Assembly (NCBI GenBank): GCA_029834535.1
Contig: JAQMWT010000671.1
Span: forward strand, 372,001 to 436,000
DNA: 64,000 nucleotides
Reading direction: 5' to 3'
Source of the DNA: Chrysophaeum taylorii
Lineage: Eukaryota; Sar; Pelagophyceae; Pelagomonadales; Pelagomonadaceae
The notes under the pieces are model-generated. The model had not been told where the DNA came from, did not search any database, and worked only from the letters and a program-made list of their open reading frames with translations. A program made the position numbers and the translations under genes. Every line of letters starts with the position of its first letter. The stretch's first letter is position 1. Below, in pieces: positions 1-64,000 of the stretch.

Positions 1-3000
1 ACCGCCCAGCCAAGCGCGAGACCAACTGCAACGCCATCGGCAGTGCCGAGTGCGATACCATCGGCAGTGCCGAGCGCGATACCATCGGCCGTGCCTTCTG
101 CGACTCCATCTTCGGTGCCTTCGGCTCTGCCGTCACTCATGCCGTCGGATGCCCCGACAGTCCTCCCAACCGCCTCTCCAACGGGCTCGCCGTCGGCGGC
201 GCCCTCTGGGCTGCCGACAGGTGCGCCATCTGCACGGCCTTCATCGATGCCGAGCAGGTCACCTTTGAGTACTCCTACAGCAGCACCAACCGCCCAGCCA
301 AGCGCGAGACCAACTGCAACGCCATCGGCAGTGCCGAGCGCGATACCATCGGCAGTGCCGAGCGCGATACCATCGGCCGTGCCTTCTGCGACTCCATCTT
401 CGGTGCCTTCGGCGCTGCCGTCACTCATGCCGTCGGATGCCCCGACAGTCCTTCCAACCGCCTCTCCGACGGGCTCGCCGTCGGCGGCGCCCTCTGGGCT
501 GCCGACAGGTGCGCCATCTGCACGGCCTTCATCGATGCCGAGCAGCTCACCTTTGAGTACTCCTACAGCAGCACCAACCGCCCAGCCAAGCGCGAGACCA
601 ACTGCAACGCCATCAGCAGTGCCGAGCGCGATACCATCGGCCGTGCCTTCTGCGACTCCATCTTCGGTGCCTTCGGCGCTGCCGTCACTCATGCCGTCGG
701 ATGCCCCGACAGTCCTTCCAACCGCCTCACCGACGGGCTCGCCGTCGGCGGCGCCCTCTGGGCTGCCGACAGGTGCGCCATCTGCACGGCCTTCATCGAT
801 GCCGAGTAGCTCACCTTTGAGTAGTCCGACAGCAGCACCAACCGCCCAGCCAAGCGCAAGACCAACTGCAACGCCATCAGTAGTGCCGAGTGCGATACCA
901 TCGGCAGTGCCAAGCGCTATACCATCGGCAGTGCCGAGCGCGATACCATCGGCAGTGCCTTCTGCGACTCCATCTTCGGTGCCTTCGGCGCTGCCGTCAC
1001 TCATGCCGTCAGATGCCCCGACAGTCCTTCCAACTGCCTCTCCGACGGGCTCGCCGTCGGCGGCGCCCTCTGGACTGCCGACAGGTGCGCCATCTGCACG
1101 GCCTTCATCGATGCCGAGCAGCGCACCCTTGAGCACTCCGACAGTAGCACCAACCGTCCAGCCAAGCGCGAGACCAACTGCAACGCCATCGGCAGTGCCG
1201 AGCGCGATACCATCGGCAGTGCCTTCTGCGACTCCATCTTCGGCGCCTTCGGCTCTGCCGTCACTCATGCCGTCGGATGCCCCGACAGTCCTCCCAACCG
1301 CCTCTCCGACGGGCTCGCCGTCGGCGGCGCCCTCTGGGCTGCCGACAGGTGCGCCATCTGCACGGCCTTCATCGATGCCGAGCAGGTCACCTTTGAGTAC
1401 TCCTACAGCAGCACCAACCGCCCAGCCAAGCGCGAGACCAACTGCAACGCCATCGGCAGTGCCGAGCGCGATACCATCGGCCGTGCCTTCTGCGACTCCA
1501 TCTTCGGTGCCTTCGGCGCTGCCGTCACTCATGCCGTCGGATGCCCCGACAGTCCTTCCAACCGCCTCTCCGACGGGCTCGCCGTCGGCGGCGCCCTCTG
1601 GGCTGCCGACAGGTGCGCCATCTGCACGGCCTTCATCGATGCCGAGCAGCTCACCTTTGAGTACTCCTACAGCAGCACCAACCGCCCAGCCAAGCGCGAG
1701 ACCAACTGCAACGCCATCGGCAGTGCCGAGCGCGATACCATCGGCAGTGCCGAGCGCGATACCATCGGCAGTGCCGAGCGTGATACCATCGGCCGTGCCT
1801 TCTGCGACTCCATCTTCGGTGCCTTCGGCGCTGCCGTCACTCATGCCGTCGGATGCCCCGACAGTCCTTCCAACCGCCTCTCCGACGGGCTCGCCGTCGG
1901 CGGCGCCCTCTGGGCTGCCGACAGGTGCGCCATCTGCACGGCCTTCATCGATGCCGAGCAGCTCACCTTTGAGTACTCCTACAGCAGCACCAACCGCCCA
2001 GCCAAGCGCGAGACCAACTGCAACGCCATCGGCAGTGCCGAGTGCGATACCATCGGCAGTGCCGAGCGCGATACCATCGGCCGTGCCTTCTGCGACTCCA
2101 TCTTCGGTGCCTTCGGCGCTGCCGTCACTCATGCCGTCGGATGCCCCGACAGTCCTTCCAACCGCCTCTCCGACGGGCTCGCCGTCGGCGGCGCCCTCTG
2201 GGCTGCCGACAGGTGCGCCATCTGCACGGCCTTCATCGATGCCGAGCAGCTCACCTTTGAGTACTCCTACAGCAGCACCAACCGCCCAGCCAAGCGCGAG
2301 ACCAACTGCAACGCCATCGGCAGTGCCGAGTGCGATACCATCGGCAGTGCCGAGCGCGATACCATCGGCCGTGCCTTCTGCGACTCCATCTTCGGTGCCT
2401 TCGGCGCTGCCGTCACTCATGCCGTCGGATGCCCCGACAGTCCTTCCAACCGCCTCTCCGACGGGCTCGCCGTCGGCGGCGCCCTCTGGGCTGCCGACAG
2501 GTGCGCCATCTGCACGGCCTTCATCGATGCCGAGCAGCTCACCTTTGAGTACTCCTACAGTAGCACCAACCGCCCAGCCAAGCGCGAGACCAACTGCAAC
2601 GCCATCGGCAGTGCCGAGTGCGATACCATCGGCAGTGCCGAGCGCGATACCATCGGCCGTGCCTTCTGCGACTCCATCTTCGGTGCCTTCGGCGCTGCCG
2701 TCACTCATGCCGTCGGATGCCCCGACAGTCCTTCCCACCGCCTCTCCGACGGGCTCGCCGTCGGCGGCGCCCTCTGGGCTGCCGACAGGTGCGCCATCTG
2801 CACGGCCTTCATCGATGCCGAGCAGCTCACCTTTGAGTACTCCTACAGCAGCACCAACCGCCCAGCCAAGCGCGAGACCAACTGCAACGCCATCGGCAGT
2901 GCCGAGTGCGATACCATCGGCAGTGCCGAGCGCGATACCATCGGCCGTGCCTTCTGCGACTCCATCTTCGGCGCCTTCGGCTCTGCCGTCACTCATGCCG

Positions 3001-3400
3001 TCGGATGCCCCGACAGTCCTCCCAACCGCCTCTCCAACGGGCTCGCCGTCGGCGGCGCCCTCTGGACTGCCGACAGGTGCGCCATCTGCACGGCCTTCAT
3101 CGATGCCGAGTAGCTCACCTTTGAGTAGTCCGACAGCAGCACCAACCGCCCAGCCAAGCGCAAGACCAACTGCAACGCCATCGGCAGTGCCGAGCGCGAT
3201 ACCATCGGCAGTGCCGAGCGCTATACCATCGGCAGTGCCGAGCGCGATACCATCGGCCGTGCCTTCTGCGAATCCATCTTCGGTGCCTTCGGCGCTGCCG
3301 TCACTCATTCCGTCGGATGCCCCGACAGTCCTTCCAACTGCCTCTCCGACGGGCTCGCCGTCGGCGGCGCCCTCTGGACTGCCGACAGGTGTGCCATCTG
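1..3400 (+). repeat. Nested tandem array: 264-312 bp units with 24-bp sub-repeats
   Basis: Twelve units carrying the core LPSLMPSDAPTVLPTASPT follow one another. Units begin at 1, 289, 577 and 841, giving lengths of 288, 288 and 264 bp, and four consecutive copies between about 2042 and 2906 are exactly 288 bp apart. The length differences come from gain or loss of a 24-bp sub-repeat encoding PSAIPSAV. The twelfth unit is the most diverged and passes into irregular Pro-Ser repeats that continue to about 5480. All length changes are multiples of three, so the frame is kept. Confidence 0.95.
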
Positions 3401-6400
3401 CTCAGCCTTCCTTGATGCCGAGCCGCGTGCCTACGAGTACGTCGACAGCATCACCGACTGGTCGCCCAAGCGCAAGTCCAACTGCAACGCCATCAGCTCT
3501 GCCAAGCGCAATGCCGTCAGCTGCACCGTCTTCTACTCCATCGTCCGGGCCTTCCTCGCTGCCTTCGTCCATGCCATCGAGTGCCTCGACTGCGGGACCT
3601 TCCGCGTTGCCGAGCGCGAGCCCGACGATGGCACCCTCTGAACTGCCGACAGCTGCGCCATCTGCGCGGCCTTCCTCGACGCCGAGTAGCGCGCCTTCGA
3701 GCGCGCCGACAGCAGCACCATCCGCGCAACCTACCGCTTTCCCATCAGGGACGCCATCTGCTGCACCGACAGCCGTTCCGAGTGCGCAGCCATCTTCGAA
3801 GCCAAGCACTGCGCCGAGTGGTGTGCCGACAGCAGCACCAACTGCGTATCCAACCGCGAGCCCGACAGCCGAACCGTCCGCATCGCCGAGCGCGAAACCG
3901 TCAGACGTGCCGTCTTCCACTCCATCGTCCGGGCCTTCGTTGCTACCGTCGTTCATGCCGTCGAGTGCTCCGACAGTAGCACCAACGCCGTTGCCGAGCA
4001 CAGGCCCGACGGTGGCACCGTCTCGATCACCGACGGCTATTCCAAGCGCTCAGCCATCCTCGACGCCAAGCAGTGCGCCTTCAACCTCGCCGACAGTGAA
4101 ACCAACTTCGCAGCCCAGCACGATTCCAACTGCAAAGCCGTCGACGCTGCCGAGCGCGATACCGTCAGCTGTGCCCTCTTCAATGCCGAGCAGCGCACCG
4201 AGTAGTGCGCCAACGGCGGCACCGACATTATCTCCGAGCGCGAGCCCGACAACAACACCGTCTGCGTTGCCGAGCGCGATGCCGTCAACCGCGCCGTCTT
4301 CGATGCCCAGCAGCGCACCAAGTACTGCGCCGTCGTCTGCACCGACATCATCTCCGAGTGCGAGTCCAACTGCAAGGCCGTCGGCGTTGCCGAGCGCGAT
4401 TCCATCAGCCGCGCCATCGTCTACTCCGACAAGTGCTCCTTCAACGCGACCATCTTCAACGCCGACGAGCGCGCCCACAGCACGGCCAAGTACGAAACCG
4501 ACAGCGACCCCGTCCGGTTCTCCGACAACTGCACCATCTGCGCGGCCTTCCTCGACGCCAAGCGGTGCGCCCACAAGTGTGCCGACTTCATGTCCGTCGG
4601 CAGTACCGAGCGAACACCCTACTATACGTCCGACATTGCTGCCGAGCGGTGTGCCGTCGGTCGCTCCGTCGTCGGCACCATCGAGTGCGCCAACCCCGAG
4701 TCCAACGAGTCGTCCATCAGTGTTGCCGTCCTCAAAGCCGACAAGCGTGCCGTCGGTCGCTCCGTCGTCGGCACCGTCGAATGCGCCAAGTGCGAGTCCA
4801 ACGGCTCGTCCATCAGCGCTGCCGTCCTCAACGCCGTCGGGCGAGCCGTCAGCCGCTCCGTCGTCGGCACCGTCGAATGCGCCAAGTGCGAGTCCAACGG
4901 CTCGTCCAACAGCGCTGCCGTCCTCAACGCCGACGGCTGTGCCGTCGGCCGCGCCGTCGTCGGCACCGTCTAGTTTTCCGTCGGCGACGCCGAGTTCGCT
5001 TCCAACATCGGCGCCGACATATGTGCCGTCGAGTGCACCCTCGACTTTACCGACCCCAGTGCCGAGCTACCTGCCGACGTCAGTACCAACAAGAACGCCG
5101 ACGCCAGAGCCAACAAGAACGCCGACGCCAGTGCCGAGCTTCCAACCTACACCAATGCCAACGAGAGCGCCCTCGGCTTTACCGACGCCAGTGCCGAGCT
5201 TCCAGCCGACGTCAGTGCCAACGAAAACGCCGACGCCAGTGCCGAGCTTCCAGCCGATGCCTGTACCGAGCTTCCAGCCGACGCCAATGCCAACGCGAGC
5301 GCCGACACCAATGCCAAGCTTCCAGCCAACAGAAATGCCGAGCTTCCAGCCGTCGTCAATGCCGAGCTTCCAGCCTTCGTCAGTGCCAACATTCCAGCCC
5401 TCGTCCGTGCCGAGCTTCGAGCCATACTCAATGCCGAGCTTCCAGCCCTCGCAAATGCCAAGCTTCGAGCTCTCCTCAGGGCCGATGCCGTCGTCCATGC
5501 CGAGTCGCTTGCCGCTGATTGTGCCCGCCGTCGGGGGAATCGTCTCCATGCCAACGAGCGAAATGCCGAGCCCCGCGCCGAGCGTCGGGGGATCAACAAG
5601 CTCAATGCCGAGTCCCGCGCCGAGTTCCACGGGTTCTATGAGCTTAATGCCAAGCCCAGCGCCGAGCGGATGGAGCGCGTGCGAGGGCGTGGTGAACCGC
5701 GTGGAGATCGGTCCGTCGCGACTTGTCGCAAACAATCTCAATGGACTCGGGCCTCGAAAAGGCGGCGATGATGTTCTGAAATTCGATGGCGTGTCCGAGG
5801 ACGTCGATCTGACTGTGTCGGCGATTGAGTACGAGGCTTCGAACTCGTCGTTCAACGGGAAACTCGGGGAGTTTGGGCAAATAAACGTGGCAGCGAACAC
5901 GACGGCTGTTTTAGATTTCCGCCTCAGCGAAGAACTGACGAAGTTCGTGCTTACGATTTATGATATAGATCAAGACCAGCGCCAGAGGGAGCAGCTCTGC
6001 GTCGACAATATTGACGAATATGTGGTGGGCGAAAGCACCACCCTCGATGTCGAGCACAGATCCCACGCGTGCGACGGCTCGGAGGGTAGCTCGGTTACGT
6101 TCACTTCGACGCAGCCTGGCTACCTCTGCGACAATCCTACGAGTTCTGAACTCGAGCCAGTCACGTGCGCCGAATGCGAGCAGTGTACACCGGAGAACGC
6201 GGATGAGTTTCCGATTGATCAGGGGAGTCGCACAGTATTATTGGCATTCCAGCGGACACAGAGCATCCGAATCTATTTGACGGTCCTGTGCGAAACCGAG
6301 TGCGCAAGAAAAGACGGTCTCCCCCGTGGCCGTAACTTTTTGTTTGGAGGTGAATCCTCGCTGTGCGCGTGGCCAACACCAGCGCCGACGACTGTGCCAA

Positions 6401-9400
6401 CGTTAGCGCCGTGGGATCCTTGCGTCTCGGTAGCGGACGATCCGGACATCCAGCGCGCCGCGCTCACATCAAACAACCTTGGAGGTCAAGGCCCGCGTGC
6501 GGGCGAGGCTGCAATGAGGTTTTCGGGTGTCATGACCGGCGTCGATCTTGTGGTGACAGCCTCAGAGTACCAAGCTGCCAACGCTTCTTTCAACGGGAAG
6601 TGGCAGGGGCAGTTCGCTCAGATCAACGTCGCCGCGAACACGACGGCGTACCTCACCTTTGAGTTCACCGAAGAGCTGTCTGACTTCGTGCTCACGTTTT
6701 ACGACTTGGACGTTGACCGCAAGCAGAAGGAACAGCTGTGCGTATCGGCGGACGCGTACGTGCTGAGGGACACGACATCTCTTTTAGTGGAAGATGTCGA
6801 GTGTGGGCGGCAATTCACTGCGACGGCACCCGGATTTCTCTGCGATAACCCGACGGAGGATCTTAGCCTTGTCACTTGCGACGAGTGCGAGCAGTGCAAC
6901 GCGGAGAACGAAATCTTTTTTCCCATCGACCTCTCCGAGCGTGCCGTGATGATCGGGTTCGAAAAAACCAAGTCTTTCGACCTGGCGCTCACAGTCTTGT
7001 GCGAGGAGGACTGCGAAGGAAGGGGCCGCAACTTTCTCTTCGGCGGCCAATCCGCGCTTTGCGCGTGGCCATCGCCGGCGCCGACGACTGTGCCAACGCC
7101 TGACCCTTGGGATCCTTGCGTCTCGGTAGCGGACGATCCGGACATCCAGCCCGCCGCGCTCACATCAAACAACCTTGGAGGTCAAGGCCCGCGTGCGGGC
7201 GAGGCTGCAATGAGGTTTTCGGGTGTCATGACCGGCGTCGATCTTGTGGTGACAGCCTCAGAGTACCAAGCTGCCAACGCTTCTTTTAACGGGAAGTGGC
7301 ACGGGCAGTTCGCTCAGATCAACGTCGCCGCGAACACGACGGCGTACCTCACCTTTGAGTTCACCGAAGAGCTGTCTGACTTCGTGCTCACGTTTTACGA
7401 CTTGGACGTTGACCGCAAGCAGAAGGAACAGCTGTGCGTATCGGCGGACGCGTACGTGCTGAGGGACACGACATCTCTTTTAGTGGAAGACGTCGAGTGT
7501 GGGCGACAATTCACTGCGACGGCACCCGGATTTCTCTGCGATAACCCGACGGAGGATCTTAGCCTTGTCACTTGCGACGAGTGTGAGCAGTGCAACGCGG
7601 AGAACGAAATCCTTTTTCCCATCGACCTCTCCGAGCGTGCCGTAATGATCGGGTTCGAAAAAACCAAGTCTTTCGACCTGGCGCTCACAGTCTTGTGCGA
7701 GGAGGACTGCGAAGGAAGGGGCCGCAACTTTCTCTTCGGCGGCCAATCCGCGCTTTGCGCGTGGCCATCGCCGGCGCCGACAACTGTGCCAACGCCTGAC
7801 CCTTGGGATCCTTGCGTCTCGGTAGCGGACGATCCGGACATCCAGCCCGCCGCGCTCACATCAAACAACCTTGGAGGTCAAGGCCCGCGTGCGGGCGAGG
7901 CTGCAATGAGGTTTTCGGGTGTCATGACTGGCGTCGATCTTGTGGTGACAGCCTCAGAGTACCAAGCTGCCAACGCTTCTTTTAACGGGAAATGGCACGG
8001 GCAGTTCGCTCAGATCAACGTCGCCGCGAACACGACGGCGTACCTCACCTTTGAGTTCACCGAAGAGCTGTCTGACTTCGTGCTCACGTTTTACGACTTG
8101 GACGTTGACCGCAAGCAGAAGGAACAGCTGTGCGTATCGGCGGACGCGTACGTGCTGAGGGATACGACATCTCTTTTAGTGGAAGATGTCGAGTGTGGGC
8201 GGCAATTCACTGCGACGGCACCCGGATTTCTCTGCGATAACCCGACGGAGGATCTTAGCCTTGTCACTTGCGACGAGTGTGAGCAGTGCAACGCGGAGAA
8301 CGAAATCTTTTTTCCCATCGACCTCTCCGAGCGTGCCGTGATGATCGGGTTCGAAAAAACCAAGTCTTTCGACCTGGCGCTCACAGTCTTGTGCGAGGAG
8401 GACTGCGAAGGAAGGGGCCGCAACTTTCTCTTCGGCGGCCAATCCGCGCTTTGCGCGTGGCCATCGCCGGCGCCGACGACTGTGCCAACGCCTGACCCTT
8501 GGGATCCTTGCGTCTCGGTAGCGGACGATCCGGACATCCAGCCCGCCGCGCTCACATCAAACAACCTTGGAGGTCAAGGCCCGCGTGCGGGCGAGGCTGC
8601 AATGAGGTTTTCGGGTGTCATGACTGGCGTCGATCTTGTGGTGACAGCCTCAGAGTACCAAGCTGCCAACGCTTCTTTTAACGGGAAATGGCACGGGCAG
8701 TTCGCTCAGATCAACGTCGCCGCGAACACGACGGCGTACCTCACCTTTGAGTTCACCGAAGAGCTGTCTGACTTCGTGCTCACGTTTTACGACTTGGACG
8801 TTGACCGCAAGCAGAAGGAACAGCTGTGCGTATCGGCGGACGCGTACGTGCTGAGGATACGACATCTCTTTTAGTGGAAGATGTCGAGTGTGGGCGGCAA
8901 TTCACTGCGACGGCACCCGGATTTCTCTGCGATAACCCGACGGAGGATCTTAGCCTTGTCACTTGCGACGAGTGTGAGCAGTGCAACGCGGAGAACGAAA
9001 TCTTTTTTCCCATCGACCTCTCCGAGCGTGCCGTGATGATCGGGTTCGAAAAAACCAAGTCTTTCGACCTGGCGCTCACAGTCTTGTGCGAGGAGGACTG
9101 CGAAGGAAGGGGCCGCAACTTTCTCTTCGGCGGCCAATCCGCGCTTTGCGCGTGGCCATCGCCGGCGCCGACGTCGGGGGCGCTCGTGTACGACGCTTCC
9201 GATTCGCTTACGCTCACAACAGACCTGACGTCAGTGAATCTGACTGCGGCCCTGTGCATTTCAGGCGATCCGTGCGCTTCGCGAGTTGAGACGTTCGCCC
9301 GCGGCGTCTACGAGCTCACCCCTCCAACAACGACCCTCGACTTCGGGTACGAGCTTCCTGACCTTCCGCCGGGAATCTACCGCTTCGTCTACTGGTTTTC

Positions 9401-11129
9401 AAGGAGCCGGCGACGCCTTTCGACAGGTATCGCGACGATTCCCGCGGTGATTTCCTCCGATCCCTTCGAAGTCTTCGGGACCCCATCCTCCGTCCCGACG
9501 GTCACGAAGGCGCCGACAGTCACGAAGGCGCCGACGGTCACCACGGCGCCGACGGTCACGACGGCGCCGACGGTCGCGACGGCGCCGGCGGTCGCGATGG
9601 CGCCGGCGGTCACCATGGCGCCGGCGGTCACCATGGCACCGGCGGTCACGATGGCGCCGGCGGTCACGATGGCGCCGACGATGACGTCGTCGCCAACCGT
9701 CACGGCGTCGTCGACGATCTCGACGGCGCCCACTATGACGATATCCCCAAGCGCGAGTCCATCGCCGACGATCGCGCCGACTTGGACTGGGACGGCGTCG
9801 CGAACCGCCACGGTTGCGCCAACAGTCACGCTCACGCCCATAATCACGCCATCATCGACCCTCTTGCCGAGGGCGCCCTTGGTACCAACCGCGAGTCCGA
9901 GCGCGAGCGCGTCACCGACGGCGACGTTCTCGCCGAGTATGACGTTCTCGCCGACAGTCGCGCCGACTTTGACGCTGTCGCCGAGCGTAACGCAATCACC
10001 TAGTATGACTACATTATCGTCGTCCATTACACTGTTACCGAGCACGAATACACCGTCACCGAGCACGACTACTACACTGTCATCGTCGTTGACACTGTCA
10101 CCAAGCACGACAACACCGTCACCAAGCATGACAACACTGTCATCCTCCATGTCACCGTCCCTGTCGCCAAGGATCGTCGACGTTCACAGCAGCAACACGT
10201 CGACGGTGGCACCTGGGAAAAGCTCGAGCAGCCGGTCAAGGCCGTTCAAAGACGCAAGCGTCATCCTTGGCACCATAAAACGACCGTGCCTCGTTTTTGT
10301 CGCCATCGCAACCGTCGGCGCGTGGATTGTTGCGATCTGTTACGGTCAGTACTTCCTCGTGATCGTGGCGCTGGACGCCGCGCTGAACGCGTTGTTTGCG
10401 TGCGCCGAATTTCCGTCGGTACTCGGAATCGTGGCGATCGCTCTGATGTTGCCGCGCGTTTTCCTCGCGCCCTTTCGAGCCAAGCCGTGGCCGCTTTGGA
10501 TTGTGAGCGTCACCCACACCGCGTGGGACCACCGGAGCCGGACTGCGTTGGCAACAGTCCTCTTCGCGACGTCCGGACAGCTTGCGACAAAACTTTTCGC
10601 GTCGTGGACCGCGGTCGCGGGCATTGCCACTAACGTCGTCGTTATTTTCGCGGCTCTCTGCAAGCTATGGCCCTCGCATCAACGAAAACATAGTGTCGAC
10701 GACAACAAGAGCAAACTCATATTCCAGTACGAGGGCCTCGAGGCAGAGAAGCCGCGCGAAACTGAGGAAATGTTCATTTCGGTCTTCGACGACGAAAATA
10801 CCTACAACGACGTCCTTCGCCGATCAACCAACACCCAAGAATCACTAAGAGACACGATTCTCTCCATCGTGGAAGAAGAAAGCGCAGAAGATCCCCGAAC
10901 CTACACAAGCGACCGACCAACCGACATGATTTTGCATTTCACCGAAGAGAAAGGAGAGATCCGTCCTTCCAGAGACTCCTCGAGCAACCAGACCGACATT
11001 ATTGACGACATCTCCATGACCGAAGAAGAAAATGAACCACCTCCCCGAACGTCCCGCTCCTTCCCAACGAAGCCCTGGGGCACCTCGCCCCGCCGCTCGT
11101 GGGCGCAGACCCAACACTCCCCGTGGTAA
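1..11129 (+). CDS. Giant Pro/Ser-repeat surface protein, 5'-partial, one frameshift
   Basis: The reading frame is already open at base 1, so the true start lies left of the window; the GTG at 43 is internal. In order it encodes about 1,830 residues of PSAxPS-type repeats, five copies of a domain of about 232 residues with conserved Cys pairs (CDECEQC, CVS, LCEEDC), a short folded stretch, a Thr/Ala/Pro and Ser/Thr-rich stalk, then about four hydrophobic helices (roughly 10270-10670) and an acidic, Ser-rich tail of about 150 residues ending at TAA 11127-11129. Such Pro/Ser-rich proteins are usually glycosylated cell-surface or wall proteins; that role is inferred. The frame breaks at 8854-8857, where the last domain copy reads GAGGATAC and its sister copies read GAGGGATAC or GAGGGACAC. 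One missing G moves the protein into the frame that continues to 11129. This may be a sequencing or assembly slip in a repeat, or a real mutation. Confidence 0.85.
6412..9171 (+). repeat. Four tandem 696-bp domain repeats
   Basis: Near-identical units start at the TGG of WDPC at 6412, 7108, 7804 and 8500, exactly 696 bp apart, each encoding one domain plus a linker resembling PSPAPTTVPTPDP. A more diverged copy precedes them (about 5674-6411). Differences between the four copies are scattered single bases, so they were duplicated or homogenised recently. The fourth copy carries the one-base deletion at about 8855 and ends without the usual linker. Confidence 0.95.
9495..9680 (+). repeat. 18-bp coding minisatellite (PTVTxA)
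   Basis: About ten copies of an 18-bp unit like CCGACGGTCACGAAGGCG encode repeats of P-T/A-V-T/A-K/T/M-A. They form the start of the Thr-rich stalk between the folded domains and the membrane helices. More irregular TxTxSPT repeats follow to about 10190. Confidence 0.9.
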
Positions 11130-11577
11130 TTTTTTGACACCCTGAACTGTACTGTGTTGTAAAGATAAACGCAAAATTTTTAATGGTGATATCCCCATCT
11201 GATATCCACACTCGAACGACGGAGTTGGTCAATATTAGGAACATCAACGCGTCTGCCATGCTCACGCTCGGCCAACTATCGTCCTTGCGTAATTCGTTGT
11301 TAAGACGCCGCAAGTCGACCGCTGCTCTATAAGCATTGGAAGGAAGCACCAAGCTCAGCTCCCTTCTTTGGCAACATCAAGACGGGAAAACAAAACCCCG
11401 AGAAAAGTGCGCGGGACGAATAATAACTCCGTCGCCGCAACTCCATTCTTCGATCTGAAGTCTCAGACACTCGATCTTTTCCTTTGACAGCCTGTATGAT
11501 GACAATTTGATGTGGGTTTTCTTTCTTCTTTGAATCGCAACACAACTTCCGGAGAATTCACGGGTCTCATCGCGTCG
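11130..11577. other. Intergenic, no gene seen
   Basis: This lies between the plus-strand stop at 11129 and the minus-strand remnant at 11578. Only short uninformative open frames are present; no RNA gene or repeat was recognised. Confidence 0.5.
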
Positions 11578-11870
11578 TCAAAGAAAGCCCAAGAGTACGA
11601 AATAAGATGTTTCATCATCAATTAATTTCTCGTCTTCATCTAGTTCAGGGTGCTCTGTAATGCCCAACTCAGTCATCACCTTCTCGACCTGCGCAACGGT
11701 CGGTGGGATGACCTTCATGCTCTCTTGACCAACCAAGTGAGGAGGCGCCTCAGGCAATGGGCGGCCTTGTTCGGCGCGTCCGCCCACGGAATATCATACT
11801 TATCGAAGTATGCAGGCCGCCCTTGCGACGCGCGTTCATCTTCAGCATTCGTAGAAGTCGTTTGGTTTCT
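11578..11870 (-). pseudogene. Coding remnant downstream of the methyltransferase
   Basis: On the minus strand two overlapping frames give protein-like sequence: KYDIPWADAPNKA in one, then VIPPTVAQVEKVMTELGI and ITEHPELDEDEKLIDDETS in the other. A frameshift near 11770 separates them. I do not recognise the family. It lies just 3' of the methyltransferase remnant on the same strand, so it may be part of the same gene or element. Confidence 0.35.
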
Positions 11871-11875
11871 CTGCA

Positions 11876-14101
11876 TTACAGCAGCGACGACGGTACCCCC
11901 TGCTGAAAAGATGGAGCCGCCCCTGGCGACAACAAACCCGAAGGTGGCGGTGGGGTGGTGGCTGGCGAGTTATAGATGGCTCGGAATTGGCGAGTTAGAT
12001 TGATGACTTGGTGCTGGACAGAGTCGCGCGTGCAAAACTCATCGTGGCTAAACCACGATACAACTCGAGTATCTGGGTTGAGTGTTGAAATTTTAGAGTC
12101 AAGAGCAAATGGCGAGAACCGTAAAAAGCGGTGGTCGTGATTTGCAATCGTCGAGGTTGTTATATTCCGAATTTTCCCCAACTTTCTCGTGGAGGTGTCA
12201 AAAGAGTTATGCACGGCAAGTGCAATCCGCCGCATCATGGTCGCTTGCGGGACCATACTGCCTAACACTTTCATCGCAGCTGTCTGCGATAGATCACCCC
12301 ATTGCCACGTAAGACGGAACCGTCGTGATTTCCTGATGCATTTCCAACGCGAAAGTGATCGCGTATTGGGAAGATGAGGTCCCATCTGCAACTTATTGCG
12401 CGTTACCGTAAAGGATTGTCCAACAGCAGGGCGTGTTGAGGAGAGCTGTAAACCACAATCAAAGGGTAGCCGCTCGAAAAACCCGAAGCAGGACCAAAAC
12501 GGTCTTGTAACTTTGGCGGCGGTTCGCGTGTAAGTAACGGTAAGGAAAGCTGAACATGACATGCGAGTAAACGCGTGCGCGTACGCAGCAACACGGGCGT
12601 GATGCTGTAGAAGTCGACAATGCATGGAATGTAAGAACTGTGATTTACAAACGGTATCACGGACGGTCCCTGTTCCAATCACATTACATGCATTCCGAAA
12701 ATGACGCAGGACCCACGAAGTAACTGCGGCGCCCTTGCGCTCATCTCGATGGTGCAGATTGCCGCGGTTGACCCATAAATGCAGGGAGGGCTCGCATGAA
12801 AGTAGGAATAATGCTTCCGGTAATCTCCCGACAGGTAAGTCAACACCACGTCGTACGTACGACGATGAGATTTCCCTAAAACGTCCAAGACACAAGGAAT
12901 TCCTGGAAATTGAAGCTGGTAGACAGCTTGGGCTTGTGGACAAGATTCCAAAGCCAAAACGATGCGAAAAGAGGTTCCAAACAACTCATTGCATTGTCGG
13001 ATACCTAAAGTCGAGCCACCAGCGCAAATGAAGAACGACGAAGTTGTAGGTGACACGTATCCTGGCCAAAGAGGCGTATGCTCAGCCAGCAGCCCTTTGG
13101 CGATCTCCTCCATTTCTGGGTTGTTTTTTTTTCTCTTCCTCTGGAGGAGGCTCGGGAGGAGGTCTTTCAGCCAAAACCTCCTCGTCAATTTCAGTCTTGT
13201 CTTCGTCCATTGAGGCGGTGGCGTAACAATTGTCGGGGTCTTCTTCAGTAGCTTCGAACTGAACATTCACACATCCTTCGTGCCGCACGATCTCTCCTTC
13301 GATCATGGGCGTGTAGGGATCAATGCCGATTGGGCCTTCTCCAATGTGCTCTACGGCCACGTGCACTTCGTTCGGCTCCGTCGGTGAGAAGGACGAACAT
13401 GATCCTGGTATCACACGAAGATCTGGATGCAGCGACCGACAAGGTCGATAAGCTTGTCCCTTCATCAGCAGAACATCGCACTCGAGCTCTAGCATGTAGG
13501 GATGACTAGGCAAGATATACCGCGTGTTCGTGACATAAGCGAAGTAAGGGACGAAATTCCCATCTTCACGAGAATCTCGACGAGAAGGCAGTTGGTCTGC
13601 GGTGGTAGATCCGGGCGGATCGCGCGGAGCGTGGCGACCGCCTTCTAACGGAGGCTGTCCAAGAAGAGTGCGACGGTGATCGGCCCTGGATTGGATTGAC
13701 CGGAAGAGGCTTGCATAACTCCACGGGCGGGCAACAAACACATAGGTTTGAATTGCCTCGTATTTACGTCCCGTATGGCAAGCCCAGCTGTTGGAAACAT
13801 CGGCACTATCGTCGGAGTCGCGTCGAATGCGTCATCGTACAAGAAAACGCCTTGGTTATCCTGGGGAAGATCGGACACACTACTCTTGATGACCCCAATG
13901 GTGACTTCAGTGCGACGAAAAGTGGCGGTCTCCTCGGTGTAATCCACGATGGCACCTAACAGGCGCAACTCTCATGCTCCCAACAGTAAGTGGCCACTTG
14001 TTTGCCCAATGAAAAACGTCAGCAGCGTTGATGTCCACGGTGTCAGAGACACACGGAGCACCACCCACTCCTTTGTAGCTGCTCCTGACCACCCGAACCA
14101 C
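11876..14101 (-). pseudogene. Decayed cytosine-C5 DNA methyltransferase
   Basis: The motifs of a DNMT/Dcm-type enzyme occur in the right order on the minus strand, spread over several frames. Motif I is FICAGGSTLGIRQ (about 12996-13040), followed by ALESCPQAQAVYQLQFPG. Motif IV with the catalytic Cys is HASPPCIYGST (about 12766-12798). An RxRxR region, VLLRTRTRLLAC, lies near 12580, and motif X is MKVLGSMVPQ (about 12215-12290). Upstream is an unrecognised N-terminal region (13082-14101), partly acidic and Pro/Lys-rich. Lesions include an in-frame TGA at 12679-12681, a frame change between 12403 and 12480, one at the T9 run near 13130, and others near 13660 and 13975. The family methylates cytosine at C5 using AdoMet; this copy looks inactive unless the breaks are sequence errors or introns. 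C5 methyltransferases captured by eukaryotic retrotransposons are known, so a mobile origin is possible, but no reverse transcriptase was found beside it. Confidence 0.65.
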
Positions 14102-16272
14102 TAAGACTGCGCGTGCACGGAAGTGGTTGACGGTAAACGATACTGTCGAGATTTGCCTTTTTGCCAGACGCTCCGCGCCGTCACGTGTCTCACGACCTTC
14201 AGATCACCAACATAGGCCGCTCGTGCCCACACCTAGCCGCGCACGCCTTACGAGGGCGCATATCAATTGGTGACCTCACACGTTTCTCGACGCATTCCTG
14301 GCGTCTGAACTTTGAACTTGCGAGTCACTTCATGGCAATTATTTCCAATGACGAGACGTCTGCCACTAAGCTGCCATGTCTCCGGAATTTCCCAGCCACG
14401 GGAACTGCCAGCCAAATAAGCATTCAGCTACCCATAGCCATTGCTCAAAAGCTATGTCTAATCCCGATTCCAGCAACGACTACTACTTTGCAGTCTCTCG
14501 TGGACGAAACGACGACAGATAAACCAAGATAAGACCACAACGGCTAGGTACACCAGTCAGTCCATTAACGTAGCAGACAAGGCAATGAACACCGGCTGCA
14601 CTGCACAGCTCCAGACTAAGAAGACGATGCCCACGTCTGACGTTCAGTCACTCGACGTCGCACGGCTTCAGGCGCCTACCTCACTCACAGCTGATGCACC
14701 CCATCCGATTGACCAGTCCTTCCGGCATGTCTCGCTTGCAGAAGCAACACTGCAGAACGCACGGGCACATCATGAATATGTAGGTAAGCACACCGCGATT
14801 ACACGCATCGGCGTATTACGCCTATCTGGTCACGATGAAACGAAGCTACACCTACGTCTGCTCTCTTCGCCTCTGGAAGACAAAGGCTGTTTTCCAACGT
14901 CCCAGGCAACTGATCCGCCCCTGCTGCAGCAATCCAGGTTAGCGCCGCGGATCTCGCTTTCCTGCACGCCCTACAGATCATGTCAGCGACACGCCAGAGT
15001 TGTACGCACTCGCCGGAATCTTCCCAGCACGGCTACCTCAGCCATGCAGATCACTGCACCGCCTCGATCTCACTTGACATTACGTCGATACATCGCTCCC
15101 TAGCGATCCCTTAATGTCATCTCTTGGATGACTTTGATCACGAGCGCGCATTCATCGCAACGATGGAGTCATCTCCGAGCGATGACTAAGAAGACAGTGT
15201 TGTGCTGAACCTGAAACGAAAGTTGTCCGAGCGTAGTGCTGCGCAAGCGATCGTGCATCTCAGCTGATGGTGAGCGTGCCATGGAGATGGCGCTATGTGG
15301 GTAGTCGAAACCGAGAGAGGCAGCGAGCGTGCCGTCGTGGGTGCGCATGAGCCTGTGCGGTGCCTGGGCTTTAGTCGGCATATGACGGATGACGTCATGT
15401 AGGTCGATGGGAGCCGAATGAGACATGATAGGGCTGGCTAACAGTGCGGGAACCAGTATGTCGGAGGTAACGCTCAGAGATGAGAGTGGAACGCAGTCCA
15501 CGTCGATCTTGGTTGCCGTATACGGCTATGCCATGTGCGTAAACATCTGACATGAAGGAGAGAATGCCTGTGTCCAAAACGAGAATGCGAGCATAGACTC
15601 ATGGGATCGTCGCATCTTGTTTCTGCAATCGTCAAGAGCTATTGAAGAAACCGCGGGAAAAACCACGAGCACATAAGTAACGTCTGGTGGCCAAAGTTCC
15701 TGTGGGATTGGCTGAGTTGGATCCAAGATAGGGTTCCTGTTCGTTGTGTGGTTGGAATGGTCGCGGTGGCCGGAGTGTCGTGGTGGCCGTTGCATCTAGA
15801 TTTGCTCGTTCTGAAGTCGCCTATTCCTGAAGTACGAACCTTCATTGCCGTGGGCAGCGGCTCGCATCTAACAAACCGGGCCGTCCGTGAGTCTCGTCCG
15901 CGAGCTTCGTCCGCGAGCCTAGTCCGTGTGGTCCACGGCAGGCCCTAGGCCGTGAATCCGGCCCACCCGCGGGCCGGGCAACGTGGTGCACCGCCAGTAG
16001 CTCCAAATACACACGAAGAAAATTTTCTTGAATTGTACCCGTGTGTATGCCGATCTCCATAGGTTTCGCCGAAATAGGAGCGTGCTTTCCGCTGCCTCTT
16101 GCGACGTGGGCGGCTGGCTGCCCCTGTCGCCGATGCGCTAGTAAAATAAGAAGCATAGGAAACTATGACACAGCTGTGCGGATCCAGGGCAGCTTATAGC
16201 GCGGAACTGGGTCTTAGACCAGCAATCGTCACAAGGCGTGGAGTCGCCGTAGACGTGCAGAAACCCATGGTG
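14102..16272. other. No recognisable gene
   Basis: The longest open frames (14585-15103 plus, 15169-15501 minus) have atypical composition and no motif I know. No tRNA, array or terminal inverted repeat was seen. Confidence 0.4.
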
Positions 16273-16602
16273 TGACTAAGTGGCATTTTTTTCTTGACCA
16301 AATGACATTTTTTGGTGTCTGGGTGAATATCTCTGTGACTAAATGACATTTATTTGTGACTGGATGACATTTTTTTGGCCTTTGTTGACCACATGACATT
16401 TTTTGGATGACCGAATTTCGACAGGATTCGACATGTCACTTGGCCACAAAAAAAAAATCTCATTTGGTCACAGATCATTAAAAAGAATGCTATTTGGTCA
16501 CGACGTGACCAAATAACCTTTTTTTTATAACCAAATGACACCAGTGACGAAAGGACATTAATTTTTGACCAAGTGGCGTTTTTGGTTGACCAAATGACAT
16601 CA
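16273..16602. repeat. Degenerate short-repeat array with TGACCAAATGACATTTTTT core
   Basis: About a dozen imperfect copies of TGACCAAATGACATTTTTT occur, some on the opposite strand as ATTTGGTCAC. Near the middle is a perfect palindrome at 16491-16515 with 12-bp arms (TATTTGGTCACG) around a single A. The TTTGGTCA core also fills the subterminal arrays of the MULE at 48.4 and 53.2 kb. It could be the end of a related non-autonomous element; no clear terminal repeat or target duplication was found. Confidence 0.7.
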
Positions 16603-17349
16603 ATCGGGAAAAAAAATCTAAGACAACAAGGTCGTCTAGTTCGCTATCCGAACTTAGGAGAAATCCGCCCTTGCGTGCCACAAGGTCCAGAGTCAGCTGT
16701 TTATCTGGCAGTAGCTCTGTTCCTCGTTGTCAGTGAGAAAGCTTCTCCGGGATTTATTGTCCCTGGGAAGTGGGGAATGTATTCCCTACCTGTGTAGTAT
16801 GTAGCTCGCGACATGCGGGATTGGCTAGTCACGCCTAAGACCGCACGCGGTCTCTACCATACAACCGTAGTGGGTCAAACCTCTCCAACAGGCGTAGAAA
16901 CTGAAAATCATCAGAACCCCCCGCCAGCTGTTTCTGGTGTAAACGTTCCATCCGCACCTCCTGATTTCTTACAACGTTACATCTGGCGCATCAGAAACGG
17001 GCAGGTTTATTATTGAGCCTCACCCAACGCGTCACACGATGTCTTACATACATACTAAACTTTTGGCGCTTCAAAAATAGGCAGGTTAATTGAGCATAAC
17101 CCTATGTAGAGTATTCCGCGAGGCAGTGGTGTAAAGTCACTGAAGAACCATCCCGTCTCACCGTGTGAGTCTGGCAGGTTAGAGTTCAGGGAACAGGTTA
17201 CTTTCTCAAGGAAGAAGAAGGGTAGGGAAGAGATCGCTTTCTCAACGGACGGAAAAAGAGCAGGATTCTGCATACTTCTCTGCACCCTCAGCATTACCAC
17301 GTATGGTCACTCTCCGCCGACCGGCCTTTCGGCGCTCCTCGTCTACAGG
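16603..17349. other. No gene; two related short segments
   Basis: No convincing coding sequence was seen. Two related segments, starting TGGCGCATCAGAAACGGGCA (about 16984) and TGGCGCTTCAAAAATAGGCA (about 17064), are imperfect copies of each other about 80 bp apart. Confidence 0.4.
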
Positions 17350-17430
17350 CCCGTGATTCCGGACTGGCTCCTGTCGGTCCGGCCTGGCTCCCATGCTCGG
17401 GAGAGGTCTGAAGTTAGTTAGTTAGTTAGG
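17350..17430 (+). mobile_element. LINE 3'-end fragment with (TTAG)n tail
   Basis: This segment matches, in opposite orientation, the 3' untranslated end of the LINE at 28676-28905. Both share GCCTGGCTCCCATGC, CGGGAGAGGTC and GAAGTTAGTTAGTTAG. It is only the last 80 or so bases of the element and ends in a TTAG microsatellite tail. Confidence 0.65.
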
Positions 17431-17589
17431 ACCAGAAAAAAAAACGTGACCTTTCAAACTGCCCGAACTGGTGGTGGTTCCGGTTTCCATCATGTGCCCA
17501 ACCTGGTTTTCACGTGCGTATGCCACAGTGAAATCTCCAATCGAGGCAAAAGGAGCGGCAAAACCGCGTCGCCCCTGAAAAAAACTCAG

Positions 17590-17660
17590 GGGGATTACGG
17601 GAATCGAACCCGTGGCCACCCGCACCCGAAGCGGGTATCATGCCACTAGACCAAATCCCC
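17590..17660 (-). tRNA. tRNA-Pro (CGG)
   Basis: The 71-nt minus-strand sequence folds as a tRNA with acceptor GGGGATT/AATCCCC, anticodon stem CCCGC/GCGGG around loop TTCGGGT, and T arm ACGGG-TTCGATT-CCCGT. Its D-arm sequence GGTCTAGTGG resembles eukaryotic tRNA-Pro. There is no intron and no encoded CCA. A T7 run a few bases past the 3' end can act as the Pol III terminator. It differs from the next tRNA only at the first anticodon base. Confidence 0.93.
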
Positions 17661-17770
17661 AGGGGCGAATACGCTAATAGAGACACAACTTCCAGAGATA
17701 CACGGTGTTCATGGCTCATGGCTCAACATATGATGTCACGCATCGTCAGATTTCCTGCTTCTCAATTCAG

Positions 17771-17841
17771 GGGGATTACGGGAATCGAACCCGTGGCCAC
17801 CCGCACCCTAAGCGGGTATCATGCCACTAGACCAAATCCCC
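17771..17841 (-). tRNA. tRNA-Pro (AGG)
   Basis: The sequence is identical to tRNA-Pro(CGG) at 17590-17660 except that the anticodon loop reads TTAGGGT. All stems pair. No run of four or more T follows within about 40 nt of the 3' end, unlike the other two copies, so its terminator is weaker or further away. Confidence 0.92.
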
Positions 17842-17885
17842 AGGTATTCGCATTGGATGCAATTCAAGACTGGAAAAGTCGCAGG

Positions 17886-17956
17886 GGGGATTACGGGAAT
17901 CGAACCCGTGACCACCCGCACCCTAAGCGCGTATCATACCACTAGACCAAATCCCC
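17886..17956 (-). tRNA. tRNA-Pro (AGG), variant with anticodon-stem mismatch
   Basis: This has the same architecture and a TTAGGGT loop, but the anticodon stem is CGCGC opposite GCGGG, leaving one G-G mismatch. There are also changes in the D loop and the variable/T-stem side. A TTTT run follows shortly downstream. It may be a working variant or a tRNA starting to decay. Confidence 0.85.
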
Positions 17957-18809
17957 TCATGCTACCAGCGCGGCTCCAACGCACGCGTTTCAGGAGACGT
18001 TTCAGGCGTTTCGTGCTGACCAGGTCGAAGAACTCGGGACAGGCACTTGCTCGTGCTTTTCAAGCGCCAACTCCGGATATATACCAAAAAAAAGGATCGG
18101 CACGATCCAGAATATCAGAGACGCCCGCAGGTACGTGTAGCTTTTCAGATAATTGAGAAATATATTCGTTGAAAACGGAATGAAGCCCATAAAACGGCGG
18201 TGAAACGGACTCTATCCTCAAAGCAAGAGTTTTCGACGCCGAACACAAAGTTCGCCAAGTGCAGGAGCGCGTTCGCAATGGTGCTCCACTGGTGGACTTG
18301 GTCTCTATCGGCGTTAGGATACCTCATCCGACGATCGAGCCAATGTCCACCAATGGAGAATGAAAAGCGGACGCCCCACGGGACGCGTCGTCGTCAAACG
18401 GCCGGTCGGGATGGCTGCGAAGCGCTGTAATGACCGAATCCGCAAGGCCGCGTCGCAAGTTTGCACGGCGGTGTGGCAGTAACGCCCATTCCCCCCACTT
18501 GCCTGCCTGCCACCTGACTTACCCTGATTGTTGCTCTGGTATTGACCTTGCACTTATGGGGGGGGTGTCATCTTGACACCCTCACTAGGGTCGGATAAGA
18601 AAACGAGACTAGCCCGCGCCGCAACGACGGGTCCTACAACGCGTGGGCTTTTTCCTTTTTTTGCGTGAGGGGACGAAAGGATGCCGACTTCACTATGGGG
18701 ACTAGTTCCATCGCGACGATCTCGCGGCGTGGCGGCACATACTGCTTGAGTACAAATGAACATAGCTCAGCGATCCGTTGAGTATGTTTTAGTACAAACA
18801 AGGGCAGGC
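17957..18809. other. No gene recognised
   Basis: Only short open frames without known motifs occur between the tRNA cluster and the next repeat array. Confidence 0.4.
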
Positions 18810-19132
18810 CAGTAAGTTCACCTAGTCCCAATCTCTAACCCCAGTAAGTTCACCTGGTCCCAGTAAGTTTCATATAAGTTCACCTGGTCAGTATTATTAT
18901 TGACAGTAAGTTCACCTAGCTCACACCAACTCCTTTGAGCTCGTCGCTCTCGCCTCCGCCAATCTAAGCTGCTTTGATCCGCACGCGCCTCCAACCTTTG
19001 AGTTTACTCTAAAAACCCTTTACTCTAAAAACCCCAGTATGTTCACCTGGTCCCAGTTTCACCTGGTCACTCAGCTCACCTAGTCCCAATCTCCAACCCC
19101 AGTAAGTTCACCTGGTCCCAGTAAGTTCACCT
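18810..19132. repeat. Degenerate AGTAAGTTCACCTGGTCCC array
   Basis: Multiple imperfect copies of AGTAAGTTCACCTGGTCCC lie at both ends of a unique core (about 18910-19030). One flank block, from CCCAATCTC..ACCCCAGTAAG to CCTGGTCCC, is repeated almost exactly about 280 bp apart. The core contains AATCTAAGCTGCTTTGATC, which recurs with two changes at about 56036. The array lies just 3' of the Helitron helicase remnant. Confidence 0.7.
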
Positions 19133-19149
19133 ACAGTGCGCGTGTAGAC

Positions 19150-19760
19150 GCCGTGAGGGGGCTTATCGGTATTGCGCAGCACGTGTGGGGTAGGGTGGAG
19201 TCGTCGACCCAGATGAGTATATCCTCGGGGATGCCGATCGACAGAGAGCCACGTAGAGCTGGACGTGGCAGAAGACGGGCTTGGGAAAGAGGACGCCGAC
19301 CTCGCGGGGCGTCTGGCCCTGGCTCTTGTTGATCGTTTGGCGTAGGCGGGCCTTAAGCGATACAGGTTGGAGGAGCCTCGGTGACAACGACACGATCGAT
19401 CACGTATCTGGTACCGTTACAGTGGCCGTGCGACGGGTCGAGGTTGCGAAGACATTAAGCTCGCGATCGAAGTCAGCATGCCGTTGGTTGTCAGGGAGTT
19501 GAAAACTCTACAGTAAAGAGCGAGGCGTCGTCTTCCGACCCAGCCTAGTCAGCCGAAAAGAACTCCGACGCCTCGTCTCCGGGAAAATAAAGGCCGCGGT
19601 CATGCGCGCGTTGTCAGCATCGACAACATCGTTTCGACGGGGCGTGAGAATGGCGCGCTGGCTAAAAGAGCCGCCGCGGGTCGTGGAAATAGTCTGCGAG
19701 GTCGCCGTAGACGGCTTGGAGGATCACTGTCTGGCTCTCGCGCCTACCTGATCCTTACTC
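19150..19760 (-). pseudogene. Helitron (Pif1-like) helicase C-terminal remnant
   Basis: In order on the minus strand, over three frames, are VYGDLADYFHDPRRL, SQRAILTPRRNDVVDADN, FFSAD followed by EDDASLFTVEFSTP, LRNLDPSHGHCNGTRYVI, TINKSQGQTPREVGV and PKPVFCHVQLYVAL. These are the signature blocks of the Pif1-type helicase domain of Helitrons (RAILTPxN, LRNLDP..GLCNGTR, TINKSQGQT, VFSHGQLYVALSR). Stops and frameshifts lie between the blocks, so it is not functional. No Rep/HUH nuclease domain and no clear Helitron termini were found. Confidence 0.8.
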
Positions 19761-20505
19761 TCGCGCCTACCTGATCATTACCCTAAATCGAGGGACAAAC
19801 AAACAAACAGACAGACAGACAAACATCTGTCGATTAGTAGTTAGGACTGAAACATAGTTAACGGCTCGTACGAACTTTCTTATCCGACCCTGCCCTCACC
19901 TGTCCGATTTTCGTGATGGCGTGAGGTATTACGCTGAGATCGGGCGTGTGGTGGTTTCACCCGCGGGTCGGGTTGGGAGAAAGGGTTGTTGAGGCCCCTG
20001 GTCCGGCCAGGAGGGGCGGGTATCTGAGAAAACCACTACAGTGGTCTCAGAAACGGGAATCGATAGTCCAACTCCCGGAATATCGATCTCCTGTTTTTCG
20101 GCGGCGAGTCGGTTCGTAACGGTCGAGTGAGTGCGAAGCCGACGCATTTGTGGGGAAGATCCAGAGGATCACGGGTACCGCCGCGGGGTTCATTTTACGT
20201 GATTCGGATCGAACGGGGAGCGGAGTCACTACGACTCATTTTGCATACTTTTGCATATCGTAAGGCATTGTTATAAGTCCTAACCTAGCTCGCGCGAGGC
20301 AGACCACCTCCTCCCTGACGGCGAGCGACAGCACCGGGAAGGCCGCCCATAGTCTTCACGCGCAAGGCAAGTACTTCCGTAAGACGAGCGCACCGGTACA
20401 GCGCGCAGTCAGACGGCTGCCGGCAATTGTCGTCTGACGAAAAGGAATACAACAAGCGAGTTGTGAGCGTTCGGATTAAGCCTATTATCCGGGCAAAGCG
20501 CGGTC
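19761..20505. other. Microsatellites, no gene seen
   Basis: This holds a two-copy repeat of CTCGCGCCTACCTGATC at about 19738-19775, an (ACAG/ACAA)n microsatellite at about 19797-19826, and otherwise nothing recognised. It may contain the 5' part of the Helitron. Confidence 0.45.
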
Positions 20506-22814
20506 ATGGCAGAGAGGTCAATGGCAGAACGACCGCAGTGGTTTCGTGACGCACTGGAGCGTCTGCAACGATTCAGTGCAGGGACTCCATTTGCGTCTAT
20601 TGGGAGAACACCATTCAGTACGCCCTTCAACGGCCGGAAGCCGAGGAAAGTGGCATCGGAAGAGAGGCAAGATCATCTGATAGCCTCGACAGCCCCCCAA
20701 GCGTGGTCATCCTTCCGGATCCACAGGGACATGATCCCGCCCGACCGAAAAAGCGAGAACAAGACCAAACGGAGAGTGTTTGACTCCCGATTGGAGATGA
20801 CGTTCTCGTGTTGCAAGTGCGACTCAGGAGCGCGATCGACGGAGAGAGGTCCCGTCGTGGCGGTAGCGGTGAAAAACGGAAATACGAAGTCGCTGGGGAG
20901 AATCCTCAACTCGGGCAACTATCTCGGTGGCGACGAGGATTCGGTTCGCGTTCCGTGTCCGAGGAGCCACCGCGACAAGTGTACCAACGTGGGATGCTGC
21001 GGGCGACGCCAGGTTTCAGGGTGTCGTATCGACGCATGTTCGGAAAATGCCGTCGTGGTTCGGCTTTTACGTGAACACGGCGGGAACTGTGAGGTCGAAG
21101 AGCGGGTTGTTTTGGACGATGTGAAGACGATGGGTGCTAGCCAAGACCAAGGAAATCGTAGCCCGGTGTCGTTGAAGCGACGAAACGGCGTTGCCATAGA
21201 AGAGGTGGGAAAACACGCCGTCGTGTTCACGTTCGAGTACGAAAACGATACGGTGCGATGCACCAGACACGACGACGAAAATGTCGTGGATTTTGATGCC
21301 GCTGAAGCGAAGAATACACTTTCGTCATCGGCGGAGATCCTGGTGTACGAGCGGGAGGAAGACGGACGTATTTGCGGGCCAAACGCAATGTCACTTCCCG
21401 CGAGAATTAGTAGACCAAAGATGTCGCGCTGGAGGAGCATCCTGAAAAAAATGAGAACGGGGTCTGAGCGGGTGCGCGACTCGGACAGGGTTGTAATGGC
21501 CCGCCTGCAAGAGGTGGTGCAATCGGTTTTTTCGAGGGAAGTGCGCAGGAGACCGATGGTAGTGAAGACGACAACGATATCGACCTGGAGGGGGGGGACA
21601 CCTTTATCGAGAGGCAGGTCGGTGCGAGGAGCAACGCAACGCGCGGTTCCGCGAGCGGTGGTGAGGGGGCGTCGACTTCGGGGCCATCGGATGCACAGTT
21701 ATCTCGGGAAGCGGCCAAGCGGAAGAAGGCTCTCATCGCCGAGGCTAAGCGCGAGGAGAAGCGGAGGAGGGAGGTTAATCGGAAGAAAGTCGAGGGGAAG
21801 GAATTCGACCTCATCATCGCGAACGACCCCGGAATAACAACGCAGGGGTACCTTCGGCTGCGGACTGGCGACCGTTCCCTCATAAAGGAACAAGACCGCA
21901 TAAATCGACTCAGGGCACTTCGAGACGCTCGAGCCTACGAGGCTGCCGGCGGATATGAATCGCGGGTCAAAAAAAGCGACCTCGGAATTTGAGGGACGGC
22001 GCCAAAAGCCCCGTATTTTGCACGGTGTCCGGCAGGTCATATAATCAGTTCGTCAAAGACCACCAGAAGCGGACCAATCTCCGGCACAAACGCCGGGGGA
22101 AAGGGCGTGACGACGAAGAAGACGACGACGACGACTACAAAAAGGACGTGACGTTGCATGATACCGTCAAGCTCTACCGTTGGATGCTGGAGAGCTGGTA
22201 CTCGTTGTACAAGATCAAAAATTCTGGAAAGGCGCAGACGCGCCGCGAGAGATTGAAGGACTGGGAGGATCGGTGGGTGATTCGAACCCACCGCGGGCTC
22301 GTGCCGTGGGGTGTCCGGACGCTCGTCTTCCGCGGTGACTATTTCGATCGGTACCTTGGCCCGAAAAGGGAGAGACTATGCATCCATCAGCCGGCGCGCG
22401 CCTATGCGCCGGCTAGGTCACGCGATGGATAGAGATCCACAAACGACGGTGCTCTCGACAGGAGAGTTCCGGTCCTCGATGACGTGCCCGAACTCCGGCG
22501 GGGCATGTCTTCACGTCCTCAAGGAGGGCGGAGAGCGAACAATCTGGGGGACTCTGAGGTGTACGTCGTGCTCAATGTGCTGGGGACGTGAACGCACCGC
22601 CACCCTCAACATCTACGCGGTGGGCATGGGTAGCGTCTTCTCCGAGGTCTACCCCGAGGAGCAAGTGCACGACCGGCTTCGCAATTCTGCCGAGGCGAAC
22701 ACGTTCGTGTGCACGGACGTCGCCAAGGCTAAGAACGACGTCGAGAAGAAGGCCTTCAACTGGAACAAGGTCAAGAAGTACAACCGCTGGCGCAAGGTCA
22801 AGGTTGCGACCTGA
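20506..22814 (+). pseudogene. Fanzor/TnpB-like RNA-guided nuclease, frameshifted
   Basis: Three blocks match the RuvC nuclease order of TnpB/Fanzor proteins. EFDLIIANDPGITTQGYLR (about 21802-21860) fits RuvC-I with the DPG aspartate. TGEFRSSMTCPNSGGAC (about 22460) fits RuvC-II Glu plus the first half of a zinc ribbon, with a second Cys pair CTSC. WGRERTATLNI (about 22580-22620) fits RuvC-III W-x-R-D-x-N-A-A-x-N-I, but with Glu in place of the catalytic Asp. A Lys/Arg-rich helix leads into RuvC-I. The N-terminal part (20506-21450) has clustered Cys residues and would hold the guide/target-binding domains. The protein changes frame near 21460 (with a TGA at about 21465), at the A-run near 21970, and between 22311 and 22432. 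Fanzors are eukaryotic TnpB relatives carried by transposons and viruses. Family assignment is by motif only. Confidence 0.6.
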
Positions 22815-23592
22815 ACGTCCTCTCTCCCTTACTACTACCTTGGCGCGCCGCGCAAGTGAGATCATATTCTTGATGCGATTGTGACTAAGTTGCGCGTGTT
22901 TCTTGCACACGAGGTGCGGATACACCACCTACTCGACGGCGACGCAAGCCGGGCCCCATTTACTACTATTCATGGGCCCGGTGATTGATTGTTCTTAATT
23001 GGACAACCCGTGAGTATCATGATGATTTTCTGTTGTTATGATTGTTCGTTATGGTTCGTCTCGTTAGTATTTTTATTGTCCGAGTCCGAAAACATTGCTG
23101 TGTAAGTAGTAACAACGGATTTTTTTTTTATAATTTCCTATACCCCCCGAATCAACCCCCCAAAAAAAAAAAAAATCCTCGATTCGCCAAACCCGCATAT
23201 ATTATTCATTCGACAAAATTTTTTTTCCCTTTTGAGCTCTCTCTTCTTCTAGGCTCGCAGCTGCGAGAGCCTCCTTAAGAGTATCTCTGGCCTGTCCGTT
23301 GAGAAGGTGATAACGGTGCACCACTCCACGTCAGTTATTTATTGATTGTTCCGATCATAAACCCTGATGCCAAAAAAAAGGTAAGGTACACTGGAATGCG
23401 CATGGAAGAATCCAATAGGGTGGGTGTGTGTCCAAAGGATGTGGTGGTGACGTGGGATACTTGTTGTGTAGGGAAGTCATCAGGGGTTGCTGGGTCCTTG
23501 CAAAGTGGTGTGGGACCGGGACAGTGGAGGAGGAGAGAGTTGCGCGGCGAGGATCTTCTTTCTTGTCTTGTCCTGTCCTGTGTCTTGTCGCG
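22815..23592. other. Intergenic, AT-rich in part
   Basis: No gene was seen. It holds homopolymer runs (T9 near 23120, A14 near 23160) and the presumed 5' flank of the ACT-domain gene. Confidence 0.5.
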
Positions 23593-25032
23593 ATGATGCT
23601 GTCGGGAGGGTTTCCCTCTCCGTCTCTTTCTCCTTCTCCTTCGCCTTCGTGGGGTATGAGTTCGGCGGCGGGAACGAGCGAGTTCCAGCAGCAGCAGCAG
23701 CAGCAGCAGGAATGCGTGGGGAGCAGCGGGAGCAGCAGCGCGAATGGCGTGGGGAAGCGTCCACCCGTGACGCGGTCGCGGGGTTCGGTTCGCGACGGGA
23801 AGCTGAGCAGCTTCGAGCGGCGTCAGGGAAAGTGGACCAGGGCGGAGTGCGACTACGCGATGCTGCTGATCGAGCACTTTACGTCTGGACGGCTCCCCGG
23901 ATGCTCCGGCGGTGAGTCGCTGCGAACGACGCTGAGCGAGTGTTTGATGTGCACGCCGATGCGGATAACGAAAAAGTTGAGCGCGACCCACGCGATCGGG
24001 AAGTGCTGCTTCAAGAAGAAGGGCGAGCTGACGGCGAAGGAGCGCGTCGACCTCGAGGCGGCGCGATCGGCGTTCGCGTCGAGCGTGGAGAAGCGCGGCG
24101 GTCGGGTCGAGGAGTCGAGCGGTCCGCGCAAGCGGACGCGGGTCGACGACGAGTGGTTGTGCGGGGACCTGGTGGACGGCGCGTGGCTCGAGGACTCGGG
24201 ATCGCTCTCGGCGTTGTCGGAGGACGGCGACGACAAGGCCAAGCGGTGGGCGTCGCCGCACGCGTCGGCCGGAAATTCCGAGCCGCTGCCGCCGTCGGTG
24301 TCGGCGCGGCTGACGCCCGAAGGGAAGACGGCGGTGCGGGTGGTCGTGGGGGACAGGCCGGGCTTGATCGGCGAGATATCGGCGGCGTTCAAGAGGCGCG
24401 GCCTCTCGATCGCGGGCTGCGTCGCCGAAACTTTGCCCGGGGACGTCGCCCACGACGAGTTCGAAGTGGTGTATGCCGAATCAAAGCTCGCCGTCACGGC
24501 CGACACCGAGCTCCGGTCGCTCGAGCGATACCTCGAGAAGGCTCTCGTGGATGCCTCGGGAGACGACGACGCGGCCTCCGAGTCCTCCTCCGTGCGAACT
24601 AAGTGTTCGAACGTCGACGTTCCGAAAAAAATTTCGGCGACGACCTTGCAGGTGACGGTCCCCGATCGACCGGGCCTCCTCAAGCAGATCACCACATCCC
24701 TCGCCTCTCTCTCGCTTTCGATCGTCGGTGCCAAAATCGAAACCGTCGAAGCCGACGACGAAACCGCGAAGACGGCGCTCGATACGTTCGACGTCGTCGA
24801 CGCCGAGAGCGGCGGACCCGTCCTGGATCCCGTGCGTCTCCGGGCGATAGAGGAGCGCCTCGCTCGCGACTTGGAGGCCACGCCCCTCGAGGAGGAGCGC
24901 TTCGACGCCCCCGCGTCCGCGCAGTATCAGCGCTACGACTACCCCGCCTTCTCGCGCCAGACGACGACGACCACCACCTCGGAGGAGGACGACCAGAGTT
25001 GGGCTCTCTTCTCGCGGAAGTACTTCCAGTAA
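23593..25032 (+). CDS. Putative regulator: stramenopile W..E..YA domain plus two ACT domains
   Basis: The 479-residue protein starts at the ATG at 23593; the frame is open upstream but with less protein-like sequence. After a Ser/Pro-rich start and eight glutamines (CAG8), residues about 78-140 form a domain typical of stramenopile proteins, GKWTRAECDYAMLLIEHF followed by LRTTLSECLMCTPMRITKK; its exact function is unknown and nucleic-acid binding is often suspected. Two ACT domains follow. The first begins VRVVVGDRPGLIGEI (from about residue 248), and the second TTLQVTVPDRPGLLKQI (from about 350) and ends EERLARDLEA. ACT domains bind amino acids or other small ligands and allosterically control their partner. 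Together they suggest a ligand-responsive regulator, as an inference. The tail is acidic and Thr-rich. No intron is needed. Confidence 0.85.
   Translation: MMLSGGFPSPSLSPSPSPSWGMSSAAGTSEFQQQQQQQQECVGSSGSSSANGVGKRPPVTRSRGSVRDGKLSSFERRQGKWTRAECDYAMLLIEHFTSGRLPGCSGGESLRTTLSECLMCTPMRITKKLSATHAIGKCCFKKKGELTAKERVDLEAARSAFASSVEKRGGRVEESSGPRKRTRVDDEWLCGDLVDGAWLEDSGSLSALSEDGDDKAKRWASPHASAGNSEPLPPSVSARLTPEGKTAVRVVVGDRPGLIGEISAAFKRRGLSIAGCVAETLPGDVAHDEFEVVYAESKLAVTADTELRSLERYLEKALVDASGDDDAASESSSVRTKCSNVDVPKKISATTLQVTVPDRPGLLKQITTSLASLSLSIVGAKIETVEADDETAKTALDTFDVVDAESGGPVLDPVRLRAIEERLARDLEATPLEEERFDAPASAQYQRYDYPAFSRQTTTTTTSEEDDQSWALFSRKYFQ
23686..23709 (+). repeat. CAG8 microsatellite (poly-Gln)
   Basis: Eight perfect CAG codons in the N-terminal part of the ACT-domain protein encode eight glutamines; the tract is likely length-variable. 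Confidence 0.95.
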
Positions 25033-25626
25033 GCCAACAAGTTCAATCCTTGTACCTACGTCCGCCCTTTCTGCTGCTGCTGCTGCTTTGTTCTGATCTT
25101 AGAACGACAATTTCGGCGAGACGAAGTGCGCGCGAGAAGACTGTGCCTCTTCTTCGAAACGCGCGCCCCGTGTCGTGTCGAGTCGACTCCCCACGAGGAG
25201 ACAGGCAAGCGCGGTCTCTTTTTTTTTTCTCCGCCCCACCACATCTCGTGTATCATCATTCTTCCTTCGGATGGATGAATGAATGAATGATGGCGTCCCG
25301 CGTTGACCACCCGCCCGCTGCAGCGATAGCGTTTGCGATCGTCCGTCCACCTCTTTCGTTGGTGAAAAAAAACCCAGCCACCACCTACCTGTTTGGGCGG
25401 GGACGCGCCCACACAGCAGGGCACACGCATTGTCTTGACTTGAAATCCCGACCCCCCCCTCTTCATATTACCAATCAAAAAAGGTGGAAGGTTTCACACT
25501 ACCTTTGATGATATGATGGGAAAGGAAGGAAGCAAGCAAGGGGATGGATACAAGAGCAAAACAAAACCCTCCGGTTGTTTCGTGTTGCCCCTATCAATTC
25601 AATTCAATCAAATCAAATCAAATCAT
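25033..25626. other. Intergenic, no gene seen
   Basis: This is the 3' flank of the ACT-domain gene and the 5' flank of the GH3 gene, with a CTG repeat near 25070, a T12 run near 25220 and (AATC)n near 25600. Confidence 0.5.
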
Positions 25627-27724
25627 ATGAAGAAGCTGTGGTGGTGGTTGTCCGCGTTCGTGTTGGCGCCCGGTGTCGCCGAGGAGGTGGTGTCGTCTCT
25701 GGTCGAATCCCTGACGATGGACGAGAAGTACTCGCTGATGGACGGCGTGGACAACTACGGGTTCGTTGGAACGATATTGAATATTTCTCGGCTGGGAATC
25801 CCTGCTATCAAGATGCAGGACGCGGGGAACGGGTTCAGGACGTCGGACAGCCGGATGATCGGGCAGGTGACCTCGTGGCCCTGCGCTCTCGCGCTGGGGG
25901 CGACCTTCGACCGATCGGCCGCGGCCGCGTTCGCGTCGGCGGCGGCCGACGAGTTCGTCGCGAAGGGCGAGTCGTTTGTCTATCTATCTCTAGGAAGAAG
26001 AAAATCGTGCAGGCGCAAACATGGTGCTCGGGCCCGGGCTCAACGTGCACCGCGTGCCCCGCGGGGGCCGGAACGGCGAATACATGAGCGGCGAGGACCC
26101 CGTTTTGGGCGCGGAGCTCGCGGAGGCGTGGGTCGCCGCGTTTCAGGCCAAGGGCGTGATGACGTGCGCCAAGCACTACGTGCTCAACAACCAAGAGACA
26201 AACCGGAATTCGTACTCGGCGTGGGCCTCGGAGCGGGTTTGGGCCGAGGTGTACTCGAAGCCCTTTCGGCACGCCAAGGAGTCCGCGGCGGCGATGTGTT
26301 CGTACAACAGAGTCAACGGGACGTATTCTTGCTCGAACGGCGCCTCCCTCGGCAAGCTCAAGCAGGTCTTTCGTGGGTGGGTCATGAGCGACTGGGGAGC
26401 GACGCAGGCTACGACCGTTGAGGAAGGATTGGACCAGGACATGCCCGGCGACGACGGTTATTTTTCGGCAAAAGAGCTGAGCGAGGTCCCGACCGACGCG
26501 ATCGATTCGGCCGTTTCGAGAATTCTCGAGCCGATAGTGCGCCTCGGCCTCCTCAATCAGTCTTCTGCGTGCGCGCCGGGACCCGAGTGCGACGTGCTGC
26601 TGTACGACGTCAACGCGACCTCGGAGGCGCACGCGGAACTCGCGCTCAACCTCGCGACGGCTTCGACGGTTCTCTTGAAGAACGACGGCATTCTACCCAT
26701 CCCCGAGACGGCGACCGTCGGCGTGGTCGGGTCGGCGTGCAACGCGTCCAACGACCTGGTTTCGGCAGGATGGAATGTTGGAAATTACTACGTCATCGGC
26801 GGCAGCGGCCGCGTCATTCCCGCGTGGGTCGTCTCCGTCTACGAAGGCATCGCGAACAAAGTCGATAACGTCGTCGCCTCGTTGGTCGACGACGTCGACG
26901 CCGCTCTCGCGCTCGATGTCGACGTGCTCGTCGCCTGCGCGGGAGCGACGAGTGCCGAGAGCTACGATCGCGACACGCTCTCGCTCGATCAGGAGGGATT
27001 CCTCGTGAATCTCGCGGCCGCCGCCTCGAACGTCGTCGCCGTCGCTCTCGCCCCGGGCGCGATCGTCGCTCCGTTCGCGCCCGACGCCAAGGCGGTCACG
27101 ATCACCTTTTTCGGAGGCGCGCCCACCGGCACTGCCGTGGCCAACATTTTGTTTGGCGACGTTGCCCCCTCGGCCAAGCTCCCCGTCACCATTCCAATCT
27201 CCGAGGACGACGTCGTCGCGCCCTGCGAGGCCGAGGACTGCTATTACGCCGAAGACCTCTACGTCGGCTACCGCGCGCTCAACGAGCTTCCCGTCATGTT
27301 TCCCTTTGGCCACGGCCTCACCTACACCCGTTTCCACTTTGAGTGGCAGACCAAGCCCCGGTGTTCGACGACGACGACGACGACGACGACTCCCGCGCTT
27401 CGATCTCGCGCGTTGTCGATTCGCGTCACCAACGTCGGTAACGTCGCCGGCGTCGAGACCCCTCAGGCCTACGTCACGTACCCGCCCGCCGCCCAAGAGC
27501 CCCCGCGCATCCTCAAGGCCTTCGACAAGACCCCCCTCCTCCCCCCGGGAGCCTCGGCAATCCTGACCCTCGACTTAGACCACCTCGCCGTCTTCGACGT
27601 CGTTACCAAAAACTGGACCCTCGTCCCCGGCCAATACGTGGTCGAAATTGGGGCCTCCTCGCGCGATCTCCGCCTCAACCACACCTTCGTCCTCCTCGCC
27701 GATCTTCTCGTCTCCCCTTTCTGA
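25627..27724 (+). CDS. Secreted GH3 beta-glucosidase/beta-xylosidase, two exons
   Basis: Exons 25627-25966 and 26013-27724 join to 683 residues with no internal stop. The ATG at 25627 starts a signal peptide (MKKLWWWLSAFVLAPGVA). The GH3 N-domain has KGANMVLGPGLNVHRVP, GEDPVLG, CAKHYVLNN and MSDWGAT, with the catalytic nucleophile Asp at residue 240. The GH3 C-domain follows (about 310-570), including YVGYRALNELPVMFPFGHGLTYTRF. A fibronectin-III-like end (LDHLAVFDVVTKNW, GQYVVEIGASSRDLR) is typical of plant/fungal-type beta-xylosidases and beta-glucosidases. The enzyme would hydrolyse terminal beta-linked sugars outside the cell or in the secretory pathway; the exact substrate cannot be told. 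A run of Thr codons (ACG/GAC microsatellite near 27370) sits between domains. A broken paralogue follows at 28.4-29.3 kb on the same strand. Confidence 0.92.
25967..26012 (+). other. Probable 46-bp GC-AG intron in the GH3 gene
   Basis: The first exon frame ends AADEFVAKG and the second resumes at ANMVLGPG in another frame. Removing GCGAGT...GTGCAG (25967-26012) restores the family sequence AKGANMVLGPG exactly. No GT donor gives a correct join. The neighbouring pseudogene reads AKGATVVLSPG without interruption at the same point, which supports an intron here. Confidence 0.7.
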
Positions 27725-28389
27725 CCCACCACTCTCGAAATTTCGATAAAAATCAAATCTCGAGAACAGTTTTCTCTCGATCGAATTTTATTGCGTCCTG
27801 GCGGGCGGGCGGGCGGGCGGGCGGTACCCATTGCTATAAGTCACAACTCCTCCACTTGGACGTGCGACGCGACCTTGTTGTTGTTTGTGTCGTTCGCTAC
27901 AAGCAGGACCTCTCTGCGCAGTGGCCGCAGCGGCGCGGGTCGAACGAACGCGTCCTCGAGTTCGGATGTCCAGAAGGCTCCTCCTCCTCCTCCATTTCGC
28001 GCATCTATTTACTCATCACTCGGAGCCCACGATGATGTGATCTAGGGGCTGCGTATACCCACGAGTGTCGTTGGGCTTTCACTTACACAATATTATGAAA
28101 CGAGCCGTTAAAAAACCGTACTGCTTTTGGGGCGCGCGCGTCGTCCCGTTGCTCCAATTCACGACGCACCTATTATATCCCTGCGGATGTTCTGCCGACT
28201 TCATGACTCCGTGCCGTATCTTGAGGACAGCCCGCGTTCCTCCTCAATACGGGGCGCGTCACCCTACCCAGATCCCTGCGCGGTCCATGGTCCTTTGCGC
28301 AATACGAGACTTTTTTTTTCTGTCGCAGCTCGCACGCCCGCGCAAATAAGTGCAGTTGCCGTTTTCAACAACAAAAGCTGCAAAGTTTT
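27725..28389. other. Intergenic, no gene seen
   Basis: Contains a (GGCGGGC)n-like run near 27800 and short open frames only. The left limit of the GH3 duplication is not visible. Confidence 0.45.
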
Positions 28390-29260
28390 CCACTCGTCGC
28401 GGATCGCCGCCATAATCAAGATGCAGCAAAATGACGGAGTGGGTTCCGGACGCGCGGATGATTGGTGGCCAGTTCGCGTCGTACTGTCTCGCACGATTAT
28501 AGGCCACCCACCCACCCACCGCCTGCTGCGACCGTTCTGCAGTCGAAGCGCTCGATCGTATCGGCCGCCGCCGCTGACGAGGTCGCTGCCGAGCGGCGCG
28601 TCTAGCCACGATTCAGTAATTTCCGCAAAAGGTGCGACTGTCGTACTCAGCCCCGGGCTTAAGTTGCATAGCGTACTAACTAACTAACTAACTTCGGACC
28701 TCTCCCGGGCATGGGAGCCAGGCTGGGCCGGTAGTAGCCGGTCCAGGATCACAGAGCAAAAAATCACACAGTTGGGGTAGAAGCTTGGGATGAAAGTGCA
28801 TGGATGGCGGACCGCCACTGCGCGCGGTCTTGTGCGAGGTCGTGCCACGAGTTGAAGGGGATGTCGCATTTCCGGAGTGCCTTGGCGAGCGACCTCCCGT
28901 ACGTCGCAACGCCGAATATATAAGTGGTGGCGAGGGTCACCCCGTGCTCGGCACTGAGCTCGCCGAGGCGCGAGTCAACGAGTTCAACGAAAAAGGTGTG
29001 TCATCACGTGCTCGAAGCACTACGTCCTCACCAACCAAGCTGCGATCGGGCCTGGGCCGACGTGTACTCCCAGCCCATTTTTTTTCGTGTCGACACTGTA
29101 TCGGCGATCTGCTCGTACAACAAAGTCGACCGGACCTACTCTTCTTGCTCAAAGCGTGAGTCGCGAGACATATTCAAGCAGTTCCGACGCAGCCACCACA
29201 CCGCGCTTCTTGAAGGTCTAGACCTGGAAACGACTGCCGGGCGTTTTGTGGTATTATTTT
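28390..29260 (+). pseudogene. Broken GH3 glycosidase paralogue
   Basis: Blocks align in order to the intact GH3 upstream: IIKMQQNDGVG (intact IKMQDAGNG), AKGATVVLSPGLKLHSV (AKGANMVLGPGLNVHRV), RNAEYISGGEGHPVLGTELAEA (RNGEYMSGEDPVLGAELAEA), AWADVYSQP, AICSYNKVDRTYSS, and LLEGLDLETTAGRF (VEEGLDQDMPGDDGYF). Multiple frameshifts and a LINE insertion (28676-28905) break it, and it lacks the MSDW nucleophile block and everything C-terminal. It is a truncated tandem duplicate. Confidence 0.85.
28676..28905 (-). mobile_element. 5'-truncated LINE inserted in the GH3 pseudogene
   Basis: On the minus strand the segment begins with the C-terminus of a LINE ORF2: YGRSLAKALRKCDIPF, then SWHDLAQDRAQWRSAIHAL, matching the W..LAxDRxxWR ending of non-LTR polyproteins. 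It then has a stop, a short 3' UTR and a tail of TTAG repeats. The GH3 sequence resumes on both sides. A CGTAC occurs at both edges and could be a short target duplication. The last 80 or so bases match 17350-17430. Confidence 0.75.
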
Positions 29261-29377
29261 GCGACCGCCGTGATCAGCGTGCCCGGCGACGCGACCTTGC
29301 GCAGCAGCAGCTGCAGCATGCACTGGTGCAAAAAAAAAAGCGTTTTTTTAAGAAAAAGAAAGAAAGACCCTCCTTAG

Positions 29378-30382
29378 TTAGTTATTGCCACAAAAAAAAT
29401 CAGAAAAATTCCGTTGATGAGGGGTCAGGGGGGGCGTAGGGATGGCGGGTTGGACGTCGAGGGAGTCCATCGTGTCGCTCGGCTCGTAGGGCTCGCCCGG
29501 GCGCGGGAGGGCGAGTGCCTGGTCGTCGTCGAAGGGGGTCGGGTCGGCGAAGGTGATGCGGTGGTGGTGCGCGAGGGCGTCGAGCTTTTTGTGGACGAAG
29601 ACGGTACAGGGCCCCCCCCAGGGCATCGTCGGATGGAGAAACTTGCGGAGGACGACAAAATGGGAAGACTGAATCGCGGTGGTGAAGGTGACGAGGATCG
29701 CGCCGGGGCGGAGGGCGTGGGCCGCGATGGACGTGAGCGCGTCGACGAGGTGTTTGTCGAAGCAAATCCAGTTGAGAAAGACGAGGTCGGCGGCGGTCCA
29801 GGGGGTGTCTTCTTCGAGGTCGGCGTGGTGGAAGGTGACTGTGCCGCGTCCGGAGCCGAAGCGCGCTTTCGCTGCCAGAGCGATCTCGTGGAGGCCGGCG
29901 ACGACCTCGACGCCAGAAGCGTCGCACGTCTCGTCCACGAGCGCCGCCATGAAGACCGTCTGGCCCCGTCCCGAGCCGAGGTCGCAGAAGGAGACGCGGG
30001 GAGATGTGACGAAACGCCGCGCTTCCCGGAACGTTCGGAGAAAGCATTCCGGACCAATCTCGCCGTAGCTGTGACTTCCGACTACCTTGGATCCCGCGGC
30101 GCGCCTCGCCGACGTCGCCGCTGCTTCGAAGCCCCCCGTACCCTCGTAGAGCCACGTGAGCGCCGACGTCAACCCCCGCGCGCACAATGAATCGGCAACC
30201 GACCCGTCAACGTCCCTCGCATCCACCAGCAGCTGGCATCCGGCGAGCCTCGAGGCGAGGACGTCAAGCGGCTCCACCGACAAACACACGTCCTTGAGGA
30301 GCGACGCGTAGGCCCGCCATTGCCTCCGGCTCAGCTCGAGGCACGCGCGGACGACGCGCCGCCGAGAGGCGCGCTCTGTCAT
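29378..30382 (-). CDS. DOT1-like SAM-dependent methyltransferase
   Basis: The 334-residue protein starts at the ATG at 30382. SHSYGEIGPECF (about 104-114) resembles the YGE entry motif of DOT1 histone H3-K79 methyltransferases. Motif I is SFCDLGSGRGQTVFMAALV (131-149), followed by the acidic post-I motif GVEVV (157-161) and ADLVFLNWICFDKHL (198-212), where DOT1 has a vNNf.f motif. A strand GAILVTFTT follows. The catalytic domain lacks the long DOT1 extensions and ends in a Pro/Asp-rich tail. The substrate may be a histone lysine or another protein; I infer only the fold and DOT1-like affinity. The gene stands alone and faces away from the IQ/B-box gene. Confidence 0.75.
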   Translation of the reverse strand: MTERASRRRVVRACLELSRRQWRAYASLLKDVCLSVEPLDVLASRLAGCQLLVDARDVDGSVADSLCARGLTSALTWLYEGTGGFEAAATSARRAAGSKVVGSHSYGEIGPECFLRTFREARRFVTSPRVSFCDLGSGRGQTVFMAALVDETCDASGVEVVAGLHEIALAAKARFGSGRGTVTFHHADLEEDTPWTAADLVFLNWICFDKHLVDALTSIAAHALRPGAILVTFTTAIQSSHFVVLRKFLHPTMPWGGPCTVFVHKKLDALAHHHRITFADPTPFDDDQALALPRPGEPYEPSDTMDSLDVQPAIPTPPLTPHQRNFSDFFCGNN

Positions 30383-30753
30383 CAATTACAGATACATACG
30401 GATACTTTAAGCTCCCCTCCCCAGGTTGATTGATGGCGATCAAGATGGCGATCAAATAAAATAAAATAAAATAAAATAAAATAATCGGGGGGTACAGTAC
30501 GGTACAGTAGAGTACAGTACAGTACAGTACGCCGCCGCCGCCGCATCCTGGATGAAGAGGAGGATGGATCTCCTGACCACGGGGAGCCGGTGGTGGAGAG
30601 TTGAGCTCTTTTGGCCCACTCGGTGTGTGTTCGTGGCACGTCGCGCTGGAGAAGTAGCGGTCCCGCTTGCGTTGGGGCTGGGCTTCCTAGGAGGAGGAGG
30701 CGAGTGAAAAAAACAAACCCAACGGAACAATAATAATAATAATATCTTCTCAT
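30383..30753. promoter_or_regulatory. Divergent intergenic region with microsatellites
   Basis: The only space between the DOT1-like gene (minus) and the IQ/B-box gene (plus), so both promoters should lie here. It contains (AAAAT)n at about 30456-30484, TACAG/TACGG repeats, GCC repeats near 30530 and an (AAT)n run just before the ATG at 30754. No specific promoter element was assigned. Confidence 0.4.
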
Positions 30754-32727
30754 ATGTCTGGTGTGTGCTTCGGCACGCGGCTGTCGCTCTCGAGGCCGCA
30801 GGTCGCAGCCCTCGAAGACCGCAGGGCCGAGCTCCTCGGCAATAATAATAAGATACTACCCGTGCCATCGGCGCCGAGCCCGAAACAACAGCGCCACACC
30901 GTGAGAGTTCGCGCCAAGCTGGACATCGCGCCCATGTTGCTCCCCGACGGGGAGCCCATGTTCGGGCCCCGTTTTCCGGTGGTCGTGCTGCCGCCCATAT
31001 CCTCGAAAAGCGCGTACAAGAATCGGCTCGGGGGCCCCCCGGTCGCCTGGGAGGTGGCGGCCAAGGCGCGGGAGACGGACGCTCTGATCGAGATGAAGGA
31101 AGAGCTAGGACTGAGCGACGCCGAGGTCGCGCGCTTCGAGGCCGAGGTCGCGGGGACCCTCGAGGATTCTCCCCGAAGAACGGCGCCGCGACTCGAAAGG
31201 AACGAGGAATTCGCGGCGTCGTCGTTGCGAGGCGTTCGACGGCGCGCGATCGAGGCGGCCGTACGAGAGGCCAAACACCTCGGGGACCCGCGGCTCGCCG
31301 AGCTCTGCCGGCGCTGGGCCGCGATCAAGCTGATCAGAAAATTCGAGGCCGTGGCGGCCTCGCTCCGGGACGTCGCCGTCCGCAGGTGGCGGGCGAGAGC
31401 AGCCGACCTCGGCCTCGCCGAGAAGCGGCGCCGATACCGGCGGTACCAAGGGTCGCGAAGGCTCGCGCGGGCCTGGTACGGGGCGGTCCGAGCCGCGCTG
31501 GGGCGGGCGTGGCGGCGCTTGGAAGCCGCGACGGCGGCTTTGGCGCGAGCGCGAGCCGATCGGGCCAAGGCGGTCGTCGCGCTCAAAGCGCAGTCGGCCT
31601 GGCGCCGCGAGACGTCGAGGCGCGTCGCGGCGAGGCGCCGCCGGGACCGCCGTGGAGCGCTCGCTCTGCGGGCCGCGCGGGCGCTCCAAGGCGTCGCGCG
31701 GCATCGCGCGGCGCGCCGCGCCGCGGAGCACGCTAGAGACTCGCTTCGAAGATCACGCGCGGCTCTCGTCGTGCAGACCGCGTCGAGGGCTCGGCTGGCG
31801 CGACGCTCGGGCGCGAGGCGCGCGGCCGCCCGCCGGCACGACCGCGCTGTCGCGACGCTCCTGGCGTGGGCCCGGCTCGTGCTCGCGCGACGACGCGTGG
31901 CAAACCTCGTCGCCGAACGCGCCCGACGCCTCGCTATCGGTTTCTCGCAACGCGCGTGGCGCGGCCGCGCCGGCCGCAGACTCGCCGCGGCGCGCGCGGA
32001 CGCGCTGCGCCGCGACGAGGCGGCGCGTCTCATCCAGGGACCCTGGAAGCGACGCGTCGCGAGGCGATGGGCCGTCCGCGACCGCCGGCGCTTGGCCGAG
32101 CGCGACGCGCGCGTCTTAAAATCGGCGATCGCGATGCAGGCCACTTTCCGCGGCTGCCGCGTTCGAGCGATCCGGGCGCTGCGGTGCCGCGGGGATATGC
32201 TTCGCAACCGCAGGCGCCTGCGCTGCACCGTCGCGGTCCAGCGCGCCGTCCGCCGCTTCATCGCGGCACGAAGGGTCCGCGAACCCCTCGTCGAGGAGGC
32301 CCGGGAGGAGGAGGAAAATCTCGCGGCCAGCGTATTAGTGCCGCGAGTCGCCGACGACGCGACCCAAAAGCAACGGCGGTGCGCCGAGTGCGAGGGCGCC
32401 GTCGCCTCCCGGCTCTGCGACCAGTGCAACGACCACTTCTGCGCTGCCTGCTGGACCGCCGTCCACTCGACCGGCCGCCGAAGAGACCACACCTACACCG
32501 ACCTCGGCGTCGCCGAGTGCAGCGAGTGCGACCGCGACTTTGCCACGACCCACTGCTACTCCTGCGACGAGTACTTCTGTGCTGCGTGTTTCGACCGCCT
32601 CCATGCTTTCGGGACCACGCGCTCCAGGCACAAAGCGACGCCCTACGTCCCAGGCGAGCGCGCCGCGCGCGCGCGCCGTGTCGAAAATGCTGCTGCCGCG
32701 AGTCCGCTCGCTCCCCCGTTGTCCTAA
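30754..32727 (+). CDS. IQ-motif protein with two C-terminal B-box zinc fingers
   Basis: A single 657-residue frame starts at the ATG at 30754. The N-terminal region contains KARETDALIEMKEELGL. Residues about 190-510 are Arg/Ala-rich helix with repeated IQ-like units (ALVVQTASRARLARR, AIGFSQRAWRGRAGRR, AARLIQGPWKRRVARR, AIAMQATFRGCRVRA, TVAVQRAVRRFIAARR) that would bind calmodulin or EF-hand light chains. Two B-box-type zinc fingers follow: CAECEGAVASRLCDQC..FCAACW..H (about 543-583) and CSECDRDFATTHCYSC..FCAACF..H (about 589-627). The combination suggests a Ca2+/calmodulin-linked scaffold, perhaps cytoskeletal or ciliary; that is inference. The high GC and Arg content creates long shadow frames on the other strand. 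Confidence 0.88.
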   Translation: MSGVCFGTRLSLSRPQVAALEDRRAELLGNNNKILPVPSAPSPKQQRHTVRVRAKLDIAPMLLPDGEPMFGPRFPVVVLPPISSKSAYKNRLGGPPVAWEVAAKARETDALIEMKEELGLSDAEVARFEAEVAGTLEDSPRRTAPRLERNEEFAASSLRGVRRRAIEAAVREAKHLGDPRLAELCRRWAAIKLIRKFEAVAASLRDVAVRRWRARAADLGLAEKRRRYRRYQGSRRLARAWYGAVRAALGRAWRRLEAATAALARARADRAKAVVALKAQSAWRRETSRRVAARRRRDRRGALALRAARALQGVARHRAARRAAEHARDSLRRSRAALVVQTASRARLARRSGARRAAARRHDRAVATLLAWARLVLARRRVANLVAERARRLAIGFSQRAWRGRAGRRLAAARADALRRDEAARLIQGPWKRRVARRWAVRDRRRLAERDARVLKSAIAMQATFRGCRVRAIRALRCRGDMLRNRRRLRCTVAVQRAVRRFIAARRVREPLVEEAREEEENLAASVLVPRVADDATQKQRRCAECEGAVASRLCDQCNDHFCAACWTAVHSTGRRRDHTYTDLGVAECSECDRDFATTHCYSCDEYFCAACFDRLHAFGTTRSRHKATPYVPGERAARARRVENAAAASPLAPPLS

Positions 32728-35700
32728 GGCGGCACGGGATAAGGAGTTTCGAAGGTAAAGAGACAACATCGGCCGACACAAAATGGCCGCGCGGCGGATA
32801 TTTATTTATTTATTTATTTATTTAAACGTCGGGAAATCAGAGTGCGGGAGTCACATCGGGCGCCGACGACGCCGTCCATCATTGCCGTACTACTTTAACC
32901 GAGGTGGTTTGCTGTGTATCAGCACATGTCGCGAGTCACAATGTGGAGCGGGCACCAAACACAATGGAAGGCCCGCGTATCGTCGTCGCCAACGACGACG
33001 CGCAGCGTTGGTAGAAAGTCCCCAACCCAGTCGCCAGAGCGTGCGGTTGTCTCGACCACACTATGGCGGAGGCACCAGTCCTTCGCATGGTCGTCCTTCT
33101 TGTGCCACGAGGTGCTGTCAATCAATGCACGAGCTGTGTCCTGAAGCACACGCGTGGCGGCTTCGTCTCGTTGAAGAAGATTGCGATGCAACAAACACGC
33201 TCAACGTCGCCCACCTTGGCGCAACTGGTGCTCTGGCGGAAGTCTTCCACCCAGCCCGATGCCGGGGATTGGCTGCCGAGCAAAACGTGATATTAGGCCA
33301 GTTTTGTCAAGGTCTGCGCAACCAGTTCCCGTCGTTGTTATCGTAGGAATAGAGACTGCGCGCGTGCTTGCACCGCGCGTAGCCACCAGTGGTGCCCATC
33401 TTCTTGCAGCGGACTGTTTTGGTATGCCCGACCCAGTCCGTGGTGTGGTCGCAAAAATCGTCGTCGTTGCCCTCGCACTCTGCGTCGCAGGTCGAACAAT
33501 ACACTACCTCTCGTAGGCAAAGAAAGCTCTCGTCGTTAGCACGTCTCTCTAAGGCAAACGGCGCGACCCACGCGCAGTCTTTATGAGTGTCGACGAGCAT
33601 AACAAAGGCATGCGTTGATGATGATGATGACAACACCGTAGACTCTCCCCACTTTTTGTCCAAAGATTGGGAGTCGGCGCAGGAGTCGCTGATGAAAGAG
33701 CTGGAATTAATCGTCGCCGTACGCCATCAGGACGTTGGGCTCGACGTTCACAGGGTTGACTTCGGAGAGCTCGCAATCCACGGCGATAGAACGGCGTGGG
33801 GAGGTCGAGCGGCAGCCGTCGGCCTCGAACCAGTCGTTGGTGACCAAGTCCGCCTCGTAGTTTGCTCGTCTTTCTTCAAAAAGCCGGAGCAGTCGTCCTG
33901 CTGCACGACCCTTTGGGTAGTAGAGCGTGCCTGATTGCGCCGCGTCGTCCGAGTTTTCGAAGAAGTAGGTGTTCCCCGCGGCGACGGCGGCGTGGTACGC
34001 GGCGCTGCCGGAGCGGTTGCGGCATCCATGTTGACGTCAAAGGTCGAGCCCTTGGGATACGAGATGGCCAGGTGGATTCCCTCGAGCGTCACGGAAAGCC
34101 CGACGAGAGCCAAAACTGCCTCGCCACTTGAGCGTGATGATCCCAAGGCCTCCTCGCGAAGTGATGTTCGGTTAGCCGAAGTGTGGGTCAGGTATCCGAA
34201 GACCGGACAGCCGCCCGAGAAGCTGTAGTCGCAGAGGTCGACCTTTGCGTGGAAGTCGTCGTCGTCCCAGAGAAAAAAAGGTGACCCCGCCGAGGAGCTT
34301 GCCGTCGGCGGCGGGACATCAGTAGAGTTTTGGAAGGTCGTAAAAGTTCGTCGAGACACCCCAGTAGCGGCTGCCGAAAACTGTGGGTCTCTGAGAAAAG
34401 GCGAACGTGTCGCAGTCAGCTCAGCGTGCTGCTGGCGACGGAAGGCGGGTCTCGGCGGTTGACTAGACGGTTGGTGTCTCATCAAAGCTATTTTGGGGAG
34501 AAACGAGTGCGCGGTACGCTCGTAAATTCGAGGCAGTCTCGGAAGGTTGTTTTGACGAGGAACGTCGAGGCGTCCTACAATACGATACCTTTGGTCTCTT
34601 GCACTCGGTGCGGCAGGTCGCGTGGAGCTCGGTGATCGACGCCTCACCGAAGACCTCGAGTGTCGGGCGGACGTCGAAAATCTAAAAAAATCGAAGTGCG
34701 TGTTTCCCCAGATGTGTGGGTCATCACGCTGCATGTTAACGCGGCCTTCATGAAGTGGTAAACCGCGTGACGGCATCGTCTCGGGGAGGTGCACTTGGGG
34801 TAGGCCTTCCAGCCAGGGCAAAAACTCGTAGTAGCATCGATCGTCTCGCCTTGGATCGTACTCGAGTTGCCATCGAATTCGGGGGTCTCGAGAAGTAAGG
34901 CGCCACGCGCGTTGTTCGCGAGAAAGAAACTTATAAACCGGCGGAGCCTGACGGTCGCGGAGAAGCGGACACTGGAACCCATCGAAACGGCATTGCCTTA
35001 AATTGTACGGAGAGAAGCCCGAGGACGCGGCGCGCGGGAATTGGTCGGCCGATTGCTTGGTGGTTGCGTCCCCCCGATCGCGGCGACATCAACTTGTAGT
35101 CGAAAGAAACGTTGCGTTCTTTGACTCCTCCTCGATGGAGACGCAGCGACCAATCTCGGCTGCATTCATGATGCCGTTGGTCCCGCAAATCGTGTTGAAT
35201 AAGAGATATCCACAATGGATATACGAGGTGTCCAAGTGCCAGCCAAAAGTGGTACCGGCCCTCGCGGTTTGCTTTTTGGTCCATGCGATACAGCAACACC
35301 CAATTGAGACGGGCTGCGCCACGCATCACAATATGCCCGTCGTACAGGAAGGATACGAGTTGTAGCCGTCGTCGGCACCACGTCGGTCGGCTCGGACGTT
35401 GAATCGCCGTGGACCGAAATCCACCGCAATAACAACCCTCCCCCCCATAATGCGTGAAACCAATTGAGCGGCTTCGCCACAAACACCACCGTTGTGTTAG
35501 CCCGGAGAGATTAACACCCTCAACGCGTTGACTATCTATCTGGTGCCGGTCGCGAGCATACCGCAACTGGGTGCCCACAACCATTCGATTCGTGCACGAG
35601 CACTTTCGTGCTTCCAAGCACCTCGACATCGTCCCCGCTCGTCGACAGCGTCCACATATACAGGCCCTCCTCAAGATGCGGGAAGGCGACCTGGGACATT

Positions 35701-36299
35701 CCTCCTCCGAGGTGCTCCAGAAGAACTTCTTCTCCCGGGTTACGACGATAGCACCTCCAGTAGGATATTTGGTCCTCGATGGCTATTTGGGGGGGGGGGG
35801 AACGGCATTGAGCGCCACCACCACGATGATGCCCGCCATTTCCTTCAAGCGCCTTTGGTCAGATTTTTTTTTCATCAAGAAATTGCATCACACGTATGAA
35901 GCACACTCGTAGAACTTGCTTGCAACGGTTTCTTTGTTTGCCACAACGACAAAGACTTACTTCATTCATCACCGCTGCAGTTGCGGGCTGGCGTCATGAA
36001 TCTCGTGCCGGGGTGCGCAGCCTGCTGTCTCCATCGTCTTGACGCGCAGCACTTGGGCCACCGGGCGATCTTTAAGGAGGAGGCCTGCTTTGTGTGTTAA
36101 TTTGTCGTTCCGCTTGATCGGGGTGGTCTAGGAAACGCAAGAACAAGCACTCACGGAGTTATGGGACCCCGATCTTTCTTCAAGCTTGACGCACACTGTA
36201 CTTCTCACGCGGGACGTGAATCACACAAACAGGCAGACAGACAGAATCGGCATATGGCAATTTCATGTCGCGCACCCGCTTTTTGACGTCGGGCGTATT
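32728..36299. other. No intact gene; scattered minus-strand Cys-rich coding-like pieces
   Basis: An (ATTT)n run lies at about 32800-32824. On the minus strand several protein-like pieces in different frames follow one another between about 35700 and 32900, for example PVSIGCCCIAWTKKQ, WHLDTSYIHCGYLLFNTICG, KVDLCDYSFSGGCPVFGYL and REVVYCSTCDAECEGNDDD plus TTGGYARCKHARSLYSYDN. They could be one decayed Cys-rich secreted protein or several exons. No family is recognised. Bases 35700-36300 show nothing. Confidence 0.35.
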
Positions 36300-36700
36300 C
36301 CTATTCGACGAGACTTCAATCGACCGGCGTGCCCAGATTCACCAACTTTCACCGCCGCGCAACGCCACGTCGATGACGCTACTATGATCGCGCTGCCCTT
36401 GCTTAAGCACGATGCAGATGGTCTTTCGTCAACGGACGAAAGCGCCCCTCTTCGCCCGAGCCAGATCGGCAAATGTCGTACGTCTTCTGCTCGAGCACGG
36501 CGCCGAATCCAGGCCTTGATCGGCGGGACCTCTACGTTGAGAGCTGCTAATATGCCGACGACCCACATCGCTCCTTCGGAGCAAACAAATGCGCATCAGC
36601 AGCAATGCAGCGTCACCCCACAAGTCTCTGTTGCTCGAGAAGAGCGGCGTTATACAGCACCTCTCCTGGGTAGTCTAGGAAACATTGTCTACGTGCAGCT
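36300..36700 (+). pseudogene. Ankyrin-repeat remnant
   Basis: Across frames the plus strand gives PLFARARSANVVRLLLEHGAESR (36448-36516) with PLLKHDADG just before, the ankyrin signature xLLxHGAxxx. Frame changes on either side show it is broken. It may relate to the intact ankyrin gene at 39.4-40.4 kb. Confidence 0.5.
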
Positions 36701-36954
36701 TCCTCGGGAGCAACACGTATGTCTAAAGAATGAAAGTTCTTGCTTGGATGGCTCGCGCTCTTCTACTTGAGAGTTCATTCCTACGATGGGGGCGCCATTT
36801 CTCTGAACCACCGCGGGGGGACCACTGCGCATCTGCCGTTAAAACTTGAAGAAGTTCGAATTACGAACACCGCGTCCACCACGCGCTCCCTCTTGGTCAA
36901 TCCCTCTCTCCCTCCCCCTCTCCCTCTCCGCGAAGCAGCGCCGCTGCCGCCAAA

Positions 36955-37172
36955 CATGGCCGTAAAACATTTTTTGTCACAGCTCGCATTTGCTATCACC
37001 GATTTCAAGGTCCAAGGTCGCCGCGAAGATCTTCATATACCTCGCGCATCACTCCAACTTACCCGCGCGGAACTTCAAGGGGCTCTACGTGCTCATTCCT
37101 CGAGCACTCGAACGCGAAGGTCTCCGACGATGGTGGCTTCAAAAAGAAAGGCCCGTGCGCTGATGGTGTCGT
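36955..37172 (+). pseudogene. Helicase C-terminal remnant (transposon-type)
   Basis: The frames give SQLAFAITDFKVQGR, then after a shift NLPARNFKGLYVLIPRALEREGLRRW. This follows the AFAITxxKxQGxT ... LYVxLSRxxxxEGL pattern at the end of Pif1/UvrD-like helicases found in eukaryotic transposons. Only the last helicase motifs remain. Confidence 0.45.
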
Positions 37173-37361
37173 AACCAAACTCAAGCACGACGACTCCTGC
37201 AAAAGCACGCGGGACCACCACAGCTACAACGAAACTACGAAAACGCAAAACTTTTTTTTTCCTCAAAACAACTCAATTTCGTTCACATCCCCCAGCGTGA
37301 CACGCTCCTCAAATCAAACGTGGGATTAACTCTCCAGAATTCAAGCGCTAAAGGAAGCTAC

Positions 37362-37552
37362 GAACCACGACCTGGTTCGCGTTCGACGCGCGAACTCGGT
37401 CCGCGTTCGCTGTGGTTCGCATCCCAACAGCGCGCGAACGCGAACTCGCCGCGAACGCGAACCAGTAGCGAACTCGCCCCGAACGCGAACCCGTAGCGAA
37501 CCCGAACCGCCGCGAACGCGAACCCGTCGCGAACGCGAACTCACCGCGCAGC
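37362..37552. repeat. Left subterminal repeat array of the hAT element
   Basis: Degenerate copies of CGAACGCGAAC(C/T)CG, with some inverted GGTTCGCGTTCG at the outer edge. They are the presumed transposase-binding repeats. Confidence 0.85.
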
Positions 37553-37619
37553 CAGCAGGCACTCGACGCGCACGTATCAACGGGGTATACTAATTTTTTC
37601 GTGCACATAATCTTGTGAC

Positions 37620-38734
37620 GTGTCCGAGGATGACGAGGAGAAGCCATATAAGCCATCATCATTCAGCTCGAATCCGGCATCACAGCCCCGAGTCCCTGCG
37701 ATGTCGTCAAGAGACTGGCGATGTAGTGCTCAACTGGAAGGCTTCATGAAGCCTCTGCATGTGCTGACACTCCAAACCGAAGGCGACGTCCCGGTCGTCG
37801 ATATTACTTGCGCCTTCACCGTCCGCGCACTCAACAAGCTTAAACGAGACACACTTCAGGTACCGATGCGCAAGACGGGCCTCGTGAACAAGCGCAAGTT
37901 CCATGAGGTGGAATGGGGGGGATGCGATTGGTCTCAACTGCTCGGGACATTTGCATAAAAGAACCGGAGAGGCGCTGCACGCAGTTCGCCCTACCGAAGG
38001 CTGTCGGCAACCTGATGAGGCTGAGCCCTTCGATTAATATTGAAAAAGTGCTCCCTGTTGCGCAGGCTACTTTAGTCATGAGACTCGGTTCGAGAGTAAA
38101 TGGAGAGAGGCAGCGCGCGCGTTGGACTTGATGCAAGCAGCGGGGCCAACGCTGCCTTCCCCAATGAAGCGACGCAGAACGAGCCATAGTGATGACAACG
38201 ACGACGACGACGATCTGCTAGATTTAGGTGACGACACCGACAACTCGAAGACCGCAACTGCTCCGCAAGCCCACATCGCAGAAGTAGAAAAGGCGAAGTT
38301 CCTCTCTATGCCCAGGACAGAATGGTCACATTTCGTCAAAGAAGATGGCATTCGAGGCAAGCGAGTGGACCTGCATCAAATGCACGCTGATCCCAAGATC
38401 CGGGCAGATTACCCTACTGCGACGCTCATGTTCGAAAGTAAAGGCAGCGCGACTCAAACTGAGGTGCACGAGGAAAGTGTGTTCCGATTTGGGAAACTGA
38501 TGAAAAGCGTGCTCCGTTCAAGTCTATCGCCGATACTTCTTGGTTCGTTTGTCGTCATCAAACACAACTACCCCTTTTGGATGTACGTGCATGTTTTATT
38601 ATGACCGCACATGGGAAATCAACAAGAAGACGCCAAGCACATTAGGCGATCATGATTTCCCAGGCGAAGAAACTGACGTCGATGATGATGATGACGGCGA
38701 AGATGCGGAGGAAGAGAACGACAACGACTTGTGA
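37620..38734 (+). pseudogene. hAT transposase C-terminal half, decayed
   Basis: LEGFMKPLHVLTLQTEGD (37620 frame) fits the helical region of hAT transposases. SKWREAARALDLMQ and EKAKFLSMPRTEW follow. The 38122-38604 frame then gives DYPTATLMFESKG and ESVFRFGKLMKSVLRSSLS, ending with I-K-H-N, corresponding to the hAT dimerisation region (yPxLxxLA ... ERxFSxxGxxxxxxRxxLxP ... N). The N-terminal zinc finger and first catalytic blocks are missing and there are frameshifts and stops, so the element is non-autonomous now. Confidence 0.7.
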
Positions 38735-39154
38735 CGACTGAGAGGCATCAAAACAACGCGATATATATGACCGCCATGTTCTTTTCACATGCACCTGGTG
38801 CCGTGTCTCGGAACGTCGAAGACTCTAGGACATGCCGCAGCTTCGACCACCACCACCACCCTCCATACTACCCCCCCACCTTTACTCCCAACCCTCCCTC
38901 CCCTCGCTCTGCTCTCGCCTCACTCAAGGCTCCGGCTTTGATTCCCCCCCGTTCCTTCTTTGCCAGCCCCGTCTTATCCTTAACTCTGTAACCAACCCCT
39001 CCCCTCTTAGCAGTCGACCTTTAAAAACCCCGCCCCTCCCCTCCCCTCCCCTCCCCTCCCCAAAACTGCATCGTCCACAAATTGCGGCCTGCGGCAACGC
39101 AGTTGTACTATAAAAAGTGAGTAAGACTTAGTGCAGAGGGCAGACAATCGCGAA

Positions 39155-39350
39155 TGCGGACAGGCAGCGAACGCGAACTCGCCGCGAACGCGAACCCGAA
39201 CGAACGCGAACTCGCCGCAAACGTGAACCCGTAGCGAACCCGAACTCGCCGCGAACGCGAACCGACTAATCGAACGCGAACCGACTAATCGAACGCGAAC
39301 CAGTAGCGAACTCGAACTCAAAGCGAAGGCGAACCCTGGGTTCGTTGCTT
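39155..39350. repeat. Right subterminal repeat array of the hAT element
   Basis: Copies of GCGAACGCGAACTCGCC and GCGAACCGACTAATCGAAC, the same family as the left array, run up to the right terminal repeat. Confidence 0.85.
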
Positions 39351-39356
39351 CCTTTA

Positions 39357-40410
39357 TCAAGCGCACTCGCTGTAGAAGCACGGGCGTCGACGACTGCAGC
39401 GCGGACACTTCTTCGTCGTGCGGCGCTCTTCCCGAAACAAAACCTGAATATCCTCTCTGGAAGAAGAATAATTCGAAGATGACGTGGTCGAGAAGGCATC
39501 GGTAGCTCGTAGGCGTGATGGCGATCGCCGACGGGCGGCATGCCATACGAATCCACGCTCGGCACCATACGCAGTCAATAACCGAACGACGTCGACGTAG
39601 CTAGCGAAAAGAAGCGGCGAGAGCTCGCGACAAGTGATTGACGTCAGCGCCGCGTTTCAGTAATAATAGTCGTGCGGCGGAAACTTGGCCATTACTGCAC
39701 GCCATACAAAGCGGCGCGCCACCATTGTTGGCGGTCTGGTTGACGTCGGCGCGTGTGGTCTCGAGCAATAATCGACCCACTTCGACGTGGCCCCTGGTGC
39801 GCGCGACACACAGGGGCGCGGATCCAGGGTCGGCGGATTTGTTGGCGTCGGCGCCGTGCGAAAGTAGCAATCGGACGACGGCGACAAGTCCTTCAAAGCT
39901 GGCCACGCAGAGCGGCGAGGCACGATCGTTTGTGGCGCGGTTGACATCAACGCCGGTTGTTGTCTCGGGCAGCAGGCGAGCGAAAGAAACGTTTCCGTTT
40001 TGGCACGCGATATAAAGAGCCGAGCAAGCGTCGTTGCTTGTCTGGTTGGCGTCGGTGCCGTTGGAGAGCAGGAGACGTGCCACCTCCGCGTGGCCGGACT
40101 CGCTCGCGAGATACAGCGCCGAGAAACCGCGATCATCGAACTGGTTGACGTCAGCGCCATGGTCGAGCAACAGGCTTACCACCTCGACGTGGCCCAAGTT
40201 GCTCGCAGCGCCGAGGAAACCGTTTTCGGAGATGTGGTTCGCGTCAGCGCCGCGTGAGAGTAAGAGCCGCGACGCGACGCGGAGGTGGCCGCCGACGCTC
40301 GCCAACATGAGGGGCGAGCAACCGTTATCATCACCATCGACCTTGTTCACGTCGGAAGAGGAAGAAGAAGAATCGAGCAGCAGCAGCAGCCGCAGGGCAT
40401 CAAAACGCAT
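39357..40410 (-). CDS. Ankyrin-repeat protein with C-terminal CxxC finger, one frameshift
   Basis: The ATG at 40410 starts about 269 residues with seven ankyrin repeats (SPLMLASVGGHLRVASRLLLSRGADAN and similar). A frame change near 39640 then leads to SPLLFASYVDVVRLLTAYGAE, an eighth repeat, and a tail ending KKCPRCSRRRPCFYSECA, which resembles the start of a MYND-type zinc finger. The stop TGA at 39357-39359 lies inside the target duplication of the hAT element, so the transposon sits exactly at the end of the coding sequence. Ankyrin repeats bind proteins; the partner is unknown. If the frameshift is real the product ends at 39601. Confidence 0.8.
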
Positions 40411-40798
40411 GCCTTGGGGTAAGAAGAAGTGTCATCGTCGGAGCTTCGAGAGGGTTCTTATTAAAGTTGAGCTCGTGATCGACAGCCCAGTGGCCGCCTC
40501 CTTCTGATTGAGAGGTACGCACGCGATATATATAAAATATCGGTCTTGTTTATACTTTAAGTTGGCGGCAGCCCCGGGCCCGCCGACTGACGAGCGCGAA
40601 AGATACGAGGCGTGAGAGATCGAAGGGACTCAGAGGAGAGGTTGTGGAGGAGAAGAAGAAGAAAGAAATAAATAAATAAATAAGAAGAAGAATGAGCGCG
40701 GTCGGTGTGGCATAACATAATACAGGCGGCGGCGGCGGCGGCGGCGTGGTGAAAAGCACCACCACCACCACCACCCGCGGTCGGCGAACGAAGGACGG
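40411..40798. other. Intergenic with microsatellites
   Basis: (AAAT)n at about 40667-40684, (GGC)n at about 40727-40746 and (CAC)n at about 40757-40772. No gene seen. Confidence 0.6.
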
Positions 40799-42508
40799 TT
40801 AATGAAGGGCGTCGGCGATGGCCTCGAAGATGATGGCGACGGCGAGGGCACCCGGGTCGGGGACGCCGTGCTGCCTGGCGGCGGCGACGTAGGCGGAGCG
40901 GCCGTGGGTCGCGACGAGGTCCTTGGTTCCATCGGCGCCTCGTCGCGCTTCGAGGGCTGCGCGGTTCAAGTCTGAAGAGAGGAGGGCGCGGGCGGCAGGA
41001 ATAGTCGCGTCGCACATGGTACGGGAGCCGATTCCCGCGCCCCCGTATTGTTCGATCGCTCGCGCCGCCGCCTGGAAGGCTGCGCCCCAGGTCGCACCGC
41101 GCTGGAGGGCGTTTTCTGCCGCGCGGAGACCGAGGACGTAGAGAGCGCCGCTCGAGCCGCCCATGTTGTCGCCCAGGACGTCGGCCAGGGCGGCGACGGC
41201 CTCGGCCGGCTTTTTGTAGGCGTCTGGGCGGTTCTCGAGATCAGCCTTGACCGCGTCGGCACCCTGCTTGAGCGTGGTCCCGCAGTCGCCGTCGCCGACC
41301 GTCTCGTCCGCGCGCGTGAGGTCGGGCTCGGCGCGGGAAACGGCGTCGCAGGCCGCGAGGACGGCCTTGGCTATCCGCGGGTCCTCGGGTGCCGACGACC
41401 GGACGTCGGCGTTTCGGAGCGCGAGGGGGTCGGCAGGAATGGTGACGGGGAGGGCGTCGAGGGGGCGGAACGGGGCCCCCTTCAAGGCGGGCGAGTCGCA
41501 CGGACGGTCGATCAGTTCCATCAGCTCGTCGTCGAGGCGCGTCAGCGACACCGACACACCCTGCATATCTATGGAGGTGACCAATGCGCCGTCGAGACAC
41601 CGCGCGACCGCGAGGCCCCGAGCCCGACACGCCTCGACGGCCACGCCACCGAAGACCGCCATTTCCAGACCCGAAGTCGCGCCTAGGTTATTGACGACGA
41701 GCGCGACCCTGGCGCCCGCGGGTATCTCGAGCTTGGCGGCGCAGGCCTCGACGAGGCTCGCGGCGGCTGCGGAGGCCGTGGGCGGCGGCGAGACCACGTG
41801 AGCCCCGGGCTCGCCGTGGATGCCGAGGCCGAGCTCCACTTCGTCAACCCCGAGCCGCGTCGCCTTGGCCCGCCCGGGCAACGAACACACCTCGTACGCG
41901 ACCCCCATCGTCGCCGTGCGGGCCGCAGCCTCCCGCGCCACCCGCGCGACCTCCTCCAAGCTCATCCCGCGGTCCGCGGCGGCCCCGGCAACCTTGTGCG
42001 CGACGACGCACCCCGCCAACCCCCTCGGTTGCTTCGAGTCGGGGAGGGCGACGTCGTCTCGGACGTAGACCGTCTCCACCTCGATCCCGAACCGCGACCG
42101 CGCGGTCTCGGCCGCGATCCCAAAGTTCAGCCGGTCCCCCGTGTAGTTCTTCACGATCAGCAAGCACCCCGCCTTCTTCGACGACGCGGCCACGATCGCG
42201 CACAACACCGCCTTCACCGTCGGCGACGCGAACACGTCGCCGCACACCGCCGCCGTCAGCAGTCCCTTCCCAACGAATCCCGCGTGCGCGGGCTCGTGCC
42301 CCGACCCGCCCCCCGAGATCACCGCCACCTTTCCCGCCTGCTTCACGGCCACCTCGTAGTCGCGCCGCACCACCACGCGCACCCCGGCGGCGAACGCCGC
42401 GTCGTCCAGTCGACCGAGGTGCTCGGGATACAGCGTCACCAACCCCTCCACGATGCTCTCCGTCAGCTTGGGCCCCGACGACGCGTTCACTACTTTCTTG
42501 CACTCCAT
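40799..42508 (-). CDS. Dihydroxyacetone kinase (DAK1 + DAK2 fusion)
   Basis: The 569-residue protein is read from the first ATG at 42508. The DAK1 domain has ISGGGSGHEPAHAGFVGKG, CGDVFASPTVKAV, VKNYTGDRLNFG and GLGIHGEPG, whose His forms the covalent hemiaminal with dihydroxyacetone in this family. The DAK2 (DhaL) ATP domain has DETVGDGDCGTTLKQGA with the Mg-binding Asp residues, DNMGGSSGALY and GSRTMCDA. It phosphorylates dihydroxyacetone (and perhaps glyceraldehyde) with ATP, feeding glycerol and triose into glycolysis; it matches the single-chain eukaryotic type in order and length. The frame stays open upstream to 42587 without an ATG (AGKKAVGGSTGPKILQGQK) after a possible splice acceptor TTTCTAG, so a short upstream exon is possible. 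Confidence 0.93.
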   Translation of the reverse strand: MECKKVVNASSGPKLTESIVEGLVTLYPEHLGRLDDAAFAAGVRVVVRRDYEVAVKQAGKVAVISGGGSGHEPAHAGFVGKGLLTAAVCGDVFASPTVKAVLCAIVAASSKKAGCLLIVKNYTGDRLNFGIAAETARSRFGIEVETVYVRDDVALPDSKQPRGLAGCVVAHKVAGAAADRGMSLEEVARVAREAAARTATMGVAYEVCSLPGRAKATRLGVDEVELGLGIHGEPGAHVVSPPPTASAAAASLVEACAAKLEIPAGARVALVVNNLGATSGLEMAVFGGVAVEACRARGLAVARCLDGALVTSIDMQGVSVSLTRLDDELMELIDRPCDSPALKGAPFRPLDALPVTIPADPLALRNADVRSSAPEDPRIAKAVLAACDAVSRAEPDLTRADETVGDGDCGTTLKQGADAVKADLENRPDAYKKPAEAVAALADVLGDNMGGSSGALYVLGLRAAENALQRGATWGAAFQAAARAIEQYGGAGIGSRTMCDATIPAARALLSSDLNRAALEARRGADGTKDLVATHGRSAYVAAARQHGVPDPGALAVAIIFEAIADALH

Positions 42509-45500
42509 CTTCTGCCCTTGCAAGATCTTGGGACCGGTGCTCCCTCCAACGGCTTTCTTGCCGGCAACAATCGACCAGCCTAGTTCCTAGAAATGAAGAA
42601 GGCTTCAAGTACGATGTCAATATTTTGTGGTTCGAAATTTATTTTTTTTGAACGACGACGACGATAACAATGGTGTGGAGTATATTATGACGTCATTAGG
42701 AATCGGGTCGTCTTATTTATTTATTTATTATTGCTGGGATAAGAAGAAGCTATAGGAATCGATCCTCGCTGGCCACCGACTATGTTGCCGCGAGCTTCTT
42801 TCTTCTCGGGCGCGTTGCCTCAAGCAACCACGACTCCGCGCGCTTTATCTACGAGCAGACGGTCCTATAACCTTATTGCTCTTCCCCAGCCGAGTCTCCT
42901 CGAGAGAGAAGTGAAGGACGTACACTGGTCAAAGGATAACTTAACTAACTAGCCTGTGTGGCCGGCAGGGAATCATTTTGTGAAGACATAGACGAAGAGG
43001 AAGGAATGTGGGATGGGCATAAAGAGACGGGTTAAAGCAAAGGAGAAGGAAGAAGCGAACCACGCTGGCTCATTTCAAGGGGGCAGACCTTACTTTTTAA
43101 CCGGGCGCCGATACTGGCACATCATCGAGTGGGTGCGGACGTAGGAGTCTCTCGCTCTAGTTGGCCCGTCGGTGGTGGCAACGAACGCTCATGTCATCGG
43201 CTCGTCCGGAGGCCTGATCCGGGACGGCATGAAAAAAGGCGTTTCGGTGGTTGCAGGCGAAGCGCTACTGGACCTCGGCGACATCCACGGCCCGTCACCT
43301 CACCGAAGTGCTTCTCTCAAACACGTTCGACACTCCTTCTGAAATTTCAAGATCTTCGGACTTGTGCTGCTTCCAACGGTCTTCTTGCCGGCATCATTGT
43401 TTCCACTGGCGGACGGACCCTTACCCAACATCATGATAAGTCGAAAATCCGCACTCACGACAGCAGCTGCGGAGGCGATTTCGGGTGCGGAAGCCTGTTG
43501 AGTTCGTCGGAGGGGCAGGCCTGGTCTCTATCCCGGCCACCGAGCCAAGCAGCGCGTCGCGGGGACGAGATTTTGCCGTTTTAGGTTTGGGCGGCGGGAG
43601 TTTTTTCTTTTTTTGGAGAGGGTCCTTGGGATTGATTCTTGGCTACTCATTGAAACGGCCGGTTCATACCTTTTTCTGATCACTCGGACCGCGAGAGTCG
43701 ACAGTGCCGGACCAGGAAGCCGTGACGATGCTCTCGGCGGGACTACAACGGCGCGGCGGGTGGTTGTCGTGCTCCCTGCCACCGACTACGGGGATTATCG
43801 ACGATACAGACGGTTATTACGCGGTTCTAGAGGTCGACAAGCCCGTTGCAAGGCTGAAGGAGACAAGCGCCGTGAAAGTTAGTGGCGAGACAGACCCGAG
43901 AAGAGGCGAGTTTCGGGGTGGAACCTCGTTTTACGACCCGCCGGAGCCCGCGGGGCAGTACAACTATGCAAACAATACATTGCACGACTCAGGATGCTAG
44001 GGTTAAGAATCGTCCGATCCACAATCATGGTACGCCTGTGTTCTGATGGCCGCGCCGTAGTCGAGCGGCGCCTCGTAGGAGGCGCTGCCAGCAGCACGAC
44101 ACCGCAAGGACCTCATCGGGTCTGAAGAAAAGACTCTGGCCGCCGATTTTTTGGAAACGTCGCTCGGGATGGCGGGGCTCACCACAGGCTGGCGGCGCAT
44201 CAAATGAATGTCCTTCTCGTCTGGTCTGGTCTTGTCTGGTCAGTATGCTGCAGGGGTGGCTAGCTTTTTGACGAGGCTCTTGAGACCCAGTGGAGTGTTG
44301 CTGTAACGCCCTCAACAAGGGTCAACCAAGCGCCGCGAACCGGGCGACCTCAGTCGCGACGACCGTTTTGTTTCTTTGTTTCTTTCACCCCGTAACTCGT
44401 CTGGCGGGCACAACCGAAGATAGCTGCTAAGGCTGGCGCCGCGGGCGCGTTGCCGAAGACAACGTGACACGTGCGGCCGTAGCCTCAATCTCTCCGCTCC
44501 GGTGGCCGCCATCGAGGAGACAGAGCGGCTGCTGCCCCAAAGCGCCTTGGACGCAGACCAGGCACGAGTCGTGCGTGACCCAACAAGAGGGTGCCGTGTT
44601 TGAGGCTCACGCCAATGCCAACCACGGGCCGTCGTCTCCCACAAAATGAGGCCGAGTGCGACGATGGCACAGAATCACGCCGCGGTGCGCGCTGCTCGCG
44701 GGTGCGAGAACTTTATTGTTAGGTCGGACCGACGTGCGAGAGCCGACTCGGGTGGCGTTCCTGTGGCGTGGACGCGAGGTCCTCCACGATCAGGCCCACG
44801 CAGAGTCGCCGACCCGGCCTGGCGACGTGCCGTCTCGGGGTGAGTGAGTGATGTAGCTAGCCAAGGCCGAGAGGCGCGCCCCAGCACTGCCGTCTTTCGG
44901 GCAATCGTCGCCTCGATGACGGTCGAGAATTAGTTTTCAAGCTGACACTCTCGCGTTTGCTCACGCCACACCTGCCACAGGTACCACCTTGCGACGCCAC
45001 CGAGAGGGCCGCCCGGACCTTCTCGGGGTGGTGTTTAGGTGCGCGAACACCCCGCGGCTGGGTAGCAGAAGGCTGACTCGGATATTGTTCACGCACCATT
45101 GGGCCCGGCTTCGGCTCAAGCTCAGACTCGTGGAGACACGTGCCTCCGGAGCTGCGCAGCACGTACATCGGAACTGGCGCATTTAGCGGCGTCTCAGTGG
45201 TCGCTTTCCGCGAAACAGCGCTTCGCGTCGCTACGAAGATAAGTCATCTCACAAATAGATTTGGGCAGTCATCGACGAGGAATTCGTCAGTATGCTCGAC
45301 AGAAAGCGTGCGAGACTCCCAGCGAGACTCCCACGATTTCCAGCTCGGCCAACACCTGACTTCCATCCGTCTTCCCGTGTGCGGCCATATTTCCATTCAG
45401 ACTCTTTCTTCGCGTTAGACTCTCAACTTAAACATGCTGGCTATTAGGCTCTCGGGCGAAGTGTACTTCGCAGTGCAGCCTCTAAGTTGCGCCCGCACCT

Positions 45501-47837
45501 CTTGGCTGCGCCCCGCTGAGCTCGGTCGTTTATGGCGCCGGCAGACGGGACCCACATCGGCTGGCCGGAGGCTGATGCACGTGGAATGCTGCTTTGGTTG
45601 CTCGAGGGACTCCGGATTAGCGGTGAACTCGAAGGAGCGCGTCGGCTTTAAATTCGTGGGGAACGGGGTCGGAGCTGATATGGGCACTGCGGTGGCATAT
45701 GAGCTAGGTTGCTTTGTGGGTTTCGCGCTGAAGGCAACAAACGTGCTCGTCGGATCAGTGGATGGACTTGCCATCGGCGCAGGCGCCGGAGCATTGGAGG
45801 GAAGCAACGAGTGCAAAATGAGCTGGGGACGTCTGTTTGCACCGTTGTCGGAGATATAGGCGAAGTCTCAATTAGTTGGCTCGAGGGCTATCCAGCCGAA
45901 ATGCTCCTAGGGATGCTCGAGAGACTCGATTTAGGCACTGAGGTTGGCGAAACTTTAAGAGAATCCGCGAAGCTGAGTCCCGCGCTCAATATGCACTCGC
46001 AAAGTTGGCGAACACTTATGATCTCGATATCTTTGCCGCGATTTTCGCTCGAGACTCCAGGCCCAATTGTTCACGGCATGATACAACTACCCCAGGCATG
46101 CTGCGGCGTCAATCATCACTGTCGTTATCGCCATCCGGGCAGCAACTCTAGCCGCCTCCACGTTGGGCGTGGAGGTGATTTCAAAAAAGATGTTGTCGGC
46201 CTTGGCATCCTCCTAATTTGATGCCGTCCACGTGCTTAAGATCCTGCGCGACCATCAGCGCCACTATGGCATGAATCCTTCGTCAATGTACTTATCATTT
46301 TGGCCAGCATCTGGCCTTGGACAGGTTCATTTTCTTTTCAGCCAGCTCCACGACTTCATCACACGGCCGTTCCGAGTGCAAAAGCGGAGCTTTTTGAAGC
46401 TTTAGCGAGTGCCTCAGTTATGCATGACTTGTTCGCTGTGCCGGACCCCTGGTTTTAACATGGTTCGCACGACCATCGCACCGCAGATGTATTCATGGCT
46501 ATTGTCTCCAAGACCCAGTTGTCGTCGGGTGCTGTTGTGCCCAGTATGATGAAGGCGGTGCCCTCTAGTGCTCGTAACGACGAGCTACGCAACCACATTG
46601 TTTCAGCAATTCATAGACGGCGCTTCAGACCGCGGACCAGTCATCATCGTCGTCAGCAAGAAGGACCTCGCTCCTGGTCTCGGCGTTGAAGTAGCTGTAG
46701 GATTCGATTTTTCGACAGCAATGTGCTATCGCTTCCATCGGAGCTCGCTCGGTTGCACGTTTGATTTTTTTGTGCGTTGAACACGATGGTGTCGTCGACG
46801 GAGGGCGGGCGGAAGAGCAATTCAGCCTGGCGCTGCGTATTGTCATGAAGGTATCAAAAACTCGTCGTCGGTTTCTCAGTGGCAGTGAGAACACAAAACG
46901 ATGAGGTCGTCGATTCGCGAAATCGTCGATCGCTCAAGATCGATGCGATTGTCTACTGCGCATACCACACCGTGGTTGCAACAGACCTCATGACCTAGGT
47001 TTTGAGCGCTCAAGTTTGATTCTTTTCCGTCAAATGGCATGACGCGTCGCTCCGCATCTAAGAAAACAACTGCGAAATATTTCCAATCTTGTCCAACAAG
47101 CTGCGACGGATAAATTCGAACGCACGCTTGGTTTGGGGCATCCACACACGCAAGAGATAGTGGCAGGCACCTGGCAGCATACGTTTCGCGATGACAATCT
47201 GCAGCATCGCTTGGTGAGATTCGAGAAAGGAAAGGAGATGGCAATCAATGAGAGGAGGAAAAACGAGGCGGCTCTGGTTGGAGGTCGAAGTTGGTGAATA
47301 TACACGAATGCTGAAGCGACCTTAAAGCGCCTGCCACGAGACACACTGCTGCGGGATCGCACATGACGCTGCTCTGCCATCCCCCCGTCTCGCTCGAATC
47401 GGACTTCTCGTGGTGAGGAACCCAAATTGGCGCCCTCCTCGCTGCCTTCCCCCAAAAGCAGTCAGTCGCCTCTTGAAAAACCCTCAGATCGCGCGCTGGC
47501 AGAATCAGCGGACATGTTAACGGTAATCGCGAAAAAAGGCTCGTCGCCAGCGCCGCCATGTTGGATGTGTTATTGTCTGATGATTACAAAATTTCTGGCA
47601 CCAGTCAGAGCGCGGAGTTGCCCTCCGCTTGATTGTGCTGAACAAGGAATTACCGAATGAAGGCCTTGCTTGTTGTTTTGATGATTGTGTCTAGTTATGT
47701 CCCGCGACAAGGCCTCGCAGGTACGCACTCCAACAACCCCCAGCGAGACAGGGCTGCGGGCATAGATCGTGCGGAGAGTGACCGCACGTCTCTGACCGCC
47801 GGGGCATCTTGGCGGATTGACGGTGCGCACAGGCAAC
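42509..47837. other. Long stretch without a recognisable gene
   Basis: Only coding-like fragments without a known family were seen. They are a minus-strand copy of the upstream DAK segment at 43340-43400 (AGKKTVGSSTSPKIL), a plus-strand frame ending DIGEVSISWLEGYPAEMLLGM at about 45840-46220, a minus-strand Pro/Ser-rich frame at 45415-45816, and a minus-strand frame at 46876-47244 (RIYPSQLVGQDWKYFAVVF). An (ATTT)n run lies near 42712. Most of this looks like decayed mobile or duplicated DNA. Confidence 0.4.
43340..43400 (-). repeat. Copy of the 5' region of the DAK gene
   Basis: The block from CAAGATCTTCGGAC to CTTCTTGCCGGCA (from 43348) matches 42521-42568 (CAAGATCTTGGGAC ... TTTCTTGCCGGCA) in about 41 of 48 positions without gaps. 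Read on the minus strand both encode AGKKxVGxSTxPKIL, with differences that mostly keep the amino acid, so the segment appears to have been coding. Confidence 0.6.
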
Positions 47838-48308
47838 ATGGAATCAGCACTACGAGCCGCGACCGACGGCTGCGGCACGCTCCTGACGTTTGCTAGCTTG
47901 TTGGTCGTCGTCGCCGCGGTGGCGATCAACGGTGATTACTCCGAGGACGAGCGCCACCTCGTCTCCTCGGTCGCGCGCTCGTGCATTCACGCGAGCGCGC
48001 TGCTAATCGTGTGCGCCGCCGGCACGAAAGGTTTGCTACCGGGAAAGTCCAAAAAACCCCCTAACCCCTACCACCAGCGGTACCTCGCGAGGATCGCGCT
48101 TGGATGTATCGGTCTTGGCTTCTGCTGGAGGGCACTCAAGGTCCGCGGGGACGAGGCCACGTGCTCCGACCTCCGGCTTGCAGCTGCGGGTTCCCTGGCT
48201 TTTTTGGGTCTCCTTGCACTCCTCCTCGCGCTCGTCTCGGCCGCTGCAGTTGCCCGAGTCCCCCACTCCACCCCTGCCCAGCGTTTCCTTCGGCGATCAT
48301 GTCGATGA
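47838..48308 (+). CDS. Small four-helix membrane protein, unknown function
   Basis: The ATG at 47838 gives 156 residues with four hydrophobic segments: LLTFASLLVVVAAVAI, SCIHASALLIVCAAG, YLARIALGCIGLGF and LAAAGSLAFLGLLALLLALV. A loop Lys/Pro-rich stretch (KSKKPPNPYHQ) is likely cytosolic. I do not recognise the family. The MULE element begins 50 bp after its stop, so its 3' flank was probably altered by the insertion. Confidence 0.65.
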   Translation: MESALRAATDGCGTLLTFASLLVVVAAVAINGDYSEDERHLVSSVARSCIHASALLIVCAAGTKGLLPGKSKKPPNPYHQRYLARIALGCIGLGFCWRALKVRGDEATCSDLRLAAAGSLAFLGLLALLLALVSAAAVARVPHSTPAQRFLRRSCR

Positions 48309-48365
48309 TGATACACGGGCCTTTTTTTTTGTTAATTTTGTGTGGTAATTATTATTAGGGATCCG

Positions 48366-48625
48366 TCAAGTTTGGTCAAAAAGTTTGGTGAATTTCTCTC
48401 ATGTTTGCTCGATTTTGATGTATGATTAAGGAAAAACTCACATGTGTGGTCACTTTCCATAGAAGTTAGGTCAGTTAAGTTTGGTCACTCCGAAGTTGCA
48501 TTAAGTTTGATCAATCAACCCTTCAAGTTTGACTAATTTCCTTGTAAGTTTGGTCAACAAGTTTGGTCACTACTCCTCAAACTTCCACAGTATTGACCAA
48601 ACTTCGGCCTTTTAAATCAAACTTA
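48366..48625. repeat. Left subterminal AAGTTTGGTCA array of the MULE
   Basis: About a dozen imperfect copies of AAGTTTGGTCA, the inner ones reversed as TGACCAAACTT, follow the left terminal repeat. Confidence 0.85.
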
Positions 48626-49824
48626 AGGAGGCTTTTTAAGGGGGCGCGTGAGCGCTTTTGGTGCGAAAATGCTTTTAAAACGAAAGCTAGGTGCTGCAGC
48701 TACGCAGAATCTACCGTGGCGTTACACGCGCGGCATGGACACCCCCCCATGACCGCCTTAGAAGGAGATCCTAAGGCAGCGCGGCGATACGCAAGGAGCT
48801 TCGCATATTGAGGGCTGCGACGCGCGGCCTCGCCAGCAGTTTCCCACGGCTTGACGCGGTTAAGCTGGGCCCATTCTCGCACCTTCCATCGTAGGAGCAT
48901 CCCATACCGCGACTCACCATGGTGCTGTTGCCGTGGTCGTCCGCCATTCTTCGGCAAGAGGCAGACGCCAAAAGACAAAGGTAAATGGTCAGCGTGACAC
49001 GGATCACCCCATTCTGGATCCCAAAATCCGAGAGGGAGAGCGTCTTTGCGAATCGATTCAGGGTCGAGAGCGCGCATCAGAGGTTCTAAGGAGGGTGCCT
49101 CTTGATAGTGTTGTGGAGGTTGTCGTCGGCGGTCTTGTCGAGGCAACCACACTGCTATGTCGAAGTGCCCCCCGGGCGTTAATGAACCATGGATTTGAAG
49201 TCGACGCGGGAGCTTGGAAATAAACAAGTCACCTGTGAGCCTTGTTGAACGAGCGGAGAACATGGCGCACTGGGTCCTTTTCTTGGAGCGAGGCTTTCCG
49301 GCCGGTGGAGCACGCGTAGGCCGTCCTGATTGATTGGATTCCTGCACGAAGCCAGTTGTTTCCGTGTCGAGTGCGTTGGGTGTACATGCCCGATAGGACC
49401 GTGGGGTCACACGAGCTCGCTGCTACAAACATTCTTGGACACTCCCATAAAAACACACATCATTGAACTCGGCTTCAAATATCGCACCGAATCGTTCTCG
49501 AAAGGTAAGAAGTACCCCATACTCAGCTCGGCAAGGATTCCCTTGTCTTCGTCGTTCGCATCATATCGCTCCGTATCGTCCCCGTTGTCGTACGTGACGG
49601 CGAACTTATTTCTGGCGTAGGTGACTGTTCCAGGAACGTAGTGTTTAGGCTGCGCAGCGGGATATGGCACATCCGAAGCCATCACCCGGACTGATTTGAA
49701 ACTCCTTCCGCGCGCCGAAAGCATATTGAGGGTGGTGGTGAGCTCGGCGCGCGCACGGTCCCACGCTTCTTTGTCTGTTGGCCACCAGGGAGGAAACGAG
49801 CTTGTAGACGACTCTTTCTGCTGC

Positions 49825-49985
49825 TTGTTTGGGGGCTCGGTCGACGCGGGAGGCTCGGTATACGCGGGAGGCTCGGTCGACGCGCGAGGCTCGGTATACG
49901 CGGGAGACGCGGGAGGCTCGGTAGGCTTGGTAGACGCGGGAGGCTCGGTAGACGCGGGAGGCTCGGTAGGCTCGGGAGGCTCGGT
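49825..49985. repeat. Minisatellite encoding TEPPAS/TEPPAY repeats
   Basis: Variants of GGAGGCTCGGTCGACGC repeat about nine times in the transposase frame, giving Pro/Thr/Glu-rich repeats on the minus strand. Confidence 0.85.
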
Positions 49986-52039
49986 TGCTTTGCGGCCTCC
50001 TTTCCTCCGCTTTTTACTGGCGACCCGGGCTGCAGTTCCTTCTGGGTCCAACCCGGCGAACGTCTTGGCCATTTCTTTTCGTGCTCGCTTCCGGTCCTTC
50101 TTTGACCCCGACCCCGTATTCTTCCGCAGCGAGGATTCTTGGCGTTGGTCGGTCTTTGGCCTGCCTGTCCGTCGGGGCCCGATCGCGGATGGCAGCCAAG
50201 GCTCAAACTCCTCACCAGCTTCTTTGCATTCGGCTTCAATTTCTCCTTGCGCCGACTCAATTTCCGTCGCGTTGAGAATCGGAAACACCCCCCCGACCCG
50301 ATATTGATTTTCCCAACGCTGCGTCGTGGTCCAAAGTGGATAGAGATCCTCAGCATGCTCACCGCGAGCTATCTGAGCTCCAATCATGCAAACGCACGGC
50401 AAGCGAGAGAACGCGTAGTTGCCACAGCTACAGGAAAGTACGTCGACTTGCTCCGAATCTTCAAAATTCACGTATCCCTTCTGCCCGATAACAACGACGG
50501 ACGTAAGTTGCTGATTGTTGTCACCTTTGACATACACCAAGAACGTCCCCTTATTGGCGCGAGCGCCGCCGCCGTAAGGCTGAACTCTTGTTATCCGGGT
50601 CTTGCTTTTTGCAACCTTGACTTGGGCATCATTATTGTAGTTGGGCCTACGGTTCACGCTTAGATATCACATAAAACAACCCGACAAGTGTGAACATAAC
50701 AACGGGAGTGTGATCTGAAAAGACAAAGGCCCGTAGGCCCGTACGTATTTGAGATGGTTGACACCCTTGAGATTATTGGCCGAAAGCACGCCATTTTGAT
50801 CGAAGACAAGACGAAACTAATGACGCAACAATTTGCATCCGAACACGAGGAACACTCACGTGAGCCTCTCGCCGGTTTTTGCGCACCGGATTGCCGCTGC
50901 GCTCGTATCCGCGTAGGTCGTTGCCTGCTCAGCGAACAAGGTCTGGAGGGACTTGGGTCCGTTGCATAACCTCGCGTTGATGTGCTTCTTGTTGAAAGCC
51001 TTCGCCGGGTTGTTCGTACTCGTGCCAAAGAGTGCCCTGGGCCCGTCTAACACTGTGACGGTGTCTGCTTCCTGATCGTTCAGATGCTTTCGCGCATATT
51101 CGCGCCGACTGGCAACCTGTAGTGCCAGAAAACTCAATGCCACGAGGAGATTATGACTCACCCAACGCTGGGCCTTGGGAGAAAGTTCGGCATGAAAAGC
51201 GTCGCTGGCCGCCTTCGTAGGCGCCTCAACAAAGCGACGAAAGATAGCGGCATCCCCGGATTCCGCGATCTTTGCGATGTTCTCGCTGCCGTGGTTCACT
51301 GTGAATAGGACGTATTCACGAAGAGTAAACAGTTCATCAAAGACTTACTGCACGAGAAGGCGTCGGCCTCGGGCGTATGCTGCGCAGGAATCGGAATTAG
51401 ACGAGGAATCAAATGGTGCTAGCGAGGTCACTCACGGTGACGTGCGCTATGAGGCTTCCCTTTTGGAAGTCCTGTACTATGACGAATCCCTGACAGTTTC
51501 TGTGCGGGATGTTCTCGACGGTCAGTTTAATGACCTTGCCGATCGATTCCGCAGACTCGGTCATGTTCCACCACGAAGTGGATATCATCACGAGGTGGTT
51601 GTTGGCATCACGGCCGGTCACAGAAATCATCACCTGGTTGTCGAGGCAGTAAACGCCGTCAATAAACGCCTGCCGGCGCAGGAGGCCCGCATTCATCATG
51701 CGTATGGCGGGTTTCGACACGACGACATAACCTAAGAAGAACTTCCTATCAGCCAAGGCAGGTGACTGCAGCGTTTCAGGGATCTTGTAGTCGTTGAGGT
51801 CTAAGCTCTTGTACCGGCTCCTGTCGGAGCCATGCCTGAACTCTTGTTCCGACTTGTGCTCAGACTTGAGCCTCTTCATGAATACCTTCAGGAGATCTCC
51901 TTGTTTCGCGCCATACAACTTAACCGCATGACCGTGGGCCCGCAACGCGCGCTGGCAAGCGTGCAACTCCGCCTAAGAGAATGACAAGTGTGACTTTGAT
52001 GCACACACGTGAATGTAGATGTGGCGAAGTATACTAACA

Positions 52040-52255
52040 CACTAAGCTACGATTTTCAAGTGTGGTCACGAAACCAAAGAGTTTGATCAGAAAGCTACAA
52101 GTTTAATCACAAAGTTTGATCACACGAACATAAGTTTGATCATTAAGTCACAAGTTTGGTCACCAAGTCAAAAGTTTGGTCATAAAGTCACACGTTTGGT
52201 CATACAGTCACAAGTTTTGTCACAAAGTTTGGTCAGAACATTACAAGTTTGATCA
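52040..52255. repeat. Internal AAGTTTGGTCAC array, probably intronic
   Basis: About a dozen copies of CACAAGTTTGGTCA-type repeats lie between two transposase exons rather than at an element end. A donor-like GAG|GTGCAT near 52262 and an acceptor TTCTCTTAG near 51977 would place the array inside an intron. Confidence 0.7.
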
Positions 52256-53227
52256 CACACATGCACCTCCTCGCAGGACAACAGCCACAAACAAGACCTG
52301 CGCAAGACACCGCTGATACCGCGTTCCTCTCCTCGTTTCCCAAGAGCGCTAGGATGACTTGAGCTAGATGTTCTCGACGGATGAGAGTGTATGCTCACGG
52401 TTCGTCATCTCATTGAGCCTTTCCTTGATGACGTTGTTGTGGACATCTACCAGACGCCTTTCCGAGTAGTGCCTCCTGACTTGCTCTCCATAGAGCCCTT
52501 CTTGATGATGGTCGTCACGGCCTCTAAGAAGTGCTCTGCGCGGTAGTTCGACTTGGGCTGGGTTTTCGTCGGTGTAAAAACTCCTGTGTGAGGTTCATCA
52601 TGCGTGACGACGAAGTCTATAAGCCCATCACGACGAGCAGCGCGCTTAAAGAAGCCGCAGCCCTCTACTTTACACTTGAACGACAACGCCGTCGCGGTAT
52701 TGATCATGTTATGCACGCTGTTGCTTCCCCCGTGTCGACCATCTTCTGCTGCAACTCGGCCTCTTCCCGAACGCACATACTAAATTCGGATTTCGTCGGG
52801 TAGCGTGAAAGCAGCGAAACGTGGTGCTTGAACATTCTGAGCTGCGACAGCGTACGCGGCGATCTGTCACAGTCGTTAACCTTCGTCAGGCCACGCTTGC
52901 CGTTCTTGGTGTCGTCGTCGCCCGACGTCAGCGTGATACCAGCACGGTCCCGCTCGACCTGAGCGAAGCCCTCGTCGATATCGACCTCCTCGTCATCCGT
53001 GTCGAAGTCGAAGGACGCTCCGGAGTCACGACGCGACATGCAGAACCTCCAAATGCTTGATCACAGCGGGCCTTGTTTTGTCAGCGAGCCCTATCCTTGC
53101 TTTCCTCAAGCATAAGTTTAGTCAGCCAAGATACGGATTGACTAAACTTAAGTGACCAAACTTGTTGGGGATTTACGGTGACCAAACATACATGGTGGTT
53201 GGAAACTTGACTTTTCCCTTATTATTA

Positions 53228-55899
53228 TTTGTCGAGGATTCTTCAGGATAGGCTCCCACATACCAGTAGGGGGTGGTGTGTTGGAAACCTTCGTCATGGC
53301 CGGTATAGTTGTTGATGCTCCGCAAGATGGTTATCGTTGGATTTTATATTGAGGGGCGAGCGTGCATGCGCTCGTGAAGTGATAAGCGCCGCCTTGTTCG
53401 CGTTAGCGGTGGTGGTTTCTAGAACGGGAGGTGCCTTGGGGGGAGATGCGGATCGCCATTTCCCGAGGGTTGACACAAAATATAGGTGATTTTTCCTCAA
53501 ACGTCGACGTCGAAGCCACGCTCCCCCCATTATAGCTTCTCGAATTTGATGGTATCAGACGACTTGTCGGGGCGCGATCAAACCGGTCCAGTACTCGCGC
53601 CACGAAGGGCTGAAGTTGGTCAATTTTCGGTACCAAAGAAAATCGAGAAGACGAACGGGTCGAATTGAACATTCGTGAGACCGGCCGTACGAATATATTT
53701 AAGTGTAGTACTCGCTCTCGCCATAGCGTGTGATGCGCGCGAGAATACTATTATTCCAAACAACTTGTGCAACTCTGGGCGCAACCGCTTTGTGATTGTG
53801 GTGGTGTGTTCGGTGAAGCGGCCCTTTGTACGCCCTTTGGATGGTACGCCGGGCTTCTTGGGGGGTACAATCCTCGAGCAGCACCGAGCTCGTAAACAGC
53901 AGCCGTGAGGTTCCTGGGCTCGAAAAGCACCAATTGTCACGTTCGCGAACCCGATGCCGTCGCTCGCATACTGATGACGGAATTAGTAGCCCCACTGCAT
54001 TCTCATCGATGACTTTCACGCCCCGGGAACTACATGTGCGAATTGTCGAACCGATAAAAATAAGGCGACAGCGGTCAATCCAACAAGCCCCACTTCCCCA
54101 AAGTACAACATCCAATAGCCATTTTTTTTTGCGTCCCTTCGCACCCCAAGGCGGACGTCCTCGCAGAAGTTGTTAATGACGGCGAGGAAGGCGAAGCCAA
54201 GAGGGTTGGCGAGAGGTACACGAGCATTGCGAAAGTGCGGACATCGATGAGTGTGCTGGGGCGACCTCCCTGCGAGTTCCCCTCATTCGGGCCTCTACTG
54301 CCCTCTCGCCTCCTACGGCCCTTCCGTGCTCCTCTCCCGCGCGTAGCCGTCGGCTTGTTTTTTCGGTACGAATAAACGCCCTAGACATCAAACACGACAT
54401 AGCATTCGCGGTCAATTGAGAGTGATCTCGAAAAGCAAACGAGCGCAGAGCAAGAGGGCACATGGAGGAGGAACTATGTACAAGAGCTTATCTGGTCGCT
54501 CGTCAAGTCGCGGTCGTAGTCGAGAGACTCGGAGTTTTCGCGGCCGTGCGGGACTCGCGGCTTTCGCGTCCGTCCAAGAAATACAGCTGGTGGTGCCCTG
54601 ACGAGGTGATCGCGGAGCCTTTGGTCGTGAGCTCTTCGAACATACGAGCTCCAGCAATCACCACTTCATTGTCCATCGCCACCTAATGGTGCCGTTACCA
54701 CCCATGACCTTCGGCGGGGGCGGAACGTGTTCGCGGTAGTTCCGAAAACAACAACCCCAACGATGCTATTGTAAGCAGCAAGCGTGATCGTCGATTCTCG
54801 ACCACTGTAGCCCTCACACCGAGAATACGCAAACCGTCGGCCGTACATCTTTTTGAACAAAGCCACATCCTCAACCTCGGAATACGTCACCCGTCAGCAT
54901 TGCCGTTCGACGGCATCGATCGCAGGACATCGACGGACGGGCTTGATCCCAAACTGGGTAGTGGATGATCACTTCTCCAGCTTGAAAGAGGCAGGCTATT
55001 GTAAAACTCGGTCAAAACACGATCATAATCCGTGTCAGGGATCATCATCGCGAGCTGCAAGACGTCGACGATATCTCAGTCCTTGACGAGTGCGGCGGAC
55101 GAAAAGAGGAAACCCTCGGAGCGTTGCTTGAAACAGGCGCGCTTGACGTTGAATTCTATGGTCTTTTTGATGTGTCGAGCTGCAGTTGGATCCCCGTGAA
55201 TGAAACGCCACGCATTATAACGGGTGCGTTTTCGCGGCAATGGTTCTGGGTCCCCTCCAGTAAGTCAGCGCACCAAACGTCTCGTGGCTGCGAGTTCAGG
55301 ATGAGCGTTTGAAACACGGTGTTGTTTCGTGACGGATCGTCATATAAGCACTCCTGGGAGCATCCAAACTGGAACGGCCATTGAGAGCTCGACAACGCTG
55401 ATCGCGAAAGCCAAATCTTGGGCGTCGAGACGACGCTCTGTGGCGACATGTAGTGTGTGCGCATAGGTTAGCAGCCACCAAATTGTTGTGAGTCTCTTCG
55501 GGGTGCTTAGCTGGCAATGCAGCAACAAGTCGACGGCATGCATGATGATGCATCTGCAGGGTGTTAGGATATTCTACATAGGCAGCGTATGCACCTCAAT
55601 TGGCTCACAGTCGAGCCGCTCATAATCGTGAAAATAACACATCGCCCGCAGTCACGTCGTCCGAGGCCGTCTCTACAGGCGCCGTCTGTGGTAGGCCACC
55701 GAAAAGTCGGCATACTCATCCCTCCCAGGTCAGGCTCAAGGGCAACGCCGCGAACCAGGATCCCCCGGGTTTGGCGAAGAAAGTCAATCGCGCACAGTGC
55801 CCGTCCCAGACCGCGCCGCCGCCAGTCAGCACCATACGACCACACCGTCTGGAAAAGGCCCGTCGAGCCACACACGGTTCACGATAGCCACCACGTAGG
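53228..55899. other. No recognised gene; minus-strand coding-like pieces
   Basis: Protein-like minus-strand segments in changing frames occur at 53699-54115 (APRVAQVVWNNSILARITR), 54666-54890 (EVEDVALFKKMYGRRFAYS) and 55156-55464 (FQTLILNSQPRDVWCADLL). No family is recognised; they may be one multi-exon or decayed gene. Confidence 0.35.
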
Positions 55900-56130
55900 G
55901 CGACGTGTTCACTTCAAATCACTGCACTAAAATTGCTTGGCTGGTGAAGTGGTTCACGTTCACTTGGTGAAGTGAATTCCCAACGCTGATGATCCTTTCA
56001 GCTATTTCTAGCCCTTGTTGACGTTCCCACCCCCAATCTTAGCTGCTTTTATCACATCGCCCACTCTGGCCTTAAGCTTTGAGGAGTTGTTTACTGTACT
56101 CCTTAGCCCTTGTTGGATTAGAAGAATTCT
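55900..56130. repeat. Segment related to the 18.8-kb array, 5' of the WWE gene
   Basis: It contains GTTCACTTGGTGAAGTGAA (about 55951-55972), similar to the GTTCACCTGGTC unit at 18.8 kb, and AATCTTAGCTGCTTTTATC (about 56036), matching AATCTAAGCTGCTTTGATC at about 18961 in 17 of 19 bases. It lies directly upstream of the WWE gene, so it may supply promoter sequence. Confidence 0.5.
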
Positions 56131-56148
56131 CTATTGTGGCGAGACGAG

Positions 56149-56895
56149 ATGTCGTGTGGTTGGACGTGCGGTCGCGACGAGGGTGAGCCGTTCGTTGCCG
56201 AGATGTGGTACTGGCAGGAGAACGAGTTTAAGCTGAACAGACACGACGCGTCCAAGGTGCGACAACCGGGGAACTGGGTCGCATACGACGACGAGGTTCA
56301 AGACAAACTGAGCGCGGTGTACCGGCAATACGACATGAGCGACGGCAGGTCGAGCCCGTGCGTAATCATCGAGTGCCAGGGGCCGGATGGTGTTTCGCGG
56401 TTCGAGATCGACGTGGTCGCGCGCAAGCAAAAGAACGTCGCGACGGGCTACGCGAGATCGGTACTAATGGTTCCCGACGCGAGGCTCTTCGGCAGCTGCG
56501 ACCTGAACGAAGTCTCGGCGGCGGCGCAGCTCCAGCGCGATGAACCCACCACCAAAATGATGTGGTTCTGGGAGGAGAACATGCACCGGCTCAACAAGCA
56601 CGATTCGCGCCTCGTGCCTTCGTTCTGGGTAAACGGCGAGACGATCCCGGACTCGTGGGTCCAGTACCCTATCCACGTCCAGACTGCCCTCACGGCCACG
56701 TACCGTCGCTGCAAGCGGAAGCCCGACGCGCCCACCGTCTACGTGAGCCGCGACATGACCATCATGCACGCCGACGAGAGCTACGACTACGCGATCGACG
56801 TCATAAAGCGCAAGCAGACCAACCGGCGCACGGGCCACGTCCGCGCAATCCACCTCCTCATGGCCCAGCGCCTCGACGACACCTACTCGACCTGA
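56149..56895 (+). CDS. Protein with two WWE-like domains
   Basis: The ATG at 56149 gives 248 residues. Two homologous halves follow each other: MWYWQENEFKLNRHD ... WVAYDDEVQDKLSAVYRQY ... RFEIDVVARKQKNVATGYAR (about 20-105) and MWFWEENMHRLNKHD ... WVQYPIHVQTALTATYRR ... YAIDVIKRKQTNRRTGHVRAI (about 133-235). Each fits the WWE pattern (W, W, Y...D, Q.N..TG..R). WWE domains bind ADP-ribose-type ligands and occur in PARPs and ubiquitin ligases. No catalytic domain is attached, so this could be a reader or adaptor; function is inferred. Confidence 0.8.
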   Translation: MSCGWTCGRDEGEPFVAEMWYWQENEFKLNRHDASKVRQPGNWVAYDDEVQDKLSAVYRQYDMSDGRSSPCVIIECQGPDGVSRFEIDVVARKQKNVATGYARSVLMVPDARLFGSCDLNEVSAAAQLQRDEPTTKMMWFWEENMHRLNKHDSRLVPSFWVNGETIPDSWVQYPIHVQTALTATYRRCKRKPDAPTVYVSRDMTIMHADESYDYAIDVIKRKQTNRRTGHVRAIHLLMAQRLDDTYST

Positions 56896-59373
56896 GGAGA
56901 GCGTCTGTTGTCTGTACAAAACACCGTCGATTTACTACTAAACCGCCGCGTCGGGACTAGTGCGATAAACTGGGCGAGTCCTTTCAGAGCCAGCAGCCCC
57001 CCGCGACTGCGCGGGTCATAGCCTGCGTCCCTCGAACCAACGTGGGGGGGCGTTCCCGTGGTTCCGCATGCCCACGTTTGCGGCACCGAACGAGAGGATG
57101 TCCGAGCTCAACAACACGCGTACTCTCGCGAGAATAGGCAAGCGAATTCGGTAAGCGAAGTGGCGGAGTTACTTGTCGCGTGACCGCCATCGTAGCAGCC
57201 AAGGATCGGTTTTGCTCCGCCAACTCGAAGTGGCTCGCTTGCGTCTTGATGAAGCCGTGCGTTTCAAAATCCTTCTGCGCAATATATATATACTTGACTT
57301 ACTTACTCTGCTGATCGGGGAAGGACGTGAAGGAGGCAGTTAATTTCGGATGAGATCGACGATGCCTGCGTCGCGAGATGTCGTGGAGAACACGGGGACC
57401 TCACGAATGGGGCGCGGTGTCCGGGCGGAGAAGCGAGCAAAGAATATCGCGTCAATTTTCGCGGGGCCGTAGACGAATGATCCGGTCAGCGAGAAGCGGC
57501 TGCATTACGTAACAAATGCATTACGTAAAAGAGCAGCGGTGAAACGCTCACATCACGCAGGCGCCCGTGATTGCTTGTCCGACAGTATCGTCGTCATTGT
57601 CATGGAGCGTCAGAGGAGGCGTGCAAGTTGAGGGGTAAGGCCGCCGACACGCCGATACTCACTCTTGAGTCCGAAGCGGGCAGGGGCTCGCCGCTCTTCC
57701 GCCATACACCAACTCGCTTGCCAAGCCTCTCAACTTGAGGCTGGCTGTTTGCTTTATGATAAAAGATATTCTTGACGGAGAAAACAGGGTGAAGCGAACC
57801 TCCTCGACTATAGTGAACGCTTCCCGAGGTGAAGCGAACCTCCTCGACTATAGTGAACGCTTCCCGAGGTCTTGCCGGAGGACAAGGACATGGTCAACCG
57901 CTCGGCACGGCGTCCAGCGCATGGCATCTTATGCGCGTGCCGCTCCGCATGAATCTTGTTTTAGACTGCAGTATCCGTGCGCGTACGACGGCTACGGAGA
58001 GTGAAGCCACCGCGACGAATCATGTCGTGGCAGATCTTTCTTCTTCAAGGCAGAGACAGCGGTGGAAAGTTTTCATGCCATGGATGGGCCTCGACACCCT
58101 AAAAGCGGCGCGACACCGATCAGCTGTTCGTCGGAGACGTGCGAAGTAGTTGTTTTTGGGCACACCATGGCTACCACGGCGATTCGCGGTCTCGATCTGG
58201 AATCGTAAGCGTCAGTATGTTGGGGATTTCGATATTCGACGGAACTACGACCTTGCATCGAAACACCTGCCACCGAGAGTGGGAGCCCATAGCCACTACT
58301 ATGGTCTACAAGGTGGAACCAGACGCATCCCTCGGCATGTTACTAAGTGCATCTCGAGGAACTTCTGCGAGGAGACGAAGTTCGCCGATTGCGAAGACGA
58401 CGAGAAGGGCTCAAGCTTTTCAGCGCCAAACTCGACAAGCAATTTCCACAGACGCACCCGAACGAAAAATTCGCTTTCCAGCGGATCGTGCGCATCGGCT
58501 AGAGCGGGTGTTGTGTGCGCGTTGAAAACCAACATCGCGCGGACGTCGAGACCAGGCACATTATATATGAAGCGCGCATTCATAGAGCGAATGAAAGAGC
58601 ATCACAATCGTCATCGCGAGTGGCTCAGCTTGCCGCCGCTTCGGGACGCCGCAGCACTTCATGACATCTGCGACAAAACCTCAAGCATCTTGGTTACGTA
58701 TACGAACGTCCCGGCGAGTTAATCAACGCCGATCTCCTCTTTTACAGGAGACAGCGACCTTGACTCGCACCGGGATGTCGACACTTCCGCCGCGGGAGCC
58801 GCAAAGGGTCGTCGCTACGTCAACTTGGACTAAGTGCCTGACCGAGCGCGCAACCCCACGCAGGAGGCCGAGAACGCACGGCACGTCAAAAGACGCCGAC
58901 ATCGCCTCCCGGCGGGAGCGGTGCCTAGGCCATGCGATACAGCGTTTTCCAAGTCATTTCAGGCATGAAGGCGCACACATTCATCGGTGCATTGGGCATG
59001 CCAGTACATGTGTGGACTTCGGCAACTAGACCACTGCGTCTCTGTCAAAAAACTCGTAAAGAGTGTTCGAGTCATGGACGACACCGACCCTGTTGTGTGA
59101 TAATCGCCTTCATCGGCGAGCATTTAATAATAATGCCCAGCATGACGGCGACGGCTGAATGTCTCGGGCCAACAAGCCAAAATGCGACGATATCATGTGG
59201 GGTACGTTGCTCATGACAACCTAGCGAAGAACGAGCGCCTTTTTTCTCTCAGATATTTTCGAGATGCACGAGGGTTTTGAGAGTTGCGCTAGAGTGAGTG
59301 AACCAGCGGCGGAACAACACGATGTCATCACATTGGAGGGTGCGGTGAGCGGTGTGTGTTAGAGTTGGTCGCG
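56896..59373. other. No recognised gene
   Basis: Contains an (AT)n run near 57282. A perfect 40-bp tandem duplication sits at 57791-57870. A plus-strand frame at 58150-58722 and an overlapping minus-strand one at 58299-58583 (FNAHTTPALADAHDPLES) lack known motifs. Confidence 0.4.
57791..57870 (+). repeat. Perfect 40-bp tandem duplication
   Basis: The 40-bp unit beginning GAAGCGAACCTCCTCGACTA occurs twice without any mismatch (57791-57830 and 57831-57870), so it is recent. Confidence 0.95.
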
Positions 59374-60411
59374 ATGAGCCTCCGCACGAAAGAGAAGGAT
59401 GCTTTCGCGGACGAAGAGAAGCCCATAAAGGCGGTGGCGCATTGGGTACCTTTGAACTTGCTGCGGAAGAGTCGCCTAGGATCTGCGAAAGCTTACGATC
59501 ACGGCGGCGATGCTATACTCAAGGAGAACCCGAACTTCCAGCTCGACGGCACCATCTTCAAGTCCGTCAAGTCGCCCTTGGCGCGCGCCGCGCTACGCGC
59601 GAGGCTGTGCATGGAGCCCTACTGGAGCGACGGCGCCGTAGCCGCCATAGAAAAGCGAATTTTGGCGATACCTCGGGCGCCCGACTACGACGCCGGCATC
59701 ATCGACTTCATGAACACCGACTGCGACTTCGCGATGGAACACGCCGACGGCTCCTTTATGGACCACCTCCAGTTCTGCTACGAGTACTGCGCCGCTCATA
59801 TGAAGACCGCCAGCCCCAACGTTTTGCTGCTTCACAGCGTCCTCGGCGTTGGTACCAACTACTTCCCGTGCGCTGTGGACAAAATACCCAAGTTGGAGGC
59901 CTTGCTGACGCCGCAGGAGATGATCCACGTCAGCGCCTTCCCGTCCGTGCTTCGGCTGCTGTTAACTGGCGACTTGTTGCGCGACCTCGCCAAACGCGCT
60001 TCCGAGACGATCGCCAGCATCACGATGCACCGCGTTATCGATAATAAGTTGATTGTGCTCGAGGCCGACGACTTTTGGCTCCACCTCAACTACCAGCTCA
60101 TCCACCTCCTCGATTTCCTCCCTCTTCTCGATTGGGCAAAGGCCGTCAGAGGTGATGCCTTCCTCGCGCCCTTCGCCGCGCTCCACGCCTTTCTCAAGAC
60201 TAAAGACAAGCTCCTGGCCACCGTCGACTACGACCTCAAGGACGTTAAACCGTCCGCTTCCTCCGACAAGAACGCGTCCCTCTCCCTCGGCTACCTCATT
60301 ACCACCTACATCCCCAGCGACATCCAGCTCGCCATTGGCGCGCGTCAAGTCCGCGCCTTTTCAAAGGCCGTAGGCCACGACCTCTCCTACGAGCTCCACT
60401 ACGCTGGCTAG
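59374..60411 (+). CDS. Conserved-looking protein of unknown function
   Basis: The ATG at 59374 starts a 345-residue intronless frame. It is mainly helical with a striking acidic/His stretch, IIDFMNTDCDFAMEHADGS followed by FMDHLQFCYEYCAAHM, then SPNVLLLHSVLGVGTNYFP. The dense D/E/H pattern (D-C-D-F-x-x-E-H-A-D-G-S-F-x-D-H) could bind a metal, but I do not recognise the family. A long helical C-terminal half follows (YQLIHLLDFLPLLDWAKAV). There is no signal peptide and no clear membrane helix. Codon use and length support a real gene; start choice is between this ATG and none further upstream in frame. Confidence 0.8.
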   Translation: MSLRTKEKDAFADEEKPIKAVAHWVPLNLLRKSRLGSAKAYDHGGDAILKENPNFQLDGTIFKSVKSPLARAALRARLCMEPYWSDGAVAAIEKRILAIPRAPDYDAGIIDFMNTDCDFAMEHADGSFMDHLQFCYEYCAAHMKTASPNVLLLHSVLGVGTNYFPCAVDKIPKLEALLTPQEMIHVSAFPSVLRLLLTGDLLRDLAKRASETIASITMHRVIDNKLIVLEADDFWLHLNYQLIHLLDFLPLLDWAKAVRGDAFLAPFAALHAFLKTKDKLLATVDYDLKDVKPSASSDKNASLSLGYLITTYIPSDIQLAIGARQVRAFSKAVGHDLSYELHYAG

Positions 60412-62199
60412 ACCGGGATTGATTGATTCTCGTGGCTAAGCATAGCAATCGCAGGCGCTGGTCTTGTACTAATAAGTTAGTTAGTCTGCCGAGGATTCGC
60501 GCGACACGACAGACAGCGCCGTCGACGCGAGACCAAGGAGATGCCCGTGCATGTTTTCTTTTTGCCATGCTCTCTTTCAACCTGGCTTACCCTACTATCG
60601 CTCGTAGTGCGCTGTCCTTCACACTGCTCGTGGTACTTCTCAGCTCGAAGGATACTATCTATCTGCACCTTCTTGTCGCAGACAGGTCGGACCCGCGCCG
60701 CGACTTCTGAAGGCGCTGCTCAGAGGCTTCTACTACTGTTGGGACTCTGACATGGCTGTGAACAATGGGAATCTGCCTGGCACTGTATCGTTGCTGATAT
60801 GACAACAACTGGCTCGTTGAGAAGATTAATGAGATGACAGCGCTCTGGTGGAACGACCCCACTCATCCCTTCTTCTTATCGAGGAACTTCGAACCGACGC
60901 CAGCGAAGTTCAACATCCTCGACGACGGCAGCTTGCCACCCGACGAAGTTCATCAGGATGTCGATGACAATGAAATCGAACCATCCGAGGAAAGCGAGCT
61001 CTGGAGCGCGGTGCTGCCTTCTGCTCTGTGATAGACTGCTTATGCCGAGGAGTCGATGATTCCGAAAAATCGTTTTTCTACCAAAGAGAAGCGCACCTTC
61101 TTTCGCGGGAACTACTACCGCCGAATCTTGAGGACCTGAACGCCCATGACTCTGCTGACTTCGCGCTTTCGCCGAGTGGTGGGCGCGGGCCTCGAGCCCT
61201 CGAAGAATTTTTCTTCTGGCATCTTTAGAAAGACGGAGTTGTGGCGGTAACGGCCTTCCCCACACTTTTGCCTTTCTTGCCTTGAACTTGGAGATTCCCA
61301 CTTGGAATCTCCATCTGCCTTTTTCTGGGAATCCTATGTGCCTACCAATCTTCGCATATCTCGCTTGCATTTCCTAGAATGTATCGATTCTTGGCCAATC
61401 CCCTCTGAAATAATTTAGGCCAACCTCACGATGGCGGTAGGTGTGCGCTAGGGCGAGCCTGTAGCGGGACCACGGGCGATTTGACGGTCACGTTGTGACC
61501 GTCGGTCCGGCCAAAGGGGGGCGAGTGTAGTAGTCTTCCGCTACGCTGCTGGAGATCACCGGGTCCTTCTTTGGTGACACAGAAGGACTCCGGTTACGTC
61601 GAGGTCCGGCTTAAGAGTATACTAACAAACCGGCGACTTTCCGTGCAGTCGGCGGATTTGAGGGAGACCTACCTGTTAGAGATTTGAGTTCCGCTGGCTT
61701 CCATGAAGCATTGTTGTGTGATGTCGGAACGAACGAACGACGGAGTGATGGTGTTTCTTCACACCTACTCGCGGGCATCTGTGTTGTACGTCCTAAAATC
61801 CATGTCTGTTAGCCTGCTTCCGGGTCGAGGAGCTGTACTCCGAGCGCGTGGCGAAGATCTGTTAGATCGCGTATGTCCGGACGCGCACCGAGGAATAGCG
61901 CGCACGTGCTCGTCTTCAGCCGCCGGTAAATCTGCCGCCGGTAAATCTTGCTGAAGGACGGAACTTGAATACTCGCCTGGAGTTCGCCGGTACCAGCAAC
62001 CGAAACGAGTGGCGATCCGACGATTGCGACGCCCGTCGCGAACATGTACGAGTCTAGCCGGCTGCCACTGATAGATGGATCGAGATCGACACCCGAAATC
62101 CCTCCTGCCACCGGGAGTTCGGAGGAACGCGCGGCTTCAATGCCTCCACCAGCCAGCGACGCAGAGGACACGAGGGGGGAGTCCGATTCTCAAGCATAG
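60412..62199. other. No recognised gene; one perfect hairpin
   Basis: Short open frames only. A 9-bp perfect inverted repeat GGAGATTCC/GGAATCTCC with a 5-nt loop lies at 61290-61312. The stretch about 61390-61690 before the gag remnant could be an LTR or leader of the retroelement, but no second copy is visible in the window to prove it. Confidence 0.4.
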
Positions 62200-62811
62200 A
62201 TGATACGGCAACTCGTTAACAGAGTTGGCCATCTACGAGCAAAGATGTCGGAACTAGAAGAAAAAACCGTCAATCTTTACAAGCTGCAACTGGACATGTA
62301 GAGAGAGAAAAAAGAAATGCTACGGCGAGCGCTCGAAGAAGAGCGAAGGCGCGGAGAGAAGCGAATTCCGGCTTCGGACGTGACCAATGTGAAACCCGAA
62401 CGAGACGAAAACGTCGTCTCTTCGTTGTCCGACGCTACACCACCGAGTGGTCCTTCTGAGCCCGCTCCGAGGAGTCAGCCTGAGCTCGCTCTGAGGCATC
62501 ACCCTATTTTTGAGCCGACGACGAATCGAGAGCGGAGCAACCCTTTCGGAAAGGACACGACCCTGCTGTTCAAATTATCGTTTCAAGCTCTCGACGGTTC
62601 AATCGCGAAGTTTAAGGAAGAGGCGTCTACGTGGCTTCAACAAGTACGAATCATGCTTCGAAAATATCAGCAGTCCCCCGCTCTCGCAATGAACCTGATT
62701 CGAGGAGACTACCAAAAGGCTCCTATGCCTGTTTACAAAAGGCGGAAAGCTTGTCGCGACGAGATGGTAAAAAAAAAGTGCTTGCGCGGCGAGATTTCCG
62801 AAGACGAGTAG
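62200..62811 (+). pseudogene. gag-like remnant
   Basis: A charged coiled-coil start (MIRQLVNRVGHLRAKMSEL ... ALEEERRRGEKR), broken by an in-frame TAG at about 62299, is followed by TTLLFKLSFQALDGSIAKF and TWLQQVRIMLRKYQQSP, which resembles the capsid-type helical region of retrotransposon Gag. No zinc knuckle is seen. Confidence 0.45.
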
Positions 62812-63159
62812 ATGAAGCACGACCAAGGAAGTTTAGATGAGACTGGGGAGGCACTGTTATCCTGCGCACCCAAGGCCACACCACCGAAAAAAACTGGAAA
62901 AGTAGTGGTATAAGAGATGCGCCAAGGTAACCTGCCGCTCCAGAAGTATATCACGAAATGGCAATAATTATTATTGTTTTGGCTCTTGCCAGTCTTGGGT
63001 AGCCTTGTCAGGGGGAAAGTTGATCCGTCTACATTTACGATGCACATCATCAACGGACTGCAACCAGGGAAGTTGCGAGTTCCTTGTCGAGAGTGCGCAA
63101 TATACGAAGAACCCAGCGTTGCATAGTAGTTTGGATGTAGTAATCGCGTCGACGACCCA

Positions 63160-64000
63160 AATTGCGAGGATCTACACTTAGAGAGAGGTGACAACGTGAA
63201 GAGACAAGCCGATTGGTCAGTTTTTCTTAAGTGCGCTTCGTTCATGTACAATCGCATGTAAATCCCTGGCACGAAAATCGGCATTTTATGATGCGCATAG
63301 GACGACCACCAATGCTTCCGCCCGATTATAATATCTTGGGCGAGCAACGAGGACTGCCTCAATCGCGCCGGCAAGTATTGATGGACTTCAAGCAAAAGTT
63401 TGAACTAAATCGTCAACTTGTCGAACGAGCACATTAAAAAGCTCAAAAGAGTCAAAAGATTCGATATGATAAGAATCAAATCGACATTCAATTCTCTCCT
63501 GGCGATTACGTCTTGCGATTTGTGCACAAGACGCGTCACAAGTTGAGACCGATCTGGTGTGGGCCGTATATTGTCACCAGAATTGTCTCGCCCGTTGTCT
63601 ACGAAACTAAGGACTTGAATAACGATGATGCTGACCCTGTAGTTATCTCTTTGCCGCAGATTGTTCCTTTCGAGGTGCCAGTTATTGACACCTCTGCTGC
63701 TCCGCTCCATCCGCCTTCACACAGAGATCGCTTTCAGCGCGGAACATCTGCAATCTTCAGGGTCAAAGGACGCTCCAATCCTCGGAAAAAGCGTATCTAC
63801 GTTGCTGAAGTCTACGAAGAGTACAATCATGACAACGAAACTGTCGTTCTGCACTATTATACAGATTTGGGCGAGCACGCCGACCCTCGAGTCATCGATC
63901 CTACAAAGCCTTTGCGAGACCGCGTTTTAAGGCCAGGACACAAGGACCCTGACGGGCGCAGCTTCACACGACTCAAAGCACGTATGAGCGGTTGTGAACC
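63160..64000 (+). pseudogene. Integrase C-terminal region, 3'-partial
   Basis: ADWSVFLKCASFMYNRM fits the W..xL..xxFxYN block near the end of a Ty3/gypsy integrase core. After frame changes follow GRPPMLPPDYNI (the GRxPxLP block) and, past an in-frame TAA at 63435-63437, KAQKSQKIRYDKNQ, FSPGDYVLRFVHKTRHK and WCGPYIVTRIVSPVVYETK, the GD.V...W.GPY.V module that binds DNA. The frame from 63438 is open to the window end and adds about 110 residues (NPRKKRIYVAEVYEEYNHD) where some elements carry a chromodomain-like tail. Confidence 0.75.

What the first reader, a model, noticed from the sequence alone, without database searches (positions are those of the whole stretch)
20506..22814. Fanzor-like nuclease remnant with Glu in place of the RuvC-III Asp
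Three RuvC-type blocks and a split zinc ribbon occur in the TnpB/Fanzor order and spacing: DPG to EFRSS is about 210 codons, and EFRSS to WGRERTATLNI about 40. Fanzors are eukaryotic RNA-guided nucleases, so a guide RNA would be expected next to the gene, toward the 3' transposon end. The D-to-E change and the frameshifts suggest a decaying copy, but better copies may exist in the genome.
Basis: partly seen in the sequence, partly recalled or inferred. Interest (0 to 1): 0.72.

Follow-up and report, generated by a model that had tools for sequence, protein, structure and literature searches.

The report
Dead Fanzor-like transposon with guide-RNA candidate
This is a broken, shortened copy of a mobile DNA element whose protein joins protein-cutting enzyme domains to a nuclease resembling the RNA-guided Fanzor kind, and right behind the gene lies a conserved, probably folded RNA that may be the nuclease's guide.

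Summary
The blocks are real, but the reading needs correcting. The window lies in an unnamed 70.8 Mb eukaryote-like genome; nine other loci hold pieces of the same RuvC protein. The Fanzor-type part is only about 21600-22814. Larger copies (11.3 kb shared by two) encode Ulp1-like protease, USP, then RuvC with zinc ribbon. The window copy is dead (frameshifts, one ribbon Cys lost), but Glu at RuvC-III is not its private decay: 9 of 10 loci have it, including a lineage 33-41% identical; the tenth lacks the stretch. A covariance model built without the window's lineage finds it as its only window match (E 1e-10). Its 16-mer core had nine exact hits in the genome, all at these loci. No Fanzor-type N-terminal lobe was recognised before RuvC. 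Transcript, guide use and cleavage are untested.

The parts
19901..20724 (+). fragment of the 5' part of a multi-copy retroelement (leader and start of gag); not part of the Fanzor-like element
   Evidence: 92-97% identical to 33 other places, 31 of them ending at 20724; gag ORF continues in the copies read
20720..23252 (+). 5'-truncated copy of the Fanzor-like transposon, ending in CTAG
   Evidence: 94% identical to C409, C314, C40 from 20720/20723 to 23200-23222; same 3' end in other copies
20720..21370 (+). second half of a USP-type deubiquitinase domain (end approximate)
   Evidence: PF00443 hit in C409, E 2.2e-5, above cut-off; window match
21804..21833 (+). RuvC-I block FDLIIANDPG
   Evidence: DPG in 7 of 7 loci that retain this stretch, three lineages
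21974..22426 (+). RuvC middle part, in another frame in this copy
   Evidence: 84-87% identical to the C409 ORF
22446..22484 (+). RuvC-II block with the alternative Glu (codon 22464-22466) six residues before the ribbon
22485..22571 (+). zinc ribbon; the second Cys is Ser in this copy (CPNS..CTSC)
22587..22613 (+). RuvC-III RERTATLNI, Arg-Glu in place of Arg-Asp (Glu codon 22590-22592)
22812..22814 (+). stop codon, same in C409 and the five copies compared
   Evidence: window by reading
22837..23008 (+). conserved, covarying non-coding block, candidate omega (guide) RNA scaffold
23249..23252 (+). CTAG 3' terminus of the element; in known Fanzor loci the guide begins beyond the element end (inference here)
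   Evidence: for the precedent

Best explanation
Shown: window 20720-23252 is a dead, 5'-truncated copy of a repeated element. Its larger copies encode cysteine protease domains (Ulp1-like, then USP-like) in front of a Fanzor-type RuvC with zinc ribbon, followed at once by a conserved non-coding block with covarying helices and a CTAG terminus. Inferred: the block is the omega RNA of the nuclease. The live ancestor made one polyprotein whose nuclease bound this RNA, used variable sequence at its 3' end as guide, and cut matching DNA (for example the empty site) so that repair would copy or retain the element. The protease domains freed the nuclease from the polyprotein or shielded it from ubiquitin- and SUMO-based removal. 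Glu at RuvC-III is the normal state of this lineage; Asn at this place in active GtFz1 shows that the position tolerates change. The window copy itself cannot act.
For: 10 loci in one genome. Hallmark motif at Fanzor spacing, 0 of 20000 shuffles; PF07282 in 6 of 9 pieces; hhalign 88%, Glu338 on the Asp of RD; best PDB profile hit a TnpB-like protein, E 0.088, weak. Ulp1 E 1.4e-5 and USP E 2.2e-5, both above cut-off. USP-type sequence precedes RuvC in C9 and, weakly, in C548. RuvC dN/dS 0.31-0.78 in 6 comparisons, all with C409. Non-coding block: 103/142 and 90/141 identical to the two other lineages against 45.3% and 43.7% at third codon positions; 93.8% of 260 cells paired against 31-42% in six slid controls, 7 pairs with two-sided change, 0 of 500 shuffles reaching these; a model from the other lineages finds the window block, E 1.1e-10, as its only window match; nine exact genome hits of its 16-mer, all at these loci. 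Asn precedent in GtFz1 (PMC11423790, passages).
Against: The TNB scores shown (17.6 and 20.3 bits) are below the cut-off of 26.3. The plain TnpB profile gave a full-sequence E of 0.065, below inclusion, with one 10.1-bit stretch over the ribbon. RuvC-I rests on motif, position and conservation: no profile aligned it. No WED/REC lobe was recognised; only about 150 residues separate the USP end from RuvC-I. No copy keeps USP end and RuvC-I in one open frame. Only three RNA lineages exist and I chose the helices while looking at them. One of five covariation measures (further pair types) was reached by 72 of 500 shuffles, and one pair of helix 1 is unpaired in 9 of 10 rows. The model used another structure (RNAalifold), so it mainly shows sequence conservation. 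Single-sequence folding is unremarkable (z -2.2, -0.3, +0.5). The SpuFz1 scaffold is about 75 nt, shorter than this block, and about 240 nt lie between block and terminus. No expression data.
Confidence: 0.6

Rival explanations
1. The RuvC-ribbon domain is a catalytically dead or repurposed part of a transposon polyprotein (for example a DNA- or RNA-binding module), and the Glu at RuvC-III marks loss of cleavage.
For: Glu in 9 of 10 loci; no N-terminal lobe found; protease domains recognised in the large copies.
Against: DPG and the alternative Glu are kept where readable, four ribbon Cys in 5 of 10 loci; RuvC dN/dS below 1 in 6 of 6 comparisons; Asn at this place is active in GtFz1 (PMC11423790, passages).
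Confidence: 0.3
2. The conserved block is not a guide RNA but a 3' UTR or cis element used by the transposon's own machinery (packaging, replication origin, transposase or reverse transcriptase recognition).
For: It lies inside the element about 240 nt before its terminus; no transcript evidence; 5'-truncated copies with a common 3' end mean that the 3' region is recognised by something.
Against: It starts 22 nt after the RuvC stop in the window and behind RuvC in all ten loci, where the SpuFz1 omega RNA lies (PMC10432273, section 7); the four copies that keep only about 70-130 bp of the 3' end lack it, so it is not needed in cis for inserting these.
Confidence: 0.3
3. The element is mobilised as a non-autonomous Helitron (rolling circle), like the Fanzor1 Helitron2 elements of Chlamydomonas.
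For: CTAG ends, and CTAA by eye in the C9 lineage, fit CTRR; successive 5' truncations with a common 3' end; no target duplication found at the ends; 40 RepHel matches in the genome, 39 over cut-off; same pattern described in PMC3627910 (passages).
Against: None of the 40 RepHel matches lies on a contig with a copy; the 3' hairpin is weak in C5 and absent in C409; true 5' end never seen; 5' truncation also fits LINE-type insertion.
Confidence: 0.45
4. Chance motif resemblance; not related to TnpB/Fanzor at all.
For: Single-protein searches give only weak matches; plain TnpB profile E 0.065; no related locus in viral contigs by these patterns.
Against: 0 of 20000 shuffles; TNB matched by 6 of 9 pieces; hhalign 88%; DPG and DEFRSS kept in C9, about 50% identical.
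Confidence: 0.05

Closest known systems
Fanzor1 elements in Helitron2 transposons of Chlamydomonas (CRe-1, 2, 3; PMC3627910, passages read)
   Same: Fanzor-type nuclease in a eukaryotic transposon; copies 5'-truncated with a common 3' end, some with foreign sequence at the 5' end
   Different: Larger copies of 11 kb or more with Ulp1 and USP domains; RuvC-III Glu; no target duplication found, whereas many truncated CRe copies have them; Helitron nature not shown
SpuFz1 of Spizellomyces punctatus (PMC10432273, section 7 and passages)
   Same: Nuclease of the same kind with a non-coding RNA between stop codon and transposon end
   Different: SpuFz1 is a single ORF between inverted repeats with a 75-nt scaffold; here polyprotein context, longer block, Glu instead of Asp, no N-lobe recognised
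GtFz1 of Guillardia theta (PMC11423790, passages)
   Same: third catalytic Asp replaced; the enzyme is still active
   Different: Asn there, Glu here
Helitron-encoded tegument-type (VTD) and OTU deubiquitinases (PMC9741609, passages)
   Same: deubiquitinase domains carried by eukaryotic transposons
   Different: one search counts no mention of Fanzor in that paper; here USP and Ulp1 types are joined to a RuvC nuclease

Membership tests
Fanzor | DPG motif at RuvC-I (PMC10711439, passages) | tested here: met
   7 of 7 loci that retain the stretch, three lineages; 3 of 10 loci lack it; no profile aligned it
Fanzor | alternative RuvC-II Glu six residues before the zinc ribbon (PMC10711439) | tested here: met
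   ExxxxxxC exact; EFR in 8 of 8 loci of the window lineage and C9; in C548 and C337 the Glu is followed by a stop
Fanzor | C4 zinc ribbon (PF07282) | tested here: inconclusive
   four Cys in 5 of 10 loci (C409, C314, C586, C29, C350), Cys lost or stretch missing in the other five; Pfam best E 8.9e-5, scores shown below cut-off
Fanzor | Arg-Asp at RuvC-III (motif of PMC3627910) | tested here: not met
   Arg-Glu in 7 and His-Glu in 2 of 10 loci, missing in C9; GtFz1, a Fanzor, has Asn as third catalytic residue
Fanzor | WED/REC N-terminal lobe in front of RuvC (PMC10711439 and PMC10432273) | tested here: inconclusive
   a USP domain lies in front; an unassigned 582-aa domain far upstream had no convincing match
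Fanzor | omega RNA encoded 3' of the gene | tested here: inconclusive
   conserved, covarying block found; transcript and binding not tested
Fanzor | RNA-guided DNA cleavage | not testable with these tools
   needs biochemistry
Helitron | CTRR 3' end, no target duplication, 3' hairpin | tested here: inconclusive
   CTAG in 9 of the 10 3' ends read; no duplication found; hairpin weak or absent
Helitron | ends shared with RepHel-encoding elements | not tested
   RepHel matches exist in the genome; their ends were not read

The most novel reading that the evidence does not exclude
A new branch of Fanzor-type RNA-guided nucleases in which the RuvC half is built into a transposon polyprotein behind SUMO/ubiquitin protease domains, works with an Asp-Glu-Glu catalytic triad, and uses a guide RNA of about 170 nt or more encoded right behind the gene; its N-terminal RNA-binding lobe is missing, replaced or placed far upstream.
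Probability: 0.33. Interest if true: 0.8.

Novelty: new variant of a known kind. Interest (0 to 1): 0.6.

Why it matters
Fanzors are eukaryotic RNA-guided nucleases, and why transposons carry them is open. A lineage that joins the nuclease to deubiquitinase-type proteases, keeps Glu at RuvC-III and has a covarying non-coding block behind the gene gives concrete tests: does the third catalytic position accept Glu, is an N-lobe needed, and why would a transposon couple protease and nuclease. In the held library one paper holds both 'Fanzor' and 'Ulp1', one 'Fanzor' and 'deubiquitin', none 'Fanzor' and 'ubiquitin-specific'; passages of the two show unrelated uses. Most subscription papers are not held.

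Tried and rejected
Single-protein searches of PDB, PHROGs and NCBIfam gave nothing usable. PF07282 against the own genome gave no match at E 0.001. Viral contigs: no relative by peptide patterns, 0 matches of two Fanzor hallmark patterns. Rfam: nothing at E up to 1. Private decay as the cause of the Glu: rejected, 9 of 10 loci share it. The 93 matches of the N-terminal ORF as Fanzor copies: rejected; most cover only about residues 1-60 or 1-90, the gag part. C524 as an eleventh RNA locus: rejected, no model match and no convincing protein match. Stops that end the C409 ORFs as recoding: not pursued; one is a sense codon in C40 and C350, others are shared where the frame itself differs between copies. 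An OTU-like stretch upstream was seen by eye only; Pfam did not find it. USP dN/dS (0.70-1.09) is not used, as the query has out-of-frame ends. The codon-position figures pool all tblastn matches, including an overlapping and a frame-shifted one. The RNAalifold structure of the first alignment had a covariation term of only 0.4 and was replaced by a hand-chosen structure. Shared words at the ends: at most 6 nt in C314, C40 and C29, none in C409 and C350, 8 nt in the window but 38 nt beyond its end; the left end used for C409 was not its true end.

Full report
Setting. The window is G000:C671:372001-436000 of an unnamed 70.8 Mb genome in 697 contigs, which holds Helitron RepHel genes; I take it as eukaryotic. 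A 2957-aa PSxxPS repeat ORF at window 1-8871 reminds me of stramenopiles; that is recall, not a test.

Observation. The motif blocks are present. RuvC-I and the ribbon lie in one frame, the stretch between them in another, the USP part in the third. In the C409 copy the blocks lie in one open frame of 408 aa with Fanzor spacing: D87, E296, seven to the first Cys, Arg-Glu at 337-338. 0 of 20000 shuffles reproduce this, and of 259 stop-free pieces of at least 170 aa only two, both of this family, carry it.

Window 19901-20724 is the 5' part of a retroelement with at least 33 other copies, whose gag ORF continues in the copies read. At 20720-20724 it meets the Fanzor-like element with a few bases in common. 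From there to 23200-23222 the window is about 94% identical to three other copies. The first 650 bases are the second half of a USP domain: Pfam UCH E 2.2e-5, above cut-off, in C409.

Copies and ends. The RuvC part occurs at ten loci: window, C586, C409, C350, C40, C29, C314, C548, C337, C9 (18 matches). C548 and C337 are 97% identical over nearly 2 kb and may be one locus twice, so there are three lineages. C409 and C40 share 11.3 kb. The homology of C29, C314 and the window begins at successively later points of C409 (9400, 10396, 11964) while the 3' end is common. CTAG ends C409, C314, C40, C350, C29, C5, C334, C443 and the window, not C322: 9 of the 10 3' ends read. C5, C334, C322 and C443 keep only about 70 to 130 bp. 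No target duplication was found at the ends (details under Tried and rejected). This resembles the 5'-truncated Fanzor1 Helitron2 copies of Chlamydomonas (PMC3627910, passages). Helitron nature is not proven: none of the 40 RepHel matches lies on a contig with a copy, the terminal hairpin is weak or absent, and 5' truncation also fits LINE-type insertion.

The protein. In C409 the ORFs hold an Ulp1 peptidase (E 1.4e-5, above cut-off), the USP domain and the RuvC half. C9 has USP-type sequence before RuvC; C548 weakly so (E 1.9e-4). Markers from the USP end through the ribbon lie in different frames in different copies, but each neighbouring pair shares a frame in at least two copies; no copy has USP end and RuvC-I in one open frame. 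This fits one ancestral reading frame broken differently in each copy. The stop after the ribbon domain is the same in C409 and the five copies compared. RuvC dN/dS against C409 is 0.31-0.78 in six comparisons, so the protein was under some constraint while it spread.

Family. PF07282 is matched by 6 of 9 pieces at E up to 0.1, best 8.9e-5; the scores shown, 17.6 and 20.3 bits, miss the cut-off of 26.3. From viral contigs 86 TnpB ORFs were taken, 13 dropped for lack of a zinc motif. The profile of the 73 gave the C409 ORF a full-sequence E of 0.065 and one 10.1-bit stretch over the ribbon. Profile against profile, hhalign gives 88% over ribbon and RuvC-III, Glu338 on the Asp of RD. RuvC-I was not aligned by any profile. 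The best PDB profile hit is a TnpB-like protein, E 0.088. The Fanzor hallmark, DPG plus a Glu six residues before the ribbon (PMC10711439, passages), is met; the RD of the older motif is not. I therefore call it Fanzor-like rather than a proven Fanzor.

The Glu. At RuvC-III seven loci read RE and two HE: Glu in 9 of 10; C9 lacks the stretch. Two lineages therefore share it. In GtFz1 this residue is Asn and the enzyme cleaves; D606N raised SpuFz1 activity (PMC11423790, passages). Whether Glu works is untested.

The RNA. Behind RuvC all ten loci share a block (window 22837-23008). There C409 is 72.5% (103/142) identical to C9 and 63.8% (90/141) to C548, while RuvC codon positions 1, 2, 3 are 68.3, 67.4, 45.3% and 58.9, 59.2, 43.7%. 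Plus-strand stops close all three frames in the window and C409 and two of three in C9 and C548. A hand-chosen structure of four helices pairs in 93.8% of 260 cells against 31-42% when slid; seven pairs changed on both sides, and no shuffle of 500 reached four of the five measures, but 72 reached the fifth. Cautions: I chose the helices from these sequences, three lineages are few, one pair of helix 1 fails in 9 of 10 rows, and single-sequence folding energies are unremarkable (z -2.2, -0.3, 0.5). A model built only from C9, C548 and C337, with its own RNAalifold structure, finds all seven loci of the window's lineage; the window block, E 1.1e-10, is its only match in the window. In the whole genome GCGCAMGTGAGATCAT had nine exact hits, at nine of these ten loci. 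With one mismatch it also hits the tenth (C586) and C524, which has no model match; the reversed control gave 2. So no solo copies were seen by this core. The SpuFz1 omega RNA lies between stop codon and transposon end with a 14-15-nt variable 3' guide (PMC10432273, section 7). The same placement makes an omega RNA the best reading; the guide would then start beyond CTAG, window 23253 on (inference).

Mechanism. Most likely the live element used this RNA to direct the nuclease to DNA and favour its own copying, while the protease domains processed the polyprotein or protected it; transposon-borne deubiquitinases are known in Helitrons (PMC9741609, passages). The nuclease step rests on family resemblance, the protease role on analogy alone.

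Novelty. Searches for Fanzor together with Ulp1, deubiquitin and ubiquitin-specific found 1, 1 and 0 papers; passages of the two show a purification protease and Borg elements. Broader listings showed 24 of 25, 15 of 128, 15 of 27, 13 of 13, 8 of 5,529 and 12 of 57 papers, and most were seen as listings only. Whether a Glu at this place has been described was not searched for by itself. I rate it a new variant of a known kind, with a dead copy in the window.

Noticed in passing
window 19901-20724: Fragment of a high-copy gag retroelement joined to the Fanzor-like fragment with a few bases in common; it also lacks about 190 bp of the 5' sequence that other copies share.
   Followed up: partly
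window 17303-17427: 125-bp sequence 96-98% identical to an inverted pair in the C29 stretch and to a place in the C350 stretch: perhaps the end of a small transposon.
   Followed up: no
L058 (C409:16500-24499) and C262:1-9185: The coiled-coil-like ORF in the upstream part of the C409 stretch has repeated, 70-85% identical matches along contig C262.
   Followed up: no
L051/L059 (C40): The C40 copy lies beside an ORF that looks like a histone deacetylase, followed by one that looks like telomerase reverse transcriptase (by eye).
   Followed up: no
L059:2205-4211 (-): OTU-like stretch by eye, without the expected catalytic Cys; Pfam found no match.
   Followed up: partly
L058:5601-7346 (+): 582-aa domain found in C409, C350, C40 and C586; no convincing match in Pfam, PDB, PHROGs or NCBIfam. 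It holds an FSTDGTAF stretch that recalls Fanzor WED sequences (recall only).
   Followed up: partly
window 17589-17956: Three tRNA-Pro genes in a row on the minus strand.
   Followed up: no
window 1-8871: 2957-aa open frame of PSxxPS repeats.
   Followed up: no
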